From Acidobacteriota bacterium (lineage in GTDB: Bacteria > Acidobacteriota > Blastocatellia > Pyrinomonadales > Pyrinomonadaceae): DNA of 64,000 nt. Position numbers and translations under genes: made by a program. The notes below the pieces were generated by a model. It searched no databases. It was not told the origin of the DNA and was given only the letters and a program-made list of their open reading frames with translations. Shown piece after piece: positions 1 through 64,000 of this stretch (its first letter is position 1; each line of letters begins with the position of its first letter). The stretch lies in the NCBI GenBank assembly GCA_019639195.1, contig JAHBSI010000003.1, positions 62,001 through 126,000 of the forward strand, in the 5' to 3' direction.

Positions 1-107
1 CCGGAACGGCAGTCCTTCAGCGGGGCCGCGATGTGCGGATCAAAAAGGGGCAGACCTTTGTGATCGAATTGAAGGAAGACCTGATCTTACCGGTATTGGA
101 TTATTGA
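1..107 (+). CDS. C-terminal end of a glycine-zipper-type envelope protein (partial)
   Basis: Only the last 34 codons are present; the frame is set by codons starting at position 3 and the stop is TGA at 105-107. The tail contains VLQRGRDVRIKKGQTFVIEL. It resembles the tail of the glycine-zipper protein at 55503-56534 (VIERGKQIKLNENQQIRIK): a Gly/Ala-rich stretch leading into a V-[LI]-x-R-G-[RK]-[DQ] strand and a short beta hairpin. By that resemblance it is probably the end of a secreted or periplasmic protein of the same family. The function is unknown, and the start and most of the protein lie outside the window. A strong hairpin terminator follows. Confidence 0.55.
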   Translation, partial: GTAVLQRGRDVRIKKGQTFVIELKEDLILPVLDY

Positions 108-149
108 ATTTGGCCGTTGGCGAGAACCGTTCGGCCATATTAGGAAAAG

Positions 150-185
150 GCCCGTCGTGAAGGGGAGAGCACGACGGGCTTTTTC
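150..185 (+). terminator. Rho-independent terminator after the partial gene
   Basis: A perfect 10-bp stem (GCCCGTCGTG at 150-159, CACGACGGGC at 170-179) encloses a 10-nt loop and is followed by five T from 180. It separates the partial gene from mdh. Confidence 0.9.
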
Positions 186-275
186 TATTGCGCCGCGGGC
201 CTTTTTGGTGTTGGTACGCCGTTGTGAGAAAATATCGTTTTTATCAAACAAAACTATCTCAAACAGGAAGGTTAA

Positions 276-1211
<936 letters not shown>

Positions 1212-1231
1212 TCTGCATCTTCAACCTTGAA

Positions 1232-1257
1232 AAAAGGCGGCCGTTTGGCCGCCTTTT
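1232..1257. terminator. Bidirectional terminator between mdh and the metalloprotease
   Basis: The stem AAAAGGCGGCC / GGCCGCCTTTT surrounds a GTTT loop. A-run and T-run flanks on both sides let it serve mdh (+) and the convergent protease gene (-). Confidence 0.85.
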
Positions 1258-1305
1258 CATTGTCAATTGTAAATTGGGTGATCGTTAATTGGGAGCAAAG
1301 CGTTC

Positions 1306-3831
1306 CTAGTTCACATACGCACTCGGTGCGGGAATGTCGCCCGCAAGGCCGAACGGTATCACAGAGAAGCCTGCACTCGAACCGAGTATGTAGAACAATC
1401 CCTGTGCGTCAGGACGATAGACCGCAAGGTCGGCCTTGCCGTCGCCGTCATAGTCGCCTGCCGCGGGAATGTCGGTCGAGATGCCGAACGGTGCTCCATA
1501 CGCCGTCTCGTTCTCGCTTCTTAGGACATACCAGAATCCGGTCGATGGCCTCCAGACCGCGAGGTCCGTCTTGCCGTCGCCCGTGTAGTCCGCCGGAACG
1601 ACCTTGTCGCCTGCTGCTCCGAACTGTGCCGCGTAGAACGAACCGTTCGATGAGTTGAACCGATACCAGACGCCTGTCGATGGCCTGTAAACGGCAATAT
1701 CTGCCTTGCCGTCTCCGTCAAAGTCTGCGGTGGTCGGCTTGTCGCCTGCAAGCCCGAACTGCACGGCGATAAAGCCTTGCGTCGAACGCTGTATGTAGAA
1801 CGTGCCCTGTGCATCAGGCCGATACACGGCAAGGTCGGCCTTGCCGTCCCCATCGAAATCTCCCGGCGAAGGAATGTCGGTCGATATCCCGAAAGGAGCG
1901 ACCGTTAGCGTCAGGTCCTCGCTTCTGAGAATGAACCACGTTCCGGTCGATGGCCGATAGATCGCAACATCCGTCTTGCCGTCGCCCGTATAGTCGGCAG
2001 GCACGAGTTTGTCGCCCGCCGCACCGAACTGATACGCCGTAAAGCCCGCGGTCGATCTCTGCAGATACCAGACGTTGTTCGACGGCCGATAAACACTCGC
2101 ATCCGTCTTACCATCTCCATCAAAATCAAACATCGTCGCACCCGTCGGCGTCGATGAATTGCCGATCGTGAAGTTTGCCGAAGATGCTCCCATCGGGTCA
2201 ATAAATCCTGCTTCCCGGACGCGAATCCGTGCGGTCGATGTCGGCGTATTCGGTACCGTCCAGCTTCTTGACCCGGAATTTGCAACGTCGGTCGCGATCG
2301 CGGTCGGATAGGTCGCACCGCCATCAGTCGAGAGTTCGATCGTGACATTGCGGTCAAATCCGGACGCGTTCGTCCAGGTGATATTGACGTTCGACCCCAT
2401 AGCGACAGAACCGCTTGCGGGCGCAACATTCGTGATCGCGTCACGCACCTGATCCGAATTGCTGTCGCGATACCAGCCGATATCGCGCATTTCCTGGCGT
2501 GTGAGATCAAGCGTAAGCGGTATCCCGGTGTTAATGTTCGGCTCCATCAACAGATTCGGACTGCAAGCCGTATTGAAATGCGAGATCGACGATCCGCCCT
2601 GAAATGTCGATGGCGTGTAGAGCTGCACTCGGCCGCTCGAATCGTCACAGGCAGTCAGAAAACTTGACGCGATCCTTACATTCGGCCCGTCAAATACGAC
2701 GTTGTTGTTGTTCGTCGCAGATGTTCGACGTTCGATCTCAGTCATTTCCGACCAACGCTTGCCGGTCGTCGTATCGACCATAAAGCGAAGGTACGCATCC
2801 GGAAATCCCGATGGCATCTCGCCGGTCGATCCGTTCACAAAGCTCGAAAACCCGAGCCCGTGTCCCATTTCATGCAATAGAACGACTAACAGATTGATTC
2901 GGCCCGACGGTGTCGAATTGTTCAGGCCGTAATAGAATCGTGTTCCGGCACCCAGACAGCCGTTGTCAACGTCAGTGTTGAATTGAGCAAATATCTCGGG
3001 GTTTGTAAGGTTGAGAGGCGAGCCGGAGAGTTTGTTGGCAAGAGCAACGTGATACCACGTGCCCGCGACCGGTGCGCCGGAGAAATCTCGAATTCGGCTC
3101 GTCGCACCCGCAGAGCCGAGGACACCGCCGCTCGAGCTGCAGGGCGTCAGCGAATTGAACTGAGAGTTGACCTCGATCGGAACCGTCGTATCAAGAAAAG
3201 CCCCCCAGATGCCCGCTGCAAAATTGAATAGATTCAAACGCTGCTGTCCGCGTGTGGTCCCATCATTGCCGCCTTCCGGCGCCGCAGCGGTCGGGTCGTT
3301 AAATCCTTCACCGGCACCGTCGCCATTGACGATCGTGATCGTTGCCGAGTTCGGATGCATCGCCCGTCTCTGAGCTGCTTCGGCGATCAGCTCCTTGTAA
3401 AAAACGAGTTCAGCAGGCGACATTCCGTGTCGAGCCGCCTCATCTGCGATCTGTGTCCGCTCCGGATAATGCGACGTGAGCTTCGCACCGGTCAAAAGAT
3501 CCCGGCCGAAGAAGTTGTCTGCCTCGGATAGATCGGTCACGCACGCCGCAACCGGTTCACCGTCGCTTCCAAGCCGCCCGAGCATCACATTCTGAAACGT
3601 CCTGCCCATATCGACCTCGACCGCCCCGTCAGGCAATGTACGTTCGATGCTGCGGGCGTCGGTGCGGTCGGTAAGGTCACCGATCAAGCGTCCAAGGTCG
3701 CGATCGCTATCTTGAGCCTGGGGCTGGTTACGTGTCTGCGCTTTTGCCAGGGACCAGCGGCCCGTTCCGACAAAAGAAAGCACTCCGAGGATCAAAGCCA
3801 ATACCGTCGAGGAAAGAATTACTTTTTTCAT
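1306..3831 (-). CDS. Secreted zinc metalloprotease with FG-GAP/VCBS repeats
   Basis: 841 aa from an ATG at 3831, chosen because it begins a typical signal peptide (MKKVILSSTVLALILGVLSF). An in-frame start 50 codons upstream would put a hydrophilic tail before the signal. A zincin motif HEMGHGLGF lies at about residues 320-328 (HExxH plus a third ligand region), followed by a conserved-looking DIGW segment that closes the catalytic domain near residue 465. An Ig-like beta domain comes next, then six 45-residue DxDGDGKxD calcium-binding FG-GAP/VCBS repeats ending at the C-terminus. Expected to be an extracellular or surface peptidase; the substrate is unknown. Divergent from the subtilase gene. 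It belongs to the metzincin-like group, but I cannot assign a MEROPS family. Confidence 0.85.
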   Translation of the reverse strand: MKKVILSSTVLALILGVLSFVGTGRWSLAKAQTRNQPQAQDSDRDLGRLIGDLTDRTDARSIERTLPDGAVEVDMGRTFQNVMLGRLGSDGEPVAACVTDLSEADNFFGRDLLTGAKLTSHYPERTQIADEAARHGMSPAELVFYKELIAEAAQRRAMHPNSATITIVNGDGAGEGFNDPTAAAPEGGNDGTTRGQQRLNLFNFAAGIWGAFLDTTVPIEVNSQFNSLTPCSSSGGVLGSAGATSRIRDFSGAPVAGTWYHVALANKLSGSPLNLTNPEIFAQFNTDVDNGCLGAGTRFYYGLNNSTPSGRINLLVVLLHEMGHGLGFSSFVNGSTGEMPSGFPDAYLRFMVDTTTGKRWSEMTEIERRTSATNNNNVVFDGPNVRIASSFLTACDDSSGRVQLYTPSTFQGGSSISHFNTACSPNLLMEPNINTGIPLTLDLTRQEMRDIGWYRDSNSDQVRDAITNVAPASGSVAMGSNVNITWTNASGFDRNVTIELSTDGGATYPTAIATDVANSGSRSWTVPNTPTSTARIRVREAGFIDPMGASSANFTIGNSSTPTGATMFDFDGDGKTDASVYRPSNNVWYLQRSTAGFTAYQFGAAGDKLVPADYTGDGKTDVAIYRPSTGTWFILRSEDLTLTVAPFGISTDIPSPGDFDGDGKADLAVYRPDAQGTFYIQRSTQGFIAVQFGLAGDKPTTADFDGDGKADIAVYRPSTGVWYRFNSSNGSFYAAQFGAAGDKVVPADYTGDGKTDLAVWRPSTGFWYVLRSENETAYGAPFGISTDIPAAGDYDGDGKADLAVYRPDAQGLFYILGSSAGFSVIPFGLAGDIPAPSAYVN
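1324..2127 (-). repeat. Six FG-GAP repeats arranged as a duplicated three-unit block
   Basis: Six units of about 135 bp encode DxDGDGKxD..YRP..FG...D-P. Units 1 and 4 share AAGDK-VPA, units 2 and 5 share APFGISTDIP, and units 3 and 6 share YRPDAQG..FGLAGD. The array is therefore A-B-C followed by A'-B'-C', with the block boundary near 1725. Confidence 0.9.
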
Positions 3832-4195
3832 GATTGATACAACCGGGTAATGTGGGTGTCGTGCGAACCACGCGGAAATTTCGATTCTCTCACAACCGAA
3901 GACAATTTGAAACAAGAATTTCCCCGACAGACCCTGCGAACGCGATCGGGCGAAACCCAAATTGGCGCCGCCTTGGAGCACGGTCGCGGAGAGCGTTCAG
4001 AATGTCGTTCAGGGTGACCGAATTTGCACGTCAGGCTGACCGATTTTCGGTCTCGTGACAAGTACCCATCTTCTCTAACCACTTCTACTACAACAATTAG
4101 CTTGTGGCACACCCCTTGATTATAGATCGGGCAGAGGGAAGTGCGCAGACAGTGCACTCCATTTTGGGCGGTCGGCCCGGAAAGAGGATCTAAAC
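3832..4195. promoter_or_regulatory. Divergent intergenic region between the two secreted protease genes
   Basis: No gene is supported in these 364 bp. They must hold the promoters of both proteases. On the plus strand TATAGA near 4121-4126 is a plausible -10 element without a good -35. An imperfect dyad AGTGCGC-AGACA-GTGCACT lies at 4140-4158, just downstream of it, where an operator could sit. A ribosome site AAAGAGGA precedes the subtilase ATG. Confidence 0.4.
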
Positions 4196-6757
4196 ATGAA
4201 ACACAGAAAATTGCCGAAAGCGATGCAGAAAGCACTAGCGATAGTGTTTACCGCGTCCTTTCTATTTTCGAACACACTTGTGTTTGGAATTGGCAGGGCG
4301 AGCAATGCTCGTACTGCAAGTTCTGAAACGGTTGTCGCGAAATACACCACCGATCTTACGCAGCTTGGCCGTGAAGGAAGACTGCGTCAGAACCTAAGCC
4401 TCGAGAGCGAAGTTATTCGTCTCACGAACGCGTTAGCTGAAGGGGGTCTTCGCCAACCGGTTCTAGTCACTGACCTGCGGGAAACACGAAACACGATTGT
4501 TGAGCAGCTTGCCATTAGGATCGCGAACGGCGATGTGCCTCCGAGCCTTGCCGAGCGTGCCATTGTCAGGCTTGACGTGGATTCTGTGTACTCCAACGCC
4601 GCAAACAGTGATGATTTTGAGGCTCTGGTTTCATCCATCTTGGATGACGCGGTCTCCGATCACGGCAAAAAGATCCTCTTCATAGATGACCTCGGAAACG
4701 TTCTTCGTAACAAGAATGTTGCCGTAAAACTCTTGAGTTGTGTCGCTGAAGGAAAGATCGCGGTAATAGGCGGCAGCGCAGCCGCAGATTACCGCGATCG
4801 TATCGACGCGGATCAGACTCTCGCGGATGCTTTCGCAGCGTTCGAGATCAAGAGCGTTCAGGCGACGTCCGACGATGATGCTATCGGGGGCGCAAGCTCA
4901 TACCGCGGCGGCAATCTTTCGCCCGACCTTCGCGATATGATCGCGAGCGACCCGAGCGGTAAGAAGCGCGTTGACGTCATCGTTCAGGCCCGCAATGCGG
5001 ACAATCCGGCCCTTCGCCAGCTTATCGCGACCGGTGAAGCACACATCACGAACCGCATCGGAGCGACCAACACTTTGGTCGTGAATATGCCGCTTTCAAC
5101 GGTGCAGGCCTTGTCGCAAAGCGATCTCGCGAACTATATTTCACCGGATCGCCCGACGGCTACGACCGGCCATGTTGAGGACACCACCGGCCTTTCGCTA
5201 ATGCGAAGCCAGCCGGCCCTTAACGGCCGCAGTGCATATACGCTTGATGGTACAGGTGTTGGGATCGCAGTGCTCGACTCCGGTATTTATTCTTCACACA
5301 ACGGATTCAAGAACAGCAACGGCACATCGCGGATCGTTGCGAATGTAAATTTCACGAATGCCGATATCACTGACACAAGTGATGGATACGGGCACGGAAC
5401 TCACGTCGCGGGCCTCGCGGCAGGGAATTCGAATGTCTCGAGCGGTGCCTATCGCGGCATTGCCCCCAACGCGAACATTATCAGCGTAAAGGTGCTGAAC
5501 AACATGGGTCAGGGACAACAGTCCTGGCTTTTGAACGGCCTGAACTGGGTGCTGAATAACCGTGGGACCTACAACATCCGCGTGGTCAATCTTAGCCTCG
5601 GTGCAACTGCGATCGACACATACACGAATGATCCGGTTTGTTTGAAGGTAAAAGAGCTCGTTGACGCAGGCATCGTCGTCATTGCTGCCGCCGGAAACCT
5701 CGGAAAGGATTCAATCGGCAACAAGCGCTATGGCCAGATCCACTCGCCCGGCAATAGCCCCTACGCGATCACCATCGGTGCCAGCAACACTATGGGAACT
5801 GCCGCTCACGGTGACGATAGCATTGCAAGTTTTAGCTCACGCGGACCAACGCGAAGTTTTTACACAACATCGACCGGCACAAAGGTATTCGACAACATCA
5901 TCAAGCCGGACCTCGTCGCTCCCGGAAATAAGGTGGTTTCATACAAATCCCCTTACAACTACATGGCGGTCGAGAATCCACAGCTTTCGCTTGGGGTGAC
6001 GAATGGAACCGATTCGATGATGTATATGAGCGGCACGTCGATGTCGTCTCCGGTGGTTGCCGGTGCGGCGGCTCTCCTGCTGCAAGTAAACCCGAATCTT
6101 ACGCCTCAAATGGTGAAGATGCTGCTCCAGTACACGGCGCAGCCGATCGCAGGCGTTAACACATTCGAGCAGGGAGCGGGCGAACTGAATATAGACGGCG
6201 CGGTGCGACTAGCAAGGTCGCTTCGTACGGATGTCGATTTTCGACTGCTCTCGGTTGGCGATTCCATGGTCCCGTCCGGTTGGTCTATGCCGACGGCGTC
6301 AAGCACGATCGGTGGTTCGACAGTAGGATGGTCGCAACTCGTCACGGGCAATTTTACGAGTATATCGGGCACGCAGCTCGTCTCAAGTTTCCAGCGGGTC
6401 TATCGTCGTTCAAACACAATAGGTGACGGCGTAACGTTCGGAAGCGGCAATTTCTCATTGAGCTCGACTTACTTTTCGACCGGCCTTTCCATAAACCGGA
6501 ACATCAACGTCAGTAACGGTGCACCGCTCGGCGCAGGCTCGCTGTATCTAATCTACGGCGTGCTCGTTGGTGACGGCGTCATCGTTGGTGATGGCGTGAT
6601 CGTCGGCGATGGCGTCCTTGTAAGTGACGGTGTCCTTGTCGGTGACGGCGTGCTGGTGGGAGATGGCGTACTTATCGGCGATGGCGTTTTGATCGGTGAC
6701 GGTGTTCTTGTTGGAGACAGTGCTCTCCAAGGCGATAACACGCCCGCTATGCAGTAA
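4196..6757 (+). CDS. Secreted subtilisin-like protease with Clp-like N-terminal domain and hexapeptide repeats
   Basis: 853 aa. Residues 1-37 form a signal peptide. Residues 49-221 run collinear with the first AAA+ domain of ClpA/ClpB: KYTTDLTQLGREGRL, IVEQLAIRIANGDVPPSL, a Walker-B-like ILFIDDL at 160-166 and DYRDRIDAD. The Walker A loop is replaced by TDLRETRNT, so ATP binding is not expected. Residues 240-320 look like an I9-type propeptide. The S8 catalytic domain has Asp361 (VLDSG), His400 (GHGTHVAG), Asn501 (AAGN) and Ser615 (GTSMSSP), all intact. A beta-rich linker precedes ten six-residue repeats (790-849). Probably an active extracellular endopeptidase. A GNAT gene follows after 12 nt. 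Confidence 0.88.
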   Translation: MKHRKLPKAMQKALAIVFTASFLFSNTLVFGIGRASNARTASSETVVAKYTTDLTQLGREGRLRQNLSLESEVIRLTNALAEGGLRQPVLVTDLRETRNTIVEQLAIRIANGDVPPSLAERAIVRLDVDSVYSNAANSDDFEALVSSILDDAVSDHGKKILFIDDLGNVLRNKNVAVKLLSCVAEGKIAVIGGSAAADYRDRIDADQTLADAFAAFEIKSVQATSDDDAIGGASSYRGGNLSPDLRDMIASDPSGKKRVDVIVQARNADNPALRQLIATGEAHITNRIGATNTLVVNMPLSTVQALSQSDLANYISPDRPTATTGHVEDTTGLSLMRSQPALNGRSAYTLDGTGVGIAVLDSGIYSSHNGFKNSNGTSRIVANVNFTNADITDTSDGYGHGTHVAGLAAGNSNVSSGAYRGIAPNANIISVKVLNNMGQGQQSWLLNGLNWVLNNRGTYNIRVVNLSLGATAIDTYTNDPVCLKVKELVDAGIVVIAAAGNLGKDSIGNKRYGQIHSPGNSPYAITIGASNTMGTAAHGDDSIASFSSRGPTRSFYTTSTGTKVFDNIIKPDLVAPGNKVVSYKSPYNYMAVENPQLSLGVTNGTDSMMYMSGTSMSSPVVAGAAALLLQVNPNLTPQMVKMLLQYTAQPIAGVNTFEQGAGELNIDGAVRLARSLRTDVDFRLLSVGDSMVPSGWSMPTASSTIGGSTVGWSQLVTGNFTSISGTQLVSSFQRVYRRSNTIGDGVTFGSGNFSLSSTYFSTGLSINRNINVSNGAPLGAGSLYLIYGVLVGDGVIVGDGVIVGDGVLVSDGVLVGDGVLVGDGVLIGDGVLIGDGVLVGDSALQGDNTPAMQ
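6563..6742 (+). repeat. Ten tandem 18-bp units encoding [LI]-[VI]-G-D-G-V hexapeptides
   Basis: Units start every 18 bp from 6563. In protein they read LVGDGV, IVGDGV twice, LVSDGV, LVGDGV twice, LIGDGV twice, then decay to LVGDSA and LQGDNT. Third codon positions vary freely while the protein is almost invariant, so the array is old and held by selection on the protein. The periodicity resembles left-handed beta-helix hexapeptide repeats. Confidence 0.9.
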
Positions 6758-6769
6758 GGAGGCATTAGA

Positions 6770-7675
6770 ATGTTGAATACAGCAATGAAAATGCAACGCC
6801 GAACTGCACAGAATGCGATCGAACCGCTCTTCGCACTTTCGCCAGCAGCACCGGCATTCCGCCTGAAGCAATCGGACGAAGCCGAGGTCTTAAGATTCCT
6901 CGCTATCGAACCAGTTCAGACCGTCGTGATGTCGAGTTACATCGCAGACAATGGCATAGAAAGCGACCTGAACCGAGGTGCTTTCTACGGGCATCGTGCA
7001 TCTGATGGAAGTCTGGACGGCGTCGCGTTGATCGGCCACAGCACTCTTGTCGAAGCTCGATCAGAAGAAGCGATGACGGCCTTTGCGGTCGCAGCTCAGA
7101 ACCCGGAAGTGCCGATCCACCTAATTATGTCGAATGGCGATGATGCTCAGAAGTTCTTCGACAGAATGACAAATTGGGTGGGCACACCGCGGCTGCAATG
7201 CGTCGAAGATCGTTTCGAAGCAGCGTTTCCTTTCGCTGTCCAGTCAAGCGAGTATGCGATCAGGAATGCGGATATGAGCCAGCTCGAAGCAGTTGCTAAG
7301 GCTCAGGCAGAACTGGCATTCATCGAGTGCGGTGTTGACCCGACGATCCGCGACCGTGAAGGTTTCTTGAAGCGGGTCGCACGCCGCATCGAGCAGGGTC
7401 GTATTTTCTCGGTCTTCGAAGGTGGAAAGCTTATCTTCAAAGCGGACATCATCGCCGAGACGAACGAGACGATCTACCTGGAAGGCATCTACGTTGACCC
7501 CAAATACCGTGGAAAGGGAATCGGCTCACGTTGCCTTGCGGCTCTGACAGCACACCTTCTTTCTCGCGTGCCGAATATCTGTCTGCTGAGCAACGTGGAC
7601 TTCACCAACGCTCACCGCAGCTATCATAAAGCAGGCTTTCGGCGTACGGGCCAGTGTGTGACGCTCTTTGTCTAG
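6770..7675 (+). CDS. GNAT family N-acetyltransferase
   Basis: 301 aa. The C-terminal half holds the acetyl-CoA-binding motif V-D-P-K-Y-R-G-K-G-I-G-S (about 243-254) with the preceding beta-4 strand (IYLEGIYV) and a final strand region HRSYHKAGF, all typical of the GNAT fold. The N-terminal 150 residues look like a second, degenerate acyltransferase-like module (ALIGHSTLVEA). The acceptor substrate is not readable. An excellent ribosome site (TAAGGAGG) overlaps the subtilase stop and only 12 nt separate the genes, so the two are almost certainly co-transcribed. It has no signal peptide and should be cytoplasmic, unlike its exported neighbour. Confidence 0.8.
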   Translation: MLNTAMKMQRRTAQNAIEPLFALSPAAPAFRLKQSDEAEVLRFLAIEPVQTVVMSSYIADNGIESDLNRGAFYGHRASDGSLDGVALIGHSTLVEARSEEAMTAFAVAAQNPEVPIHLIMSNGDDAQKFFDRMTNWVGTPRLQCVEDRFEAAFPFAVQSSEYAIRNADMSQLEAVAKAQAELAFIECGVDPTIRDREGFLKRVARRIEQGRIFSVFEGGKLIFKADIIAETNETIYLEGIYVDPKYRGKGIGSRCLAALTAHLLSRVPNICLLSNVDFTNAHRSYHKAGFRRTGQCVTLFV

Positions 7676-7686
7676 AACGCGTATGT

Positions 7687-7728
7687 GACGGCATGCCAGT
7701 GCCTGTCCATTGGCTGCCGTCGGCGTTT
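7687..7728 (+). terminator. Probable terminator after the GNAT gene
   Basis: GACGGCA at 7687-7693 pairs with TGCCGTC at 7715-7721, and an inner GCCA/TGGC pair extends the stem. GGCG and four T follow. The T-run is short, so termination may be partial. Confidence 0.55.
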
Positions 7729-7855
7729 TCTCCCACATTCTTAATTTCGTTCATGAGTGCCGGGCCTGCCGGACTTTTCGATCAGGAAGCCGTTCTTCAC
7801 CTCCCCCAAGTGGCTTCCGATACGTGTAGCAAGAGCGATTCTTGCCAATAACAAA

Positions 7856-10351
7856 ATGGAACGTCAACGAATAGTAAAACCATTGGAGCTCACACTGTGG
7901 GTGCTAGGGCTCGCGGCCTGCGGTTGGGCGATCTACGGCTTCCCATACGAGAAGATCGATGTGCCCATGACAGCGTTCTTCTTCCTCACGATCGCGATCG
8001 GTCCGCGAGTCACCATCAAGGTCCCGCGGTTCAAGTCGTATATCTCCGCGTCGGAGACCTTCATTTTTCTCGCATTGCTGCTCTACGGCGGTGAAGCTGC
8101 CATCTTGCTCGCAGCTGCAGAAGCATTTGCAACATCCTGGACCTATTGCAAGAAGAAGAGAACGGTTTTCGTCAATACAGCTACTATCGCCTTCTCAACA
8201 TCCTGTGCGGTCGTTGTGCTAAAGGTTGCGGGCGTTTACGAGCATTTCCACAGCTATAATGCTCATCCGCAGGCGTTTCTGATGGCGCTCCTTCTCCTTG
8301 CGCTTGTCCAGTTTCTTGTCAATACGTCGGTCGCCTCAACGTACGGGGCTCTACGTGATGGAACTCCGATATTCGAGACCTGGCAAAGGAAATACATTTG
8401 GGCCTTTCTGACGTATATCGTAGGTGCGGCCGCATCAGGTGCCCTAGTTCAACTGGCCGACACGATCGGAATTGGTATCGTCCTGATCGCGTTCCCCGTT
8501 TGTTTCTTTGTTTTCTACTCATATCGGATGTATCTGCAAAACGTAGAGATATCAATGGAGCAGGCCGAACAGGCAAAGAAATACGCAAGCCTTCTCGAAT
8601 CTCAGTCTGGCAAGCTCCGCGAATCAGAAGAGCGATTCAGGAGCGCCTTCAACTACGCGCCGATCGGCATCGGCCTGGTCTCAGGTTCGGGCGAGTGGTT
8701 GAAGACGAATTTTGCGATGACCGAGATCCTCGGTTACAGCGAAGACGAATTTCGCCGAATGAACTTTCAGGACGTCGTTATGAGAGAAGATCTTGGAGCG
8801 ACACTTGTTAAGGTTCACGAGATAATGTCCGGGCGTTCCGCGACGGCGCAGATGGAACAACGATATCGCCACAAAGACGGCTACACGGTGTGGACATCGT
8901 GGAGCGTCTCTTCGGCACAGAGTGCCGACCAGGGGATGCCGAACCTTATCTTCCAGCTCCAGGACATCACGGAGAAGAAGCTTGCCGAGGCGCGCCTTCG
9001 TCATGAGGCGACGCACGACGCATTGACGGGTCTCGCAAATCGGGCCCACTTTATGAAGCGGCTTGATGTCGCGCTGGGCCGCGTGCATTCTAGCGGTAGC
9101 AAGGTCAGTATCTTATTCATCGATCTTGACCGCTTTAAGGTCGTAAATGACAGTCTGGGCCATCTTGTAGGCGACGAACTCCTAAGGTGTATCGCCTCGC
9201 GGCTTCGCGATTGTATGCGGCCGTCCGACCTGGTTGCGAGACTCGGCGGGGACGAATTTACGATCCTTGTCGAGGGCAGCTATGACGATCAGGAAGTTAC
9301 CAGGATCGCCGAACGCATCCAGGATAAATTCAGCAGGCCGTTTGATCTTTTCGGGCACGAAGTTTACAGCTCCGCAAGCATTGGGATCCTCCACGCATCG
9401 AGCCAGCACGCGACGCCCGAGGATCTGATGCGTGACGCCGACACCGCGATGTATCAGGCAAAACGTGCCGGAAAGGCACGCCATGAGGTCTTTGACGAGG
9501 GCATGCACACGGAGGCAAAGGAAACCTTGCAGCTTGAGACCGATCTTCGCCGGGCCATTGAGCAGAACGAACTTTCGCTCGCCTATCAGCCGATCTTTCG
9601 GCTTGCAACAAATGAACTTGAAGGCGTCGAGGCCCTGGTTCGCTGGGATCACCCGACGCTTGGACTCATTTCTCCCACAAAATTCGTCCAACTCGCAGAA
9701 GAGATCGGCCTCATCGATAAGCTGTGCGATCAGGTGCTGGCAAAATCGTGTCGCGACCTTCGTTCACTGCATAATGAATCACCCTCGCTTGCCGATCTAA
9801 CTTTAAGCGTTAATCTCTCGTCGAAACAGTTCGGTCAGAGTTCGATCCACAACATTTGTTCGATCCTGGATGAGACGGCATTTCCGCCGCATCTCCTCAA
9901 GCTCGAGATAACGGAATCAGTTTTCTTTGAGCATACCGAACGAGCGGTCGCGATGCTCAACACCCTTCGAGATCTTGGTATCGACATCAATGTCGATGAT
10001 TTTGGAACGGGTTATTCAAATCTCAGCTATCTGACAAAGCTTCCGATCTCGACGCTAAAGGTAGATCGCTCCTTTGTTTCGATGATAAAAGATGAGACCG
10101 GAAGCGAGGTCGTTCATGCCATTGTCACTCTGGCGCGGAATCTGGGGCTGCGGGTGGTTGCGGAAGGTATCGAGACCCAGGAGCAGCTCAACTATTTACG
10201 GGATCTCCGCTGCGAGAGCGGTCAGGGCTATTATCTGTCGATGCCGATGCCGTTTGACGATCTTGTCGAATTGGCCGCCGCGGGGACGAAAAAATATGAC
10301 CTACTTCGGCCGAATGCAGCAGTGGCCGGTGTTGCGGCTATCGTTCATTAG
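7856..10351 (+). CDS. Membrane PAS-GGDEF-EAL protein (c-di-GMP turnover)
   Basis: 831 aa from the ATG at 7856, chosen because the MASE-like membrane region begins directly after it; an in-frame ATG at 7757 would add 33 hydrophilic residues. About eight hydrophobic helices occupy residues 15-225. A PAS domain lies at about 256-378, a GGDEF domain with intact GGDEF at 464-468, and an EAL domain with EALVRW at 592. The EAL domain also has DDFGTGYSNL and VVAEGIET, the usual metal and substrate residues. Both diguanylate cyclase and phosphodiesterase activities are possible; the balance cannot be told from sequence. Likely sets local c-di-GMP in response to a membrane or PAS signal. Converges with ispH, 22 nt away. 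Confidence 0.9.
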   Translation: MERQRIVKPLELTLWVLGLAACGWAIYGFPYEKIDVPMTAFFFLTIAIGPRVTIKVPRFKSYISASETFIFLALLLYGGEAAILLAAAEAFATSWTYCKKKRTVFVNTATIAFSTSCAVVVLKVAGVYEHFHSYNAHPQAFLMALLLLALVQFLVNTSVASTYGALRDGTPIFETWQRKYIWAFLTYIVGAAASGALVQLADTIGIGIVLIAFPVCFFVFYSYRMYLQNVEISMEQAEQAKKYASLLESQSGKLRESEERFRSAFNYAPIGIGLVSGSGEWLKTNFAMTEILGYSEDEFRRMNFQDVVMREDLGATLVKVHEIMSGRSATAQMEQRYRHKDGYTVWTSWSVSSAQSADQGMPNLIFQLQDITEKKLAEARLRHEATHDALTGLANRAHFMKRLDVALGRVHSSGSKVSILFIDLDRFKVVNDSLGHLVGDELLRCIASRLRDCMRPSDLVARLGGDEFTILVEGSYDDQEVTRIAERIQDKFSRPFDLFGHEVYSSASIGILHASSQHATPEDLMRDADTAMYQAKRAGKARHEVFDEGMHTEAKETLQLETDLRRAIEQNELSLAYQPIFRLATNELEGVEALVRWDHPTLGLISPTKFVQLAEEIGLIDKLCDQVLAKSCRDLRSLHNESPSLADLTLSVNLSSKQFGQSSIHNICSILDETAFPPHLLKLEITESVFFEHTERAVAMLNTLRDLGIDINVDDFGTGYSNLSYLTKLPISTLKVDRSFVSMIKDETGSEVVHAIVTLARNLGLRVVAEGIETQEQLNYLRDLRCESGQGYYLSMPMPFDDLVELAAAGTKKYDLLRPNAAVAGVAAIVH

Positions 10352-10373
10352 ACGCCAGATCAGGTTTTTTTCG

Positions 10374-11210
10374 CTAGACGGCCTTCAAGAAGCTGACCAC
10401 GCGGTCGATAAGCCAGTCCGGTGTGGACGCTCCTGCGGTAACACCTACCGTTCCGACGCCATTTAGGTCATTTACGTCGATCTCGTCTTCGGTTTCGATA
10501 AGGAAACTCCGCTCACAATTCTCTTTACATACCGCGAGCAGCTTCAAACTGTTTGACGAGTGTCGCCCGCCGATGATGTAGAAGGCATCGACCATCGACG
10601 AGAGAGCTCGTGCCGCATCCTGACGGTCTCGAGTTGCGGAGCAAATGGTGTTTATTATCTCGACGCTGTCGGTCGTCTTCTGTTTCACGGCCTCGGCCGT
10701 GTCAAAGAAGGTCTTTGCCTTGATGGTCGTTTGAGAGACCACCAGCGGATTGCGAAGCATCGGCAGATCGGCAAGCTCGGTTTCGTCGCGAACAATGTGA
10801 GCGTGGTCAGGTGCATAACCTTTCACACCGATCATCTCGGGGTGATCGGGATTGCCAACCACGATGACGTCCCTGTTCTCGGCCGCCGCCCGGGACGCAA
10901 GACGCTGCACACGCGTGACGAATGGGCAGGTAGCATCGACGACCTTGCCAGCACGTTTTTCCAACTCGGCCTGAACGCCCGGTGTCACACCGTGAGCACG
11001 GATCACTGCGGTCTCATCCGCATTTATCTGGATCGGCTCGCTAATGGTGGTGACACCGCATTCTTCAAGGCGATCCATTTCCTGCTGATTGTGGATAAGC
11101 GGCCCGAGACTCCGGACACGGTCGCCATGCCCAACGGCAGCTTCGACCATATCGACCGCACGCTCCACGCCGAAGCAAAATCCGTATTCTTGTGCTAATA
11201 AAACTTGCAT
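10374..11210 (-). CDS. ispH: 4-hydroxy-3-methylbut-2-enyl diphosphate reductase
   Basis: The last enzyme of the MEP pathway, reducing HMBPP to IPP and DMAPP with a [4Fe-4S] cluster. 278 aa from the ATG at 11210, where the family N-terminus (LLAQEYGFCFGVERAV) begins; an in-frame start at 11276 would add 22 unrelated residues. The three cluster cysteines are Cys12, Cys95 (DATCP) and Cys190 (TICSATRDRQ). His40, His73 and Glu125 (HPEMIG) match substrate-binding positions. Last gene of the minus-strand run from egtB, separated by 81 nt from the half helicase. Confidence 0.95.
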   Translation of the reverse strand: MQVLLAQEYGFCFGVERAVDMVEAAVGHGDRVRSLGPLIHNQQEMDRLEECGVTTISEPIQINADETAVIRAHGVTPGVQAELEKRAGKVVDATCPFVTRVQRLASRAAAENRDVIVVGNPDHPEMIGVKGYAPDHAHIVRDETELADLPMLRNPLVVSQTTIKAKTFFDTAEAVKQKTTDSVEIINTICSATRDRQDAARALSSMVDAFYIIGGRHSSNSLKLLAVCKENCERSFLIETEDEIDVNDLNGVGTVGVTAGASTPDWLIDRVVSFLKAV

Positions 11211-11291
11211 TTTTTTGGGCGAGCCGAATGCCTTCTGCCACCGTACCGCCGCTATCTCCATTCTAGCAAATGGCAACTTGAGCCGAAACCG

Positions 11292-12566
11292 CTATCGCAC
11301 AGGTTCGCGCAGAAGCTGGACCGACGCTTCAGACGCGAGCTTCGAGGCAGGAAGCCCAAGACCGCTTATTTGCCGCAAGGCTTCGCCCGTGCGGGACAAT
11401 AGCCGCACGAGATCACCTTCTGCGGCCTTCGAGCGAGCGGTCAACTCGCCCCATTCCATTCCCGAGGCCCATTTCTCGGCAGCAGCGGCGGCAGAGAAAT
11501 TGAGTTCCTCGTTAATTTCAACGCCATTCTTCCACTCAATGTTCGATACTTTCGCGACCACAGCCTCAAGGTCGTCGAATGCGGAGTCGAGCTTTCGCGA
11601 CACTCGTATCTCGCCATAGTCCCGCTCGGCATCAGCGGCGATCGCCGCGATCATTCCTGCGAACTCAGCCAGCGAAAGCTCGTCGAAAACGCCTGCACGC
11701 AATGCTTCGCCGATAAGCAGCGGGCGGTCAACGCGAAGATTCGCCAGCCATTTGCCATCCGCGGTCACGGTCTCGGCCGCCTGATCGATATACCCGAAGT
11801 GATCAAGCACTCTTGCACGATCCTCAAATGGCTGCCAAATGCGATCGGCGAATCGTTCCGGGTCGCCACGACGCTTTGGAAAGCTGCGAAATGCAAAGCT
11901 CTTTTCTGTGATCTCGCGGACGCGTTCAAAGCTCGAAAAAGCATCAAGCAGATTCAGAAGGCTCGTGTATGTTGCTCGAAAACGACTTTCCAGGGCCTCG
12001 GGCTTTGAACGCAGCAGTTCGGCGATCTTTCGCGGATTCTGAAACCTGCCGGGGGCAAGAACTACGAACCCAACATTGTCGCGGCCGCGACGTCCCGCGC
12101 GTCCCGTCATCTGCTGAAGTTCGCTTACCCTTAGCGGCCGCCAACCTTCGTTTCCGCGTGTGTCTGCGTTTGTTACAACGACGGTCCGTGCGGGGAAATC
12201 GACCCCCGCGGCGACGGTCGAGGTCGCGAAGATCGCGCGCAGCAGCCCGGCGCTCATCATCTTTTCGACGATCAGTTTCCACGCCGGGATATGGCCCGCG
12301 TGATGGGACGCCGTACCGGAATTCAACAATGCTTTAACGTGTTTGTGAGTTGAGGTCTCGGGGAATTCTTCGGCAAATGAGTCGAACATTTCGCGTCTTG
12401 CGGCCTGTCTTTCAGGGTCCGCGGGCTGAGACTTGTCGAGGGAAATCTCAGTTGCGGCTTCATCACAGCGTCGCCTCGTCGGCAAAAAGACGATCGCCGG
12501 CAAAAGATCATGCCTGCGAAGGCTCGCGATGAGTTTTGGCGGCGAAATTTCGCGAGGATCATCCAT
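11292..12566 (-). CDS. C-terminal half of a Ski2-like DExH helicase (RecA2 plus DSHCT-like region only)
   Basis: 424 aa. It begins at the first strand of the second RecA domain (AIVFLPTRRRCDEA). It then carries motif V (ATSTVAAGVDFPARTVVV) and motif VI (QMTGRAGRRGRD), followed by a long helical region as in DSHCT-containing Ski2/Mtr4-type RNA helicases. No Walker A, DExH box or any other RecA1 motif is present, so it cannot be a stand-alone ATPase by known rules. The ATG overlaps the coaX stop by 8 nt (ATGGATGA), giving translational coupling. It may partner with a separate RecA1 protein or be a remnant kept for RNA binding. Confidence 0.75.
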   Translation of the reverse strand: MDDPREISPPKLIASLRRHDLLPAIVFLPTRRRCDEAATEISLDKSQPADPERQAARREMFDSFAEEFPETSTHKHVKALLNSGTASHHAGHIPAWKLIVEKMMSAGLLRAIFATSTVAAGVDFPARTVVVTNADTRGNEGWRPLRVSELQQMTGRAGRRGRDNVGFVVLAPGRFQNPRKIAELLRSKPEALESRFRATYTSLLNLLDAFSSFERVREITEKSFAFRSFPKRRGDPERFADRIWQPFEDRARVLDHFGYIDQAAETVTADGKWLANLRVDRPLLIGEALRAGVFDELSLAEFAGMIAAIAADAERDYGEIRVSRKLDSAFDDLEAVVAKVSNIEWKNGVEINEELNFSAAAAAEKWASGMEWGELTARSKAAEGDLVRLLSRTGEALRQISGLGLPASKLASEASVQLLREPVR

Positions 12567-13281
12567 TTCGTGCGATCCTGCAAAGGCCTTTTAGTGTGAG
12601 GTCGCGGTCAACGACGTCGATCTTGTCGCAAAGCCCGGCAAACTTTTCTGCATAACCGCCCGTCGCGATCACCTTTACCTTGCCGGTCTTAGTTTCAATG
12701 CGGGAAAGAGCGGTCTCGACAAGGCCGATCTGACTCAGAACAACGCCCGAGCGGATCGAAGTTTCCGTTGTCTCGGACGTTGGTGAGAATTCGCCTTCGA
12801 TCTCGACGAGCGGCAGACGGGCCGTCTTTTCGTGCAGGGCAGCAGCAGACATCTTGACGCCCGGAGCGATCAACCCGCCCAGAAGTTCCCCGTCTCTTGA
12901 AACAACATCAATAGTCGTAGCGGTGCCGAAACTGATTACAACGCAAGGTACGCCGTAAAGATGCGCCGCCGCCGCCGAATTGACGAGACGGTCGTTGCCT
13001 GCATCTTCGATCGGGCGATAGTTGATGGTTATCCCGAGATCGCGGTCGTTGGTCAGAATGTCTGCCGCAACGTCGAATCGTGCTTTTATTGAGCTTCGGA
13101 CGACTGGCGTAAGGTCGGGCACGACCGAACTGATGATCGCGCTTTCGATCTTTGATGTGAGAATATCAGCGGTTGTGCTCGCGAATTCGGGGCCGAGCGT
13201 GTGTCGCTCTACAAGGTCTTCCAGGTCGTCAAAAACGCCTAGTTTTATTGCGGAATTTCCAATATCTACGGCAAGGAGCAC
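12559..13281 (-). CDS. coaX: Type III pantothenate kinase
   Basis: Phosphorylates pantothenate in the first step of coenzyme A synthesis. 240 aa, close to family length. The N-terminal phosphate motif DIGNSAIKLG (6-15), the GNDRL motif with the catalytic Asp, GGLIAPG and the C-terminal ATGGYA are all present. The second phosphate motif reads VVISFGTATTID where most family members have an Asp before FGTATT; here it is Ser (AGT), two base changes from an Asp codon. Three nt separate it from the upstream small gene, and the helicase fragment overlaps its end. Confidence 0.93.
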   Translation of the reverse strand: MLLAVDIGNSAIKLGVFDDLEDLVERHTLGPEFASTTADILTSKIESAIISSVVPDLTPVVRSSIKARFDVAADILTNDRDLGITINYRPIEDAGNDRLVNSAAAAHLYGVPCVVISFGTATTIDVVSRDGELLGGLIAPGVKMSAAALHEKTARLPLVEIEGEFSPTSETTETSIRSGVVLSQIGLVETALSRIETKTGKVKVIATGGYAEKFAGLCDKIDVVDRDLTLKGLCRIARNG

Positions 13282-13284
13282 GTA

Positions 13285-13608
13285 TTACCCTTTCAGCGGA
13301 AGGCCGTCATAAACAAGATTCCAGCCGTTTTGTGTGCTTGTGCGGAGGCTCTTTGAGAACCATTCTTCGGCAGCAGAAGCATCATCGTAGATCTGGACGG
13401 CCGGGAGCGGTTCGCGAGGATCGACACGACAAATGGCGGCACCGACGGTCGCGGTCTTTAGGCAAAGCAGGGCGACCATATGCTCTTTTCGCAGAATTAC
13501 GGTGCGATGGGTCACACCTTCGCGAATGTCGAAATCGTCAAATTCCTCAAGGCTCTCATCGAATTCGGTGAGATCCCATTCGTCACGATCGTCAGATTCA
13601 CTGCTCAT
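13285..13608 (-). CDS. Small acidic protein of unknown function
   Basis: 107 aa, not recognised. The first 30 residues are extremely acidic (SESDDRDEWDLTEFDESLEE), followed by a mixed alpha/beta part (RTVILRKEHMVALLCLKTA) and a short amphipathic segment EEWFSKSLR. It lies 15 nt after vanW and 3 nt before coaX, so it is translated as part of the same transcript. Conserved spacing on both sides supports it as a real gene. No signal peptide or membrane segment. Confidence 0.7.
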   Translation of the reverse strand: MSSESDDRDEWDLTEFDESLEEFDDFDIREGVTHRTVILRKEHMVALLCLKTATVGAAICRVDPREPLPAVQIYDDASAAEEWFSKSLRTSTQNGWNLVYDGLPLKG

Positions 13609-13623
13609 AAAGCCAAGTATAGC

Positions 13624-14436
13624 CTAAACGTTACACTCTGCGGCCTCAAAGTTCAATTCGTATTTCACTTCCGCGAGGTTCTGCATCAGGCACTCTTCGC
13701 GGATGATATTGCCGGTCCGACGGTCGATCACTTCTCGCCAGATCTCGTTCTCACGCCAGGTCTTGCCATCCTTGCGAAAAAAACGATGACCTTTCTCGAC
13801 GATATGGTAAGTATTCTCCGGCGCCTTATCAGCAAATATATTGCCGCGAAGGTGTGTGTCGCCGACCTTCACACGCAGTTGGAAGGTGATATCCGTCGGA
13901 TTGTAGAACCGAAGGTCAATGTAGTTATAAAAGACGCCGCAGCCGCTGCCAAAAGGCAATACGCGGTTGTCATCCGGGAACGGGTCAAAGCTGTGATGAT
14001 GCCGCTCGGCAACCGCCATCGGTGTGTGCAGCACCATCCAATGCAGCAGATTTGAGAGCTGGCAAAGCCCACCGCCGACGCCTCTTGCAACCTCGCCGCG
14101 AGAAAGCTGCATCCCGTCGAGATAGCCTTTCTCGGCGGTCGTTCGACCGACCTGCCGCCACAGCGAGAAGAGTTGTCCCGGTTTGATCAGTATTCCGTCG
14201 ATCGTCGGCGCCGCAATGCCAAGATTTACGACCTTGTTTTCCTGGAGTTCCGGGTCCGAATTGCCAAGCGTTCTCCGCAAAAGTGAAGAGTGTTTTGAGC
14301 ACATTACCGCCAGGTCATCATCCTGCATTTCGCGGGCAAAATTCTTGCCCGGTGCAAGGTCGGAGATCTTGCGAAACAGCCTTTTCTGCGCAATTCGAGT
14401 GTGATAGACGATGGGATGAATTTCAGATAGTCGCAT
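13624..14436 (-). CDS. VanW family protein
   Basis: 270 aa. The central region G-Q-L-F-S-L-W-R-Q-V-G (about 87-97), the glycine-rich VARGVGGGLCQLSNLL block and the PFGSGCGVFYNYIDLRF segment are hallmarks of VanW. VanW proteins occur beside vancomycin resistance genes and alone; their biochemical role is not established. No signal peptide is visible. The ATG follows the birA stop directly (TGAATG), giving tight coupling. Nothing nearby suggests glycopeptide resistance. Confidence 0.85.
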   Translation of the reverse strand: MRLSEIHPIVYHTRIAQKRLFRKISDLAPGKNFAREMQDDDLAVMCSKHSSLLRRTLGNSDPELQENKVVNLGIAAPTIDGILIKPGQLFSLWRQVGRTTAEKGYLDGMQLSRGEVARGVGGGLCQLSNLLHWMVLHTPMAVAERHHHSFDPFPDDNRVLPFGSGCGVFYNYIDLRFYNPTDITFQLRVKVGDTHLRGNIFADKAPENTYHIVEKGHRFFRKDGKTWRENEIWREVIDRRTGNIIREECLMQNLAEVKYELNFEAAECNV

Positions 14437-15180
14437 TCAGAATCTTTCAGGCGTCCGGAGTCTTTCAACATCGCCGGCCTGAACAATAACAATTGAATTG
14501 TCGGAGAGTTTAACACGCAAGGCACCATTTTGTTCAAGCCCGTCGGTGACGCCGGTGAACTCTCGATCCGAAGTGCGCACGCGGACATCTTTGCCCGAGA
14601 AATATGTCGATCGAAGTTGCCACTCATGAAGGATCCTGCCGGGCTCTTCGTTGAGCTCGGCGTAAAGATAACCGAGATAGCGTGTCAGGCACTCCGCAAA
14701 CTCATCGGGCGACACTGTCTTGCCTGTTTCGTGCTCCAGCGATGTCGCGAATTCCGCGTTCTCATCGGAAACGGCGGTTCGCCTGAGATTTACGCCGATG
14801 CCGAGGACGACCGCAAGGCCCGCCGGCGTATCGACCGCTTCGGCAAGAATTCCGCATATCTTCTTCTCGCGGATCAAAAGGTCGTTCACCCATTTGATAT
14901 CGGCCTTTGCACCGAATTCGAGAAGGCAGTCGCAGGCCGCGACGCCGGCCATCAGCGTGATCAACGGCAGTGAAGCCGTATCAACTTGAGGACGCAGAAC
15001 GATGCTGAAATAAAGGCCCGCGTCAGATTCCGAAATCCACGCTCTGCCGTGTCGTCCGCGGCCGCTCGTCTGGCTGCGCGACAGAATGACGACGCCCTCG
15101 GCCGCACCGCGTCTGGCTTGGGCCGCCGCTTTATCGTTCGTCGATGAAAGCGAGTCAAATCGCAGAATGTTGATGTTCAT
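14437..15180 (-). CDS. birA: Biotin--[acetyl-CoA-carboxylase] ligase (single-function)
   Basis: Attaches biotin to the carrier subunit of acetyl-CoA carboxylase through biotinyl-AMP. 247 aa from the ATG at 15180; it starts directly with the catalytic fold (RFDSLSSTNDKA), with no DNA-binding HTH, so it is probably not a repressor. The biotin/ATP loop GRGRHGRAW lies near residues 40-48, KWVNDLL near 104-110, and a C-terminal SH3-like domain (FTGVTDGLEQNGALRV) follows. The start overlaps the egtD stop by 4 nt (ATGA), so the genes are translationally coupled. An alternative ATG at 15210 would extend 30 nt into egtD. Confidence 0.92.
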   Translation of the reverse strand: MNINILRFDSLSSTNDKAAAQARRGAAEGVVILSRSQTSGRGRHGRAWISESDAGLYFSIVLRPQVDTASLPLITLMAGVAACDCLLEFGAKADIKWVNDLLIREKKICGILAEAVDTPAGLAVVLGIGVNLRRTAVSDENAEFATSLEHETGKTVSPDEFAECLTRYLGYLYAELNEEPGRILHEWQLRSTYFSGKDVRVRTSDREFTGVTDGLEQNGALRVKLSDNSIVIVQAGDVERLRTPERF

Positions 15181-16139
15181 TTCGCCCGCGGCCGCCAAAG
15201 CGAATCGCAATAGTATTCACGTTTGTCCAAAAAGTTCCTGACCACGCAGAATCCGGCCTCCGCAGCATAATCATCGATCATCGAAAGCGTATATTTCTGC
15301 GATATCTCCATAAACATTGGTTCCCAGCGTCCAAACTCGAACGTCTGCCCCGCGACCTCGACCGTTTGCTCTACGCGGCTGATCAGATACGAACGGGCCG
15401 AGCCCTCGATCGGGCGATAGTTTGCATAATGAAGGAAGTTCTCCGTTTCGAAAGTTCCGCCAAGTTCTTTATTGATGCGAGCAAGCAGATTAAGGTTGAA
15501 TCGAGCGGTGACGCCCTGTGCATCATCATATGCCTGATGTATGATCCTCGGATCTTTCTGCAGGTCGAATCCGATAAAGAGAAGATCGTTGTCATTCATC
15601 ACGGAACGCAGCGAACGGAATAGCTTGGTCGTGGCCTCCTCGCCGAAATTCCCGATATTCGAACCCAGGAACAAGATGACCTTCCGCCTTTGCGACTGCT
15701 TTTTGAGCGAATCGAGGATCGCCAGATAGTCTCCCACTTGGGGCTCGATCGTGATCTCCGGCAGCGTAGCCCTGAAATTCGCGACCAGTTCGGAGATCGC
15801 TTCCTCCGAGATGTCGATCGGCGCGTATCTTGCAGCTGGGTCTTGTGCCACAAGTCGTTTTAGGAGGATCGCGGTCTTTGTGCCGTCACCGGCACCAAGT
15901 TCTACGACCTCGATCTCATTTCCATCAGCCAGGAAGGCGCTTACTATTTCGTCGCATTGCTCGGCGAAAATCTCCGTCTCGCAGGCCGTGAGGTAGTATT
16001 CGGGAAGTCGCATTATCTCCTGAAAAAGACGCGAACCTTCCTCATCGTAAAAGTATTTTGACGGCAGGCGTTTAGGTGTCGCGGCGAGGCCGGCGAGCAC
16101 GTCGTGCTTGAATGCAAGAGTATTTTCGCTTGACGCCAT
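15177..16139 (-). CDS. egtD: L-histidine N-alpha-methyltransferase (ergothioneine biosynthesis)
   Basis: Trimethylates histidine to hercynine with three SAM. 320 aa, the usual EgtD length. The N-terminal LPSKYFYDEEGSRLFQEI and PEYYLTACETEI segments are family signatures, and the SAM motif is VVELGAGDGTKT (about 76-87). FLGSNIGNF in mid-protein and the C-terminal AGFCVVRNF.D segment also fit. It lies 38 nt after egtB, the enzyme that consumes its product, so the pair forms the core of the pathway. Confidence 0.93.
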   Translation of the reverse strand: MASSENTLAFKHDVLAGLAATPKRLPSKYFYDEEGSRLFQEIMRLPEYYLTACETEIFAEQCDEIVSAFLADGNEIEVVELGAGDGTKTAILLKRLVAQDPAARYAPIDISEEAISELVANFRATLPEITIEPQVGDYLAILDSLKKQSQRRKVILFLGSNIGNFGEEATTKLFRSLRSVMNDNDLLFIGFDLQKDPRIIHQAYDDAQGVTARFNLNLLARINKELGGTFETENFLHYANYRPIEGSARSYLISRVEQTVEVAGQTFEFGRWEPMFMEISQKYTLSMIDDYAAEAGFCVVRNFLDKREYYCDSLWRPRAK

Positions 16140-16177
16140 AAAGATCGGAAACCTTAGGAACAGTGAGCATTATGCCT

Positions 16178-17371
16178 TTACTTTGCCAGCCGAAGACCAA
16201 AGAATTGCCAACGATCCTGCGGGTGAAAGAAGTTTCGATATGTTGGGCGGCCGTGCCCTTCAGGCGTAGCAATGGATTCTCCACGCAAGGTCATCTGGTT
16301 GACCATAAATTTTCCGTTATACTCGCCGACCGCGCCTTGGGGCTTTGTAAATCCCGGATACGGCAAGTATGCCGAATTGGTCCATTCCCAACGCTGTCCC
16401 CATTCGAACTTCGCTTGAGCGGCTTCCCATTCAAATTCGGTCGGCAGCCGCATTCCCGCCATTTCAGCAAAAGCTGCCGCCTCGTAGAACGAGATATGCG
16501 AAACGGGTGCCTCAGGTGAAAGCTCTCGCTTGCCCTGCAAGGTGAAATGCGACCAGCCGCCCAAATGCTTTTCCCAATAAAGGGGCGCCTTGATCTCGTT
16601 CGCACGCACCCAATCCCATCCGTCCGAATGCCAAAGCCGAAAATCATCGTATCCGCCGGCTTCGATGAAATCAGCAAACTCGGCATTTGTTACCGGCCGG
16701 TCTGAGATCGAGAATTCGCCGAGGTACACTTTGTGCCGGGCGAGTTCGTTGTCAAAGCAGAATTCGCTCCCCTCGAACCCAATATCGTAAACACCTTCAT
16801 CGACCGTGATGAATTCGCCCTTTCCAAGTGCCGGCTGGTCCTCTCGGTCCCACGCGGCATCGTAAACCGGATCGAGCGGATTCTGGCCGAACGCGTATTT
16901 AAGGTCGGTCAAAAGAAGCTCCTGATGCTGTTGTTCGTGGTTAAGTCCGAGGGTGATCAGCCTTTCTGCTTCCGCCGCGTCCGCATGGGACGAGAATTCA
17001 TCCAAAAGCCTACGCATCGCATCATCAACGTGTTTGCGATATTCGTAAACGGTCTTTACCGTCGGACGGCTTAATGAACCGCGTTCGGCGCGGATCGCAC
17101 GGCTGCCGATCGAGTTGTAATAGCTGTTAAAAAGAAACGAAAAGTGCTCGTTGAACTTCTCGTAATCGTCCCTGAATTTTGCGAGGATCAGCTCCTCGAA
17201 GAACCACGTTGTGTGGGCTATGTGCCATTTCGCGGGAGAGACGAATTCGACAGGTTGCGGAATATAATCTTCTATTTCGAGGGGTTCGCAAAGCTTCACA
17301 GTTTGCTCGCGAACTGCATTATATCGAGTCGCCAGGTCGCTGGCAGCCCTGCCAGTACCGATCGTGTCCAT
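16178..17371 (-). CDS. egtB: Hercynine oxygenase / sulfoxide synthase EgtB
   Basis: Non-haem iron enzyme that joins hercynine and a thiol with O2 in ergothioneine synthesis. 397 aa: an N-terminal DinB-like bundle with the metal ligands His53 (HIAHTTW) and His145/His149 (HEQQH), then a formylglycine-generating-enzyme-like domain. That domain has RLPTEFEWEAA, WEWTNSAYLPYPGF and a C-terminal RPTYRNFFHPQDRWQFFGLR. No egtA or egtC lies nearby, which fits an EgtB that uses free cysteine, as reported for the acidobacterial Chloracidobacterium enzyme. Thiol choice is an inference. First gene of the eight-gene minus-strand run. Confidence 0.93.
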   Translation of the reverse strand: MDTIGTGRAASDLATRYNAVREQTVKLCEPLEIEDYIPQPVEFVSPAKWHIAHTTWFFEELILAKFRDDYEKFNEHFSFLFNSYYNSIGSRAIRAERGSLSRPTVKTVYEYRKHVDDAMRRLLDEFSSHADAAEAERLITLGLNHEQQHQELLLTDLKYAFGQNPLDPVYDAAWDREDQPALGKGEFITVDEGVYDIGFEGSEFCFDNELARHKVYLGEFSISDRPVTNAEFADFIEAGGYDDFRLWHSDGWDWVRANEIKAPLYWEKHLGGWSHFTLQGKRELSPEAPVSHISFYEAAAFAEMAGMRLPTEFEWEAAQAKFEWGQRWEWTNSAYLPYPGFTKPQGAVGEYNGKFMVNQMTLRGESIATPEGHGRPTYRNFFHPQDRWQFFGLRLAK

Positions 17372-17431
17372 ATCTCAATTAAACCATTTGTGAGGCTCAA
17401 ATGGAATGAGACCGCCGCCCTTACCGCTAAT

Positions 17432-17635
17432 TCATAACGACAGCTTGAAATTTCGCCGCCGCATCGATTCCCATTCGCAGACCTGCTGCGCACGCCGATT
17501 CTCTGGCATTTTCGCAAGGGTCGCGATCACGTCGTCGGTGCGTTTTTGTAAAGTCGGGTCAGAGCGGGGGTCGCTCAGGGGATGAGGGCTGTCTGTTCGG
17601 TGTGTGAGGCCGGTGTTTGCTTGATCGATCGTCAT
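17432..17635 (-). CDS. Small hypothetical protein
   Basis: 67 aa from the ATG at 17635, preceded by a near-ideal ribosome site (GGGAGGT). A longer reading from 17686 has no such site. The N-terminal half is Pro/Ser/Asp rich and likely disordered. The C-terminal half (TDDVIATLAKMPENRRAQQV, then CEWESMRRRNF) forms a predicted amphipathic helix ending in a basic patch. No family recognised. It sits 60 nt upstream of egtB on the same strand. Confidence 0.5.
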   Translation of the reverse strand: MTIDQANTGLTHRTDSPHPLSDPRSDPTLQKRTDDVIATLAKMPENRRAQQVCEWESMRRRNFKLSL

Positions 17636-17943
17636 AATCGTTACCTCCCGCTTTTGGGGTTTTGAGGCAGACGGTCGAGTCAACAACTTAAGGTCAAGTA
17701 GGCTTTGGCAGGAACCGCATGCAAAAGATAGTTATTCTCATCAAACTCTGTTGATCTAGCCTCCAAAAACGACCTTTAAAGGTCCCTGTAGAATATCACA
17801 AACTGGCAAAAAGCGAGCGCATTATTTGTCGCCCTTCGCGGAAAAGCCGCAGCCTTTTTCGGGCTTAGACAAGCAAGAGGACAGTCCCAAACTGATATTT
17901 TCTGCTTTTTCCGTTACCATAATATTTTTGACCTTTTTATCAG
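17636..17943. promoter_or_regulatory. Gene-free divergent region before leuS
   Basis: 308 bp without a supported gene. A perfect 14-bp palindrome GACCTTTAAAGGTC lies at 17771-17784. Nothing resembling a T-box leader was found, and there is no clear Shine-Dalgarno sequence before the leuS ATG. Confidence 0.3.
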
Positions 17944-20571
17944 ATGGACGACAAGTATTTCGCAAAGAAAATAGAGAAGAAATGGCAGGCGATCTGGGCC
18001 GGATCGAAGGCGTTTGAGGCGGAACCTGACCCGGAGAACAATAAACCGAAGTTTTATGCACTCGAGATGCTGCCGTATCCCTCGGGGAATCTTCATATGG
18101 GCCACGTCCGCAATTACTCCGCAGGCGACGCCCTTGCGTGGTACAAACGCCTGAAAGGCTTTAACGTGCTTCATCCAATCGGCTGGGATTCATTTGGCCA
18201 GCCGGCGGAAGACGCGGCCGTAAAACGCGGCGTCAACCCGCGGGATTGGACCGAAAAGAACATCGAGACGATGCGCGGCCAGCTCGAACGCCTCGGGCTC
18301 AGCTATGACTGGCGACGCCAGATCTACGCGCATCGGCCGGAATACTACAAGTTCGATCAGTGGTTCTTCCTGAAGATGTACGAAATGGGCCTTGCGTACA
18401 AGCGAATGACGCAGGTCAATTGGTGCGAGACCGATCAGGCGACGCTCTCAAATGAACAGGCGAGCGGCGGCCTTTGCTGGCGTTGCGGTAATCCGGTCAT
18501 CAAGAAGGACCTTGAACAATGGTTCCTGAAAACTACCGCCTACACGCCCGAACTCCTCGAAGGAATGGCCTCGATCGAGGCCGGTTGGCCGCAGAACGTG
18601 CTCAAACGCCAACAGGATTGGATCGGGCGTTCGGATGGAGCCTACGTGGATTTTGGCGTCAGTGGTACCGAAGAGAAGATACGTGTCTTTACCACCCGTA
18701 TCGATACGATATACGGAGCAAATGCGGTCGTAGTTGCCGCACAGCACGATATTGTTGAGCGGAATCGCGAGAGCTTCTCGGCAGATGTTCGGACAAAGAT
18801 CGACGAGATCATCGACGAGAGCCTCAAACCTACTGAACGCGACGAGGTCATCGAAAAAGACGGTGTCGATACCGGGCTCAAGGCGATTAATCCTTTCAGC
18901 GGTGAAGAATTGCCCATCTGGGTCGGCAATTACGTGATGATGGATTACGGCACCGGAGCCGTTATGAGCGTGCCCGGACACGACGAACGCGATCACGAAT
19001 TCGCGGTCCAATTCGGCCTCGACATCAGGCAGGTGATCGCTCCGCTTGATCCTGCAGACGGGGCGGCCGAGCTTCCGTTCTGTGAATACGGCGTACTTGT
19101 GAATTCCGCTGATTGGAGCGGCAAACCGAGCACGGACGCTAAACGCGAGATGGCCGCATTTGCTGCATCGAAAGGGTTTGGCGAGCCGGCAACGACCTAT
19201 CGGCTTCGTGATTGGGGAATTTCTCGACAGCGTTTCTGGGGTTCGCCGATCCCGATGATCTATTGCGTTGACTGCGGCGTTGTGTCCGAAAAGTTTGAGA
19301 ATCTGCCGGTGCGTCTTCCTGATTCCGCCCCGATCACCGGCACGGGCGAATCACCGCTTGCGAAGGTGCCCGAGTTCTACGAAACGACGTGTCCAAATTG
19401 CGAAGGCCCGGCTCGACGCGAGACCGACACGATGGACACGTTCGTCGATTCGTCCTGGTATTACTACCGCTACACCGACCCGACGAACGAGATAATGCCG
19501 TTCGATCCTTTTGCGGCCAATTATTGGGCGCCTGTCGATCAGTACATTGGCGGCGACGATCATGCCGTGATGCACCTGATCTATGCACGATTCTGGACAA
19601 AAGCCCTTCGCGACATGGGCCTTGTGCAGTTTGACGAACCTTTTTCCCGGCTTTTGACGCAGGGAATGGTCGTCGGCGAGACCTTCTTTGATGATTCGAC
19701 AGGGAAACGTCAATACTTTCCTGCCGACAAGGTCACGGTCGAACGCGATGCAAAAGGCCGCATTTCTTCCGCCTCGGCCGCAGAGACAGTTCCGCCGCAG
19801 GCCTTGAAATTTGCCGTTGAGCGAATGTCGAAATCCAAAGGCAACGGCGTCGATCCGGACGAGATGGTCGAGATCTATGGTGCGGACGCGACAAGGCTCT
19901 TTGTGATGTTCGCGGCGCCGATCGAGAATGAGCTCGTCTGGAACGAGGCCGGCATCGAAGGTGCGGCACGATTTATTCAGCGTCTATGGCGGCAGGTTCG
20001 CACGTGGATCGAGTTCATGGACGTCAGAGAAGAGCCCGCAAAATCCGATTCAGAAGCCGCTCGCGGTCTGCGTCGAAAGACTCACCAGACGATAAAGCGT
20101 GTCGGCGACAGCCTCGAAACCTTGCAGTTCAACACACCCGTCGCGGCCCTTATGGAGCTTTCAAATGCGGTCGGCGATGTAGGCACCGAACCTGCGAATG
20201 CCGACGAAAACGTACGTTTCGCCGTTCGCGAAGCACTTACTTCGATCGTGCTGATGCTTACGCCTTTCTCGCCGCACGTCGCGGAGGAACTCTATTCGGT
20301 TCTGACTGGTTCCGAGAACTGGATGCTTGCCGCTGGTGCAAGATTTCCTGAGTTCAACTCGGAACTTGCCCGCGAGGATGAGATCGAGATCGCCGTGCAG
20401 GTCAATGGCAAACTTCGCAGCCGCGTCTTCGCGTCGCCCGAGGCGACCCGCGAAGACCTTGAAAAGCTTGCACTTGACGATGCTCGTACCCAAGAGTTCA
20501 TCAACGGCAGCGAGATCAGGAAGGTCATCGTCGTTCCCGGCCGGCTCGTCAACGTCGTGGTCGCGGCTTGA
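17944..20571 (+). CDS. leuS: Leucyl-tRNA synthetase
   Basis: Charges tRNA-Leu with leucine. 875 aa, full length. The class I HIGH motif is HMGH (51-54) and the KMSKS motif is RMSKS (627-631), with Arg in place of the first Lys. The zinc-binding cysteines (WCETDQATLSNEQ and CWRCG), the CP1 editing domain (FTTRIDTIYG, GTGAVMSVPGHDERD), the leucine-specific region and the C-terminal anticodon and tRNA-binding domains are all in the usual order. The editing T-rich motif reads TTRIDT rather than the common TTRPDT. Divergent from the egt run. Confidence 0.97.
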   Translation: MDDKYFAKKIEKKWQAIWAGSKAFEAEPDPENNKPKFYALEMLPYPSGNLHMGHVRNYSAGDALAWYKRLKGFNVLHPIGWDSFGQPAEDAAVKRGVNPRDWTEKNIETMRGQLERLGLSYDWRRQIYAHRPEYYKFDQWFFLKMYEMGLAYKRMTQVNWCETDQATLSNEQASGGLCWRCGNPVIKKDLEQWFLKTTAYTPELLEGMASIEAGWPQNVLKRQQDWIGRSDGAYVDFGVSGTEEKIRVFTTRIDTIYGANAVVVAAQHDIVERNRESFSADVRTKIDEIIDESLKPTERDEVIEKDGVDTGLKAINPFSGEELPIWVGNYVMMDYGTGAVMSVPGHDERDHEFAVQFGLDIRQVIAPLDPADGAAELPFCEYGVLVNSADWSGKPSTDAKREMAAFAASKGFGEPATTYRLRDWGISRQRFWGSPIPMIYCVDCGVVSEKFENLPVRLPDSAPITGTGESPLAKVPEFYETTCPNCEGPARRETDTMDTFVDSSWYYYRYTDPTNEIMPFDPFAANYWAPVDQYIGGDDHAVMHLIYARFWTKALRDMGLVQFDEPFSRLLTQGMVVGETFFDDSTGKRQYFPADKVTVERDAKGRISSASAAETVPPQALKFAVERMSKSKGNGVDPDEMVEIYGADATRLFVMFAAPIENELVWNEAGIEGAARFIQRLWRQVRTWIEFMDVREEPAKSDSEAARGLRRKTHQTIKRVGDSLETLQFNTPVAALMELSNAVGDVGTEPANADENVRFAVREALTSIVLMLTPFSPHVAEELYSVLTGSENWMLAAGARFPEFNSELAREDEIEIAVQVNGKLRSRVFASPEATREDLEKLALDDARTQEFINGSEIRKVIVVPGRLVNVVVAA

Positions 20572-20682
20572 TTCGTATCTGCATTTGACCTGCATTTGAG
20601 GGACAAATACCATAGGTGAATCTTTTGAGCCCATACCTTGATTGTTTCGCGACCGCTGAACTTGCAAAGGGTAGGACGATTT

Positions 20683-21457
20683 ATGTTCGATGTTAACGAA
20701 ATATTAGATTCGTTGAATATTTCCATATTCGACGCGATACCAAGTCAGACAACGGATGACGATAAGCGTTCGCTACTCGCGATCCAGTCTGCGGTCAGAG
20801 AGTTTTGCCCTCACTACGTGTATCTCGAGATCGGTTCCCACCTCGGTGGGAGCATACTGCCGCATCTTACTGATGATCTGTGCTCAAAGATATACTCGAT
20901 CGATAAACGGCCACTGGTTCAGCCGGATGAGAGAGGCGTAAGTTACGGGTATCCTGAGAATTCAACGCAGAGAATGCTCTCCATCCTTTCGCAGGTCTCC
21001 TCCACTGAAAAGATCATTACAATCGACGGTGAAACTAGCTCGCTTGACGCATCCGTGGTCACCGAACAACCCAACCTGTGCTTTATCGACGGAGAGCACA
21101 CGGATGTGGCCACAGAACAGGACTTCAAATTCTGTTTAGGCTTGCTGAGTTCCGGGGGGGGGGGCGATCATCTTCCACGATGCCTACGTCATCTATAATG
21201 CCATTGCCGATTGCCTCGATCTTGTTAAACAGAAAGGACTTTGCTTTCAGGCCTATTGCCTGCCAAGCGTTGTTTTTGTTTTGGAGATCGGCGACTTCCC
21301 CCTTCATAAAAACAGAAATATTCAACAACTTCTTCTCGAGAATCACAAGAGCTATCTATTTTCCCTTAAGGAAAATGACGGCTATCGACGGTTTACCACC
21401 TCATTTCCTATCAGCTATATTTGGAAGCTTGCGTTAAAACTTGGCTACCGCTTTTAG
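20683..21457 (+). pseudogene. SAM-dependent methyltransferase interrupted by a +1 frameshift in a poly-G run
   Basis: From ATG 20683 the frame encodes a class I methyltransferase: YVYLEIGSHLGGS (SAM motif I), KIYSIDKRP, and NLCFIDGEHTD typical of the Methyltransf_24 group. At 21154-21164 a run of 11 G shifts the frame, and translation would end at 21198 after unrelated residues. In the next frame the protein continues without interruption (AIIFHDAYVIYNAIADCLDL and onward) to TAG at 21455-21457. With 10 G the gene would encode one 257-aa protein whose GGAIIFHD strand completes the fold. Possible readings: assembly error, recent mutation or a slippage-controlled switch. Substrate unknown. Confidence 0.8.
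21154..21164 (+). repeat. Homopolymeric tract of 11 G inside the methyltransferase gene
   Basis: Eleven consecutive G immediately before the frame break. It is the longest G run seen in the window and sits in a codon stretch for glycines. Confidence 0.95.
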
Positions 21458-21661
21458 CGGTCTCTCGTGCAAAATTACGGGTTGGGACTCGTCAATAGAT
21501 TTTGGTGCCGGGATTCGGGCTTGTTTTTGCGGTCTTGCCTGAAAATTGAAAAAAAAACTAGAATTAAAAGAGATTACTGCTTTATTGCGGAAATAAGCGT
21601 CTAATATACGTTTGCCGTCCATTTGATCTTTTTTTTGCCGGGAACTAACAGCTAATTACCA

Positions 21662-23890
21662 ATGAGGGAATGTCAGACCTGTAAGAATTGTTTCGCCGAT
21701 ACGGTCGCGACCTGTCCGAACGACGGGATGCCGACGGTGCATACGATCCCCGGCGATGGCGTTCTCGAAGGGAAATATCACCTCGAATACCGCCTTGGAC
21801 AGGGCGGGATGGGTGTTGTTTACAAGGCCCGGCACGCATACCTCAAGACCCTTCACGCGATCAAGATCATTCTCCCGGACCTTGTCGGGAACGATCCGCA
21901 GCTTGTTACTCGCTTTCGTCAGGAAGCCCTTGCGGCTGCGGCTATCCGGCATCAGAATGTCGTCAGCGTCTCGGACTATGGCGTGATCAACGGGAACGTG
22001 CCGTTCCTCGTGATGGAATACGTCGAGGGCGAATCGCTGCACGACCTTCTTGCACGCGAGGGCAGGCTGTCTCCGGAGAGTGCGCTCGATCTTATCTCGG
22101 CGATCTGTGCGGGCGTCGGAGCGGCTCATCATCAGGGCATCGTTCATCGCGATCTGAAGCCTCTGAACGTGATGATCTGTTCGGATAGGCCGAGTATGTC
22201 GCAGGCAGTGAAGATCCTGGATTTCGGCCTTGCGAAGATCAAATCCGGCGAGCTGCTCGGCTCTTTCATTCAAGCTCAAACGACAGGCCTGATGGGCTCG
22301 CCATATTATATGGCTCCCGAGCAATGGGCCGATGAAGATCCGGATTCGCGTGCGGATATTTACAGCCTCGGCGTAATGCTTTTCCAGATGCTTGCGGGCG
22401 ATGTGCCTTTTAAGGGCTCGTCGATACCGGCGATAATGAAAAAGCATATCAGCGATCCGCCGCCGACCTTTGCAAGCCTCGGCATCGCGATCGCTCCGGA
22501 GATCGAGAGAGCCGTATTCCACACGCTCGAAAAGACACCATCTCTGCGTACGGCGTCGGTCGAGATCATGGTCGATGAATTTCGCCGTGCTATTGACGTT
22601 ACATCGAACATTCATACGACGACCGGTGCGGGAGCTCTGCCCGTTTCGACCATTCGCGTCCACACTCGCCCCGCCGGGTCGAAGGTCTTTGTCGATAACG
22701 TTTCGGTTGGCGAGAGTCAGATCGACGGCTCGCTACTGTTGGAGGGCATCCAGAGCGGGAATCATTTCCTGCGCATCAGTCATAACGGATTCGACGACTG
22801 GGTGGATAACGTCGTTTGCGATGGTAAGCCGGTGGATATTGTTGCCGAGCTTCGCCATTCTCAGCCCGACATAAATGCGATCCCGCGACCCGACACGCAA
22901 GGGTTGCCCGGTGCGACACTAATATCAGAACGTCCGCTCTCAATGCCGCCGACACCGGGCGTGCAAACGGCTTCCGGGGCAGTTCAGGCACCCGTCGTAA
23001 CAATGCCGCCTGTCAAAAAGAGCCGAACCGGCCTTTTTCTCGGAATCGGAGCTCTATTGGTTCTTTTCGTCTTGGGAATAGCAGGTGTTGCAGGTGCGTA
23101 TTTGCTCGGGTTTTTCCCGGGCTCGAAGCCGATCGCGAACGCGAGTCCGTCGCCGAGCGTTGTGGCTTCTCCGCATACGACGCCGACCGAGCTTCCGGAC
23201 ATCAAGGCGGATCTCGTATCGATCCCGGCCGGAACGTTTAGGATGGGACGCAATGACGGCCAGCCTCAGGAACGTCCGGAGCATGAAGTTTCGGTAGAGG
23301 CGTTCAAAATGGACCGGACCGAGGTGACGAACGCCGAATACTATGAATTCGTCGCAGCGACCGGCCACAAACCGCTCCCGGCAGATTGGGTGAACGGACG
23401 GCCGCTCGAAGGAAAAGAGAATTTTCCCGTCAGGTTCGTGAATATGGACGATGTCCTTGCGTTTGCCGGATGGCGATCAAAACGCGACAACGTTCAATAC
23501 AGGCTCCCGACAGATGCCGAGTGGGAGTATGCGGCAAGGAACGGCAGTGACAGCGATCTCTATCCGTGGGGCGATGGATTCAGGCCGGAATGTGCATGGG
23601 TCGATCAGTCCAATACAGAACCGACCGCGGTCGGCAAGCATTCATGCCCGGACAAATGGGGCGTTTCGGACCTGATCGGCAATGTTTATGAGTGGACAAG
23701 CTCAAAGGCCTATCTTTATCCCGGCAGCGGCGGTGCGGTGAAGGAGTCCAAGGAGCCACGCTATATGATCCGCGGCGGCTCGGCCTTTAGCAAATCCTCG
23801 GGCGACGCTGCTATTACGAGCACAAGCAGGCCGGACGTGCCTGCTTCGACGCGTGACAAGGAATTGGGTTTTCGCCTCGTCACTAAATGA
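21662..23890 (+). CDS. Membrane Ser/Thr protein kinase fused to a formylglycine-generating-enzyme-like domain
   Basis: 742 aa. An N-terminal zinc-ribbon-like segment (Cys4, Cys7, Cys10, Cys18) precedes a PknB-type kinase domain: glycine loop GQGGMG (46-51), Lys68, HRDLKPLN (162-169), DFG (187-189) and APE (218-220). All catalytic residues are intact. A PEGA domain (RPAGSKVFVDNVSVG) lies near 336-350, a transmembrane helix at 457-484, and an FGE/sulfatase-modifying-type domain at about 510-742 (GTFRMG, EVTNAEYYEF, RLPTDAEWEYAAR, GNVYEWTSS, RGGSA, GFRL). Kinase inside and FGE outside suggest a receptor; whether the FGE part binds metal is not clear. Followed after 27 nt by a TPR gene. Confidence 0.9.
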   Translation: MRECQTCKNCFADTVATCPNDGMPTVHTIPGDGVLEGKYHLEYRLGQGGMGVVYKARHAYLKTLHAIKIILPDLVGNDPQLVTRFRQEALAAAAIRHQNVVSVSDYGVINGNVPFLVMEYVEGESLHDLLAREGRLSPESALDLISAICAGVGAAHHQGIVHRDLKPLNVMICSDRPSMSQAVKILDFGLAKIKSGELLGSFIQAQTTGLMGSPYYMAPEQWADEDPDSRADIYSLGVMLFQMLAGDVPFKGSSIPAIMKKHISDPPPTFASLGIAIAPEIERAVFHTLEKTPSLRTASVEIMVDEFRRAIDVTSNIHTTTGAGALPVSTIRVHTRPAGSKVFVDNVSVGESQIDGSLLLEGIQSGNHFLRISHNGFDDWVDNVVCDGKPVDIVAELRHSQPDINAIPRPDTQGLPGATLISERPLSMPPTPGVQTASGAVQAPVVTMPPVKKSRTGLFLGIGALLVLFVLGIAGVAGAYLLGFFPGSKPIANASPSPSVVASPHTTPTELPDIKADLVSIPAGTFRMGRNDGQPQERPEHEVSVEAFKMDRTEVTNAEYYEFVAATGHKPLPADWVNGRPLEGKENFPVRFVNMDDVLAFAGWRSKRDNVQYRLPTDAEWEYAARNGSDSDLYPWGDGFRPECAWVDQSNTEPTAVGKHSCPDKWGVSDLIGNVYEWTSSKAYLYPGSGGAVKESKEPRYMIRGGSAFSKSSGDAAITSTSRPDVPASTRDKELGFRLVTK

Positions 23891-23917
23891 CAAGAAGAAG
23901 GCCCGTATGAGGTTTTT

Positions 23918-25069
23918 ATGCACCGGCTCTTTCTCTCAATCGTATTGATCGCTGCGTTTGCCGCATTTGGTTCGGCACAGGACCTCGGCAGCAGCAACAA
24001 ACTATTCGGCGGCAAGAAAGCGCCGAAAAGTGATGCTCCGGCCGCCAAAAGGTCCACCTCAAAGTCCGCACGTTCAACACGCTCGGCCGCTAAAAAAACA
24101 CCCAGGAAGGCATCTTCACCTGTTGCGGCCAAAGCCAAAGCGGCAGAACCGGGCAAGGCAAATACCTCATCCACCGCAAAACTTTCACCCGAACAGATCG
24201 CGAAACTCAAGGATGATGCGGCGACTGCACTGACGGCAGGCGATCTTGCTTCGGCCGAGGCCAAGTACCGGGAGATCGTCAAGAGTTCATCGGACGAGAC
24301 CGACGCAAAGCTTGCGTTGAGCGGTATTTTGGCTGTGCCGGTGCCCGTAATGGAGCTTGCCGACAGATACGAAGAGGCGATGAACCTTGCGAAGGCGGTC
24401 ACGGAAAAACAGCCTTCTAACGCACTCGCTTTTGAGCGTCTTGGAGTTGCTCGTGAAATGCTTGGCCTTGTCGGGTCCGAGACCGAGAACGCATATCGCA
24501 CGGCGGTTCGGCTTGCCCCCGACCGAGCTGCAAATTATGCATATCTGGCACGGCTTATGCGCCGCAATGGCAATTCCGCAGGAGCGGCAGAAATGGATGC
24601 CGCGGCAGCGACGAGGGCCCGCGGAGCGTCCCAGATAGCTGATATCGCCGAGATACTTCAATCAGAACAACGGTTTCCGGCCGCAGAAAGGCTTCTAAAG
24701 ATCGCGGATGAGCCGAAAAATGCAGCTGTTCTGAGGCTTCTTGGCCGTTCGCAGATCGCAAATGGCGAGGTCGCCGACGGCCTTGCAAGCCTGAAGGCAA
24801 GCCTCGGCTTCGATCTTTCGAATTTTGACACCTATTCGGCACTTGCTTCCGCTTACCTGCGGACGTCTGACCTTGTGAATGCGGAGAATATTCTGCTTCG
24901 CGGAACTCGCTTTGCTCATAAGTACGATAAACCCGTGCTTGCGCGGCAGTTTGAGCAGCTTGGCGACGCGTATGCACGGACAGGGAAGGAAAATGAGGCT
25001 CGTCGGTCATACAAGATGGCTCTGACATATCAGCCGGAACGGGAGACCGTGATCGCCAAACTGAAGTAG
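23918..25069 (+). CDS. Secreted TPR-repeat protein
   Basis: 383 aa with a signal peptide ending near residue 20 (FGSAQ). Residues 30-90 form a Lys/Ala/Ser-rich, highly basic disordered linker. From about 90 onward several tetratricopeptide repeats follow, for example ALTAGDLASAEAKYREIV, NALAFERLGVAREMLGL, YSALASAYLRTSDLVNAENI and LGDAYARTGKENEARRSY. TPR arrays usually mediate protein binding; the partner is unknown. It starts with a GAGG ribosome site 27 nt after the kinase, so both may be one transcript. Located in the periplasm or cell surface, where the kinase's FGE domain also lies. Confidence 0.8.
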   Translation: MHRLFLSIVLIAAFAAFGSAQDLGSSNKLFGGKKAPKSDAPAAKRSTSKSARSTRSAAKKTPRKASSPVAAKAKAAEPGKANTSSTAKLSPEQIAKLKDDAATALTAGDLASAEAKYREIVKSSSDETDAKLALSGILAVPVPVMELADRYEEAMNLAKAVTEKQPSNALAFERLGVAREMLGLVGSETENAYRTAVRLAPDRAANYAYLARLMRRNGNSAGAAEMDAAAATRARGASQIADIAEILQSEQRFPAAERLLKIADEPKNAAVLRLLGRSQIANGEVADGLASLKASLGFDLSNFDTYSALASAYLRTSDLVNAENILLRGTRFAHKYDKPVLARQFEQLGDAYARTGKENEARRSYKMALTYQPERETVIAKLK

Positions 25070-25256
25070 GCAAGGCGATACGCTACGGAGAAGTTTTTTT
25101 CGAGATCGACGGAAATTTTGCGGTATTTGCATTTTCTTAGTGCAGTTTTTCTGACCAGCAAGGGGACAAGGCCGTTTTCGAACCTATCGGCGTTTTCGCA
25201 ACAGGTTTTTACGGCCGGCTAGATGCCCTTGCAGGTGTGTATTTGTTTATTAACTG

Positions 25257-27434
25257 ATGTTTTGCCCTACATGCGGACAACGATACGTCGCCGGAATACA
25301 GCGAGTCTGTGACCTCGACGGGACGCGGCTCTTGAGTGAGCCCGGTGTGGACGCTCGTCCTCTGAATGCGTATTTTTCGACCGTCCTTAGCGGTTCGGAA
25401 TTGGGTTCATCGAGTATTCGCCGTGCTTTCGAGAAGGACGAAGAGACCGTTCTCGAACTCACAGACGAGTTCATCCAGCCCGACGACGAAGTGATCCGTG
25501 ACGAAGATATGGCGGAACTCTTCCGCCGTGAGAACACACCGATCAAGCCAAAGGCCGATCGCCGTCAGCGAACGAGAAGGTCCGTTGTCCGGACGGAGAA
25601 AAATACCTCAAAACCTGGTGTCCGACGGGTCAGCCCGAACGATATACCGCTTGGCCACGTTGATCTGAAAGAACGCGAGGCAGCTGGGCCCATAAACGAT
25701 TTTGATCCTGCTTCGCCAGCATCTTTCGTCGGCAAGACGGTCAAAGGCCGGTATCGCGTCCTTCAGATGCTCGCAACCGATGATTCCGGTTACGCATATC
25801 TTGCGGAAGACCGAATTGTGGGGGATAAGCGGGTTGTTGTCCGGATCCTGACGCCGTTTGAGGGCGATGAAGTTACTGCCTCGATACTTGCCGAGGAACG
25901 CGTCCGCCTGTCACACCTGAACCACCCGAATGTTGCCCGCGTCTTTGACTCCGGGGCATATTCGAACGGCATTAAATATCTGATAAGCGAGGACCTGGAT
26001 GCTCTTTCAGCAGATGAGGTTCTTTCGATCCACGGGCGGTTTGAACCCGCGAGGGCCGGAAAGCTGATCCGTCAGGTCGCTCACGCTCTTGGTGACGTTC
26101 ATAAGCAGGGAATATTGCATCGCGACCTTCGCCCGGCGAACATCGAGGTCGCTGCCGCAGATGGTGAAGCTGCACTAAAGATCACGAATTTTGGCGTCTC
26201 AAGCGGTGAACTGCACGAAGACAACATTCGTTACGCGGCCCCTGAGATCATTGAAGGAAGCGTTTCGACCGTTTCAAGCGATATCTATTCCTTGGGCGTA
26301 ACTGCATACCAGTTGCTCACGGGCGATTTTCCCTTCGACGGAGCGACCGAGCGTGAGCTGGTCAAAGATCAGCGTGCGGGCTATTCGCACGAGCTGTCAC
26401 CGGCGCTTGATGAATTCTTTGCGAAAGCACTTTCACCGAATCCGCGCTCCCGATTTGTCACTGCAAGAGAAGCTGGCGATGTCTTTGCCGCGGCCGTTTC
26501 CAAGCCCATTACGCTCCCGTCGGTTGAAAAGGCAGCTGCGATACCCTCCGCAGGGCCCAAAGCCGTTCCAGGGGCATTAGAAGCGAAGGAAGAGGCGACC
26601 CTTGAACCAACTACGGACAGTTCGAGCGACGATATGCCGGCATGGCTTCGACGATCGCCTGAGCCGCTTCATGAGCCGAACGCCCGCTGGATAAAGATCG
26701 CACTTGGTGTTTTCGCTCTGCTTTTGATCATTTTCGCGGCGGCCTGGATATATTTGCTGAATCGTCCGCAGGCTGTGCCCGGTGCGAATGTCGATAGCAA
26801 CGCGAACTCGAGTTACGACCCGACAGAAACGCCTCCGGCTCCGAGAGATATCAAGGCTCCGCCGAATTCTACTTATTTCAGCAGTAATAAGCAGAATATG
26901 AAGGGCGACCTGTTTCGCAATTTCGTTGGATTCTCGATCTATTATCCGAAAACCTGGAAGTCCGCCGGTGCACAAGAAGGCACTGAGGCGAACCGCGGCA
27001 AGTTCCTCGACATTTCGAAGAAAAGTGCCGGCGGCCTGCTTGAAGAGCAGCTTCTAGTTTCGTACTACATCAGCCGCGGCACCTATTCGGATGATGCCGT
27101 GAATTTTCCCGATCTGGTGAAAGAATCAAACGACACGCTGTCGAAGATCCTGCCTGATTTCAAGATCCTTTCGCAGGGGCAGACGACCGTAAATGGCTGG
27201 AAAGCCTATGAGATAAAGTTTCAGGGCGGCGGAACTGGCCCAAGCGGTGATCCGCTGACGGTCTGGGGGCGGCGTATCTGGATCCCGGCCGCCAGGCCGG
27301 GCGTCCGGACGGGTTTTGCTCTTACGCTGCTTGCTACCTCGAATGCCGAAAAGGTCAAGAGCGTTGCCGATGTCGGCGTCAATGATGATCTTGCAAAGGT
27401 GCTCGAAACCTTTGAACCGAGCAGCGAATTCTAG
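25257..27434 (+). CDS. Membrane pseudokinase (zinc-ribbon, kinase-like domain, transmembrane, sensor domain)
   Basis: 725 aa. The N-terminus has a zinc-ribbon-like CPTCG and a second cysteine in VCDLDG. The kinase-like domain (about 165-415) keeps HRD (288-290) and APE (328-330). It lacks a glycine loop (MLATDDSGYAYLAE), has Arg196 instead of the ATP-binding Lys (VVVRIL), and has NFG (311-313) instead of DFG. It should not phosphorylate by known rules. A transmembrane helix spans about 480-501, followed by a Pro/Asn-rich linker and an extracytoplasmic beta domain (FVGFSIYYPKTW, YEIKFQGGG). Weak translation start signals. It converges with the permease gene 15 nt away. Confidence 0.85.
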   Translation: MFCPTCGQRYVAGIQRVCDLDGTRLLSEPGVDARPLNAYFSTVLSGSELGSSSIRRAFEKDEETVLELTDEFIQPDDEVIRDEDMAELFRRENTPIKPKADRRQRTRRSVVRTEKNTSKPGVRRVSPNDIPLGHVDLKEREAAGPINDFDPASPASFVGKTVKGRYRVLQMLATDDSGYAYLAEDRIVGDKRVVVRILTPFEGDEVTASILAEERVRLSHLNHPNVARVFDSGAYSNGIKYLISEDLDALSADEVLSIHGRFEPARAGKLIRQVAHALGDVHKQGILHRDLRPANIEVAAADGEAALKITNFGVSSGELHEDNIRYAAPEIIEGSVSTVSSDIYSLGVTAYQLLTGDFPFDGATERELVKDQRAGYSHELSPALDEFFAKALSPNPRSRFVTAREAGDVFAAAVSKPITLPSVEKAAAIPSAGPKAVPGALEAKEEATLEPTTDSSSDDMPAWLRRSPEPLHEPNARWIKIALGVFALLLIIFAAAWIYLLNRPQAVPGANVDSNANSSYDPTETPPAPRDIKAPPNSTYFSSNKQNMKGDLFRNFVGFSIYYPKTWKSAGAQEGTEANRGKFLDISKKSAGGLLEEQLLVSYYISRGTYSDDAVNFPDLVKESNDTLSKILPDFKILSQGQTTVNGWKAYEIKFQGGGTGPSGDPLTVWGRRIWIPAARPGVRTGFALTLLATSNAEKVKSVADVGVNDDLAKVLETFEPSSEF

Positions 27435-27449
27435 GCAGCAAAAGCAACT

Positions 27450-28550
27450 CTATTCGTTAACCATCACTTCGACCGGATCGATCCCGGAGGCTCTCAGTGC
27501 CGGATAAAGGGCTCCGATGAGGCTTCCGAAGATCGCGATCACGATCGCCCACGCCACCCATTTCGCACTAAAATCAAACTGAAGTTCAAAGAAATGGCTG
27601 ATCGCCCTCGACGCCGCGAATGCGGTCAGAAAGCCGAGGATGATGCCGGCAACGCCGATAAGCAAGGCTTCGCCCTCGATCGTTGAGACGATGAACCCAC
27701 GCGATGCACCGAGGGATTTGAGAATGCCGATCTCCTTCCGCCGCTCGGTGATAGTCGTGTACATAGAGAGAAGAACAAAGACGATCGAGACAAATGCACC
27801 CAGGCCGACAAGCACACGCAGGAACGTGTTCAGGCCCGGCACGCGGTCCTTTGCGTCGATAATAAGGTCGCTGGTCAGGTTGACCTTGTTGCCCGGGAGT
27901 TGCTCGTTAATGCGGGCGGCGACGGCCGGCACGTCAGCACCATCCTTGACCTTCACGAGGATGTAGGTGCATTTGTTGGATTCTTCAAGAATGGACTGCA
28001 TCGCCGCAAGCGTCATCTTGATTCGTGAACCCGACGGCGGTTCGAAAACGCCCACGATCTTGAACTGCCTGTTGCCAAAGAGAGTAAGCGAATCGCCGAC
28101 TTTGAGGTTATCGTTCTTGACCTGCCGTTCATCGACGATGACCTCGTCATTTGCCTGTGGGGCACGGCCCCTGGTCAGCGTCATACCGTTCATCTTTGCG
28201 AACGGTTCCCAATCCACGCCGTCCAACTGGAGCAGGCCCCAGCGCGCTTTCGGGTCGGCCGAGATATAACGTCCGACCGGGACCGCCGACGCGACACCTT
28301 CGATGGCCTCAAGCCGCTCGACATAAGCCGTGCTTACGTTCATATTCGAGCTGCCGAATTCCATGCCGCCGGGACGTGCAAAGACGATCTCGGCCTTCCA
28401 ATTCGCCGAGCGTTTTGCCATATCCTCGGTCATTCCTTTTGCAAGGCCGGTGAAAAGCACGATCAGAATAACGCCGAGGGCAACACCGACCACGCTGATC
28501 AGTGTGCGAAAAAAACGGACGCGGAGATTTGCGAGAACAAGCTCAAACAT
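27450..28550 (-). CDS. FtsX/MacB-type ABC transporter permease
   Basis: 366 aa. One N-terminal helix (TLISVVGVALGVILIVLFTG), a periplasmic MacB-like core of about 200 residues with GVFEPPSGSRIKM, then three C-terminal helices. Typical FtsX motifs are ERRKEIGILKSLGAS and GALYPALRASGIDPVEVM. Such permeases act with an ATPase in lipoprotein or lipid transport or in mechanotransmission. No ATPase gene lies beside it. The ATG overlaps the upstream glycosyltransferase stop by 8 nt, so it is the last gene of the polysaccharide run. A paralog is at 56654-57757. Confidence 0.88.
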   Translation of the reverse strand: MFELVLANLRVRFFRTLISVVGVALGVILIVLFTGLAKGMTEDMAKRSANWKAEIVFARPGGMEFGSSNMNVSTAYVERLEAIEGVASAVPVGRYISADPKARWGLLQLDGVDWEPFAKMNGMTLTRGRAPQANDEVIVDERQVKNDNLKVGDSLTLFGNRQFKIVGVFEPPSGSRIKMTLAAMQSILEESNKCTYILVKVKDGADVPAVAARINEQLPGNKVNLTSDLIIDAKDRVPGLNTFLRVLVGLGAFVSIVFVLLSMYTTITERRKEIGILKSLGASRGFIVSTIEGEALLIGVAGIILGFLTAFAASRAISHFFELQFDFSAKWVAWAIVIAIFGSLIGALYPALRASGIDPVEVMVNE

Positions 28551-29907
28551 CTAAAAGTTCGGTAAAAGAGAACCGCGATGCCGCCTCACGATCGGTGAAA
28601 AGCTCCCGGTTTCTTTGAAAATAATCGTAAAGTTTGTCGTAGGTTGCAAACAGGTTATCGGTCGATGCCTCGCGCGTGTTGTTTTTCGCGGTCTCAAGTG
28701 CGGCCGCGATCTTCTGTTTGCGCGCCGGTTCGTTGGTCGCCGCGTCCAGGACTGCCGCAGCAAATGCTTTGCCTTCGGGCTCCGTCAGCCAAATATTCTC
28801 GTCGGTCGCATACGAGAGAATGCCGCCCGCATTCGGAGCGACGGTCGGAACTCCGGACGCCATTGCCTCGAGCGGTGCAATGCCGAACGGTTCACGCGGA
28901 TTCGGGTGCACAAACACATCGACATTGGCGTAATAGTTGGCCAGCGTCTCTTTATCCAGATGCCCGAGCTGAACGATCTTTTTCTTGCCGAGTTTCTCTC
29001 CCTCAGTTTCGAGCATTTCGGAGAGCGGTCCGGCTCCCGCGACGATCAGTCGCAGGTCATGCTCAGGGTCTTCGCCGAGAACCTTCATCATCTCGATAAG
29101 CAGCGGAACGTTCTTTTCAGGCGAGATCCGACCAGCGTAAAGCAGGAGTATCGCATTATCGGGCACGCCGGTGCGTTCAATTATTTCCTGCCGGATGGCC
29201 GGGGCCTCTCGATCCGGCCGAAACTGTTTCACGTCCACTCCGCGAGGACAAACATGGATGCGGTCCTCGATCGGCACACGCGGTGCTTTCAGCCAACGCC
29301 ATGTCTTGTTGACGAACCACTTAGAGCGTCGCGGATTATTCTTCGAGGCGACCGAATCGTAGAATTCTTCCGCCGTATAAGCGGAATTCGCTATGTGAAA
29401 ATCGAACGAAGGAAAGTTGTAGTTACCCATCAAACGGCGAGAGATCCACTTGCCGACCTTTCCACCGGTGAGGAATGACGAGATGTTGTCATCCATACGT
29501 TCGCACGAAAAATGCACGAGCATCGGGCGTCCGAGCTGCTTGAACTTGTTAGTGCGGATCATCGCGCCTAGCATGCTCAATGTGTATTTGTCCGTGACCT
29601 CGACCATCTGCGGCCGTTCTTCGAGCATGATCTTGCGGATCAATGACTCACCGGGAAGATACTGCCAAGGCATAATGATCCGATAGCGCTTATCAAAGAC
29701 CGGCGAATAGTCCGCGGGGACAAAGTGGATCTTCGCAAAATCATTGACGACCTCGGTCTCTTCCCTTTCGCCGGGAACGATCAATGCCATTTCCCGCTGA
29801 TGCCGGGCCGCCGCCGCCATCAGTGCATTGTAGGAAGTGCTGATGCCGCCCGAATTCTTGTGGTAATAGTTCGTTATGTGAACCGTTTTGGTGAGCTTCT
29901 CGGTCAA
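28543..29907 (-). CDS. Glycosyltransferase family 4 (GT-B)
   Basis: 454 aa. The N-terminal half has the glycine loop NSGGISTSYNALMAAA, typical of acceptor domains of GT4. The C-terminal half has LLYAGRISPEKNVPLLIE and the nucleotide-sugar E-x7-E motif in PREPFGIAPLEAMASG. A retaining enzyme using an activated sugar donor; donor and linkage cannot be read. It overlaps the membrane protein upstream by 4 nt and the permease downstream by 8 nt, so the three are translated together at the end of the locus. Confidence 0.88.
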   Translation of the reverse strand: MTEKLTKTVHITNYYHKNSGGISTSYNALMAAAARHQREMALIVPGEREETEVVNDFAKIHFVPADYSPVFDKRYRIIMPWQYLPGESLIRKIMLEERPQMVEVTDKYTLSMLGAMIRTNKFKQLGRPMLVHFSCERMDDNISSFLTGGKVGKWISRRLMGNYNFPSFDFHIANSAYTAEEFYDSVASKNNPRRSKWFVNKTWRWLKAPRVPIEDRIHVCPRGVDVKQFRPDREAPAIRQEIIERTGVPDNAILLLYAGRISPEKNVPLLIEMMKVLGEDPEHDLRLIVAGAGPLSEMLETEGEKLGKKKIVQLGHLDKETLANYYANVDVFVHPNPREPFGIAPLEAMASGVPTVAPNAGGILSYATDENIWLTEPEGKAFAAAVLDAATNEPARKQKIAAALETAKNNTREASTDNLFATYDKLYDYFQRNRELFTDREAASRFSFTELLDV

Positions 29908-30719
29908 GATCTTTTTCCGCGACGATGCCGGGCCTCGTAAACGATGGAGGACGCGATTATTGCGAGGACTATCAGGACGAGGCCGTCAATTCCCCAGTAC
30001 TTGAGTCCCCAGATCTCTTTGCCTCCGCCGTAGGTCCAATAGACTCGGTTTGCAACGGCCCAGCCGACGATCTGCGAGAAGATCGTGAAGCCGATCAGGG
30101 TCGCAACTACAGTCAAGGTAGCACCACGGCGCAGCATTGACGCGATCTCGTTCGGCAGGAAAGCACAGAATTCGAATACCAGACGCGGGATCCGCATCAC
30201 GTCGTTCCCAAGCGACTTGCTGCCTTCCTCGCCGACGATCAGAACGTTTCGCCGCATTATGAACAATGCAAAGAGCGCCGAAAAGATCGATACACAAATT
30301 GAGCGGACGATTGCCTGGTCCGTGTGGTCGGCGGTCGAGGTCAGATAGCCGAACAGCGACTGAAATCCGAATTCGAGCAGGTGGCTGATCACCGGCACAA
30401 CAAGCATCACGGAAAGCAGAGCCTTCCACGCGGGCTCGACCTTTCGAAATGCTTGAATCAATGCACCGCTCAAGCCTGCAAAAACGAAGCGAAATGCGAA
30501 TTGGACGGCCGCTGCAGCGATCGCGATCTTGATACTCTCTCGGCCGACAAGATATGTGATCAGGAAGATAGGTGCGCGCATCACACCGCTCAGGATCGCG
30601 CCTTTGTAATTCCAATACTTTACGAACAGAACCGGATGCGTGAAGACAAGGCGCCAGGCCTGGCCGATCGAAAGACGTTCGGCACTCTTCTCTGTGAGAT
30701 CGGGCGTTGGTTCTGTCAT
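29904..30719 (-). CDS. Polytopic membrane protein of unknown function
   Basis: 271 aa with about six hydrophobic segments, for example APIFLITYLVG, SVMLVVPVISHLLEFGF, ICVSIFSALFALFIM, TVVATLIGFTIFSQIVGW and GLVLIVLAIIASSIVYEA. Both termini are hydrophilic; the C-terminus is basic (RHRRGKRS). No family recognised. It sits between two GT4 genes with a 3-nt gap upstream and a 4-nt overlap downstream, so it belongs to the polysaccharide locus; a role in handling lipid-linked sugar or the permease substrate is only a guess. Confidence 0.7.
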   Translation of the reverse strand: MTEPTPDLTEKSAERLSIGQAWRLVFTHPVLFVKYWNYKGAILSGVMRAPIFLITYLVGRESIKIAIAAAAVQFAFRFVFAGLSGALIQAFRKVEPAWKALLSVMLVVPVISHLLEFGFQSLFGYLTSTADHTDQAIVRSICVSIFSALFALFIMRRNVLIVGEEGSKSLGNDVMRIPRLVFEFCAFLPNEIASMLRRGATLTVVATLIGFTIFSQIVGWAVANRVYWTYGGGKEIWGLKYWGIDGLVLIVLAIIASSIVYEARHRRGKRS

Positions 30720-30722
30720 CAG

Positions 30723-31958
30723 CTAGTTGTTGCTCGCCCTCAGCGTCTGTTTTTTTTGTTTTGCCGCTTTCCCTTCCTGCCGCTGCTGCTCAGCAATATC
30801 GATAGCCTCGAGATAGGAATCGTATACACCCTCGAAGATCGCCTCCCAGGAACGCGAGACTGCGCTGTCTCTCGCAGCGCTCTTCATCGAAGCGAGAAGT
30901 TCCGGGTCGCTTGCAAGCGTGATCGCGTGCTCAATGAATTCATCGGCATCTTTTGCTATCAGGCCGTTGACACCGGGCTTGATGATGAACTTAGGGCCGC
31001 CCTTGTCGGTAACGATCGCCGGGACGCCCGATGCATTTGCTTCCTGCGCAACGTTTCCGAACGCGTCCGTCTCCGACGGAAAAAGGAAGATGTCCATGTT
31101 CGCATAGGCCGCCGCAAGTTCTTCGCCGGAAAGAAAGCCCGTGAATTCGGCCGTTTTCATGTTTTTCTCGAGATGCTCGTGGACATTTCCTTCGCCGACA
31201 ATGAGGAATTTGAAATTCGTTAGCCCGCGTTCAAGCATCGCTCGCTCGACCTCGATCAACAGTTTCACGTTCTTCTCCGCCCGCAGTCTGCCGACAAAGC
31301 CGACACGAAGAATTCCGTCGTTCACAGTTCTTTTCTTCGGCGAAAAGAATTCCGAATCAACGCCGCGGGCCATCAGGCTGGAAGCACGTTTTGTCCGCCG
31401 GCCAAGCTCAGAAACGAGTTCTTCGTTTGGGGCAAGCACCACCTTCGGCATCTGATAGTAAAGAATGCAGCCTTGCATTATCCGAAATTCCGCCATTCTT
31501 GCGAATGGGTCGAGTATTTTTTTTGGCAGGAAGCGGAATATCCTTCGAAGGCGGCTCGATGCAAACTCGTGCACGTTCGTGTGCCAGGAACCAAGCATCG
31601 GAATATCCAGCTTCCATGCAAGATATGCCGCGGCGTTGCTTACGTCATTGATGCCCGTTATATGAATTAGATCCGGTTTGAACTCCTCCAGAACCTTGCG
31701 GACCTTCGGGATATGACGGGTAAACAACGGATCGTACGCGAGGCCTTCGTCCAACGGGAAAGCTAGCGGACTTCGCTTAAGGGAGAAATGTGTGACGCTT
31801 CCTTCGGTAGTTGTGCTCGTCTCCGGCCCGGCGTGAACGCAAAGCATTGCGCGGTCTTTTTCACGCGCAAAATTAACAAGCCGCTGGCAGGTCATGGCCG
31901 CGCCATTCACCTCAAGGTACGAATCCGGGAAAAATGCTATACGCAAAGTATCTTTCAC
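30723..31958 (-). CDS. Glycosyltransferase family 4 (alpha-mannosyltransferase-like)
   Basis: 411 aa from a GTG at 31958, just before the first strand (RIAFFPDSYLEVNGAAMTC). A TTG at 31982 is an alternative. The acceptor-domain loop NGAAMTCQRL, the linker RGVDSEFFSP, the donor-domain VGFVGRLRAEKNVKLLIE and the E-x7-E motif ETDAFGNVAQEA are all present. The C-terminal 30 residues are Gln/Lys rich and probably disordered. Separated from the PHP gene by about 100 bp that contain a GGCGGGC/GCCCGCC hairpin without a good T-run. Confidence 0.88.
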   Translation of the reverse strand: MKDTLRIAFFPDSYLEVNGAAMTCQRLVNFAREKDRAMLCVHAGPETSTTTEGSVTHFSLKRSPLAFPLDEGLAYDPLFTRHIPKVRKVLEEFKPDLIHITGINDVSNAAAYLAWKLDIPMLGSWHTNVHEFASSRLRRIFRFLPKKILDPFARMAEFRIMQGCILYYQMPKVVLAPNEELVSELGRRTKRASSLMARGVDSEFFSPKKRTVNDGILRVGFVGRLRAEKNVKLLIEVERAMLERGLTNFKFLIVGEGNVHEHLEKNMKTAEFTGFLSGEELAAAYANMDIFLFPSETDAFGNVAQEANASGVPAIVTDKGGPKFIIKPGVNGLIAKDADEFIEHAITLASDPELLASMKSAARDSAVSRSWEAIFEGVYDSYLEAIDIAEQQRQEGKAAKQKKQTLRASNN

Positions 31959-32059
31959 TTTATTGCAAACGCCTGCCCTCAATCACAAATGGCGGGCTCG
32001 ATCGGCCCGCCTCGTAAAATGACTTGATCTCAAAAGGAACGGCGGAACGAGCTGTTCGC

Positions 32060-33289
32060 TCAGGCCGTATCGGATGTCAGGCCTCGCGATACGTCGCCGC
32101 TGTCCTCCGGCAGGCGAAACTCGGTTCTTTCAACGCTCTTCGGCACGCGATCGACCTTTTTCCGAAATAGTCGAAAGGCAGGCCGCATCTTAGGGCTGCC
32201 CATAACGGCGAGCGTCCAGACTGCCGCCCGCAGCCAACGCGGGCCACCGCGTTTCCATCCGTGACCTGAGAGCGACACGAGGCCCTTCCCGTTATCAACG
32301 TCAAAAAAGACGCGGTCGAACCAATGCTGCCGCCCGGTACGAAACGCAGGATAATGGCTTAATATCTCTGAAAAAGATTGAAGCTGCCGCGAGTGCAGCG
32401 GCTGCTCATACGCCGGCATCAACGCTATCTCAGCTCGCTTATCGACTCTGATCTCTTCGACGAACTCTTCAAACGTCGCGGCGTTCGTAAGATTGATCAC
32501 GGTATTCGGTTTGCAGCCATGGCGATCACCACCGGTTGCGACCGGTATCCCAACCGCTTCGGCCAGCTCAATAACAGCTTTATTCTCTGACCAGCTGCGA
32601 AACCCATTGACCTCAAGAGCGTGAATCCAGCGTCCATAGATCCGAAGAAAATCCTTCAAAAGCCGAGCATGGGCCTCTGCCCCGGCCATTTCGATATCCC
32701 AGAGCGGATGGTTGAGGATCACAAGCACTTCCGGTATCTCCTCAAGCATCGCAAAGAGCTCGTTCAATCTTTCGGTCGTGTGCTGTGCCTTATCGAATGT
32801 GAATCCGATCAGTTCCTTAGAGATCTCTACCGCACGATCCCGAGGAAGGTTATGTACGCCGACGTGAAAATATCCGATATCAAAGGGGACCGTCCACTCG
32901 AGCGAGATCGGAACGGTCTTCCGCGAATCCGCTTCTTCGATCGTGAAATTCCCGTCAATACAATCATGATCCGTCACCGAGACAAGGGAATTGAGTCCGG
33001 CGTCCTCGATCTGAGCTTTCTCTAAATCGTAAACCTGCTGCGGCGAAAGCGGGGGCGACCAATAGCCGGTGTCAAAGTTGGGATACTTGCCTTCGCGGTT
33101 AAAGTATTTCGCCTTTTCCTTTCGCCAAAAATAGTTGATAACTGGCAACTGTTCCGCATAGTGCGGTACGAAGCCTAGCATCTCCTTTGAGTATTCGGTA
33201 TGGCAGTGCAAAGAGACGCCGCTCCTGGCCCGCCGTGAGAGTTTGGGGGTGCCTCTTAAGAAATTCAGCTTTGTCTTCTGTAAATCCAT
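32060..33289 (-). CDS. PHP-domain metal-dependent phosphoesterase-like protein
   Basis: 409 aa. PHP motifs in order: HCHTEYS (His28, His30), TDHD (107-109), Glu131, His142/His146, LNHPLWD (about 192-198) and a late GGDRHG. Together they form the usual trinuclear metal site. PHP proteins hydrolyse phosphoesters; some act as tyrosine phosphatases controlling capsule export, but this one is not clearly CpsB-like. A strong ribosome site (GGAGAAGTAA) precedes the ATG. The last 70 residues lack PHP features. It opens the distal transcript of the polysaccharide locus, downstream of the divergent beta-helix gene. Confidence 0.8.
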   Translation of the reverse strand: MDLQKTKLNFLRGTPKLSRRARSGVSLHCHTEYSKEMLGFVPHYAEQLPVINYFWRKEKAKYFNREGKYPNFDTGYWSPPLSPQQVYDLEKAQIEDAGLNSLVSVTDHDCIDGNFTIEEADSRKTVPISLEWTVPFDIGYFHVGVHNLPRDRAVEISKELIGFTFDKAQHTTERLNELFAMLEEIPEVLVILNHPLWDIEMAGAEAHARLLKDFLRIYGRWIHALEVNGFRSWSENKAVIELAEAVGIPVATGGDRHGCKPNTVINLTNAATFEEFVEEIRVDKRAEIALMPAYEQPLHSRQLQSFSEILSHYPAFRTGRQHWFDRVFFDVDNGKGLVSLSGHGWKRGGPRWLRAAVWTLAVMGSPKMRPAFRLFRKKVDRVPKSVERTEFRLPEDSGDVSRGLTSDTA

Positions 33290-33442
33290 TTACTTCTCCA
33301 AAATGCTCAAAAGAACAAGGGGAGCAAACATTCAAGGCTATCAAATGGCCAAAGTATTGTAAATGTTCGGGAATCGCGGATTATTTGAGTGGATTTCGCG
33401 TTGTTTTACAAGTTTAATAAGGCAGTGTCGTATGTCGAAGTT

Positions 33443-35002
33443 ATGAATGTCGTTCGGCCCAAAGAAAGCAAATTGGGCGGACGTCCAGACTTGATGAAAT
33501 TCCTGCTTGCCGCAGGCCTGTTCGCTGCGCTCACGGCCCTGATCGGCGGCTGGTACACGGGCGTGATCGACCCATTTTCGCCCGCGCCACAAATCGTTGA
33601 GACCGCTGCCGGCCGCATTATAAAATTGCCTTCGGGTGGAAACCTCCAAAAGGCGATCGATTCCGCACGGTCCGGCGATGTCATAGAGCTGGAAGCGGGC
33701 GGCGTCTATTCCGGCCGCATTGACCTGACGGAGAAACCACTAACGGACTTTGTGACGATTCGCTCATCACGCGTAGCCGAACTGCCGGAAGGAAAACGCA
33801 TTTCGCCCGAACAAAAGCCTTTGCTTGCAACCATCAAGTCCGGAATGCTTGGGCGGGCCGCGATATATGCTGCCGATGGTGCACATCACTATCGCTTTGT
33901 CGGCGTCGAGATCGAGCCGTCAAGTTCGAGCTATAACTACGGCCTCGTCGTCCTGGGTGGTGAGGAGACGCGTCCTGACCGAGTGCCGCATGATATTGAG
34001 TTCGACCGCTGCTACATACATTCGCTTGCGACGGGCAAGACCCGCCGAGGTATTGCTTTGAATAGTGCTCGTACGGTCATCAGGAACAGCTATATCGAAG
34101 GTTTTGCGGGCAAGAGCGATGAATCACAAGGAATTTGCGGCTGGACGGGAACTCGCGACGTCAAGATCATCAACAACTACGTCGAGGGCGGTGCCGAAAA
34201 CATTATGTTTGGCGGCGCCGATCCCGCGAACGCAGATCTAATACCGGCAAATATCGAAATTTCCGGCAACGTTCTTTTCAAGCCCGAAAACTGGAAGCAG
34301 AACGGGTTCACCGTCAAGACCCTCTTTGAACTCAAGAATGCAAGGTCCGTTAAATTCACAAAAAACTATTTGGCAAACAATTGGGAAGGTTCTGCGTTCC
34401 GCATTACGGTCCGGAATCAGGACGGTAAGGCACCATTTTCGACCATCGAAGACGTCGAGATCAGCGGAAATATCATCAACGGAGCCGGCGAAGGCATCAA
34501 CATCCTCGGCAGCGACGATACGTATCCGAGCCAGATGCTGAAACGGCTTGTTGTTAAAGATAATCTGTTCCTGAACCTCGGTGGAGAGGGTTTTGACGGC
34601 TCAGGCTATTTTATTCAGGTTGCAAGCGGCGATACGATCACGGTCGAGAATAACACGGTCTTCAACCGAGGGAATATAATCACCTTCTACGGCGACCAGC
34701 CTCGTGCCTTCTTATTTACCAACAATGTTACGGGCCACGGGCGCTATGGTGTTCACGGTCCGATAGACGTTAAGTCTGCGGCCGCGGTGTCTATGATCCG
34801 GGGAAATATTTTTTTCAACAATATGGGCGTCGGCTCCGGCGACCGGAATTTCCCGGCCGGAAACGACTTTGCGGAAAGTATTGATAGGGTGGGGTTTATG
34901 GATATTGCTTCTCAGGATTATCGCCTAAGGCCCGGCAGCAAATACTGTCCGTCAGAAGGGAATTGTCCGGGAATCTCGTTCCCATTCTTTACGAACCAAT
35001 AA
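33443..35002 (+). CDS. Membrane-anchored right-handed beta-helix protein (lyase/epimerase-like)
   Basis: 519 aa from the ATG at 33443. A GTG at 33389 and an ATG at 33494 are alternatives, and the start is uncertain. A signal anchor (FLLAAGLFAALTALIGGWY) is followed by a parallel beta-helix of pectate-lyase type. The opening LPSGGNLQKAIDSARSGDVIELEAGGVYSG is typical, and repeated N-[NR]-x-[IV] turns such as IINNYVEGG, ISGNVLF, FTKNYLANN and VENNTVFN form the coils. The protein may cut, epimerise or bind the exopolysaccharide. It is the only plus-strand gene in the polysaccharide region, and its end overlaps a GT gene by 14 nt. Confidence 0.8.
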   Translation: MNVVRPKESKLGGRPDLMKFLLAAGLFAALTALIGGWYTGVIDPFSPAPQIVETAAGRIIKLPSGGNLQKAIDSARSGDVIELEAGGVYSGRIDLTEKPLTDFVTIRSSRVAELPEGKRISPEQKPLLATIKSGMLGRAAIYAADGAHHYRFVGVEIEPSSSSYNYGLVVLGGEETRPDRVPHDIEFDRCYIHSLATGKTRRGIALNSARTVIRNSYIEGFAGKSDESQGICGWTGTRDVKIINNYVEGGAENIMFGGADPANADLIPANIEISGNVLFKPENWKQNGFTVKTLFELKNARSVKFTKNYLANNWEGSAFRITVRNQDGKAPFSTIEDVEISGNIINGAGEGINILGSDDTYPSQMLKRLVVKDNLFLNLGGEGFDGSGYFIQVASGDTITVENNTVFNRGNIITFYGDQPRAFLFTNNVTGHGRYGVHGPIDVKSAAAVSMIRGNIFFNNMGVGSGDRNFPAGNDFAESIDRVGFMDIASQDYRLRPGSKYCPSEGNCPGISFPFFTNQ

Positions 35003-36035
35003 GCTCTTCGTAAACACCAACGACACGTTCGATCTGCGAAAGATCGTCACCGCTGCTGCCACTTTCTTTTCGAGGCAAGGCAAGGACCTCGCGTACTCCG
35101 TCGGCGATCGCTTCCGGCGTCAATTCTTCGACAAAATGCACTCCGTCCGGCCTTGTTCCTTCACGGGTCGCAAGTACAGGCGTCCCAAGAAAAAGACTTT
35201 CCCGTACCGAGATCGCATCGCCGTCAAAATGCGTCGTTCGCAACGAAACATTTGCCCTCTTGATCAGGTGCAGGATGCGATCGTGGTTGATATTTCCAGA
35301 CAGAAAAATGTTGTCGGCAAGGTCTGCATCCGAGACGGCATCTACGACCTCGTCCCTCATCGAGCCGTCGCCCGCAATAACTAAGCCGATCTTTGGAAGA
35401 TCACCTTTCAGGATCTTTAAGGCTTCGACCTGTTCGAGCGGTGCGTATTCCGGTTCGAGAGCTCCAACGGCGGCTAGGATCGGCGAATGCGAAAGAAGAA
35501 AGTCGTTGAGCGAGTCGTCCAACCGTACGTTCGGATCAGGAAGCTGCAACGCATACGGCGGGATCGTTTCGATACGATGCGAAGGCACACCGAGCTCGCA
35601 AATTGCATCCGAGATCTTCTCACTGACAGCGATCACGCGATCGAATTTCTTCAAGATCGAAGCGGTGAACTTTCGTCGAAAGATCGTTGCCCCGACGATC
35701 GCGTCGGGAAATCCTCCGGAATGCACCGTCAAGACCGAATGTTTTGCGATCTTCGCAACTGCGAGTGCCAGAGCGAGCACGCGCATCGAGATATCGCCTC
35801 CGATGTGCAGGTGAAAAATGGCTGCGTCGCTTTCACGCAAGGTTGAGATCAGATCGAGCGGCGACTGCGGATAGACATTGCCTTCATGCTGATCGTTGGC
35901 AGCGTTGCGGGTCGTAGCGACTAGAGTGCATTTATGGCCGCGCGCCTCTAGAACTGCCTTAAGTGCTGCAATATTGCGACTTACGCCGCCTTCAGGCGGC
36001 GGTATCGGACCCAGTTCGAGGACGTGGAAGCTCAC
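34989..36035 (-). CDS. Glycosyltransferase family 4
   Basis: 348 aa. The N-terminal acceptor domain has LGPIPPPEGGVSRNIAAL; the donor domain has AVGALEPEYAPLEQVEAL, VIAGDGSMRDEV and GDAISVRESLFLGTPVLAT, where the E-x7-E motif is reduced to a single clear Glu. IFHLHIGGDISMR and VLTVHSGGFPDA are common in GT4 of capsule clusters. The start overlaps the preceding GT stop by 4 nt. Last gene of the proximal polysaccharide run, ending convergent with the beta-helix gene. Confidence 0.85.
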   Translation of the reverse strand: MSFHVLELGPIPPPEGGVSRNIAALKAVLEARGHKCTLVATTRNAANDQHEGNVYPQSPLDLISTLRESDAAIFHLHIGGDISMRVLALALAVAKIAKHSVLTVHSGGFPDAIVGATIFRRKFTASILKKFDRVIAVSEKISDAICELGVPSHRIETIPPYALQLPDPNVRLDDSLNDFLLSHSPILAAVGALEPEYAPLEQVEALKILKGDLPKIGLVIAGDGSMRDEVVDAVSDADLADNIFLSGNINHDRILHLIKRANVSLRTTHFDGDAISVRESLFLGTPVLATREGTRPDGVHFVEELTPEAIADGVREVLALPRKESGSSGDDLSQIERVVGVYEELIGS

Positions 36036-37159
36036 AGGAATGCCTCCGAGAGCTTTCGGCGATAGAGTTCGCTCAATGCTTCTGTCTGTCTCTTTTTCCC
36101 GAATCTTTCCTTGATAAGACGGCGCCCGTTACTGCCCATCTCTGCGGCATTCTGCGGATCTTGAAGCAGTGCGATCAGGTGCTCGGCCATCCGTTCGCTA
36201 TCGTTTGCTTCGACCAAAAAGCCATTTTCGCCGTCAACGATAACCTCGGCCGCACCGCCGACTCGGGTTGCAACGACGGGTTTGCCGGCGGCCATATACT
36301 CGATGATCGAGTTTGAAAAACCTTCCGCATTCGAGGTCAGAACGCCGACAAGGCTTTCCGCGAGAAGTTCCGGAACTTTCATCGAACGGCCGATAAAACT
36401 CACTTTCTCATTGATGCCAAGATCGTTCGCCTGAGACCTCAGAACCGATTCGAGCGGGCCTTCACCCGCGATCACAAAATGGGAAGGCGTTGTTTTGGCG
36501 ACCTTCTTTGCCGCACGAAGGAGCATGGGAACGTTCTTTACATCGTGCCGCAGATTTGCGACGAGCGTTATCAGCGGAGTATCAGAGGGCAAATTCAGCT
36601 CTGATCGAATGCCGTTCGGATTCGCATTGTCAAATCTCGCGGTATCGAGTGAGTTATATATGACCTCGATCTTTTCTGCGTTGATGCCTTGTTCAACGAG
36701 CATCTCTTTTACTGCGAAAGAGTTTGCAGCGACAGCATCAGCACGCTTGAAGGCGAAATTCTCGACCGACCTCTGCTGCGGGCTTCGCATCCCGAACGTC
36801 TCACGCTTTGACGCAATATTCACCGCGACACCAGCAAACGCAGCTGTCGCCGTCCCAAAAACGTTCGTGTAAAAATCGTGGCTGTGGACGAGATCGATAT
36901 TCTCGTTCCGGATGAAATGAGCACATTGCAATGCCGCCAGCACAAACGAGCGGCTAAAGAAAGAGTCGATCGGATATGAGCGGATCGTGTCGCCGAATAT
37001 CTCGTTCGCCTCGGCCGAGAGTGGACCTTCGGCGCTGAGAGTCGCAAGCCGAACGTCGAATTCACCCGCCGCAATGAGTCCGCGAACAGTCTCGAGCACC
37101 TGCCGCTCGGTTCCGCCCTGATTAAAGCTTCCGGTGAGATGTAATATCCGCTGCTTCAA
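36032..37159 (-). CDS. Glycosyltransferase family 4
   Basis: 375 aa. Signature pieces are GSFNQGGTERQVLETV (acceptor loop), LVHSHDFYTNVFG, the linker NSLDTARFDN, LVANLRHDVKNVPMLLRA and the donor-site AEGFSNSIIEYMAAGKPVVAT with E-x7-E. The protein is complete. ATGA-type overlaps with the heparinase-like gene upstream and the next GT downstream show that three genes are translated as a unit. Sugar specificity unknown. Confidence 0.9.
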   Translation of the reverse strand: MKQRILHLTGSFNQGGTERQVLETVRGLIAAGEFDVRLATLSAEGPLSAEANEIFGDTIRSYPIDSFFSRSFVLAALQCAHFIRNENIDLVHSHDFYTNVFGTATAAFAGVAVNIASKRETFGMRSPQQRSVENFAFKRADAVAANSFAVKEMLVEQGINAEKIEVIYNSLDTARFDNANPNGIRSELNLPSDTPLITLVANLRHDVKNVPMLLRAAKKVAKTTPSHFVIAGEGPLESVLRSQANDLGINEKVSFIGRSMKVPELLAESLVGVLTSNAEGFSNSIIEYMAAGKPVVATRVGGAAEVIVDGENGFLVEANDSERMAEHLIALLQDPQNAAEMGSNGRRLIKERFGKKRQTEALSELYRRKLSEAFL

Positions 37160-39528
37160 CTTCGAATGTCGGTGAGTTTTACGGTTTGACGCTCACCGTC
37201 GGCGTTCACATACAGCTCATTGCCGAATCGCCGTGCCGAGACGAATTGCAGGTCAGTCTCGCCTCTTGCAACAGGTGATGTAACGATGCTTAAGTGCGAG
37301 CCTTTGACCGCAATGATCTGTTCGGGAAGGTCGGCGGCCGCGTGAGTTCTCGCCCAAGTGCAGGCAAAGTCCGAAGAAATGGATTCTGTGCGGATCCTTG
37401 TTCCTCCCGGCCCAAGCAGAAGTACATCGCGATAGTCGCCGTATTGCACAAGGAACATTCGTCCGGTGTCGATCGCGATCTCGAAGACCTCGGGCGGTGC
37501 AAAACTTTCATTTCTGGGCAGTACAAAGGTCACGAATTCCGCCTTATCGGCAGCTTTTGCGGCATATCGAACGCGTGTCGAATTAACGAGCCGGCCGTAT
37601 TGCGGTGAGACGGGATCGGGCTTTGTGGTCAATCCGCCGCTGCCAAAGATGAAGGTTCGGTGATGTTCGTCACCGACGAAATCGCCTTCAAGATCCCGCT
37701 CCGGCGTAATACCCGGAGCATATCGAAAATTCAACTCAAAGAGGTGTTCACCCGCCATCTCGACGACATCGCGGATAATGAAATAATCGCCGCGAATGTA
37801 CATCACTGATCGGCGATGGGTCCCGCCCGCGGGCAGTTCTGCCTCGCCCTCAAAAAAGTCAAATATCGGATCCGTTATCCAGGCCTTTGCCGTGCCGTTT
37901 GCACGCGTCTTCCAGGAGAATGGCCCCGAGCTGGTAGATGTAGAGTGCCCGTCAACGGTCAAAGTATTATGTGCCTTCGAGCTGCGAAACTGTTCGCGTG
38001 TCTCTTTCGAGGCGGAGTAGGAGAATGTTCCCGGATCGATAAAGAGCTGCCGTCCGCGGAGGCTCAGGTCGATCGACAAAAGATCCGCGTGGCCGTGTGC
38101 TCCCGACAAGGCTCCGAGCGGACCACAATCGATCACGAGCGAGTCGTCTGTCGGCATCCAGCCGTTTCGCATTACGAAATAGCCGCCGTCGAGAAAACTG
38201 CGGGAAAGAGCTTCGGGTTCGCGTGCTTTTGATCTTTCCACCGAGCGAATGCCTGCCGTGCCGAGGAGCCAGAAAGTTTCTTCGAATGAATTGTCTCCGG
38301 CGAAAGCCAGGTCGCCGCGACCGAATATGGCCGCACCAAGCGAGAGCGTTCCGCGAAAGTCGCCGGCGATCCTGCTGGTCAGCGGTAAAAGCCTGCCTCC
38401 GTCGTCATCTCCGATAAGCGGCGTTGTGCCATCCGGCCGAGCTATATTCAGAAGGAATGTCAGGGCCGCATTCAGGCGTTCGTCCGCAACCGCATTTCGT
38501 TCGTCATAAGCGGTCTCGCCGAAAAGCTCACGCAGTACGTAAAAATGCAGATAGAAATCGACGGTATATCGTTGATACCACGTACTTTGTTCAAAATAGA
38601 CGCCGTCCGGGCCGATCTGCTTGCTGATCTCAGAAAGCAGGATATTCTCGCCGCGACGGCGCCACTCTGCTGAGGCTTCGAGAAAGGGAAGCTGCGTCCC
38701 AAGGTAATAGAGCCCGAGAGCTTCACCGGTCAAATGCGTGTTCGGGCTGTAATAGGTCGAAAGATACGTTTCGATATGGCGGCCGTGAACGTATAGCAAA
38801 CGAACGCAATCAAGAAAGAGGTCATTTGTAAGTTCAGCACTATCCTTAAAGAGCTCCAACGCCCATAGCCATGATATCGACCGAAAAGCGACCTCAAGGC
38901 TGCTGATCCAGTTGACGCCGATCCCCGGAGGATTTTCGCGGATCCAGCTTGCAAGCTGCCTCGCAAATACGTGTGCGTATCTTTCGTCGCCCGTAAGCCG
39001 GTACGCGGCCCCAAGCGTGAAAAAATGCTGATGCCGATTAAGTTCCCAGAGAATGCGTTTGTCGCCGCTTTCCGTTGGGTCAAGTTCATTGAATTCCTTG
39101 CAATGCTTTCGCGGCGAAACGATCCCGGAGATCGGTTCGCGATGCCAATCAATGTCAGCGCCGACGTCAACCCGCCCAAATCCGAGTAGCCCAATGCGTC
39201 CTTCGCAGATCCCATCTGCGGCTTCGATCAAACTCTCTGCCGCCGTCGCTCCACAAGCGGCCCTAAACGCCGACGGAACATCCTCGCGCATCGAACCAAA
39301 GAACCGTTCACGCGAATTCTCATAGAAAAGTCGGCGGATGCTCTCGGCAGAATTGTGAGCCCCAAGCCGCGACCCATCATCCAGAAGGCGGAAAAATTCT
39401 GTGCGGTCAGGTGCCTCAACGCCGGTCAAACGATCGCGATAAGCGCTGACGAGCTGTGTACCGCGGGTGCGGAGCTCATCAAATCCGATCTGGCGGATCT
39501 TAGTCAAAGCTTTGAAAGGCGTCGTCAT
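37156..39528 (-). CDS. Heparinase II/III-like polysaccharide lyase or processing protein
   Basis: 790 aa. The first 400 residues form an alpha/alpha toroid (NRHQHFFTLGAAYRLTG, SSLEVAFRSISWLWALELF, YSPNTHLTGEALGLYYLG). The C-terminal half is beta-rich and carries the heparinase II/III block GAHGHADLLSIDLSLRGR with FIDPGTFSYS and SSKAHNTLTVDG. The family cleaves uronic-acid polymers by beta-elimination. No signal peptide is visible, unusual for a lyase meant for the periplasm; cytoplasmic or alternatively exported members are common in EPS clusters. 4-nt overlaps on both sides. Suggests a uronate-containing polymer. Confidence 0.85.
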   Translation of the reverse strand: MTTPFKALTKIRQIGFDELRTRGTQLVSAYRDRLTGVEAPDRTEFFRLLDDGSRLGAHNSAESIRRLFYENSRERFFGSMREDVPSAFRAACGATAAESLIEAADGICEGRIGLLGFGRVDVGADIDWHREPISGIVSPRKHCKEFNELDPTESGDKRILWELNRHQHFFTLGAAYRLTGDERYAHVFARQLASWIRENPPGIGVNWISSLEVAFRSISWLWALELFKDSAELTNDLFLDCVRLLYVHGRHIETYLSTYYSPNTHLTGEALGLYYLGTQLPFLEASAEWRRRGENILLSEISKQIGPDGVYFEQSTWYQRYTVDFYLHFYVLRELFGETAYDERNAVADERLNAALTFLLNIARPDGTTPLIGDDDGGRLLPLTSRIAGDFRGTLSLGAAIFGRGDLAFAGDNSFEETFWLLGTAGIRSVERSKAREPEALSRSFLDGGYFVMRNGWMPTDDSLVIDCGPLGALSGAHGHADLLSIDLSLRGRQLFIDPGTFSYSASKETREQFRSSKAHNTLTVDGHSTSTSSGPFSWKTRANGTAKAWITDPIFDFFEGEAELPAGGTHRRSVMYIRGDYFIIRDVVEMAGEHLFELNFRYAPGITPERDLEGDFVGDEHHRTFIFGSGGLTTKPDPVSPQYGRLVNSTRVRYAAKAADKAEFVTFVLPRNESFAPPEVFEIAIDTGRMFLVQYGDYRDVLLLGPGGTRIRTESISSDFACTWARTHAAADLPEQIIAVKGSHLSIVTSPVARGETDLQFVSARRFGNELYVNADGERQTVKLTDIRS

Positions 39529-40682
39529 ACTTTTGCCGCGAACTCTTGAGCGGCTTCCTGCATTATCGGCAGCAAGGCATAGTTCCGAAACGCGTTCGGA
39601 TCACCATCGGCACCATCTATAGCGGCAGTAGCGATGTTAAACATTTCGCGGGCCGAAACAAAATGCGTCGCGTACGAACCGTCCTTTTCGCCCTGTTCAA
39701 CGATCGCGGAGAAGAGTCGCCGAGCGTCTTCACCTATCGAAACAGATTGGTCATGATCGAAGAATCCGTGCGCGTAAAGCTTTATGAAGATCCAATTCGA
39801 ACGCCCCGCAACGGTTACGTTTGCACGCCGCCAATAAGCAAACCGCGACAGGCCGCTGCCAAGAGCACTTGTGAGTGCCCCGTCCTCGATATAGGGCCGA
39901 ATTGCGTTTCGAAGAGCAAGCTGCAGAGGGCCGGTTATTATCATCGGAGTTTGCGGGTGCGTCCCGCCAACCCGACATCTGACGGCTTTGTCGTGCGGCC
40001 TCGGTTTCGTGATGTCACCCGCTGATTCGTAGATGCGATTTATTACGCGGACCTGCGATCTGTCCGGTGCCGACGGCAGCGTAAGGTCCGCATAACAGCC
40101 CGTTTCGCCGAGGATCTGCATCTCGTCGTCCACACCGCAGAACTTGCCGCCGCACGAGTTCGCAAGTGCAAGATTCCCGTGAACGAACGCATATCTGGGT
40201 GTCTCATCGTCCATGGAACGCGAAAGGCATCTGTGACGTTCGGCCAGGATATCGCGAAATTCGACGAGCTGTCGGCGGAGATTCTCCGATGTATCAGGCC
40301 GTTCGACGCCGTGGTGAAGATGCACTTCGACCTCGCCAAGGCCTTCCGCCTGCATTTCAGCGAGAATGTCCACGATCTCGCGATCGTATTGCTCTGCCGG
40401 ATAGAAATTCGTATGGCGAAATTTTGTCCCGTCACTGTCGCGGACGAGTTCGCCGGTCTTTCGAGCGACCTCGACATAGTCGCGCAAACGTTTGATCTGT
40501 GTCTTGTGATCGAGGATCCCATCCGTTGACCAGCCCGGCTCGAAATGGTTGGCAACCGTGATGATCAGGTGCTTTTTCTCAAAGGCCGTTGATTCAAGGA
40601 AGGCACGGGCAGCGTCGATCGGGTAGCGAACGAGCCACGGCAGGTTGTACTTCAGTTTTGCGAGCTTTCCTGACTCGTCCAT
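39525..40682 (-). CDS. Candidate NodB-like polysaccharide deacetylase-fold protein
   Basis: 385 aa from the ATG at 40682, 4 nt after the flippase stop; an in-frame start at 40748 would overlap the flippase by 62 nt. The pieces LIITVANHFEPGW, VEVHLHHG, YAFVHGNLALANS, CYADLTLPSA and THPQTPMIITGP resemble the strands and metal-histidine loops of NodB/polysaccharide deacetylase barrels. The match is loose, so this is a structural guess rather than a family assignment. It overlaps the heparinase-like gene by 4 nt, so it probably modifies the same polymer. Confidence 0.6.
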   Translation of the reverse strand: MDESGKLAKLKYNLPWLVRYPIDAARAFLESTAFEKKHLIITVANHFEPGWSTDGILDHKTQIKRLRDYVEVARKTGELVRDSDGTKFRHTNFYPAEQYDREIVDILAEMQAEGLGEVEVHLHHGVERPDTSENLRRQLVEFRDILAERHRCLSRSMDDETPRYAFVHGNLALANSCGGKFCGVDDEMQILGETGCYADLTLPSAPDRSQVRVINRIYESAGDITKPRPHDKAVRCRVGGTHPQTPMIITGPLQLALRNAIRPYIEDGALTSALGSGLSRFAYWRRANVTVAGRSNWIFIKLYAHGFFDHDQSVSIGEDARRLFSAIVEQGEKDGSYATHFVSAREMFNIATAAIDGADGDPNAFRNYALLPIMQEAAQEFAAKV

Positions 40683-40686
40683 ATTC

Positions 40687-42327
40687 CTAGAGTGCCGTCG
40701 AGCGTGCTTCGTCGGCAATTCGATCGCCGAAAGGTGAAAACTTTCCAACGAAACGCCGCACAGCGTCCTTTTCTTCCGCTTCGATCAATCCGAGAAGATT
40801 TGCCGTAACGAGATAGATCGGCGCGAATACGAGAGCGCAAATTGCCAATACGAACGCCCCGCTTGCGAAATTCACAATGTTCGGTTTGCCAAGCCCGATC
40901 GAATTCGAGATAAAGCTTTCGGCAAATGCGTAAAGCTGCGAACTAAGATTCGAGTAAACAAGATACGTTGCGATGCCGGCAGCAACGCTTGCGAACGCGG
41001 TCTTTGCTACGTTTGCAAGAAGAGAAAGATCCTTCAGGCCAAGCTGCAGTTTCCGAATGACCAAGGCTTCGGCTATCAGTTTATCGATGACGACTGCACC
41101 GACGGCGAGGCCGATCATGCCCGTCATAGAGATATCGTCAAGCATAAAGTACAAACACGAAACCAAAACGGTGACGATAAAAAGCCGTGTGAGGAGGAAT
41201 ACCCTCCCGAGTTCCTTGTACGAACGCACTATCGGATCAGTGATCAAAATACTGAACGGCAGAAGCGTAATATTCACGACGAATACCCCTGCACTCGCCG
41301 CATACTTTTGTGTAAAAAGCGTCGTGATGAACGTATTGGCAGTTATCAGCAGGAACACGTAAACCGGGAAATAGACAAACGAAAGCTTCTGCATCGCACG
41401 TGCTTTCAGTCGGACCATTTCCTCGCGGTCGTTGTCACCGTGCAGAGCGTTCATCCGTGGAATAAGAACGGCGGTAACAGATTCGGCAAGCATCGCGATC
41501 AGGGGTATCTCGAAACAGCCGTATGCGTAAACGGCGAAATCCGACGGCGAGAATCTGTGGCCCGCGAACCAGCTGTGGATCTCGGTCTGTGCAAGCCACA
41601 GTGTACCGGCAATGCCGAAAGGGATCGCATAGACAAGCTGCTCGCGAAGGAATGCAAGATCGAAATGCCGCCAGAACCCCGAAAATCTCGACGAAAGATA
41701 CCACGCAAGCAGCAGCGTCTGTATCACGCCCTGAATTATTGCGGCGTAAAGAAATGCCTCTACGGTCGCAAACGCGATTGCAGCGGCACACATAAAGAGT
41801 GCCTTTGTAAACTGCGCCGAAATGATGAACAGAGTCGCAACGCGCGCTTCTTGATTTGCGATCGCGACCGTCTCAAGAAACGATGAAAAGATCCAGATCC
41901 AGATGACGATGCCGATCACAGGGGCGACCCTCGTGATCTCTTCGCTTTGAAAGATCGTGCCGATCGATACCGGAAAGAGATAGAAGAAGGCTGCGGCCGC
42001 ACCGCCAATGATAAAATTGAATACGAGGATATTCAGTATGCAGGCAGCCCGCCGCTCTTTCGTTTCGCGTGCCAGGAAATAGTACGCGCTCATCGAAACG
42101 CCCAAAGGCAGCACCACGATGGCATTCGCGATAACGAGAAAGGCGGCACGATAGTGGCCGACCTCGTCCTGCGGCAGATATCGGACAACAACCAGCGGTA
42201 CACAAAAACTGAATGCAAAGCCGACAAGTTTTGCCGTCAGCAGCCAAAGGCTCTGCTCACGCAGTGAACCTCCGGCGGATGGGCGCACAGGCGTGTTTGT
42301 GGTCGATGTTTTGGGCACTTCCGACAT
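40687..42327 (-). CDS. Oligosaccharide flippase (Wzx/MATE-like)
   Basis: 546 aa with 12-14 hydrophobic helices. The opening LLTAKLVGFAFSFCVPLVVVRYL, with YLPQDEVGHYR, is typical of polysaccharide flippases, as are the central charged loops (HGDNDREEMVRLKARAMQKL). It would turn lipid-linked oligosaccharide repeat units to the periplasmic face for polymerisation. The C-terminal 60 residues are charged and cytoplasmic. It lies 45 nt after a GT2 gene and 4 nt before the deacetylase candidate. Confidence 0.85.
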   Translation of the reverse strand: MSEVPKTSTTNTPVRPSAGGSLREQSLWLLTAKLVGFAFSFCVPLVVVRYLPQDEVGHYRAAFLVIANAIVVLPLGVSMSAYYFLARETKERRAACILNILVFNFIIGGAAAAFFYLFPVSIGTIFQSEEITRVAPVIGIVIWIWIFSSFLETVAIANQEARVATLFIISAQFTKALFMCAAAIAFATVEAFLYAAIIQGVIQTLLLAWYLSSRFSGFWRHFDLAFLREQLVYAIPFGIAGTLWLAQTEIHSWFAGHRFSPSDFAVYAYGCFEIPLIAMLAESVTAVLIPRMNALHGDNDREEMVRLKARAMQKLSFVYFPVYVFLLITANTFITTLFTQKYAASAGVFVVNITLLPFSILITDPIVRSYKELGRVFLLTRLFIVTVLVSCLYFMLDDISMTGMIGLAVGAVVIDKLIAEALVIRKLQLGLKDLSLLANVAKTAFASVAAGIATYLVYSNLSSQLYAFAESFISNSIGLGKPNIVNFASGAFVLAICALVFAPIYLVTANLLGLIEAEEKDAVRRFVGKFSPFGDRIADEARSTAL

Positions 42328-42372
42328 TTTGGGGCGACAAAAGCTGATCGGGCGGCGAAATTTACCGCTAAA

Positions 42373-43446
42373 TCAATCTGAAAATAGTCGCAATAAGGCC
42401 GAAATTACAGAAAATGCCGTCCAACTCGACATTGTCGCGTCGCTTCGGATAAGGCCGAGATGGTCCGCGCGTCTTTGGTGGAAAAGGTAGTGGAGAATTC
42501 GCGGCGAAAAGCGTGCGGCAAGGCAGACGGCCTTTAGCTTTAGCGAAGGCCTTTCAGCTTTTGCTGCCAAAAAAGCATTACGTGCGGCCGCAAAATCGCG
42601 ATTTACCAGATGCGATTTTCCTTTCTCGATCTCAAGGTCTATCTCGAGGCTCCGAAGCTGGTGTTCGAGGGTCGAAAGTTCGTCGGGTGAAAGCTCGATC
42701 GTCGCCTTGACCCGTTTGAAGACAGCGATCTCGCGTTCGACGCGTGAGATCGAATCTCCCGAAAGATTCTCCGTGTGGACACGGTATTTGAGGAGAACCT
42801 TATTCGAGTAACCGATCCGCGAACCGTTCCTGGCCATTCGGAGCCAAAGGTGAAAGTCCTGTGCACGCGTATCGACCGTTTCGAACGAGCCCGCGGCGAG
42901 GATCGCGTCTTTGCGCGCGATCGTTCCGGACGTGATCACATTACAGCGAAATTCGAGCAGAGACGAAACGGTAACTTCACCCGCAGAAGGTGCAGACTCC
43001 ATAAACGTATGCTCGCTTGGAGCCGCGTCGCCGAAAAGTTCGGCGTCCGCATACGCCATATCCCATCCCGCGTCGATCATTCGGATCTGTTCGGCAAGGA
43101 AGTTAGGCAGCCATTCGTCATCAGCATCGAGGAATGCGATGACCTCCCCTCGAGCAAGGTCGATCGCGCGATTACGGGCCGGACCGGCACCGAGGTTTTC
43201 CTGCTCGACGTAAATGATCTCGTCAAGGTACGGGGCAATCGCGACGTCGAGTTCCAGGGTGTCCGGAGATCCGTCGTTGACGATGATCAGTTCGTGATCC
43301 TTGTAGCTTTGAGACCTTACCGACTCTATCGCGGAGGCGACAAACCTCGCCGCATTATATGCGGGCATCACGACGCTAATACGCGGCGACCGGGGCAGGT
43401 TCGCGCCGCGCTTAATAACGAACCGCTCGCTTGAACCTGTTTTCAC
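42373..43446 (-). CDS. Glycosyltransferase family 2
   Basis: 357 aa from a GTG at 43446 that overlaps the upstream stop as GTGA and has GGGAGG in front of it; the next upstream ATG at 43470 lies inside the neighbour. GT-A motifs: ISVVMPAYNAARFVASAIES (about 23-42), IIVNDGSPD, GAGPARNRAIDLARGEVIAFLDADDEW (DxD) and the catalytic-region TRAQDFHLWLRMAR. An inverting transferase that would add one sugar to the repeat unit. The last 100 residues form a helical TPR-like tail. Confidence 0.88.
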   Translation of the reverse strand: MKTGSSERFVIKRGANLPRSPRISVVMPAYNAARFVASAIESVRSQSYKDHELIIVNDGSPDTLELDVAIAPYLDEIIYVEQENLGAGPARNRAIDLARGEVIAFLDADDEWLPNFLAEQIRMIDAGWDMAYADAELFGDAAPSEHTFMESAPSAGEVTVSSLLEFRCNVITSGTIARKDAILAAGSFETVDTRAQDFHLWLRMARNGSRIGYSNKVLLKYRVHTENLSGDSISRVEREIAVFKRVKATIELSPDELSTLEHQLRSLEIDLEIEKGKSHLVNRDFAAARNAFLAAKAERPSLKLKAVCLAARFSPRILHYLFHQRRADHLGLIRSDATMSSWTAFSVISALLRLFSD

Positions 43447-44603
43447 CTCGCCTCCCTGATAGGTTCCCACGAAGCGTATTGTTCGCCGCGGAGAAACTGA
43501 AGAAATGCGATAACGGATGCAATGTTCGCAAGAACAAAATATAGCGGCAGCACGAAAAGTGTTGTACGTTTACCTGAGAGTTCCAGCAGCCAGCCAAAGA
43601 ATGCGGCGAGATAGAACGCGGCCTGAAATGCAAAAATGACGGCAAAAACGCCAGATGAAAGGGCCAGTACCGCATTGCTCAATAACGCCGCGAAAAGCAG
43701 TACCGGGACGCTGTATCGGAGCAGTTTGTGCGAAACAAGCTCGATCGCAAAAAAACCGCTCCGAAACGGATTCAGCATATCGCGGTTTCGCCAAAGATCG
43801 GTGAACGTTTGTGAGATCACGCGAACGCGCATCCGCATCTCATCGCTCGCCTGTTCGTTCGTTACCTCGAAACATGTTGCCTCGGGTTCGAACACGGACC
43901 GCAATCCTTTGCGGTAAAGCAGCGTGCAGATCAGGAAGTCCGAACAAGCTGCGGCATACATCGGCTCATAGGCTGCCTTGCGTACAGCATACAAGCACCC
44001 AGATGCACCGATCAGTGAACACGCATCGGATTCGGCGTTCTTCAGCAGCGTTTCGTAGTTCCAGTAGCTTCGAGCACCCGTTCCGACGTTCGTTTCGGTC
44101 GGGTCGGTGTAGATCAGTCTTCCGGCAACACAACCGACAGTAGGGTCCGCAAAAGCGGGAAGCAGTTTGCTCAACACATCGGGCGAATAATGAGTTGTCG
44201 CGTCAGAAAATAAAATTATCTCACCGGTTGCGGTGGCGACCGCATTATTCTGCGTGACGGTCTTGCCAACACGCCCTTCCTGGCGAAAGAGTCTCACGCC
44301 TTGTGACGCATAGCCCTTTACGATCTCATCGGTCGAATCGGTCGAACCGTCGCTTGCCACAAGTATCTCGAGCTTTCCGGCCGGATGTTCCAACTGCAAA
44401 GTATTCTCGATCTTTGCGGCGATCGACCGCTCCTCGTTGAATGCCGTTATCAGAACGGTCACCGTTGGCGAGATCTCACCCTTTGAGACTTTCTTCGGAC
44501 GCAAATATGCAAGGCAAAAGACCAGCAGCGGATAACCGGCATAGACATAGAAAAGCACGGCGAGCGAGCCCCAGAACACAAATTGGATGAGGATCTGTGC
44601 CAT
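43443..44603 (-). CDS. Membrane glycosyltransferase family 2 (processive type)
   Basis: 386 aa. One N-terminal helix (FVFWGSLAVLFYVYAGYPLL), a cytoplasmic GT-A domain with VTVLITAFNEERSI, LVASDGSTDST, GKTVTQNNAVATATGEIILFSDATT and GASGCLYAVRK, then three C-terminal helices (LFAALLSNAVLALSSGVFAV onward). The layout matches poly-saccharide synthases and dolichol-type GT2 enzymes. The expected QxxRW motif is replaced by VISQTFTDLWRN. It lies 6 nt after the polymerase gene. Confidence 0.87.
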   Translation of the reverse strand: MAQILIQFVFWGSLAVLFYVYAGYPLLVFCLAYLRPKKVSKGEISPTVTVLITAFNEERSIAAKIENTLQLEHPAGKLEILVASDGSTDSTDEIVKGYASQGVRLFRQEGRVGKTVTQNNAVATATGEIILFSDATTHYSPDVLSKLLPAFADPTVGCVAGRLIYTDPTETNVGTGARSYWNYETLLKNAESDACSLIGASGCLYAVRKAAYEPMYAAACSDFLICTLLYRKGLRSVFEPEATCFEVTNEQASDEMRMRVRVISQTFTDLWRNRDMLNPFRSGFFAIELVSHKLLRYSVPVLLFAALLSNAVLALSSGVFAVIFAFQAAFYLAAFFGWLLELSGKRTTLFVLPLYFVLANIASVIAFLQFLRGEQYASWEPIREAR

Positions 44604-44609
44604 ATGTTC

Positions 44610-46151
44610 CTAAGCGGCGGCGAGTGCGGGCTCGGTCGCGATGTTCGTTGCGGGTGCATTTGCGGGCTCCGTACTGTAGATCCGCCTGAAGGCGACCGCA
44701 TAGGCGATGCCGTAATAGATGAACCAGTTATAGGCGACCGAGGCGAAAAAGCTTGAGACCATATAGCCGACGATGCTCGCCTGGAGGCCGATTGACAGAT
44801 AGTAGAACCAATCAAGACGGCCCTGAGCGAACAAAGTGCGTTCTATTGCCGAAAGTTTGCGGAGCGGGCTGATGATAAATACAAGATAAGCGATCAGCCC
44901 AAGCACACCGATCTCGCTTGAAACCTGCGTGTACGCGTTATGCGTCTGGTGATCGTGAATTCCGACGATCGGAAAATTTCCGATACCGATGCCCCAGGGA
45001 TTACGAAGCGTCACGAGCAGCGACCGATCAAGCAACTCTCGCCGCTGATTGCTTGATCCGACGGGATCGAGCCCCGGAATGAAGATCGAAAGCATTCGCA
45101 GTCCGTAATTTCCCGGCGCCGCAACCATCATAATTCCGCCGACAACGATCGAAGCGATAGAGACCTTTGCACGCTGTTTGCGCCCGAGCTTCCAAACAAG
45201 GACGAGAGCACTCGCGAAGAAACCCAGGAAACCTCCTCGCGAGAAAGTCACCATATTCGCCGAGATAAAGAGGATCGTGATCGCAAGGTAAACGGCTCTC
45301 ATCGCCTTTGATCTTGCACCGAGAGCAAGGCAGAGAACTATTGGCGTCATCATCACGAAATGAAGCGCCATATCGTTCGGATTGCCAAAAAGGCCGCCAA
45401 CGTCAACCGCAACACGATAATCCTCAACGGCGAACTTGCCTTCAGAGTAGAGCCGCAACGCCGTGTAGCCAAGGAAAATGCCGATGCCGATACTCAGCCA
45501 AAGAAGAGCCATCAAGCGGCGTCGTGTTCGGACGACATTCACGAGGACGATAAAGATCAGTACGGCCTTGATGAACGGATCATTAAAGGTGTCCCACGCC
45601 ATCTTTGGGTCCTTGGCGAGCGGGATACTGAAGAACGCCAATGCGGTCAGGGCGAGGATCGCTTTGATCTCGGCTGTGAGGATCGTTGCGTTCCCCTCGG
45701 TCGCAAGCTGTGTCGGCAAATAAATGAGGAGCGTCGCGAGTGCAAAATAGAAAGCCGTTGCCGAGAGAAAGCCGAGTCCCGGCACGAGTTCATACGGTCG
45801 AAAGAGCACAAGGACCGAAAATAGATACAGGCCAATATATGTCAGGCTGTGGCCGTTGCGAACAAGCCAATTGTCGGCTGAGAGAGCTTTTTGATCGAGT
45901 TCGGCCCGCGAAGGTTTTTGGCCCTTGATCCGATGGCTGGTATCAGTTGCCCGAACGCTCGCGAATTGTTGTGCTGGTGCAGAGCCATCTTTTTCGACCG
46001 CCGTTTCCGGAACGAGCGAGAAACTATCTTCGGGCACAACGGGCTTCTTTGGCGACCCCGCGGAGGTAAGCGGTTCAATATCGGCCCGCCGGCTCGACCT
46101 ATTGCGGCCGCCGGATAATGCTGAGTATTCCTTTTTGCTAAATGCCTGCAC
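44610..46151 (-). CDS. O-antigen ligase / Wzy-type polymerase family protein
   Basis: 513 aa from a GTG at 46151; no good ribosome site is visible, so the exact start is uncertain. The first 95 residues are hydrophilic. About 11 helices follow, with the Wzy_C/WaaL signature HDHQTHNAYTQVSSEIGVLG (about 406-425) in a periplasmic loop next to RRELLDRSLLVTLRNPWGIG. It would polymerise or ligate repeat units delivered by the flippase. It is the first polysaccharide gene after the sigma-like regulator, 79 nt away. Confidence 0.85.
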   Translation of the reverse strand: MQAFSKKEYSALSGGRNRSSRRADIEPLTSAGSPKKPVVPEDSFSLVPETAVEKDGSAPAQQFASVRATDTSHRIKGQKPSRAELDQKALSADNWLVRNGHSLTYIGLYLFSVLVLFRPYELVPGLGFLSATAFYFALATLLIYLPTQLATEGNATILTAEIKAILALTALAFFSIPLAKDPKMAWDTFNDPFIKAVLIFIVLVNVVRTRRRLMALLWLSIGIGIFLGYTALRLYSEGKFAVEDYRVAVDVGGLFGNPNDMALHFVMMTPIVLCLALGARSKAMRAVYLAITILFISANMVTFSRGGFLGFFASALVLVWKLGRKQRAKVSIASIVVGGIMMVAAPGNYGLRMLSIFIPGLDPVGSSNQRRELLDRSLLVTLRNPWGIGIGNFPIVGIHDHQTHNAYTQVSSEIGVLGLIAYLVFIISPLRKLSAIERTLFAQGRLDWFYYLSIGLQASIVGYMVSSFFASVAYNWFIYYGIAYAVAFRRIYSTEPANAPATNIATEPALAAA

Positions 46152-46230
46152 AGCGACGAATAAGAAAAGACCCGAAACAATCCTAAATAAATACGGATTG
46201 CCGGGTCATTTCCACGTCTTTTGCGTTTTA

Positions 46231-47379
46231 TCAGGCCGCGACCTCTTCGCGTTCGATAGTCACCATCGATCGAACACGGCTTTTTAGTGCTTTTTCAAAC
46301 TGCCGGGCTTCATTAACGCTTCCGAAGCTCAGCTGCTGAAGGTTTGATTCGATCCTCTTTCGATAGTCTGACACGAGAGAGTCAGAGACACCGAGCATCT
46401 CAGCGACCTCGAGTTGCGTGCCGCTGTCGCCGATCAGATAGCAATGCCAAAGCACGTTGATCATTCGGTCATACTGCTTCTCTTTGCCTCGAACCGACTT
46501 GCTGAGCGTTGCAAGGAAATCATCGACAAATCCGATCGCCTCACGTTCGCCCTCGCTCTTGAGCAGGTCGTCCTCAGGTGTCCCGCGGTGGTCCGTGAAC
46601 TCGAAGTGCATTCGGTCATCATCGTCGTCCGCCGGCCCTCCGACAGGGACAAGGTGAATGTCCATTATCGGGAGCCGAGACATCACGAACGACCGAAGAC
46701 TGCGGACATCTACGGGCGAATCGACGGCCTTAAATACCCTGACGATCAGCTTTTCCAGCTCGACATTGCTGATGACGATCTGTGCGTCGCCGGTGCAGCC
46801 GACCATACGCGTGTCGCGTGCTTTGAACGAAACCGCTTTAACACGCTCGTCCATTTCCTGGACGTCACGGCGTGATTTTTCAACTTTCCAATCGGCAAGG
46901 CCGTAAAGCCTGTCCGCGAGCCGCCGATGAGCATCGGGATTACCGACGTTGTCAAAACGCTTGAATGTCGGGCTCGATTGGATCAGGGTTGAGATACGGC
47001 GGGCAAGCCGATAGCTCTCCGGATACCGTTTTCGCAGCTCGGCCGTGAGCATATTCGTAAGCTCGATCTGGCTGATCTCGGCCTCGATCTCGGCGTCCGT
47101 CATTCCAGTGTCGAGATAGTGCTGGAATCGTTCCTTACTGAGCAAAGCTACAAAAAGCTCTTGAGTAAGGTCGGTGTATGCGTTGTATTTGCCCTCTTCA
47201 ACGAGGAAGCCGGCACGTTTTGATGCTCTAACAAGCGGATGTGACGAGACTATGCGATGGAGTTCGGTCCAGATCTGATTGACATCAGAATTCTTCAGGC
47301 TGTCGGTCCACTTGCCGACCTTGACCTGCTTGTTCTGGATCGATCGCGGGAGTCTTTCCTTCGTCTTGAGATCGCTCAT
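46231..47379 (-). CDS. Sigma-factor-like HTH protein (putative regulator of the polysaccharide locus)
   Basis: 382 aa. The C-terminal segment TQLEVAEMLGVSDSLVSDYR (about 320-339) is a helix-turn-helix of the sigma-70 region 4 type. The N-terminal part YNAYTDLTQELFVALL and ELTNMLTAELRKRYPESYRLARRI resembles region 2 helices in spacing and amphipathicity. The middle (about 150-280) is specific to this protein and includes an acidic stretch DDDDD. No core sigma signature is strong enough to name an ECF group. Upstream of and co-directional with the polysaccharide genes; divergent across 520 bp from a small HxxxCxxC protein. Confidence 0.6.
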   Translation of the reverse strand: MSDLKTKERLPRSIQNKQVKVGKWTDSLKNSDVNQIWTELHRIVSSHPLVRASKRAGFLVEEGKYNAYTDLTQELFVALLSKERFQHYLDTGMTDAEIEAEISQIELTNMLTAELRKRYPESYRLARRISTLIQSSPTFKRFDNVGNPDAHRRLADRLYGLADWKVEKSRRDVQEMDERVKAVSFKARDTRMVGCTGDAQIVISNVELEKLIVRVFKAVDSPVDVRSLRSFVMSRLPIMDIHLVPVGGPADDDDDRMHFEFTDHRGTPEDDLLKSEGEREAIGFVDDFLATLSKSVRGKEKQYDRMINVLWHCYLIGDSGTQLEVAEMLGVSDSLVSDYRKRIESNLQQLSFGSVNEARQFEKALKSRVRSMVTIEREEVAA

Positions 47380-47899
47380 AACCCTAAAATTGTTCTCTTC
47401 GTCCTAATATGAATGGCCGTTATAGTCATAAGCCGAGAATCGGAGAAAGCTTCTCCACGCCATGCTCGTTACACACGGCAACTCCCAAAAGGGCAGACTT
47501 ATTGGCCTAATTGAAGCAATGGTAGAAAGATGCTGGTGGGATCAACTGCCGAGCTGCTTGAGGTCGATCCTAAAGGCAGTGGGTGAGATGATTACCAATC
47601 TCACTACCTACATTTAAGATAATAGCAGTTCAGGCACAAATGAGCAACAAGTTTTTACACCCTTGAATATTCTTTATCCCATCGAGTTGATGCGATTGGC
47701 GAAACATGCGGCAACCAATCAAAACGGCGTTTTGCATTGAATTTTCTTGCATTTGGTCGGTAAGTTTTTTGGGAACTTGGCCGCATTACAGATTTATTTT
47801 TAACATAAGGGTAGTTTTTCTGCGGTTCGCTAAGGCGACTGAGGAGTGGAAAACCGCCCGATCAATATTAGACAATCTTTAAGAATCTTGCAGATCTCG
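47380..47899. promoter_or_regulatory. 520-bp gene-free divergent region with dyads
   Basis: AT-richer than the surroundings and without a plausible gene. Perfect dyad GTGAGAT-8 nt-ATCTCAC at 47583-47604. A second dyad, GATTGG ... CCAATC, lies at about 47692-47719. Two TTGCATT words 15 bp apart lie at about 47733-47754. These are candidate regulatory sites for the two divergent genes. No convincing -35/-10 pair stands out. Confidence 0.4.
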
Positions 47900-48196
47900 A
47901 TGGCCAACTTTGCCAAGAACGAAAAATGTCCCACCTCAGCTGACCTTCTTGCTTTCCAGTTAGGCGATCTTGAGTTCAATGTCGGGACCCGGCTGCGGGA
48001 GCATATGGCGGAATGTGAATTCTGCTCTGCTGAATTTGAGTTCTACTCGCGATACCCGATGGATCTCGACGAAGAAGCGGCGGCTCCCGAGGCGATACCC
48101 GAGCCTCTTCTACAACTGGCCGAAGCTCTTTTACATCACAACGCGGCTCCGGTCTCGCTGGATAAGCTTCTAAAGGGAAGAGGCCGAATCAATTAG
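47900..48196 (+). CDS. Small HxxxCxxC protein, zf-HC2 anti-sigma-like
   Basis: 98 aa from the ATG at 47900; a GTG at 47846 would add 18 residues but sits directly on its GAGGAG. The segment CPTSADLLAFQLGDL leads into LREHMAECEFCSAEFEFY, where His and two Cys (HxxxCxxC) plus the earlier Cys make the zinc site of zf-HC2 anti-sigma factors. Classical members have a transmembrane helix after this domain; here an acidic, Pro-rich tail follows and none is present, so it would be soluble. Divergent from the sigma-like gene, its likely partner by position. Confidence 0.65.
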   Translation: MANFAKNEKCPTSADLLAFQLGDLEFNVGTRLREHMAECEFCSAEFEFYSRYPMDLDEEAAAPEAIPEPLLQLAEALLHHNAAPVSLDKLLKGRGRIN

Positions 48197-48360
48197 CGTA
48201 AACCCTCGCAAACCTCATAACCCGCACGCAAAGATACTCTTGCCGGTATCTCGAGCAATATTAGCCGACCACCAAGACGTTTTGTAATATCTTCGAATCG
48301 AAGGGCCTTTCAGTGCGCTCTTGGAGGGACCTGCTAACCGCTGGACCGCAGCTGTAAGGG

Positions 48361-50583
48361 CTAGTTTGCAAGTCGAAGAGGCGAGATATTAGCGGCCTGC
48401 GGAACCGGACGAGGAGCTTGTGGCAGGAAGTGCTGCCAATTTCCTTGGTCTGTCAGCAGCGTTTCAATGTCCGAAACCTTGAGAGGTTTTGAGAACAGAT
48501 AGCCCTGGCCGTATTCGCATTTGAGTATGCGAAGTTGATGGAACTGGTGTATGCTTTCGATCCCTTCGGCAACGACCTTCAAGCGAAGGGCCTTGGCGAG
48601 TGCGATCACGGTCCGCACGATCTCGCCGTTCTCCGAATTATCTTCCATTGCGCTTACAAAGGAGCGGTCAACCTTGAGAAGGTCGATTGGGAAGCGATGG
48701 AGATAGCTAAGGCTTGAATATCCGGTACCAAAATCGTCGATGCTTACCTGGACGCCGGTTTCTTTGATCTGAGTGAGCATCTGGATCGCCTTTTCGGCGT
48801 TTTCCATGATCGCGCTCTCAGTAAGTTCCAGCTTCAGGCTCGCTGGATCGAGGCCGGAAGCGGCCAGCACGCTCTTTATCTGAGAAACTAGCAACGGATC
48901 GGCAAAGTGCTTTCCTGACAGATTGACCGCGATCGAGAGCGGGACTTCAGTCGGGAAGCGTAGTTGCCACTCTTTGACCTGTTTGCAAGCAGATTCAAGG
49001 ATCTGCACGGTCATCGGGATGATCAGGCCTGTGCTCTCTGAGATCGGGATGAACTCATTTGGCGGAATCAGGCCGCGTTGCGGATGGTTCCATCGCACGA
49101 GGGCTTCGAAGCCAACAAGCTTGGCAGCTTCAAGGCCGACGATGGGCTGATAGTGGAGCTCGAATTCATTCCGCTCGATCGCATAACGAAGATCGGTCTC
49201 AAGCTGAAGTCTGGTGACCGCCCGAACGTGCATCTTCTGGTCAAAGATCACATGTTTTACGTTCGAGTCCTTTGCGCAATACATGGCGATATCGGCATCG
49301 CGTAAAAGGTCTTCGGCTTCGGCATATTTCGAATTGCCAAAAGCGATGCCAACACGCACATCCGTAAAAACTTGACGTTCGTCGAGCGTGTACGGTTCGG
49401 AGATCCGAGCCGACAGGCGTTTTGCGAAGGCAGCGGCCTCGTCTTTTTCCAGGAGGTCCGTAAGGATGACACCGAATTTGTCGCCCGAGAATCTTGCCGC
49501 AAGGTCGGTCTCCCGCACCATTTCTGCAAGTCTTGCTCCGACGTTCTTGATAAGACGATCGCCAAGCGAATGACCAAGGCTCTCGTTTATCGTCTTGAAT
49601 CTATAGAGGTCGAGCAACAATATCGCAAACCTAAACTCTCCGGTCTCGATACTACTCGCCAGCAGTTCCTTCAATCGGTCGATAAAGAAGTTTCGGTTTG
49701 GTAGGCCGGTGAGGGCGTCGTGAAATGCGGCATGGCGAAACTGCTCGTGGCTTTCCTGCAATGCCGAGGCCGTCCGCTGCAGTTCGTCAACATAATGCTC
49801 AAGCTCGGTAACGTGCTTTTCGGCGAGCTCATATCGTTCGCGCTGTTCTCGATGGGCGATCTCTGCGGACCGGCGTGCATCGGCAACAAAATGCCGAAAG
49901 GTCAAGAAAACCAAGGCGAAAAGACCGAAGACCCCGGCAACCAGATATAGGTTCAGGTGAGTCACGGCCTGGAGGATAACCCCCGCGACCATTCCGCCTA
50001 TCAAGTTGAGAACGACCGCTTCAGCGAGATTCCTCTTCGAGTGGTGCCATATACTTTTGCCCGTTTTTATCGCCGCAAATATAGAGACCGTAGTCGAATT
50101 GATCACGAAAATGGTCAAAGATATCGTCAACAGTAGCCAAACGAGGCTCGTAAGGTCATTTCGAGCAACGATCTGGTCGAGCGGGCCAAAAGCAAGGATC
50201 GCCACCTGATAGGCCGCGAAAACGGCTATCGGGGCGGCAACAACATTGACCGCAATGGTCTTGAGTCGGATCTCTGTACCCCGTAGCTTTAGATTCAACG
50301 ACGCAGCTGCCGCCTCGACAAGAACAAGTAGGATCGTCAAGCTCCCGCCGTATAAGATCAACGAGAGGATGATAAGGGCATCTGAGATCGTAATGTGAAC
50401 GTTTGTGCGCGGGAGTTGGAGCCTCAGCCAACAGCTGGAGAATATCGTCAGCAAACCCAAGGCCGCGAATCCTGCGTCAAAACGCAAAAGCGGGCCATTC
50501 AGCATAGCCCATCCCACAGCAAATGCGGCGAAAGGTATTAGAGTAGCCAAGTAGAGGTTTATGAGCTTGTCCTGCTTTTCCAT
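48361..50583 (-). CDS. Membrane GGDEF-EAL protein with degenerate GGDEF motif
   Basis: 740 aa. About eight hydrophobic helices occupy residues 1-235 (MASE-like), then a coiled coil (about 240-280), a GGDEF-type domain and an EAL domain. The GGDEF signature reads SGDKF (366-370), so cyclase activity is unlikely and the domain may bind GTP as a regulator. The EAL domain keeps EALVRW (493), LKLELTES, DDFGTGYSSL and VVAEGIES and is probably an active c-di-GMP phosphodiesterase. It shares layout with the protein at 7856-10351 but lacks the PAS domain. Located beside the polysaccharide regulators, a process often controlled by c-di-GMP. Confidence 0.9.
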   Translation of the reverse strand: MEKQDKLINLYLATLIPFAAFAVGWAMLNGPLLRFDAGFAALGLLTIFSSCWLRLQLPRTNVHITISDALIILSLILYGGSLTILLVLVEAAAASLNLKLRGTEIRLKTIAVNVVAAPIAVFAAYQVAILAFGPLDQIVARNDLTSLVWLLLTISLTIFVINSTTVSIFAAIKTGKSIWHHSKRNLAEAVVLNLIGGMVAGVILQAVTHLNLYLVAGVFGLFALVFLTFRHFVADARRSAEIAHREQRERYELAEKHVTELEHYVDELQRTASALQESHEQFRHAAFHDALTGLPNRNFFIDRLKELLASSIETGEFRFAILLLDLYRFKTINESLGHSLGDRLIKNVGARLAEMVRETDLAARFSGDKFGVILTDLLEKDEAAAFAKRLSARISEPYTLDERQVFTDVRVGIAFGNSKYAEAEDLLRDADIAMYCAKDSNVKHVIFDQKMHVRAVTRLQLETDLRYAIERNEFELHYQPIVGLEAAKLVGFEALVRWNHPQRGLIPPNEFIPISESTGLIIPMTVQILESACKQVKEWQLRFPTEVPLSIAVNLSGKHFADPLLVSQIKSVLAASGLDPASLKLELTESAIMENAEKAIQMLTQIKETGVQVSIDDFGTGYSSLSYLHRFPIDLLKVDRSFVSAMEDNSENGEIVRTVIALAKALRLKVVAEGIESIHQFHQLRILKCEYGQGYLFSKPLKVSDIETLLTDQGNWQHFLPQAPRPVPQAANISPLRLAN

Positions 50584-50840
50584 TGACCGAGAAGAGGCAG
50601 CGAGAAAACGAAAACTAAAGGGGTATCGACTGCTTGGATGGAGGGAACTCCGTAGGTCTCACGGCGTCTCTGACAGATCGCTCGTCTTAAAAAGAGTAAT
50701 GGAAAAAGAGCGTAAAATCAATAAAAAAATAAAGGCTGTCGCGGTTTCTATTAATTTTTGCCTATCTTGTCACAACCTGGGTCTTGGCGGTGTATTCGAT
50801 TCAGGAAGATAAATCTCAAACCGAACTGGTTAGGTGATCT

Positions 50841-52754
50841 ATGACTTGGCTATACACAATATTATTTTCGGGGTTGCTTTTCGCATCACAGCCTGGTGCT
50901 GTTGCAAGGCCGGCTATTAGCTCACCGCAAGTCGAGGTGTCTGAGTCGCGATCTGGGGACATTACCGAGAGGCTTGATAAAAGCTACCCATTGACAGCGG
51001 AAGGCCAAGTTTCGATCTCGAACACAAACGGCCGGATCGAACTTGAGGCGTGGGATAAAGAAGAGGCCGCACTTGTTGTGGAGAAAACGGGTCCTAGCAA
51101 GGAGATCCTCGATTCCGTCAAGGTGCTGATAGATTCAGATAACAACCGGTTTAGACTCCGAACCGAGAATCAGGATTGGTCCCGCGGCGGGACGGACGCA
51201 AAGAAGCAGGTTAAGGTCGTTATTAAGATGAAGTTGCCGCGGCGGGCGGTGCTGGGCGAGATCGAGAGCGTTAACGGCGACATCACGATAGCTGGGTTTG
51301 CTAACTCCGTCGAGGTCTCACTCGTTAACGGCGGCGTGACGCTTAGCGGGTTGCAGGGCAGGCTCGTCGCTTCGACCGTAAACGGCCCGATAACTGCTGA
51401 CTATGACCGCTTGGAGTCCCAGACCCGGATAAAGCTATCTAGTGTAAACGGACCTCTGAAGCTGAATATTCCGACGGATTCAGATGCAACTCTGAAATGC
51501 GAGACCTTAAACGGCGGCATTTCGACAGATTTTGGCCTGCAGGTAAAGAAAGCGAATTTTGTTGGTCACAGTCTTCACTCGAGGCTTGGTGCCGGAGCCA
51601 CCGACATCGAGCTTGAAAGCGTGAACGGCCCGCTATTCATCGGCCATCCGAACGATGGTCGGTCGCCTGCGCCGGCGGTAAATCTGCTGACCGAAAGCGG
51701 TGATGACGAGGCAATTGCAATTCGACCTCCTCGTGTTGATGTTGGAAAAGTTCCTGCGGAGGCCCAAAGGGCGATCGCGGAGGCAAAGCGAAGATCTGCT
51801 GAGGCTGTAAAGGCTGCCCTTCAAACGGCACAAGATGAGTCCGTTCGGGCGGCGATCGCGACCGGACCGATAGTTGATCGGTCGGTAAAGGCCGCTCTCG
51901 ATTCTGCTCGGGAACAGATAAAGGCGGCAGACATTGGCAAGGCCGCAGCGAAGGAAGCCAGGCGGGCTCTCCGTCTGGCGTCAAAAGATTGGCGGTTTGT
52001 GAACGGGTTCGGAAACGAACGCGTTTTTGGTGTGGACCCGGCTGTTAAGCGGCGTTCTAAGAGCTTTCCCGTTTCAGGGATGCCGAACGTCACGATCGAG
52101 GCACCGGGTTGTTCTGTTCATATTGTTGGGACCGACGAACCCACCGTTCGCTACACTCTTACCGCGATACGTCCTTCAGGCGATAAGTCGCCCGTAGAGG
52201 TCGAAGACTCGGCTGACTCGAATTCGGTTCAGATCAAGGTCTTCGGTGATCCGGATGAAACTTGGCGTACCCGTCTCGATGTTTTCGTCCCGAAGAAGGC
52301 CAATCTTAAGGTGACCAGCGATGGTGAACTGCGGATCGAAGGTGTTTCAGGTTCCCTTGATCTGAAAGGTGATGATTCGTCGATCACGCTTTACGATTCA
52401 AGCGGTAAGCTGTCAGCTGCCTCGGCGGCGGGCCGAATTCGTGTTGTCGGCTTTCGCGGAGATGTGAACGCCTCGACAGAGTCGGGAACGGTAGATCTTG
52501 ATGGTGATTTTGACCACCTCATTGCTCTTAGCGATCTCGGCGACATTTTGGTTACGGTCCCTGCGAACTTCTCGGGAAAGATCAATACAATTGAGAACAA
52601 CGTGCAGTTTGACGGGCTTTCGCCGGTCCGCATTGGTGGCGATGATGAAGAGCCGGTCATTTACAAGATAGGTGAAGGCCGCCACAGCTACTCGGTTCAA
52701 ACCGACGGGAATATCATGGTGCGATCCCTGGATAGTGTTATGGGTAGAAAGTGA
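50841..52754 (+). CDS. Secreted DUF4097-like beta-repeat protein
   Basis: 637 aa with a signal peptide (LYTILFSGLLFASQPGAVA). Residues 50-280 hold short beta repeats with the S-x-N-G core (ISNTNGRIELEAWD, ESVNGDITIAG, STVNGPITADY, SSVNGPLKL, ETLNGGIST, ESVNGPLFIG), as in DUF4097/DUF4098 adhesin-like beta-helical proteins. Residues 300-390 are Ala/Arg/Lys-rich and helical. A second beta repeat block follows to the end (VEVEDSADSNSVQI, LRIEGVSGSLDL). No membrane anchor. Probably a surface or periplasmic structural protein. A strong terminator follows it. Confidence 0.75.
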   Translation: MTWLYTILFSGLLFASQPGAVARPAISSPQVEVSESRSGDITERLDKSYPLTAEGQVSISNTNGRIELEAWDKEEAALVVEKTGPSKEILDSVKVLIDSDNNRFRLRTENQDWSRGGTDAKKQVKVVIKMKLPRRAVLGEIESVNGDITIAGFANSVEVSLVNGGVTLSGLQGRLVASTVNGPITADYDRLESQTRIKLSSVNGPLKLNIPTDSDATLKCETLNGGISTDFGLQVKKANFVGHSLHSRLGAGATDIELESVNGPLFIGHPNDGRSPAPAVNLLTESGDDEAIAIRPPRVDVGKVPAEAQRAIAEAKRRSAEAVKAALQTAQDESVRAAIATGPIVDRSVKAALDSAREQIKAADIGKAAAKEARRALRLASKDWRFVNGFGNERVFGVDPAVKRRSKSFPVSGMPNVTIEAPGCSVHIVGTDEPTVRYTLTAIRPSGDKSPVEVEDSADSNSVQIKVFGDPDETWRTRLDVFVPKKANLKVTSDGELRIEGVSGSLDLKGDDSSITLYDSSGKLSAASAAGRIRVVGFRGDVNASTESGTVDLDGDFDHLIALSDLGDILVTVPANFSGKINTIENNVQFDGLSPVRIGGDDEEPVIYKIGEGRHSYSVQTDGNIMVRSLDSVMGRK

Positions 52755-52775
52755 GGCAGAATAGAAACTTGGGCG

Positions 52776-52807
52776 AAAGGCGGACGTTTTGAGGGCGTTC
52801 GCCTTTT
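52776..52807 (+). terminator. Rho-independent terminator after the DUF4097-like gene
   Basis: AAAGGCGGACG at 52776-52786 pairs with CGTTCGCCTTT at 52796-52806 with one G-T pair, 9-nt loop, T-run following. Confidence 0.8.
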
Positions 52808-52892
52808 GCTATTTTGAAACATTGCCGGCTTACCTGGCGTTTAACCAAAAGTGTTGTCGCGTGATCCCGCCCGAGAATACCCCATTTTATAA

Positions 52893-55370
52893 ATGAAGCA
52901 TTTATTTTTAGTAGGTATTTTTGTATTCGCAGCCGCTATCATGGCGCCTGCGCAATCAAAGGTTGCAACCCCAACTCCCGGCGCAATTTCCTCTAGGCCC
53001 GTTCTGCCTGCCGAAAAGATGCGGGATGTCTCGATCCCAAAGATCAGCGGATCGCCGACTATCGATGGGAACCTTGATGACGAGGCCTGGAGATCAGCGG
53101 CCGTCTTCAAGGACTTTTACCAGGTGAGTCCGGGCAATAATACTGCTCCGTCAAAACCCACCGAGGTCTATATGGCCTACGACGAGCATTATCTTTATGT
53201 CGCGTTCAAATGCTGGGATGACAAGGACCAGATCCGAGCGACCGTCGCGAAAAGAGATAATGTCTTTGGCGAAGACAACGTCCGCATCTGGCTGGACACG
53301 TTCAACGATCAGCGGCGTGCATACTTGCTCGGCTTCAATCCCTATGGGATACAGCAGGATGGCATCCTCACCGAAGGCTCAATGGGTGCGGACTTCTCTG
53401 TCGATATCGTCATGGAATCGAAAGGAGCGATCTATGACTGGGGCTGGGCCGTCGAAGCAAAGATCCCTTTCAAGTCGCTGAGATATGCGTCGGCAAAGAA
53501 ACGGATCTGGGGCTTTAACGTTGCCCGAAATATCGATCGATTTAACGACGAGTTAGATCAGTGGCTGCCTATCGATCGTAATGTTTCGGGTACCTTGATC
53601 CAGCATGGGAAGATCTCCGGGCTGGACGACATTAAATACGAGCGGACACTCGAGATCGTCCCGAGCGTGACCTTGCGGCAAACAAGTGAGCGGGTAGCCG
53701 ATAGATTCCTCCCAGGCGGACGCATCGTTGACAAACCGATAAAGCCCGACATAGGTGTTAATCTAAAATTCACGCTCTCGCCGAACGTTACGTTCGATGC
53801 CGCAATAAATCCCGATTATGCAGAGATCGAGGCCGATGCACCTGTTGTTTCCGCAAATCGCCGCTTTCCGATCTTTTTTGAAGAGAAGCGTCCTTTCTTC
53901 CTCGAGGGTAAGGAGATCTTTGATTCATCTTTATCGCCTTTCTATTCGCGCACGATCGTTGACCCTGACTTTGCCGCGAAACTGACCGGGAAGTCTGGAA
54001 AGATCACTTTCGGTTTTTTGGCGGCCTCGGATAATGCACCCGGAAACTACTCCGAGGACGAGCGGACAGCAAATCGAGAGTGCCTCATCCGCCAGCAGAC
54101 AGATCCGACAGTCGTATGCCCGATCGATCAGTTCCTTGACAAAAATGCCCTGTTTGGTGTCCTAAGACTCAAGCGTGACTTCGGCAACAGCAATTATATC
54201 GGCTTTTTTGGTACCGCCCGCACCTTCCCAAAAAGCCGCAACTTTGTCGGCGGGTTTGACGGCAGATACAAGCTGGACAGCGCGACCGTATTCAGCTATC
54301 AGGTCTTAGGGAGTCATTCACGGAAGAATTTCTACGCACCCGAGATCGACCGGGTCGAGTATCGTACCGGCAATGGCCTTGCGTACAACCTTAATTTGGA
54401 TCGCACAAGAGATACGACCGGTTGGACCATTGGATTCGATGGCAAGTCACCCGATTATCGTTCCGATGCCGGGTTTGCGAACAGGACCGATACCAACAAT
54501 ATCTTCGTGGCTAACCGTTTTAGCACCAAATCGAAGAGCGATGCGACCTTGATCCGTCTGGACTGGCGACAGAGTGCTAGCTATACATTCGATTGGTCGG
54601 GTCGGGTTCAGGAAGCAAATGCAGAGACAAGTGTTCACGCCCAGCTGCAGGGAAATCTTTCGCTGAGTGCTGAGGTCGGAGCCGGCTACGAGCATTTATA
54701 CGAAGAAGAGTTCGGGGCGAAGCGAAAGTTACTCGGCACCATCAGCGGTGCTTTCTTCGGAGCTCCCGAAAGACACGCTCTCCAACCGGCAGTTCGATTT
54801 AATATCGAAAAGACAATTAATGCTCGCCTTTCGGTCGAAGCGTCTGCCGACTTTTCGTGGAACACGTTTGATTACGACTTTGGTGCGGGAAATAGATATG
54901 GCCGCGTGAGCCCGGCCTATATTGCCTGGATCCAAAGCGGTATGACGGGGCCGTATCCGGCTCTTGATCCGGGCACTGCATTCGAGCGCGAATTTGAGGT
55001 CGGTGTTGAATACAAACCAACAAACGCTCTTCGCTTTTCTTTGGAATACTCGAATACGCGGCTGCATCGGAATGACACAGATCGCCTCGCGTTCGAATCG
55101 AATCTCTTTACGCTGCATTCGACCTACCAATTTACGCGGTTCACGTTCCTGCGAACCCGTCTCGATTACGACTCTTTGGAAAAGAACACAAGCGGACAGG
55201 TGTTGTTTGGATGGACGCCGAATCCCGGTACGGCCTTCTACGTCGGCTACAACGACAATTTTAACTACAACGGTTGGAACCGGTTTACTGATCTTCCACA
55301 GCCAGGATTTGAGCGAAATGGGCGCACTGTTTTCATCCGAATGTCATATCTTTTCAGAAAAAGCTTCTAA
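52893..55370 (+). CDS. Outer-membrane protein with CBM9-like domain and beta-barrel (DUF5916-like)
   Basis: 825 aa. A signal peptide (VGIFVFAAAIMAPAQS) is followed by a carbohydrate-binding family 9-like domain (about 50-230: SPTIDGNLDDEAWRSAAVFK, DEHYLYVAFKCWDD, GWAVEAKIPFKSL). A C-terminal barrel has many alternating strands and ends in YLFRKSF with a terminal Phe recognised by the barrel assembly machinery. NPDYAEIEADAPVVSANRRF and FFEEKRPFFLEG are the conserved linker of DUF5916 proteins. Function of the family is not established; binding of surface glycans is an inference. The ATG lacks a Shine-Dalgarno sequence. Confidence 0.85.
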   Translation: MKHLFLVGIFVFAAAIMAPAQSKVATPTPGAISSRPVLPAEKMRDVSIPKISGSPTIDGNLDDEAWRSAAVFKDFYQVSPGNNTAPSKPTEVYMAYDEHYLYVAFKCWDDKDQIRATVAKRDNVFGEDNVRIWLDTFNDQRRAYLLGFNPYGIQQDGILTEGSMGADFSVDIVMESKGAIYDWGWAVEAKIPFKSLRYASAKKRIWGFNVARNIDRFNDELDQWLPIDRNVSGTLIQHGKISGLDDIKYERTLEIVPSVTLRQTSERVADRFLPGGRIVDKPIKPDIGVNLKFTLSPNVTFDAAINPDYAEIEADAPVVSANRRFPIFFEEKRPFFLEGKEIFDSSLSPFYSRTIVDPDFAAKLTGKSGKITFGFLAASDNAPGNYSEDERTANRECLIRQQTDPTVVCPIDQFLDKNALFGVLRLKRDFGNSNYIGFFGTARTFPKSRNFVGGFDGRYKLDSATVFSYQVLGSHSRKNFYAPEIDRVEYRTGNGLAYNLNLDRTRDTTGWTIGFDGKSPDYRSDAGFANRTDTNNIFVANRFSTKSKSDATLIRLDWRQSASYTFDWSGRVQEANAETSVHAQLQGNLSLSAEVGAGYEHLYEEEFGAKRKLLGTISGAFFGAPERHALQPAVRFNIEKTINARLSVEASADFSWNTFDYDFGAGNRYGRVSPAYIAWIQSGMTGPYPALDPGTAFEREFEVGVEYKPTNALRFSLEYSNTRLHRNDTDRLAFESNLFTLHSTYQFTRFTFLRTRLDYDSLEKNTSGQVLFGWTPNPGTAFYVGYNDNFNYNGWNRFTDLPQPGFERNGRTVFIRMSYLFRKSF

Positions 55371-55502
55371 CGTCCTTAATCATTAGGCTAAGCACTTTTT
55401 TAAGTAATTGCACAAAAAGTTGTTGTAATTGCTCAAAGAATACTGTATAAACTAATGAGAAGTCTGCATTTCTGCCGTTTTCAGGCAACATTAGGAGCAA
55501 GT

Positions 55503-56534
55503 ATGAAATTAAACATTCGCATAGCAATTCTCGGATTGTGTGTAATTCTCACAAGTGTTGGCTTTGCCGTTGCCCAGCAGCCGGCGAACCTGAATATTGC
55601 CCTTCAGCGAGGCTATCGCACGGGCTATTCCGACGGTTATATGGCCGGTTATCGTGACACGATCGATAACCAAGCCCGTGATTTCAAACGTCACGGCGAG
55701 TTCACGAAGGCTGACCGTGCTTTCAACAAAGAATACGGACCGATCGAAGATTATCGCGACGGATATCAGCAAGGCTTTGAGACCGGCTATTCGACGGGAT
55801 TTGAGAAGCGCTCGTTCGAATCAACGCTTCCGGCAGAGATCCATCGCCGCGGAACGACCGCCGCAGCAACGACCGCCGCACCAGTTGAGACGCCTGCGGC
55901 TCCGGCCAGCACGACCGGCCCTACTGCAACGACCGCCGTTGCTCAGCGTACTGAGACACCGGTGACCGCAAGCTATTCGGGCGACCCGAATGCGATCATC
56001 ATTATTCCGCGAGATACTGAACTTCTCCTCGAGCTGCAGCAGCCGCTTTCCACCGAGACTAACCGCGAGGGTGATAAGTTCCTTGCTAAGATCGTTTCGC
56101 CGTCAGAGATCGCCGGCGCGGTCGTTGAAGGCCGCATAAGCAAGATCGTCAAACCCGGCCGCATCAAAAGGCGTTCGCAAATGACGTTTTCATTCGACCG
56201 CATAGTTATAAGCGATCAGCGGTGGTCGAATTTCGCCGCTACGCTGGTCGAGGTTATGCCGGTCAAGGGCGACAACATCAAGACTGTCGATAACGAAGGG
56301 ACCGCGATCGGAAAATCGTCGCTGAAAGGCGATGGCATCAAGATCGGAGCCTCGACGGGTGCGGGCCTGGTAACGGGTGCGATCATTGGCGGACCGGTTG
56401 GAGCCGGCGTCGGGGCCGCAGTTGGGGCCGCATTTGGGGTCGGCGCCGTTGTTATCGAACGCGGCAAGCAGATCAAGCTCAACGAGAACCAGCAAATTCG
56501 TATCAAAACTTCATACGAGACCCAGATCCGCTAG
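55503..56534 (+). CDS. Secreted glycine-zipper protein with YxxGY repeats
   Basis: 343 aa from the ATG at 55503 (AGGAG in front); a reading from 55455 adds 16 residues without support. Signal peptide to about residue 25. Residues 33-105 carry GYxxGY repeats (GYRTGYSDGYMAGYRD and YRDGYQQGFETGYSTGF). Residues 110-160 are low-complexity Thr/Ala/Pro. A beta-rich domain (IIIPRDTELLLELQQPLSTE onward) and a glycine zipper of about 35 residues (GASTGAGLVTGAIIGGPVGA) follow, with the tail VIERGKQIKLNENQQIRIK. The tail matches the partial gene at 1-107. Envelope-associated; role unknown. Confidence 0.75.
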   Translation: MKLNIRIAILGLCVILTSVGFAVAQQPANLNIALQRGYRTGYSDGYMAGYRDTIDNQARDFKRHGEFTKADRAFNKEYGPIEDYRDGYQQGFETGYSTGFEKRSFESTLPAEIHRRGTTAAATTAAPVETPAAPASTTGPTATTAVAQRTETPVTASYSGDPNAIIIIPRDTELLLELQQPLSTETNREGDKFLAKIVSPSEIAGAVVEGRISKIVKPGRIKRRSQMTFSFDRIVISDQRWSNFAATLVEVMPVKGDNIKTVDNEGTAIGKSSLKGDGIKIGASTGAGLVTGAIIGGPVGAGVGAAVGAAFGVGAVVIERGKQIKLNENQQIRIKTSYETQIR

Positions 56535-56562
56535 GTCTCACGCCCACTCCTGTTGATCCTTC

Positions 56563-56600
56563 GAAGCTGTCGGGAAGAGATTCCCCGACAGCTTCATTTT
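56563..56600 (+). terminator. Terminator after the glycine-zipper gene
   Basis: GAAGCTGTCGGG at 56563-56574 pairs perfectly with CCCGACAGCTTC at 56583-56594; ATTTTG follows. The T-run is short. Confidence 0.7.
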
Positions 56601-56653
56601 GTTCGATGCCAGTTTTCCTTTTTGTCTTACGAACCCATAAAATCGTTATGTAG

Positions 56654-57757
56654 ATGAATAGTCTTGTCTTTTCAAATATGCTGCATCGTCCGGCCCGGAC
56701 AGCGGTAAGTATCATCGGTATCGGCGTCGGGATCCTTTTGATCGTGTTTACGGTCGGTTTGGCGAACGGCAGCCTTCGCGAGCGTGCAAAGCGGGAAGCA
56801 AACATCGGTGCTGAGATCATGGTCCGTCCTTCGGGCAGCCTTGGTTGGAGCGGATCCGAGACACCGCGTCTTTCGGTCTCGTTGGCTAATGATATTGAAA
56901 AGGTCGAGGGCGTCGATCGTGCGATACCGATCATTCAGACAAGTGTTTCCGCGAAAGATTCGAATACGGGCAGTCGGATCATCGAAGGTGTTGATCTGGA
57001 CACTTACAGTGAAGTTTCCGGGCTTACGATCGTCAAGGGTCGGGCATTCACGCCCGGCACCGACGAAGCCGTTTGTGATGCCGCATTCTTTGCTCAAAAG
57101 AATTTCACTATCGGCGGAACGACCGAACTTTTTGGCCGTCCGTTCACGCTTGTCGGCATTTACGAGCCGAGTGTCGGTGCGCGTATCAAGATACCGCTTG
57201 GGACGATGCAGAAACAGCTTGACGGTGAAGGACGGGCGACCGCTCTTCTTGTAAAGCTCAAGCAGGGCCAAAGCGTCGACGCGATCGGCGAGAAGATCGA
57301 CAAAGATTTCCCAAGCACGCAGGTGCTTTTGACACGCGACATCGAGGAACTTTATATGCAGGGCGTCCCGGCCCTGAATGTTTTTTTGAACGTCGTGATC
57401 GGCATCGCCGGTTTCATCTCTGCCCTTATTATTCTGCTGACGATGTACACCACCGTCAGCGAAAGGACGCGGCAGATCGGCGTATTGAAATCTTTAGGGA
57501 TGTCGAATTTTACGATTGGGTGGACGATCGTTCAGGAAGCTCTTTTGATCTCCCTCGGCGGGATCATCTTCGGCGTTGTTGCAACGATAATTTTGAGCAT
57601 TGCCCTTACAAAATGGACGACGCTTACGGTCCAGATCGAACCAAAGGTCGTTGCGGGAATCCTGATCATCGGACTTTTGAGTAGTCTCATCGGAGCTCTT
57701 TATCCGGGATTGAAGGCCGCTCGACTTGATGCGGTAGAGGCTCTGAGCTTCGAGTAA
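56654..57757 (+). CDS. FtsX/MacB-type ABC transporter permease
   Basis: 367 aa and a paralog of the permease at 27450-28550, with the same order: N-terminal helix (TAVSIIGIGVGILLIVFTVG), MacB-like periplasmic core with GIYEPSVGARIKIPLG, then three helices with MYTTVSERTRQIGVLKSLGM and GALYPGLKAARLDAVEAL. No ATPase gene is adjacent, so its partner must be encoded elsewhere. It begins 60 bp after a terminator and converges on pgi with a 1-nt gap. Confidence 0.88.
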   Translation: MNSLVFSNMLHRPARTAVSIIGIGVGILLIVFTVGLANGSLRERAKREANIGAEIMVRPSGSLGWSGSETPRLSVSLANDIEKVEGVDRAIPIIQTSVSAKDSNTGSRIIEGVDLDTYSEVSGLTIVKGRAFTPGTDEAVCDAAFFAQKNFTIGGTTELFGRPFTLVGIYEPSVGARIKIPLGTMQKQLDGEGRATALLVKLKQGQSVDAIGEKIDKDFPSTQVLLTRDIEELYMQGVPALNVFLNVVIGIAGFISALIILLTMYTTVSERTRQIGVLKSLGMSNFTIGWTIVQEALLISLGGIIFGVVATIILSIALTKWTTLTVQIEPKVVAGILIIGLLSSLIGALYPGLKAARLDAVEALSFE

Positions 57758-57758
57758 G

Positions 57759-59450
57759 TTAGCCGATCATCGAAAACAATTTCTTCAGTCCGTTCTCGAT
57801 CTCGGCGCCAATGTGCACACGCAAAACTCGCCTTCCGCGATCGGCCAGAACCTGGTAGTCGCCGCGCGCCTGCGCATCTTTTACGACACCGAACGTGTAT
57901 TTCTGGCCGGGAACGGCAATATCTAACGCATCATCTCCCGTGATCTGAAGAAAGACGCCATTGTTGCCGCCGCCTTTGTACGCCTGTCCGGTCGAATGCA
58001 AAAATCGCGGCCCGAAGCCAAGACACGTTGCCGGACGAGTGCTGCGGAGAACCTTTTCACGTATTGCCTGCAAGTGCTGCTCGTTTGCAGAGCTCATCTC
58101 GATGAACGCCAGAAGAGCAAAGTAATCGCCCTTGCCGATCGCGTCAAAATGAGCAACCAGTAATGCGGGTACAGACTTTTCGGTAACCGAATCCGAGAGC
58201 TTCTTCGCGTATTCGGGCGGTGCGAAGAGCTTGAATCCGTCGCCCTCGAAGAACGGATCTTCTTCCGGGAGCTTTCCCGCTTTTTCGTATTCGTCAGTGA
58301 GCTTGCGGGCCTCGACCTTTGCCGATTCGACATCGGGTTGATTGAAAGGATTGATGCCCATGATCGAACCGGCTACGGCTGTTGCAAACTCCCAGCGGAA
58401 GAATTCCTGCCCAAGAAGATCCGGGCTGTCGATGCCTATCCGGATCGATGGATGTCCAAAGGCTGAGAATTCATCAAACTGTGCGTCGAGATTCGCATCA
58501 TCATTCGGGCCGATAAACGCAAATACACGGTCGTTGCCATATGTCGAAACGCCTTCGAGCGGTTCGCGGTCAACAGGAATAATGGCGATGCCATGTTTGC
58601 CGGTTGATTCTGCGATCAGTTGTTCGAGCCATGCCCCGAGATCGTAAAACTCTGGTGAAAGATGAAGCGTCAGCTTGTCGCGGTCATTGCGTTGGCACGT
58701 GCCGAGAAGTACACCGAGGTGCGCACCGGGATTCTCGCTTACTGATCCGGTTCGACATGCGTCCACCATCGTCTGACTATGCGTCAGGAACGCTTCGACA
58801 TTGATGCCCATACTTGCCGCTGCTGTCATCCCGAATGCGGAAAGGGCCGAGAAGCGGCCGCCGATCGACGGTTTGCCATCAAAGATGTATCGAAAGCCGT
58901 CGTCCTTTGCGATCTTTTCGAGTTTTGAGCCCGGGTCGGTGATCGCGACAAACTGCTTGCCCGCGTTCTCGCGGCCTTTCCGCGTGGCAACGATATCGAA
59001 AAAGTACTGCAAAAAGCAGTTCGGCTCGAGCGTCGAACCTGATTTGCTCGCGACAATAAAGAGCGTGTCATCAATATCGATCAGAGCCTCAACCGCCTTG
59101 ATACGGGCGGGAACGGTCGAATCCAGGATGTGAAAGTTTGTGTTCCCGAATGTGATGCCCAACACTTCGGGACAGAGCGATGAACCACCCATTCCCATCA
59201 GCAGAACGTTCTTGAATCCCGCTGCTTCGACGTCCTGATGGAATGCCTTGTACCTATCTGCTCGAGCGAGTTCTTCTTCGACGATATCCAGCCAGCCGAG
59301 CCAGGATGCTTCATCCTCGTTCTGCCAGACGGCCGCATCTTTCTTCCAAACGCGGGCGACCTTTTGCCCGTCATTCCATGAGGTTGTTTCGTTCGCGATC
59401 TTTTCGTCAAGATCTGCCGGAACTGCGATCCTTATCGTGTTGAGTGTCAT
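57759..59450 (-). CDS. pgi: Glucose-6-phosphate isomerase
   Basis: Interconverts glucose-6-phosphate and fructose-6-phosphate. 563 aa from the ATG at 59450; a longer reading from 59474 overlaps the upstream gene. SIS-fold motifs are LLMGMGGSSLCPEVLG, IVASKSGSTLEP, the PGI signature IGGRFSALSAFG and the C-terminal HSTGQAYKGGGNNGVFLQ. The sequence resembles the isomerase half of the transaldolase-isomerase fusion enzymes found in some bacteria; no transaldolase part is present. It begins 5 nt after ino1. Confidence 0.87.
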   Translation of the reverse strand: MTLNTIRIAVPADLDEKIANETTSWNDGQKVARVWKKDAAVWQNEDEASWLGWLDIVEEELARADRYKAFHQDVEAAGFKNVLLMGMGGSSLCPEVLGITFGNTNFHILDSTVPARIKAVEALIDIDDTLFIVASKSGSTLEPNCFLQYFFDIVATRKGRENAGKQFVAITDPGSKLEKIAKDDGFRYIFDGKPSIGGRFSALSAFGMTAAASMGINVEAFLTHSQTMVDACRTGSVSENPGAHLGVLLGTCQRNDRDKLTLHLSPEFYDLGAWLEQLIAESTGKHGIAIIPVDREPLEGVSTYGNDRVFAFIGPNDDANLDAQFDEFSAFGHPSIRIGIDSPDLLGQEFFRWEFATAVAGSIMGINPFNQPDVESAKVEARKLTDEYEKAGKLPEEDPFFEGDGFKLFAPPEYAKKLSDSVTEKSVPALLVAHFDAIGKGDYFALLAFIEMSSANEQHLQAIREKVLRSTRPATCLGFGPRFLHSTGQAYKGGGNNGVFLQITGDDALDIAVPGQKYTFGVVKDAQARGDYQVLADRGRRVLRVHIGAEIENGLKKLFSMIG

Positions 59451-59455
59451 AATTC

Positions 59456-60622
59456 TTAAGCCTTGTTGAGCCAATCAAGCAGCATCTTCTCTTGTAAATA
59501 GAAAGCGTGTTCGGGTCGATCCGCCCTTGTCATCGGAAGCTTAAAGAAGACGGAGAGCTGCTCCTGAATACCAAATTCCTTTCTTTCACGGGCGAGATCG
59601 AGGCAACGAGCGATCTCGATCGCAAGAGGTGCGGCTAGGATCGAATCGCGACAAAGAAAATTTACCTTGATCTGCATTCGCTGCCCCAAAAAGCCGCTGA
59701 TATCGATGTTGTCCCACGCCTCTTTGTTGTCGCCGCGAGGCCGATAGTATCGAATATCAACGATGTGGTCCTCGACCTCGTAGCCGAGCACATCGTCGAG
59801 AACACTCGATTTTGTCTTTACTTTCGATGCGAGCGATCCGTCATCCGAAAGTGCAAGGCCGTCGCGGTTGCCGAGAATATTCGTCGAATACCAGCCATCG
59901 ACGTGCAGAGCTCGCGAACGTAACGCGGGCGCAAGCACCGTTTTTATAAACGTCTGGCCGGTTTTCCCGTCCTTTCCGGCTACGGGAACTTTGTTCTGTT
60001 CGGCAAACTCGACCAACGCCGGAATGTCAGCCGAAAGTGACGGCGTAAAATTCGCATACGGAGCACCTTCCGCGATCGCCGCGTAGGCGTAGAGCATCGC
60101 GGGCGAGATATCCGCGGCATTGGCGTCAATGGCTTTTTCAAAAGCTTCGAGCGAAGCGAATTTGGAGTTATCAGCCTCGGTGAGAGTTTCTGTCGAGGCG
60201 AGATTTACGACACAAACGGCGTCACATTGAGCACGAAATTCACGAATATCTGCCCGAACTTGCTCGACGGCGTCGCGAACGCGTGAAAGCGAAATTACAT
60301 TCGTGCCCGCAATGTTTGATAAAAAACGCGAATCTGCGATCGCCGGCCACGGCCTCTTTTCGCCAAGGGCGCGCTGGACGGCTGCGAATTGCTTGAGCGT
60401 AAGAACCTCGTGACCTTCCGCGGCAGTCGCGAGATCGCTGTCAAAAAGATCCCATCCGGCAAATTCGATCTCGGTGCAGTCGGCTAATTCATCGAATCCG
60501 GCGAGCGGAAGGCCGGTCGTGTCGATCGCATTCTGACGAAGCAGTTCAACGCCCGCAGCCATTGTGGTTCCAACAGCACCGCCGATGCCGACAACAGCAA
60601 TGCCAAGTTTCCGTTTTGCCAT
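59456..60622 (-). CDS. ino1: Inositol-3-phosphate synthase
   Basis: Converts glucose-6-phosphate to inositol-3-phosphate using NAD. 388 aa. The N-terminal Rossmann motif IAVVGIGGAVGTTMAAG, VVNLASTE, VPVAGKDGKTGQTFIKTVLA and the substrate region YSTNILGNRDGLAL match the family, with LGQRMQIKVNFLCRDSILAAPLAIEI near the end. Directly followed by pgi, so both enzymes using glucose-6-phosphate share a transcript. Products may feed inositol lipids or inositol-based solutes; no lipid synthase gene is in the window. Confidence 0.92.
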   Translation of the reverse strand: MAKRKLGIAVVGIGGAVGTTMAAGVELLRQNAIDTTGLPLAGFDELADCTEIEFAGWDLFDSDLATAAEGHEVLTLKQFAAVQRALGEKRPWPAIADSRFLSNIAGTNVISLSRVRDAVEQVRADIREFRAQCDAVCVVNLASTETLTEADNSKFASLEAFEKAIDANAADISPAMLYAYAAIAEGAPYANFTPSLSADIPALVEFAEQNKVPVAGKDGKTGQTFIKTVLAPALRSRALHVDGWYSTNILGNRDGLALSDDGSLASKVKTKSSVLDDVLGYEVEDHIVDIRYYRPRGDNKEAWDNIDISGFLGQRMQIKVNFLCRDSILAAPLAIEIARCLDLARERKEFGIQEQLSVFFKLPMTRADRPEHAFYLQEKMLLDWLNKA

Positions 60623-60654
60623 ATGTTTCTAGTCTATACCTCAGTCGAGCGGCG

Positions 60655-62190
60655 TTACAATTTCGCGCTTTCGCGACCGTCCGACCGAAGTTTTGCGAGC
60701 TCGCGTTTTAGTAGTTTGCCCGTCGGACCTTTTGGTATCTCGGTAAGGAAATGTATGCGTTTCGGGCATTTATAGTCGGCCAGATGCTCGCGGCAGAACT
60801 CGATCAGGTCGGCTTCGGTGGCATTTTGTCCTTCGCGGAGCACGATGAATGCCTCCACCTCTTCGCCGTAAAGGTCATCAGGCACACCGATCGCTGCGGC
60901 GGACGCAACGGACGGATGCGTGAACAAAAGCTCGTCGATCTCGCGTGGATAGATATTTTCGCCGCCGCGAATTATCATGTCGGACTTTCGGTCGGCGATA
61001 AAGTAGAATCCATCGTCATCGCGATAGCCGATGTCACCGGTATGGAACCAACCGCCTTCAAATGCTTTCGCGGTCGCCTCCGGGTTCTTAAAATACCCGC
61101 GAAATATATTTGGTCCGCGGAGAACGATCTCGCCGAGCTCGCCGTTATCAACGTCGTTGTTACTTTCGTCAACGACGCGCATTTCGTTGCCGATCGGCAG
61201 GCCGCAGGAACCGGGACGTCGTCCTTTATTCGGCGGGTTAAAGGTCGAGCGGCATGTTGATTCGCTCAGGCCGTAACCTTCGACCACCAGGCAGCCAAAG
61301 GTCTCCTCGAATCGATTCAAGACCTCTGCCGGTACTGGCGCCGAACCGCACATCGCAAAGCGAAGCGTGCTTTGCTCTTCGGCACTTGCATCCTCCGGTC
61401 TTTCGCTTTTCTCGCGGCTTGCGAGCAGCATCGAGAGCATTGTCGCAACAGAACCGAAGGACGTGATGCTGTACTTGCGGATGATCTCCCAGAAGCGTGA
61501 GGCCGAGAATTTTGGGCTGACGACCGTCGAACCGCCTGCGTAAAGGGCGCTCATCGTCGTCACGGAGACGGCATTCATATGAAAGAGTGGCATCACGCTA
61601 AGAAGGCGATCCTCGGGGCCGAAACCTAGCCATTCGACTATTTGTCTTGCATTCGAGACCAGATTTCCGTGAGTAAGCAAACAGCCCTTTGGTTTTCCGG
61701 TCGTTCCGGATGTGTAGATGATCACGGCGTCATCGTCGGCGGAGATCTCCGCAAGCGGAGGTGTCTCGTCGAAGCCTTCTGTGGCCGCTTCGGCATCGTC
61801 GAAGACTATATATTTGGGCGACCTGCGGCCTTCGAGCTTTGCCAGGAAGTCGCTTCCGACCAAGAGGAGTTTGGACTCTGAGTTTTCGAGAGTCCATTCG
61901 ATCTCTTCCGGCTTGAGCAGCGAGTTTATCGGGCCGGCTAGAGCGCCAAGCGTCCAGCAGGCGAAATAGGCAACGATGTATTCCGCAGAGTTGGGCATCA
62001 AAAGGCTGACAACATCGCCCTTCGCGACACCGTGAGAACGAAGCAAGTTAGCGGTGCGGTCCACAAGCGCCAGGAACGCCCGATAGCTGAACTCGCGTTC
62101 GTCGGCCTCCGAAATTAGAAAGACCTTGTCACCGTGCTCTAACACGCGTGTCTGCAATAGGTTACGGATGTTTTCGTTGCGTTCGGGCAT
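60655..62190 (-). CDS. Long-chain acyl-CoA synthetase-like AMP-binding ligase
   Basis: 511 aa from an ATG at 62190; an ATG at 62211 adds seven residues and neither has a good ribosome site. Adenylate-forming motifs: IIYTSGTTGKPKG (about 167-179), EGYGLSEST, FHTGDIGYRDDDGFYFIADR, DMIIRGGENIYPREID, and the C-terminal catalytic Lys in PKGPTGKLLKREL. Closest to medium/long-chain fatty acid or aryl-acid CoA ligases; substrate is not readable. Divergent from an aldehyde dehydrogenase, so a shared role in aldehyde-to-acid-to-CoA conversion is possible. Confidence 0.88.
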   Translation of the reverse strand: MPERNENIRNLLQTRVLEHGDKVFLISEADEREFSYRAFLALVDRTANLLRSHGVAKGDVVSLLMPNSAEYIVAYFACWTLGALAGPINSLLKPEEIEWTLENSESKLLLVGSDFLAKLEGRRSPKYIVFDDAEAATEGFDETPPLAEISADDDAVIIYTSGTTGKPKGCLLTHGNLVSNARQIVEWLGFGPEDRLLSVMPLFHMNAVSVTTMSALYAGGSTVVSPKFSASRFWEIIRKYSITSFGSVATMLSMLLASREKSERPEDASAEEQSTLRFAMCGSAPVPAEVLNRFEETFGCLVVEGYGLSESTCRSTFNPPNKGRRPGSCGLPIGNEMRVVDESNNDVDNGELGEIVLRGPNIFRGYFKNPEATAKAFEGGWFHTGDIGYRDDDGFYFIADRKSDMIIRGGENIYPREIDELLFTHPSVASAAAIGVPDDLYGEEVEAFIVLREGQNATEADLIEFCREHLADYKCPKRIHFLTEIPKGPTGKLLKRELAKLRSDGRESAKL

Positions 62191-62219
62191 CTTTTGATAT
62201 AAGGTTAGCATTTAATTCT

Positions 62220-63698
62220 ATGACCATCTATCGCAGCTACATAGCGGGGAAGTGGATCGATTCCGCTTCAGGAAAACGTGTCCCAAATATCAATCCGGCC
62301 GACACGCGGGACATCATTGGCGAGAGCGAACAGGCAACAGGCGAGGAGACCCGCCAGGCGATCGAAGCGGCGTATGCGGCCTTTAAGGACTGGCGGCGAA
62401 CTCCCGCACCTACGCGGGGCCGGATACTGATGCGTGCGGCTCGTATCCTTGAAGATCAAAAAGAAGATCTTGCCCAGCTGCTTACGCGTGAAGAAGGCAA
62501 GACGATCTCCGAGGCTCGGGGCGAAGTAACACGCGGGACGAATGTTGTTGAGTTCTGCGCAGGCGAAACCCGCCGCAACAATGGCGAAACGATAGCAAGC
62601 GAACTCCCTGCGAATTTTGCGTACACGATCAAGCAGCCGCACGGCGTTGTTGGGCTAATTACGCCGTGGAATTTTCCGATCGCAATTCCGTTATGGAAGA
62701 TCGCACCGGCTCTTGCAGCAGGAAACACCATCGTCTTCAAACCCGCGTCCAATACCCCATCGACCGCGGTCAGATTGATGGAGATCTTTACTGAAGCAGG
62801 TGTGCCGGCCGGAGTGATGAACCTGGTGCTTGGGTCCGGCGGTGTGGTCGGCGATGAGATCGCAAACCACGATGCGGTCCGCGCGATCTCGTTTACCGGC
62901 TCGACCGAGATCGGCCTCAAGCTCTATGAACAGATCGCGCGTCGCGGCATTCCATTTCAAGCGGAGATGGGCGGGAAGAATCCCGTTGTGGTTCTCGAAG
63001 ATTGCGATATCGATCTTGCGGTTGAACATACGGCCTCGGGTGCCTTTGGCTCGACGGGCCAGCGATGCACGGCCGGCAGCCGAGCGATCGTCGCAAGTTC
63101 GATCGCGGATGAATTCGTTGAGAAGATCGTCAAACGAGCAAAAGCCTATCGGCTTGGCCCCGGAGCTGATCCTTCGACAGAGATCGGACCGAGCGTTGAT
63201 GAGCACCAGTTCAACACGGTCCTCAAATATATGGAGATCGGCAAGGAAGACGGTGCGAACTTGCTTTGCGGAGGCGGTCGGGCATCCGGCGAAGGGCTTG
63301 AGCACGGCTATTTCGTTGAGCCGACAGTTTTCGACAACGTGACGCCGGATATGCGCATCTTTCGTGAGGAGATATTTGGCCCGGTGCTCGGGATCTCCCG
63401 AGTAAAAGATCTCGACGAGGCACTGGTACTTGCGAACGATACGCAATACGGCCTTTCTTCATCGGTTTTTTCGAACGACTACAACAGCGTAACGCGGTTC
63501 GTCGAAGAGATCGAGAGCGGAATGACGCATATAAATTCACCAACGACCGGCGGCGAGGCCCACATCCCATTTGGCGGTATCAAAGGCAGCGGCGTCGGGC
63601 CTCGGGAGCAAGGGAGTACATCGCTCGATTTCTATTCAGAAATGAAGGTTGTCTATGTCGATGCAACGGGAAAAAAACGTGAGAGTAATATATACTAG
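62220..63698 (+). CDS. Aldehyde dehydrogenase (ALDH superfamily)
   Basis: 492 aa from the ATG at 62220, where the family N-terminus SYIAGKWIDSASG begins. Catalytic residues: Asn151 (TPWNFP), Lys174 (FKPASNTP), Glu249 (QAEMGGKNP) and Cys283 (GQRCTAGSR). NAD(P)-dependent oxidation of an aldehyde to an acid. The sequence has features of alpha-ketoglutaric-semialdehyde and succinate-semialdehyde dehydrogenases, which I cannot separate by eye. Only 29 bp separate it from the divergent acyl-CoA ligase. Confidence 0.9.
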   Translation: MTIYRSYIAGKWIDSASGKRVPNINPADTRDIIGESEQATGEETRQAIEAAYAAFKDWRRTPAPTRGRILMRAARILEDQKEDLAQLLTREEGKTISEARGEVTRGTNVVEFCAGETRRNNGETIASELPANFAYTIKQPHGVVGLITPWNFPIAIPLWKIAPALAAGNTIVFKPASNTPSTAVRLMEIFTEAGVPAGVMNLVLGSGGVVGDEIANHDAVRAISFTGSTEIGLKLYEQIARRGIPFQAEMGGKNPVVVLEDCDIDLAVEHTASGAFGSTGQRCTAGSRAIVASSIADEFVEKIVKRAKAYRLGPGADPSTEIGPSVDEHQFNTVLKYMEIGKEDGANLLCGGGRASGEGLEHGYFVEPTVFDNVTPDMRIFREEIFGPVLGISRVKDLDEALVLANDTQYGLSSSVFSNDYNSVTRFVEEIESGMTHINSPTTGGEAHIPFGGIKGSGVGPREQGSTSLDFYSEMKVVYVDATGKKRESNIY

Positions 63699-63741
63699 CT
63701 CCGTTATTTTTTAGAGCATTTCCCAGGAATAGCAAGAAAAT

Positions 63742-64000
63742 ATGAAGAAGCTCATCCCCGCAGCTTTAGCTGTGCTCGCATTTGCGAGTGCGGCCGTTGC
63801 CCAAGATTATACGAAGCTCGCTGACGAAACATTCAAGTACGTAAAAGCCGGCACATTCGGCAAACCGAGCGTTGCCAAAAAGACGCAAAAGATATCGCTC
63901 GGCCAGGTCCGTGTTCACTTCAAGACGGTAACGTCGAAAGAGAGTTCGGCCCGCGGCCGTGTTGCCGATGTCACGGTCTATCTCGACTCGGACCTTACAA
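63742..64000 (+). CDS. Secreted protein, N-terminal part (runs off the window)
   Basis: 86 codons from an ATG at 63742. The N-terminus is a clear signal peptide (KKLIPAALAVLAFASAAVAQ) with cleavage expected after AVAQ. The mature start DYTKLADETFKYVKAGTFG is basic and continues with a beta-rich segment (GRVADVTVYLDSDL). No family recognised from this fragment. The C-terminus lies beyond position 64000. Confidence 0.7.
   Translation, partial: MKKLIPAALAVLAFASAAVAQDYTKLADETFKYVKAGTFGKPSVAKKTQKISLGQVRVHFKTVTSKESSARGRVADVTVYLDSDLT

Follow-up and report, generated by a model that had tools for sequence, protein, structure and literature searches.

A dead ClpB AAA+ domain within the precursor of an exported S8 protease of Pyrinomonadaceae

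The protease gene and its surroundings

The window analyzed here, by computational methods throughout, is a stretch of 64,000 nucleotides from a genome of the family Pyrinomonadaceae (Acidobacteriota). It encodes, on its forward strand, an S8 protease precursor that carries the remains of the first AAA+ domain (D1) of ClpB between its signal peptide and its propeptide. The gene has the following parts:

4196..6757, + strand: ORF of 853 amino acids, precursor of an exported S8 protease that includes a dead ClpB D1
4196..4309, + strand: signal peptide, Sec-type, residues 1–38, likely cut after ASNA (assigned by eye; no twin arginine)
4328..4858, + strand: dead ClpB D1, large AAA+ subdomain, residues 45–221
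4859..4921, + strand: linker, acidic, variable and of low confidence in the structural model
4922..5230, + strand: inhibitor-I9-like propeptide, predicted β-α-β-β-α-β in the model, approximately residues 243–345
5249..6175, + strand: S8 catalytic domain, residues 352–660 (Pfam)
5276, 5393, 5696 and 6038, + strand: S8 residues D361, H400, N501 and S615, respectively
6545..6730, + strand: C-terminal GVLVGD hexapeptide repeats, found in homologs with and without D1

Signal peptides were assessed with composition as the sole criterion, and by this measure the N-terminus is charged and then hydrophobic in 82 of 84 homologs. The S8 domain matches Pfam PF00082 with an E-value of 1.6e-50, and both the catalytic triad (D361/H400/S615) and the oxyanion residue N501 are invariant across 53 aligned sequences. 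With its triad intact, the protease looks active, as had been predicted from the DNA sequence at the outset. The accompanying prediction of an I9-like propeptide holds for the predicted fold only: the Pfam I9 profile finds no match at E-values up to 10, while predicted secondary structure places a ferredoxin-like β-α-β-β-α-β order immediately ahead of the S8 domain. When the full-length model was searched against PDB folds, the top matches were pro-forms of subtilisin (3afg and 3whi). The pTM of this model (0.64) lends no confidence to the position of D1 relative to the protease. The GVLVGD tail is left-handed β-helix-like and is coded by DNA repeats. In kind, the protease is an ordinary S8A enzyme, and D1 is what has been added to it.

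The original prediction had placed a dead Clp-type AAA+ domain at 4340–4858, which corresponds exactly to codons 49–221. All of the motifs by which it was recognized are present in the translation, namely KYTTDLT (residues 49–55), VLVTDLRETRNTIVEQLAIR (89–108), NGDVPPSL (111–118), ILFIDDL (160–166) and ADYRDRID (197–204).

Divergent from the protease gene lies a reverse-strand gene (1306–3981) for an exported-looking protein with a zinc-metalloprotease-like motif (HEMGHGLGF) and FG-GAP repeats, and this neighborhood is kept in close relatives. On the other side, genes for a GNAT acetyltransferase and a PAS-GGDEF-EAL protein (6770–10351) follow the protease gene at almost every D1-bearing locus whose flanks are long. 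As a D1-specific signal the GNAT linkage fails, since GNAT also follows some homologs lacking D1; a related PAS-GGDEF-EAL-type gene lies downstream of one such homolog, L167. In genus g29 (G118, G113; L106, L129), the D1-bearing protease gene adjoins a ClpC-type gene with an intact P-loop. The window's own 3.2-Mb genome encodes five intact Hsp100-type proteins (L002–L006), comprising one ClpB, apparent ClpC and ClpA types and two others; L002 and L006 are about 3 kb apart.

A decayed ClpB domain of single origin

Both sequence and structure searches connect residues 45–221 with ClpB. In PDB, phmmer matched ClpB NBD1 (2p65, E = 2.8e-21; Mtb ClpB, 7e-20; 1jbk, 1.9e-18), and in NCBIfam the ClpB family TIGR03346 (E = 2.8e-21, residues 35–216) came ahead of ClpV (7.5e-18) and ClpA (2.3e-16). 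Conversely, a profile built from the dead domains picks up genuine ClpB with an E-value of about 1e-59. No Pfam AAA family scored above threshold in the 853-residue ORF, so ordinary Pfam annotation would miss D1. The AlphaFold2 model of D1, obtained with family members as the sole input, has a pLDDT of 94.3 and a pTM of 0.89. Foldseek ranked ClpB NBD1 first for this model (1jbk, E = 9.8e-14, TM = 0.85), and its VIA-align superposition on 4hse gave a Z-score of 25.9 and 1.9 Å over 178 residues. The AAA+ identity put forward in the original prediction thus holds by predicted structure and by sequence alike. As judged from sequence comparison and the predicted fold, homology of residues 45–221 to the first AAA+ domain of ClpB is confirmed, and chance resemblance is ruled out by the sequence E-value (1e-21) and the predicted-fold Z-score (26). 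The homology stops at about residue 221, at the end of the large subdomain, where the linker and propeptide follow. The ClpB N-domain, small AAA+ subdomain, middle domain and D2 are absent from the protease precursor.

The functional sites of the ATPase were located by aligning 70 members to the five intact Clps that the window's own genome encodes:

4469..4495, + strand: site of the lost Walker A loop, TDLRETRNT, residues 92–100
4592..4618, + strand: site of the lost pore loop 1, SNAANSDDF versus AGAKYRGEF, residues 133–141
4673..4690, + strand: remnant of the Walker B strand, ILFIDD, residues 160–165
4826..4831, + strand: site of the lost arginine pair, DA versus RR of LERRF, residues 211–212

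The predicted replacement of the Walker A loop by TDLRETRNT is borne out by this alignment, in which the segment lies opposite GEPGVGKTA of ClpB. An intact Walker A motif, GxxxxGK[ST], occurs in none of the 84 members. The catalytic Glu of Walker B is Asp in the window, and Glu is found in 27 of the 70 aligned members. Mostly small or polar residues take the place of the KYRG pore loop; this aromatic loop and the arginine pair are replaced in the window and mostly lost among the aligned members. In ClpB, a mutant of the Walker A Lys is unable to bind nucleotide, and the trans-acting arginine pair couples nucleotide binding to oligomerization and is needed for the hexamer and for activity (PMC4239642). 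D1 is thus related to ClpB by descent, yet from its sequence would not count as an AAA+ ATPase.

The P-loop site displays a decay series that runs through GETGVGKA, GETPYGKA, GEAGPDVA, SECGAENQ and ADPGFGRS to TDLRETRNT. Early-looking members, with up to 53% identity to ClpB, have half-decayed P-loops (GETGVGKA, GETPYGKA), and intermediates such as GETGVGKA evidently record, in their sequences, the decay of the P-loop. Identity to ClpB descends to about 25–30% while the fold and reading frame are kept. In L204, a D1 remnant in the same position is almost unrecognizable and represents the most eroded end of the series.

What, then, is conserved in D1? The nearly invariant positions are hydrophobic and of core type, which indicates that the fold, not an active site, is being conserved; no conserved surface patch was identified among these positions. 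D1 is the fastest-evolving of the three domains, outpacing the propeptide and, by a wide margin, the S8 domain: relatives of the genus share 39–51% identity in D1, 57–68% in the propeptide and 68–77% in the S8 domain. The dN/dS of D1 is 0.15–0.42 in comparisons among the closest relatives and, since dS is itself depressed there, understates the constraint. D1 is under purifying selection: every ATP-dependent element has decayed, and the fold has been kept.

In genomes that were mostly metagenome-assembled, D1-bearing proteases were found only in Pyrinomonadaceae, with 84 distinct members. The predicted combination of signal peptide, dead D1 and S8 domain recurs in 75 of the 119 genomes of the family, including most of the window's genus, and its presence in dozens of independent genomes rules out an assembly chimera or artefact. 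In other families of the class and phylum, only ClpB was seen among the matches listed, in a phylum search that scored few candidates per genome. No viral carriage of a D1-bearing protease was found. Pyrinomonadaceae commonly encode homologs without D1, about 650 residues long and alike in propeptide, protease and tail, and such homologs are also present in other families of Blastocatellia. In L167 and L168, for example, the propeptide, S8 domain and repeat tail are as in the window, but the signal peptide leads directly into the propeptide, with no ClpB domain.

In a tree built from the propeptide and protease but not D1, the D1-bearing rows all group in one clade, which D1-free homologs surround. 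The sole D1-free row within this clade, L163, is cut by a contig end. In a tree of D1 itself, the dead domains form one clade (100/99) within ClpB, adjoining the ClpB of Pyrinomonadaceae (92/87 and 89/75). ClpB is also the best match for the D1 of nearly all members; these matches and the nesting within ClpB rule out ClpC, ClpA or other Clps as the donor. Together, the two trees point to one capture, from the lineage's own clpB. A single insertion, in an ancestor belonging to Pyrinomonadaceae, thus placed a clpB fragment behind the signal peptide and ahead of the I9-like propeptide in an S8 subtilase until then without such a domain. Sequence comparison, the predicted fold, both trees, the decay intermediates and the signature of purifying selection all uphold the original idea of a captured Clp fragment reused without ATP, and the evidence supports a sharper version of it, with ClpB as the donor, a single capture inside this family and only the large subdomain of D1 taken.

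Possible roles of D1 as protein and as RNA

Subtilases fold with the help of an N-terminal propeptide, which also acts as their inhibitor until it is cut off at the propeptide–catalytic junction. The pre-protein described here would be exported via Sec, and outside the cytosol the dead D1 would fold nucleotide-free as an extra pro-domain ahead of the I9-like inhibitor and chaperone. There it may help to fold or hold the protease or to delay its activation, perhaps through contacts with the protease or with a surface. The protease would then cut itself at the propeptide–catalytic junction as other subtilases do, and D1 would leave with the propeptide. The loss of ATP binding and oligomerization would suit both an ATP-free compartment and Sec passage. 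A removable pro-region is favored by the position of D1 N-terminal to the propeptide, by its fast evolution and by the pro-form subtilisins matched by the full model. Against it count the many homologs lacking D1, which indicate that such a protease can do without the domain, the low confidence with which the full-length model places D1 against the protease, and the lack of an identified conserved surface patch. Most likely, D1 would be an ATP-free extension of the pro-region. The best explanation overall, and one that we regard as moderately probable, is a single capture from clpB, decay of the ATPase and use of D1 as an extra pro-domain that is discarded.

Alternatively, D1 might stay on the enzyme, or be freed as an exported fragment, and bind a substrate, the cell surface or a partner. 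There are precedents outside the cytosol for degenerate AAA+ folds that serve purely in binding, among them those of the torsin cofactors LAP1 and LULL1 (PMC5425593), and the linker is of low confidence, acidic and variable, hence a cut there is conceivable. However, autoprocessing normally removes everything that precedes an I9-type propeptide, no conserved surface was found, and the known Clp contact sites, the pore loop and the arginine pair, are gone. We therefore consider such a binding module unlikely.

In addition to the protein, the mRNA over the D1 coding stretch shows signs of selection in the window's close clade:

4334..4804, + strand: synonymous constraint and unusually stable mRNA folding over the D1 coding stretch, in the window's close clade
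4354..4391, + strand: local hairpin with compensatory changes, kept in 18 relatives
4756..4799, + strand: hairpin formed by a near-perfect inverted repeat, GATCGCGGTAAT...ATTACCGCGATC, most of which is retained in five relatives

The RNA tests covered six related sequences, the window and five close relatives (L131–L135). In these sequences, synonymous changes are 3–5 times rarer in codons 47 to about 203 than in the remainder of the gene, and divergence at four-fold sites is 0.05–0.25 in D1 versus 0.15–0.62 elsewhere (15 of 15 pairs). Other close pairs in the family do not have this deficit. An overlapping ORF was rejected as its cause, no alternative frame being open in all six sequences. 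Recombination is a less likely cause, as all pairs are reduced in similar order and amino-acid divergence is reduced much less. Relative to synonymous-codon shuffles, the folding z-score is −3.0 to −8.0 in all six D1 stretches, and mostly −1.6 to +0.2 in 18 control windows from the same genes (exceptions −2.5 and −4.0). We also asked whether predicted pairs are preserved: each sequence in turn supplied its predicted structure as the reference, against which the synonymous changes of the other five, and no others, were scored. Changes that keep a pair exceeded a same-codon permutation null (5/200 or better) with five of six references for D1 and in one of 12 controls. Among one-sided changes, G-U outnumbered A-C in five of six references, favoring the sense strand. 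A joint structure has 159 pairs with modest covariation support. The hairpin at 4354–4391 and the long-range structure need the same bases and would be mutually exclusive. An Rfam search of the D1 stretch found no known RNA family. Thus, a selected, clade-specific mRNA structure probably overlies the D1 coding sequence. Family-wide RNA structure is unsupported, the mean folding z-score being −1.2 for 54 members versus −0.7 for genuine Clp genes.

If real, the mRNA signal would mean that one sequence is selected at both the protein and the RNA level. In the window's clade, D1 might accordingly be dual-purpose, combining an exported, ATP-free AAA+ scaffold with a conserved, selected sense-strand mRNA structure of about 470 nt and a local hairpin of wider occurrence in the genus, which would regulate the timing of protease synthesis or export. 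We put this forward tentatively, as a possibility somewhat short of even. It could also be supposed that D1 is kept partly as nucleic acid, its mRNA structure tuning translation, export timing or mRNA stability while the protein is tolerated. The four-fold-site deficit, the shuffle z-scores, the preserved pairs and the sense-strand excess of G-U would all agree with this, but the signal is limited to the close clade and comes from six related sequences, which are few; the deficit is missing from other close pairs, the family-wide z-score is only slightly below that of real Clp genes, and retention of D1 across the family cannot be explained in this way, which leaves the idea improbable. That D1 is a functionless passenger, a harmless folded spacer tolerated by Sec, would fit its rapid divergence, the extreme erosion in L204 and the large D1-free sister group, but is hard to reconcile with its presence in most genomes of the window's genus, a fold and frame kept at such low ClpB identity, a dN/dS well under 1 and the absence of any demonstrated loss of D1 within its clade, and we hold it to be very doubtful.

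Comparison with known systems

The premise of the original prediction that Clp AAA+ domains are cytosolic and not normally exported needs a qualifier, as non-cytosolic AAA+ proteins exist: torsins are located in the ER lumen and human CLPB in the mitochondrial intermembrane space (PMC7175109, PMC9934407). In the literature searched, largely without subscription journals, we found no description of a secreted protease whose precursor contains an AAA+ remnant. D1 offers a traceable recycling of a motor domain into an exported structural part, with the donor gene, the insertion site, D1-free relatives and decay intermediates in hand, and would be a rare documented case of a motor domain reused as an exported building block. 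It would extend the known range of protease pro-regions by a module of ClpB origin, and it makes the ATP-free capabilities of the AAA+ fold testable.

With NBD1 of ClpB (Hsp104), D1 has fold and descent in common. ClpB, however, possesses the P-loop, the Walker B Glu, the arginine pair and the aromatic pore loop, whereas D1 is without all four and, unlike ClpB, forms part of an exported protease precursor. S8A subtilases with an I9-type propeptide, such as pro-subtilisin E and Tk-SP, resemble the window protease in their signal peptide, I9-like propeptide and intact triad, but the latter has an additional folded, AAA+-derived domain before the propeptide and a hexapeptide-repeat tail. The torsin cofactors LAP1 and LULL1 are, like D1, degenerate AAA+ scaffolds that lack ATP-binding motifs and are located outside the cytosol (PMC5425593). 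LAP1 and LULL1 are separate eukaryotic membrane proteins that activate a living AAA+ partner, whereas D1 is bacterial, derived from ClpB and a covalent part of a protease precursor.
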